DNA of 5,244 nt from a bacterium. GTDB taxonomy: Bacteria > RBG-13-66-14. Positions 1-5,244 of this stretch are shown in pieces. The stretch is taken from positions 1 through 5,244 of the forward strand of contig DATKYS010000117.1 in the NCBI GenBank assembly GCA_035528375.1, given 5' to 3'. A model generated the notes under the pieces. It ran no database searches, was not told the DNA's origin, and worked only from the letters and a program-made list of their open reading frames with translations. Within the stretch, counting starts at the first letter, position 1. Each line of letters starts with the position of its first letter. A program made the position numbers and the translations under genes.

Positions 1-66
1 TGGGGGGAGGGCCGGGGTGGGGGGTGTTCTCCCCCTCTCCCCGTGGGAGAGGGTCGGGGTGAGGGC
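1..66. repeat. GC-rich bipartite palindromic repeat, copy 1 (left end cut by the window)
   Basis: This is a G/C-homopolymer element in two parts. Part A (1-26) matches 737-761 of copy 2 almost base for base, with one single-base indel and a couple of substitutions. Part B holds a perfect 9-bp inverted repeat, CCCTCTCCC (33-41) and GGGAGAGGG (45-53), with a CGT loop, followed by a CGGGGTGAGGG tail (55-65). The left arm of part A is missing because the window starts inside the element. Read as protein, it gives a peptide containing SPWERVGVRA, which is typical of translated intergenic repeats rather than real protein. It ends about 23 bases before the first gene's start codon. Confidence 0.8.
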
Positions 67-79
67 TTCCTTTGATAAA

Positions 80-85
80 AGGTGG
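80..85 (+). promoter_or_regulatory. Ribosome binding site that sets the start of the CsgG-like gene
   Basis: AGGTGG lies just upstream of the ATG at 89, within an A-rich patch (77-80) that breaks the surrounding G/C-rich sequence. The spacing is short (3 bases after the last G), but it is the only Shine-Dalgarno-like match near any candidate start. Together with the signal peptide that begins exactly at this ATG, it argues against the in-frame ATG at 17, which lies inside the repeat. Confidence 0.55.
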
Positions 86-88
86 ATT

Positions 89-718
89 ATGCGTACACTG
101 GTAATTCTGCTGGCTTTGCTGGCGGTCGCCGGGCTGGCCGAGCAGCCCGCCATCGCCATCGTGGACTTCGAGGCGGTGAACTGCGACGAGGGCATCGCCA
201 AGGCGGTGGGCGAGATCATGCGCACCGAAATCATCGCCACCGGCCGCTTTCGGGTCATCGAGCGGGCGCAACTCGCCAAAATCATAGAGGAGCATTCCTT
301 CCAGTTGTCGGGGATGGTGGACGCGAGCACCATTGCAGAGTTCGGCAAGCTGGTGGGGGCGGACTACGTGGCGGTGGGGAGTGTGAGCCGCCTGGCGGGC
401 ACCTACACCGTGGCGGTGCGCTACATTGACGTGGAGACGGCGGAGGCGGCGCTGGGGCGGACGGAGACGGCCGACGGCGAGGGGATGCTGCCAGACGTGT
501 GCCGCAGGCTGGCCGCGGCGCTTACCGGCCTGCCGTACAGCGGGACCTCGGGCGGCGGCTACACATCGGGCACCTCCGACGCGGGCCGCATCGCCTTTTC
601 CTCCTTGCGCGACGGAAGCTTTGAAATCTCCGTGATGGACGCCGACGGGCGCAACCAGACCAAGTTGACCAGCAACGATAACCACGACTGGTCTCCCGCC
701 TGGTGCCCGGTGGAGTAG
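89..718 (+). CDS. Exported CsgG-like domain protein with a single C-terminal TolB/PD40 blade
   Basis: This is a 209-residue secreted protein. Residues 1-17 form a signal peptide (MRTLVILLALLAVAGLA, probable cleavage before Glu18). Residues about 20-148 match the CsgG/LpoB-like fold seen in envelope proteins: a strand AIAIVDF, then GRFRVIERAQL, then the hallmark LVGADYVAVGSVSR, then VAVRYIDVETAEA. A Ser/Gly/Thr-rich linker follows (151-166). Residues 167-209 match one WD40-like PD40 blade of TolB-type propellers (RIAFSSLRDG, VMDADGRNQTKLT, DWSPAW). The protein stops right after SPAW, where family members usually continue SPDG into further blades, so the propeller looks truncated. A single blade cannot close a propeller. 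There is no lipobox cysteine, so it is probably periplasmic and not a lipoprotein. The start at 89 is preferred because the extension back to 17 only translates the repeat. The link to the metabolic genes downstream is not evident. The exact function is unknown. Confidence 0.8.
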   Translation: MRTLVILLALLAVAGLAEQPAIAIVDFEAVNCDEGIAKAVGEIMRTEIIATGRFRVIERAQLAKIIEEHSFQLSGMVDASTIAEFGKLVGADYVAVGSVSRLAGTYTVAVRYIDVETAEAALGRTETADGEGMLPDVCRRLAAALTGLPYSGTSGGGYTSGTSDAGRIAFSSLRDGSFEISVMDADGRNQTKLTSNDNHDWSPAWCPVE

Positions 719-725
719 GACTTTT

Positions 726-791
726 CCTCCCCCCTCTGGGGGGAGGGCAGGGAGGGGGGTGCCCCCCCTGGGGAGAGGACCGGGGTGAGGG
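726..791. repeat. GC-rich bipartite palindromic repeat, copy 2
   Basis: This copy fills most of the gap between the CsgG-like gene and the adenosyltransferase gene. Part A begins with a perfect 9-bp inverted repeat, CCTCCCCCC (726-734) and GGGGGGAGG (738-746), around a TCT loop, and continues to 761. Part B has lost most of its left arm but keeps GGGAGAGG (771-778) and the CGGGGTGAGGG tail (781-791). The last 21 bases match 45-65 of copy 1 with two mismatches. It has the same orientation as the other copies. The hairpin could act as a weak transcription or mRNA-processing barrier. No T-tract follows it, so it is not a standard intrinsic terminator. Confidence 0.85.
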
Positions 792-807
792 TTGCCCCAA
801 ACCCGCG

Positions 808-1341
808 ATGGCTAAGGACGAGCGCATCGGAACGGTTCAGGTCTACACCGGCGACGGCAAGGGTAAAACCACCGCCGCGCTGGGACAGGCGCTCCGGGCG
901 TGGGGCCACGGGCGCAGAATCCTGGTCATCCAATTCATGAAGGGCCGCATCAACTACGGCGAACTCGAGGCCGCCGAAAGGCTCGACGGCTTCGACATCG
1001 TCCAGGCCGGCCGGGAGACCTTCGTCTCCAAGGAACACCCGGACCCCGAGGACGTGCGTCTGGCCCGCGAGGGCTGGGCGCTGCTCCGGGAGCGGGTGGC
1101 CTCCGGCGCCTACGACATGATCGTCGCCGACGAGCTCAACGTGGCGGTGGATTACGGCCTGGTTGCGCTGGAAGAGGTGCTGGAAATGATGCGTTCCAAA
1201 CCGCCGGAGCTGGAGCTGGTCATCACCGGCCGCTACGCCCGCCCGGAGGTCATCGTCCTCGCCGACCTGGTCTCCGAGGTTTTGGAAATAAAGCACCCCT
1301 ATCAGGCCGGGATGGACGCCCGGGAGGGCGTCGAGTACTGA
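808..1341 (+). CDS. cobO: CobA/CobO/BtuR-type corrinoid adenosyltransferase
   Basis: This 177-residue cytosolic enzyme transfers the 5'-deoxyadenosyl group of ATP to cob(I)alamin or cobinamide, giving adenosylcobalamin. The family's modified P-loop GDGKGKTT is at residues 15-22. The conserved VIQFMKG strand (40-46), the Walker-B-like MIVADELNVAVDYGL (104-118), VITGR (138-142) and the C-terminal HPYQAGMDAREGVEY (163-177) are all present and in order. It is a little shorter than enterobacterial BtuR because it lacks the N-terminal extension. The ATG at 808 is chosen because the protein family begins here and the open frame upstream to 703 only translates the repeat. No good Shine-Dalgarno sits before it: the nearest purine run ends at 791, inside the repeat. 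Its stop overlaps the MeaB start (TGATG), so the two are probably translationally coupled. Its role here is presumably to supply cofactor to the mutase encoded last in the cluster. Confidence 0.93.
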   Translation: MAKDERIGTVQVYTGDGKGKTTAALGQALRAWGHGRRILVIQFMKGRINYGELEAAERLDGFDIVQAGRETFVSKEHPDPEDVRLAREGWALLRERVASGAYDMIVADELNVAVDYGLVALEEVLEMMRSKPPELELVITGRYARPEVIVLADLVSEVLEIKHPYQAGMDAREGVEY

Positions 1342-2321
1342 TGCCGCGAGAGATGGACCTCCAGGAGCTGCTGGAAAGGTTTTCCGCCGGGCAGGACGCG
1401 GCCCTGGCCCGGACCATCTCGGTCATCGAGGACGAGCGCGACGGCTACGAGAGGCTGCTCCACGCGCTGTACCCCCTCTCCCGGTACCGGATGCGTCTGG
1501 GAGTCACCGGCCCCCCCGGCGCCGGCAAGTCAACGCTGGTCGGCCGGCTGGCCGCCAGAATCGCCCGGGGCGGCGAGACGGTGGGCATCATCGCCGTGGA
1601 CCCCACCAGCCCGTTCACCGGCGGCGCCCTCCTGGGGGACCGGATACGCATGGACGACGTCGGCAACATACCCGGCGTCTTCATCCGCTCCATGGGCACC
1701 CGGGGGTCCCTGGGCGGCCTCTCCCGATCCACGCGGGAGGTCGCCATGGCCATGGACGCCTTCGGCAAGGACCGGATAATCATCGAGACGGTGGGGGTGG
1801 GGCAGTCGGAGCTGGACATCGCCGGCGCCGCCGACACCACCGTCGTGGTCCTGGTCCCGGAGTCGGGCGACGGCGTCCAGGCGATGAAGGCGGGGCTCCT
1901 GGAAATCGCCGACGTCATCGTCATCAACAAGGCGGACCGCGAGGGGGCCAAGAGGATTCTCCGTGAAATCTCCGCCATGCTGGAGCTCAAGCCCGCCGGC
2001 GTGGACGACTGGCGCGTGCCCGTGCTGGAGACCGTCGCCCGGGACGACGTCGGCGTGGAGGAGGTCCTGCGCGCCGTGGACGACCACCGGCACCACATGG
2101 AGTCCAGCGGCCTGGCCGAGGAGCGCCGCCGCAACCGCGCCCACGGGGAGCTCCGTGAAATACTCGAACACGAGATACTGGAGCAGGTCCTGGGCTCCGA
2201 CGGGTTCGAAAAAAACCTCGACGACGCCGTCGAGCGCATCATGACCAGCCGCTCCACCCCCTACCACGAGGCGGAGCAGATAATCGCGAGATTGAATGTA
2301 GATCGGCTGAACCTGAACTGA
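1341..2321 (+). CDS. meaB: MeaB/MMAA-family GTPase, chaperone of a B12-dependent acyl-CoA mutase
   Basis: This 326-residue P-loop GTPase belongs to the SIMIBI family related to human MMAA and bacterial MeaB. These proteins gate cofactor loading and protect adenosylcobalamin-dependent mutases from inactivation. The N-terminal helical arm (about 5-50) is followed by Walker A GPPGAGKS (57-64), the family block VDPTSPFTGGALLGDRIRM (86-104), VFIRSMGTRGSLGGLS (113-128), the G3-like IIETVGVGQSE (147-157) and base-specificity motif NKAD (196-199). The C-terminal dimerisation arm contains WRVPVLETVA and the usual charged helices. The length is normal for the family. Older databases call such proteins LAO/AO transport kinase ArgK, which is not supported by context. 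The first ATG at 1341 shares one base with the cobO stop; a second ATG at 1353 is possible. The purine run GGGAGGG at 1322-1328 is a distant ribosome-site candidate. It sits two genes upstream of the mutase it probably serves. Confidence 0.95.
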   Translation: MPREMDLQELLERFSAGQDAALARTISVIEDERDGYERLLHALYPLSRYRMRLGVTGPPGAGKSTLVGRLAARIARGGETVGIIAVDPTSPFTGGALLGDRIRMDDVGNIPGVFIRSMGTRGSLGGLSRSTREVAMAMDAFGKDRIIIETVGVGQSELDIAGAADTTVVVLVPESGDGVQAMKAGLLEIADVIVINKADREGAKRILREISAMLELKPAGVDDWRVPVLETVARDDVGVEEVLRAVDDHRHHMESSGLAEERRRNRAHGELREILEHEILEQVLGSDGFEKNLDDAVERIMTSRSTPYHEAEQIIARLNVDRLNLN

Positions 2322-2334
2322 AAACCCCACCACG

Positions 2335-2341
2335 AAAGGTG
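2335..2341 (+). promoter_or_regulatory. Ribosome binding site of the acyl-CoA dehydrogenase gene
   Basis: AAAGGTG ends five bases before the ATG at 2347 and lies in the 25-base gap after meaB. Gap size and site support the ATG at 2347 as the true start and reading as part of the same transcript. Confidence 0.65.
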
Positions 2342-2346
2342 CGGAA

Positions 2347-3507
2347 ATGCTCTACAACTGGGTTCCGGAGCAGCAGGAGGTACGGGACAGGGTAAAGGCG
2401 TTCTGCGAGGAGCACGTGGTTCCCTTTTCGCAAGCCTGGGACCGCCGGCCCCCAGAGTTCCCCGAGGAGATTTTCCAGAAAATGGCGAAGGAAGGCTTCG
2501 TCGGCTTCCCCAGCTCCAAGGAGTACGGCGGGCGGGGCGAGTCCAAAATCCGCTACGCCACCCTGATCGAGGAGATGAGCAAGTACGACGGCGCCGTTGG
2601 CATCGTGATGGCCGTGGCGGTCCTGGCCTCCTACCCCATCGAGAAGTACGGCACCGAGGAGCAGAAGCGGAAGTACCTTCCACCGATGGCACGGGGCGAG
2701 GTCAAAGGCGCCTTTTCCCTCACCGAGCCCGAGGCCGGCTCCGACGCCGCCAACCAACAGACGCGCGCGGTGGATAAAGGTGATCACTACCTGGTCAACG
2801 GTGAGAAGATCTTCACCCAATCGGGCAACGTGGCGGATGTATTCGTATTGATCTGCCGGATCATGGAGAGCGAAGACCAGCCGCTGGAAAAAGGCAAGGT
2901 CAGTGCTCTGATCTTCGATGATATAAACGATCCTGGTTTCACCGCCGAGATGATCGAGCACAAGATGGGTATCCGGACGGCCACCACCGGTCATCTCTGG
3001 TTCAAGGACGTGAAAATCCCCAAGGAAAACCTGCTGGGCCCGGTGGGCAAGGGCTTCCGCATAGCCTTGAGCACACTGGACTCGGCCCGTATCGGCGTGG
3101 CGGCCCAGGCCTTAGGCATTGCCCAGCGCGCCTTCGATGAATCGGTGGCCTACGCCAAGAAGCGGGTCCAGTTCGGCAAGCCCATCGGCATGTTCCAGGC
3201 GATTCAGTGGATGGTCGCGGACATGGCCACCCGCATAGACGCAGCGCGTCTGTTGACCTACCGCGCCGCTCAGCTTGAGGACCAGGGAGATGTGAGGTAC
3301 TCCCGCGAGGCCGCCATGGCCAAGCTATTCGCCTCGGAGACCGCCACCTTCTGCGCCGACTGCGCCATGCAGATCCACGGAGGATACGGCTACTGTGGCG
3401 AATTCTCCGACATCGAGCACATCTACCGCGACGCCCGCATCACGCGCATCTACGAGGGAACCAGCGAGGTCCAACGTATGGTCATCGGCTTATCATACCT
3501 GCGGTGA
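2347..3507 (+). CDS. Acyl-CoA dehydrogenase, short-chain (butyryl-CoA dehydrogenase-like)
   Basis: This 386-residue FAD flavoprotein is expected to introduce the alpha-beta double bond into a short acyl-CoA and to pass electrons to electron-transfer flavoprotein in the cytosol. Order of domains: N-terminal helical (about 5-117), middle beta (about 118-215) and C-terminal helical (about 225-386). Signatures visible are [14 protein letters not shown] (122-135), RVQFGKPI (273-280), QIHGGYGY (342-349) and [11 protein letters not shown] near the end, whose Glu370 is the catalytic base in the short/medium-chain subfamily. The stretch [16 protein letters not shown] resembles butyryl-CoA dehydrogenases. 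The isovaleryl-type and glutaryl-type arrangements do not fit. An oddity is that the flavin-contacting W-x-T of MCAD reads Phe156-Thr-Gln158. With an isobutyryl-type mutase next to it, butyryl-CoA (or isobutyryl-CoA) is the favoured substrate; this is inference. No ETF genes are in the window. Confidence 0.92.
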
Positions 3508-3540
3508 CACGGCGGCGTCCGACAAGCGTTAAAAAAAGTG

Positions 3541-3548
3541 AAGGGGAG
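3541..3548 (+). promoter_or_regulatory. Ribosome binding site that sets the start of the mutase gene
   Basis: AAGGGGAG lies three bases before the ATG at 3552. An alternative GTG at 3504 would overlap the dehydrogenase stop in a GTGA arrangement and add 16 residues, but it has no purine-rich site upstream and the added residues ([15 protein letters not shown]) do not resemble the family N-terminus. The ATG at 3552 is therefore preferred. Confidence 0.6.
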
Positions 3549-3551
3549 TTT

Positions 3552-5216
3552 ATGGGGGTAAAAGAGGAAACCCGCCGCGGGGACGAGACTGCGGAGTGGA
3601 AGGAAAGAATCGCCGGGCAGCCCGAGCGCGACGTCCTCTTCGAGACGGTCAGCGGTCGGCCCATCAAGCCCATGTACACCCCCGACGACCTGGGCGACTT
3701 CGATTACGCCGAGAAGCTGGGCGTCCCCGGGAAGCCGCCCTACACCCGGGGCGTGCAGGACAACATGTACCGGGGGCGGCTCTGGACCATGCGCCAGTTC
3801 TCCGGCTTCGGCTCCGCCGAGGACACCAACGCCCGGTACAAGTATCTCCTCGGGCAGGGGCAGACCGGCCTCTCCGTCGCCTTCGACCTGCCCACCATCA
3901 TGGGCTACGACTCGGACCACACCCGAGCCGAGGGGGAGGTCGGCCGCTGCGGCGTGGCCATCAGCTCCCTGGCCGACATGGAAGTCCTCTTCGACGGCAT
4001 CGCCCTGGACAAGGTCTCGACCTCGATGACCATCAACGCCCCGGCCTCGCTCCTTTTGGCCTACTACATCGTGGTTGGCGAAAAGCAGGGTGTGGACTCC
4101 AAGGTCCTGCGCGGCACCATTCAGAACGACATCCTCAAGGAGTACATCGCCCAGAAGACATGGATCTTCCCGCCCGAGCCGTCCATGCGGCTGATTACCG
4201 ACGTCTTCGCCTTCTGCGCCGACCATGTCCCCAAGTGGAACACCATCTCCATCTCGGGGTATCACATCCGCGAGGCGGGCTCCACGGCGGTGCAGGAGCT
4301 GGCGTTCACCCTGGCTGACGGCTTCGCGTACGTGGAGGCGGGGATAGCGGTCGGTCTGGACGTGGACGTGTTCGCGCCGCGGCTGTCGCTCTTCTTCAAC
4401 GCCCACCTGGACTTCTTCGAGGAGATAGCCAAGTACCGGGCGGCGCGCCGCATCTGGGCCCGACACATGCGCGAGAAGTACCACGCCAAGGACCCCCGCT
4501 CCTGGCTCATGCGCTTCCACACCCAGACCGCCGGGTGCAGCCTCACCGCCCAGCAGCCCGAGAACAACATCGTCCGCACCGCCCTGGAGGCCCTGGCCGG
4601 CGTCCTCGGCGGAACGCAGTCCCTCCACACCAACTCCATGGACGAGACCCTGGCCCTGCCCTCGGAAAAGGCCGTCACCATCGCCCTGCGCACCCAGCAG
4701 ATAATCGCCGAGGAGTCCGGGGTGGCCAACACCATTGACCCCCTGGCCGGGAGCTACTTCGTCGAGGCGCTCACCGACGAGATGGAGCGGGAGACAGAGG
4801 AGTATTTTGCGAAAATCGAGGAGCTGGGCGGCGTGCTCAAGGCCATTGACCTCGGCTTCTTCCAGCAGGAAATCGCCGACGCCGCCTTCGAGTTCCAGCG
4901 CAAAATCGAGAAGAAGCAGCGGACGGTCATCGGGGTCAACAAGCACGTCATCCCCGACGAAGAGATCGCCATAGACATCCTGAAGATAGACCCCGAGGTG
5001 GACCGGATTCAGCGGGAGCGGCTGGGCCGCGTCCGGTCGGAGCGCAACCCTGATGAGGTCGAGAAGGCGCTGGATGGATTACGCCGGGCGGCGCGGGACG
5101 GCTCGAACACCATGCCCCACTTCTTGAATTGCGCGCGGGTCTACGCCACCCTGGGCGAGACCCTGGGCGTGTTGCGTGAGGAGTTCGGCGAGTACAAGGA
5201 GCCGCCGATATTCTAG
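3552..5216 (+). CDS. icmA: B12-dependent acyl-CoA mutase large subunit, isobutyryl-CoA mutase-like
   Basis: This is a 554-residue catalytic large subunit of an adenosylcobalamin-dependent mutase with a TIM-barrel substrate domain. It has a radical carbon-skeleton mechanism and acts in the cytosol. Family motifs are abundant: [11 protein letters not shown] (77-87), [10 protein letters not shown] (106-115), STSMT (156-160), [15 protein letters not shown] (188-202), [11 protein letters not shown] (233-243), FAPRLS (274-279), [15 protein letters not shown] (from 325) and [13 protein letters not shown] (353-365). Counterparts of the Propionibacterium methylmalonyl-CoA mutase residues Arg87, Gln197, His244, Arg283 and Ser285 are kept as Arg81, Gln191, His238, Arg277 and Ser279. 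Tyr89 and Arg207 are replaced by Phe83 and Gln201, the pair of isobutyryl-CoA mutase, so methylmalonyl-CoA is unlikely to be the substrate. The probable reaction is isobutyryl-CoA to n-butyryl-CoA. The C-terminal cobalamin-binding domain (DxHxxG) is absent, as in two-subunit enzymes. The partner small subunit is not in the window. The generic label methylmalonyl-CoA mutase is the likely database name. Confidence 0.9.
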
Positions 5217-5218
5217 CC

Positions 5219-5244
5219 CCCTCCCCCCTCTGGGGGGAGGGTAG
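5219..5244. repeat. GC-rich palindromic repeat, copy 3 (cut by the window end), possible hairpin terminator
   Basis: The element begins two bases after the mutase stop codon. A perfect 10-bp inverted repeat, CCCTCCCCCC (5219-5228) and GGGGGGAGGG (5232-5241), surrounds a TCT loop. The 22 bases at 5220-5241 are identical to 726-747 of copy 2, so this is the start of part A; the rest lies outside the window. The stem is strong enough to stop or protect a transcript, but no T-tract is seen in what is visible. Confidence 0.8.

Follow-up and report, generated by a model that had tools for sequence, protein, structure and literature searches.

The locus raises the question of whether a B12-dependent acyl-CoA mutase that the database models name a methylmalonyl-CoA mutase (MCM) really belongs to that type or is an isobutyryl-CoA mutase, as a sequence-only reading had proposed from 2 active-site residues, Phe and Gln (F/Q) in place of Tyr and Arg (Y/R). 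The window, i.e., the whole stretch of DNA that was analysed (5,244 nucleotides), is the entire contig C117 of a 2.63-Mb bacterial genome assembled in 144 contigs and contains the following features:

89-718, + strand: CsgG/TolB_N-like protein
808-1341, + strand: CobA/BtuR cob(I)alamin adenosyltransferase, for adenosylcobalamin synthesis (profile matches, synteny)
1341-2321, + strand: MeaB GTPase, the B12-delivery chaperone of the mutase (score above the TIGR00750 cut-off)
2347-3507, + strand: short-chain acyl-CoA dehydrogenase (butyryl-CoA dehydrogenase-like), immediately preceding the mutase gene, an adjacency conserved in the phylum
3552-5216, + strand: large subunit (554 aa) of a B12-dependent acyl-CoA mutase, F/Q (isobutyryl-CoA mutase) type, with an ATG start after AAGGGGAG
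3798-3800, + strand: codon of Phe83, equivalent to MCM Tyr89 (alignment)
3879-3881, + strand: codon of Ala110, at a position occupied by Asp in 2-hydroxyisobutyryl-CoA mutases (HCMs), which speaks against an HCM
4152-4154, + strand: codon of Gln201, equivalent to MCM Arg207 (alignment)
4155-4163, + strand: codons of Lys202 and Trp204, with Thr203 between them; columns leaning F/Q versus Y/R (Lys versus Gly, Trp versus Tyr)

The genes from CobA through the mutase are closely spaced on a single strand, and the contig ends 28 bases past the mutase gene. A GC-rich intergenic repeat (CCTCCCCCCTCTGGGGGGAGGG...) recurs in the spaces separating genes and at the end of the contig (1-65, 726-791, and 5220-5244), with 96% identity over 25 bases between the copies at 726 and 5220, and may be the cause of the assembly breaks. 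The TolB/CsgG-like protein adjoining CobA (89-718) carries repeated MDADGxNxTxLT motifs, as does a second such protein on contig C32 (L037 67-1972), upstream of the small mutase subunit described below.

Translation of 3552-5216 and alignment to solved structures, gapless around both diagnostic sites, confirmed the replacement of Tyr89 by Phe83 and of Arg207 by Gln201 reported in the sequence-only reading, as well as the constant offset of 6 residues to the Propionibacterium freudenreichii MCM. Thus, in the numbering of that enzyme, the window mutase has Phe at 89 and Gln at 207, the pair expected of an isobutyryl-CoA mutase large subunit, and keeps Gln197, Tyr243, His244, and Arg283. The residues previously attributed to the 2 reference enzymes were also seen in actual sequences: Phe/Gln in the Streptomyces orthologs of isobutyryl-CoA mutase and Ile/Gln in 3 HCMs (4r3u, Methylibium, and Xanthobacter). 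Among 71 related large subunits, from which IcmF-type proteins were left out, Phe was accompanied by Gln in all 34 F/Q sequences and Tyr by Arg in all 37 Y/R sequences. Only 2 columns of this alignment, MCM 89 and 207, separate the 2 groups without exception, and 4 further columns (MCM positions 208, 210, 371, and 379) lean the same way, with the window mutase having the F/Q-type residue in all 6. The groups were defined by the 2 diagnostic sites themselves, and the 4 extra columns emerged without having been chosen beforehand. Given the strict co-occurrence in 71 sequences and the presence of the identical pair in the same-genus ortholog (95% identity to the window mutase), the Phe83/Gln201 pair is neither a chance occurrence nor a sequencing error.

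The 2 residues do not carry equal weight. In the 5req chain of the P. freudenreichii MCM, the Y89F mutant, position 89 is Phe, unlike in 1req; Phe at this position alone is therefore no sign of changed function, and it is the loss of Arg207 that carries the argument. For IcmA, HcmA, and MCM, the residue pair is known to go with the substrate, and we infer that this extends to the window mutase, where Phe83 and Gln201, standing in place of the carboxylate-holding Tyr and Arg, would make a pocket that accepts an uncharged methyl or alkyl end. The predicted structure of the mutase is poor, with pLDDT under 50, at 35-85 and 199-203, and is therefore given no weight here.

A phylogeny of 84 proteins (532 columns) was built with the 2 diagnostic columns removed. 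Streptomyces IcmA is represented in the tree by genomic sequences; a separate IcmA query served as bait only, and a plasmid search with this bait did not find Streptomyces IcmA. The window mutase and orthologs from its own phylum group together with full support, and this clade falls, with moderate support (86/99), inside a 24-row F/Q set that also includes the isobutyryl-CoA mutases of Streptomyces and other actinobacteria. A single change between F/Q and Y/R suffices over the whole tree. The deep forks among the F/Q groups are partly unsettled, with a second F/Q group of 9 rows and a haloarchaeal F/Q row loosely joined to the first. Constraining the window clade to group with the Y/R mutases yielded a tree 58 log units worse, which was rejected by the AU test at p = 0.034, only just below 0.05. 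The sequence-only reading would have been abandoned had the protein grouped inside a verified MCM clade; the phylogeny, even if modestly, speaks against such membership. Collectively, the residue pair, the tree without the diagnostic columns and the AU test favor assignment to the isobutyryl-CoA mutase type rather than to MCM. Overall identity slightly favors an MCM (60.5% to the Ilyobacter enzyme, which has a clear MCM context, versus 57.3% to Streptomyces IcmA) and was dropped as a guide to function.

The best models for the window mutase, NCBIfam 'methylmalonyl-CoA mutase N-terminal domain' and Pfam 'MM_CoA_mutase', do give it the MCM name, as had been foreseen for automatic annotation. The accompanying expectation that this name would lead to the wrong pathway needs one qualification, since the methylmalonyl pathway is present as well: a Y/R mutase, an epimerase, and a carboxylase share the cluster, so that annotation would miss an isobutyrate branch rather than invent an absent pathway. 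The score of 655.5 bits is below the cut-off of the NCBIfam MCM equivalog (876 bits), which counts little, as that model was made for the longer fused form. Misnaming of mutases of this sort as MCM has been noted earlier for IcmF (PMC7764203). Over a wide sample, the residue pair separates mutases of carboxylated from those of non-carboxylated acyl-CoAs, both of which the database models name MCM; attention to it would set annotation right in uncultured lineages and bring out an isobutyrate/valine branch that is otherwise missed.

The MCM role appears to be filled by a separate protein, which supports the isobutyryl-CoA mutase reading. The same genome encodes, on contig C7, a second large subunit with the Tyr/Arg pair, located beside genes for methylmalonyl-CoA epimerase, crotonase, and thiolase. 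The only stand-alone small B12 subunit in the genome is a 130-aa protein on contig C32 with the sequence DGHDRG, i.e., a separate B12-binding subunit with the DxHxxG motif, as in isobutyryl-CoA mutases, and its gene adjoins the F/Q gene in relatives. Next to it, downstream, come genes for a carboxyltransferase, a biotin carboxylase, and a biotin carrier; the last of these is cut off by the end of C32, and C7 starts within a biotin carrier gene. In 5 genomes of the same phylum (G007, G008, G010, G011, and G012), the genes follow one another without a break: (CobA-MeaB)-acyl-CoA dehydrogenase-F/Q mutase-small subunit-PccB-AccC-BCCP-Y/R mutase-epimerase-crotonase-thiolase, with hydroxybutyryl-CoA dehydrogenase where the stretch reaches; in G012, the cluster is without CobA and MeaB at that place. 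In a same-genus genome, the part from acyl-CoA dehydrogenase to the Y/R mutase is continuous; its small subunit gene contains undetermined bases. From this synteny, the F/Q large subunit and the small subunit encoded on C32, a different contig, are apparent partners. As a separate observation, the Y/R mutase of C7 (L036 17422-19017) has Tyr at MCM position 236, usually occupied by Asn, a trait common to the same-genus genomes G002 and G003.

Wherever a searched genome has both large subunits and the small-subunit gene is intact, the cluster encodes one short B12 protein of this type, and genome G022 yielded a single B12-binding match in all. Because there is one short B12 protein per cluster holding 2 large subunits, a small subunit common to both would be the simplest reading. 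We lean toward the view that one B12 subunit serves the isobutyryl- and the methylmalonyl-CoA large subunits, its cofactor part being interchangeable, and that a single cluster covers the butyryl- and propionyl-CoA ends of branched-chain amino acid breakdown. If true, this arrangement would offer a simple test of how cofactor half and substrate half recognize each other. The kind of enzyme is already known, and the conserved two-mutase cluster with its apparent sharing of the B12 subunit is the more interesting point.

The gene content of the lineage bears on the pathway. The solved structures nearest to the acyl-CoA dehydrogenase (2347-3507) are butyryl-CoA and short-chain enzymes. Of the usual enzymes of valine degradation, no methylmalonate-semialdehyde dehydrogenase (MMSDH) scored above the cut-off in the 5 genomes searched and no full-length hydroxyisobutyryl-CoA hydrolase (HIBCH) was found, the matches to the latter family being partial and mostly in frames of ordinary crotonase size. 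In the genome of the window, E1 of the branched-chain dehydrogenase (BCKDH), another enzyme of that group, had no convincing match, only weak partial ones, and several 2-oxoacid:ferredoxin oxidoreductases are present; the beta subunit of one exceeds the cut-off of the 3-methyl-2-oxobutanoate dehydrogenase model (410.9 versus 405 bits), making it a candidate 2-ketoisovalerate:ferredoxin oxidoreductase. This gene content fits a putative route from valine via isobutyryl-CoA and butyryl-CoA to beta-oxidation; the carboxylase, epimerase, and Y/R mutase of the cluster would take care of propionyl-CoA.

Most probably, the gene product is the large, substrate-binding subunit of an adenosylcobalamin-dependent isobutyryl-CoA mutase, likely operating in the catabolic direction; its substrate, direction, and use of the small subunit are what we infer from residues, phylogeny, gene context, and gene presence and absence. 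CobA would supply the cofactor, and MeaB would load and protect it. Valine would be converted to isobutyryl-CoA by the ferredoxin oxidoreductase, and the F/Q mutase would isomerize isobutyryl-CoA to butyryl-CoA, from which the neighboring acyl-CoA dehydrogenase and the crotonase, hydroxybutyryl-CoA dehydrogenase, and thiolase of the cluster would produce 2 molecules of acetyl-CoA. Counting against this assignment are the slightly higher identity to the Ilyobacter MCM than to IcmA and 3 positions, 236, 283, and 361 in MCM numbering, at which Streptomyces IcmA has Lys, Gly, and Asn and the window mutase has Asn, Arg, and Gln.

The same 3 positions could be taken to mean that the enzyme acts mainly on another uncharged acyl-CoA, such as isovaleryl-CoA, pivalyl-CoA, or a longer branched or linear one, with isobutyryl-CoA as a side substrate. 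The F/Q pair signals only that no carboxylate is read, and IcmF, also an F/Q enzyme, converts isovaleryl- and pivalyl-CoA (PMC10481361). However, the cluster encodes all steps from butyryl-CoA to acetyl-CoA, for which isobutyryl-CoA is the best fit, and it showed no gene dedicated to pivalate or to the leucine branch, making a different main substrate unlikely. Somewhat less improbable is an isobutyryl-CoA mutase running in reverse in vivo, from butyryl-CoA to isobutyryl-CoA, for branched fatty acid primers or isobutyrate excretion, which would be a variant of the main reading rather than exclusive of it. The reaction is reversible, and a role of the Streptomyces enzyme in supplying polyketide building blocks has been discussed (PMC2847961), but the genes around the window mutase are those of oxidative beta-oxidation and of propionyl-CoA carboxylation, and there is a route by which valine can yield isobutyryl-CoA.

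An MCM with unusual residues is very improbable: the names given by the database models, the top identity to an enzyme with a clear MCM context and the Phe89 of 5req can be cited in its favor, but Arg207 is lost as well, the tree and the AU test point the other way, and a second, Y/R mutase is present in the same genome and cluster. Even harder to credit is an HCM, to which 4r3u, the best PDB match by score, belongs; it shares Gln at 207, but the window mutase has Phe rather than Ile at 89, Ala rather than Asp at 116, and Ser rather than Ala at 285, residues that exclude this assignment, and the 3 HCMs form a separate, starred clade in the tree. Ethylmalonyl-CoA mutase was likewise excluded by residues, as the Ruegeria enzyme, recognized by its place near ccrA (crotonyl-CoA carboxylase/reductase), keeps Tyr/Arg. 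IcmF, in which mutase, GTPase, and B12 domain are joined in a single chain, was rejected because MeaB and the mutase are separate genes here, and the score with the IcmF model was 346 of 1500 bits.

Among known systems, the isobutyryl-CoA mutase IcmA/IcmB of Streptomyces resembles the window mutase in the Phe/Gln pair, the short large subunit without a B12 domain of its own, 57% identity over 534 residues, and the position in the same tree group. By contrast, a short insert of IcmA near residue 430 (PIGPMTSG region) is absent from the window mutase, and the cluster of the latter includes an MCM and a propionyl-CoA carboxylase. In Syntrophothermus lipocalidus, for which isomerization of isobutyrate to butyrate for beta-oxidation has been reported, the mutase cluster (Slip_0757-0760; PMC5017805) has the same gene composition, CobA and MeaB included; the cluster of the window lineage adds the carboxylase, the second mutase, and the epimerase. 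IcmF, the ortholog of which was recognized by its match to 4xc6, shares the Phe/Gln pair and the requirement for a MeaB-like G-protein, but is a single fused chain with 36% identity to the window mutase. HcmA (4r3u) has Gln at 207, a short large subunit, and 50% identity, but differs in its Ile/Gln pair and Asp at 116. With MCM, the window mutase shares the fold family (PF01642/TIGR00641) and the conserved His244, Gln197, and Tyr243, but not the Tyr89/Arg207 pair.

Residue pairs unlike those of any characterized enzyme were encountered in genome G045, a 2.5-Mb draft with about 10 or more distinct mutase large subunits in separate clades: Val/Gly (L074 twice, L075, and L076), Ile/Gly (L072), Leu/Asn (L073), and Leu/Leu (L077). 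Two further proteins of this genome (L070 and L071) have the Tyr/Arg pair with Tyr243 replaced. A mutase from a Sphingobium plasmid (L167 2902-4569) has Leu/Asn at the 2 sites, groups with the G045 proteins, and adjoins a small B12 subunit, MeaB, a thiolase, and AMP-binding ligases.
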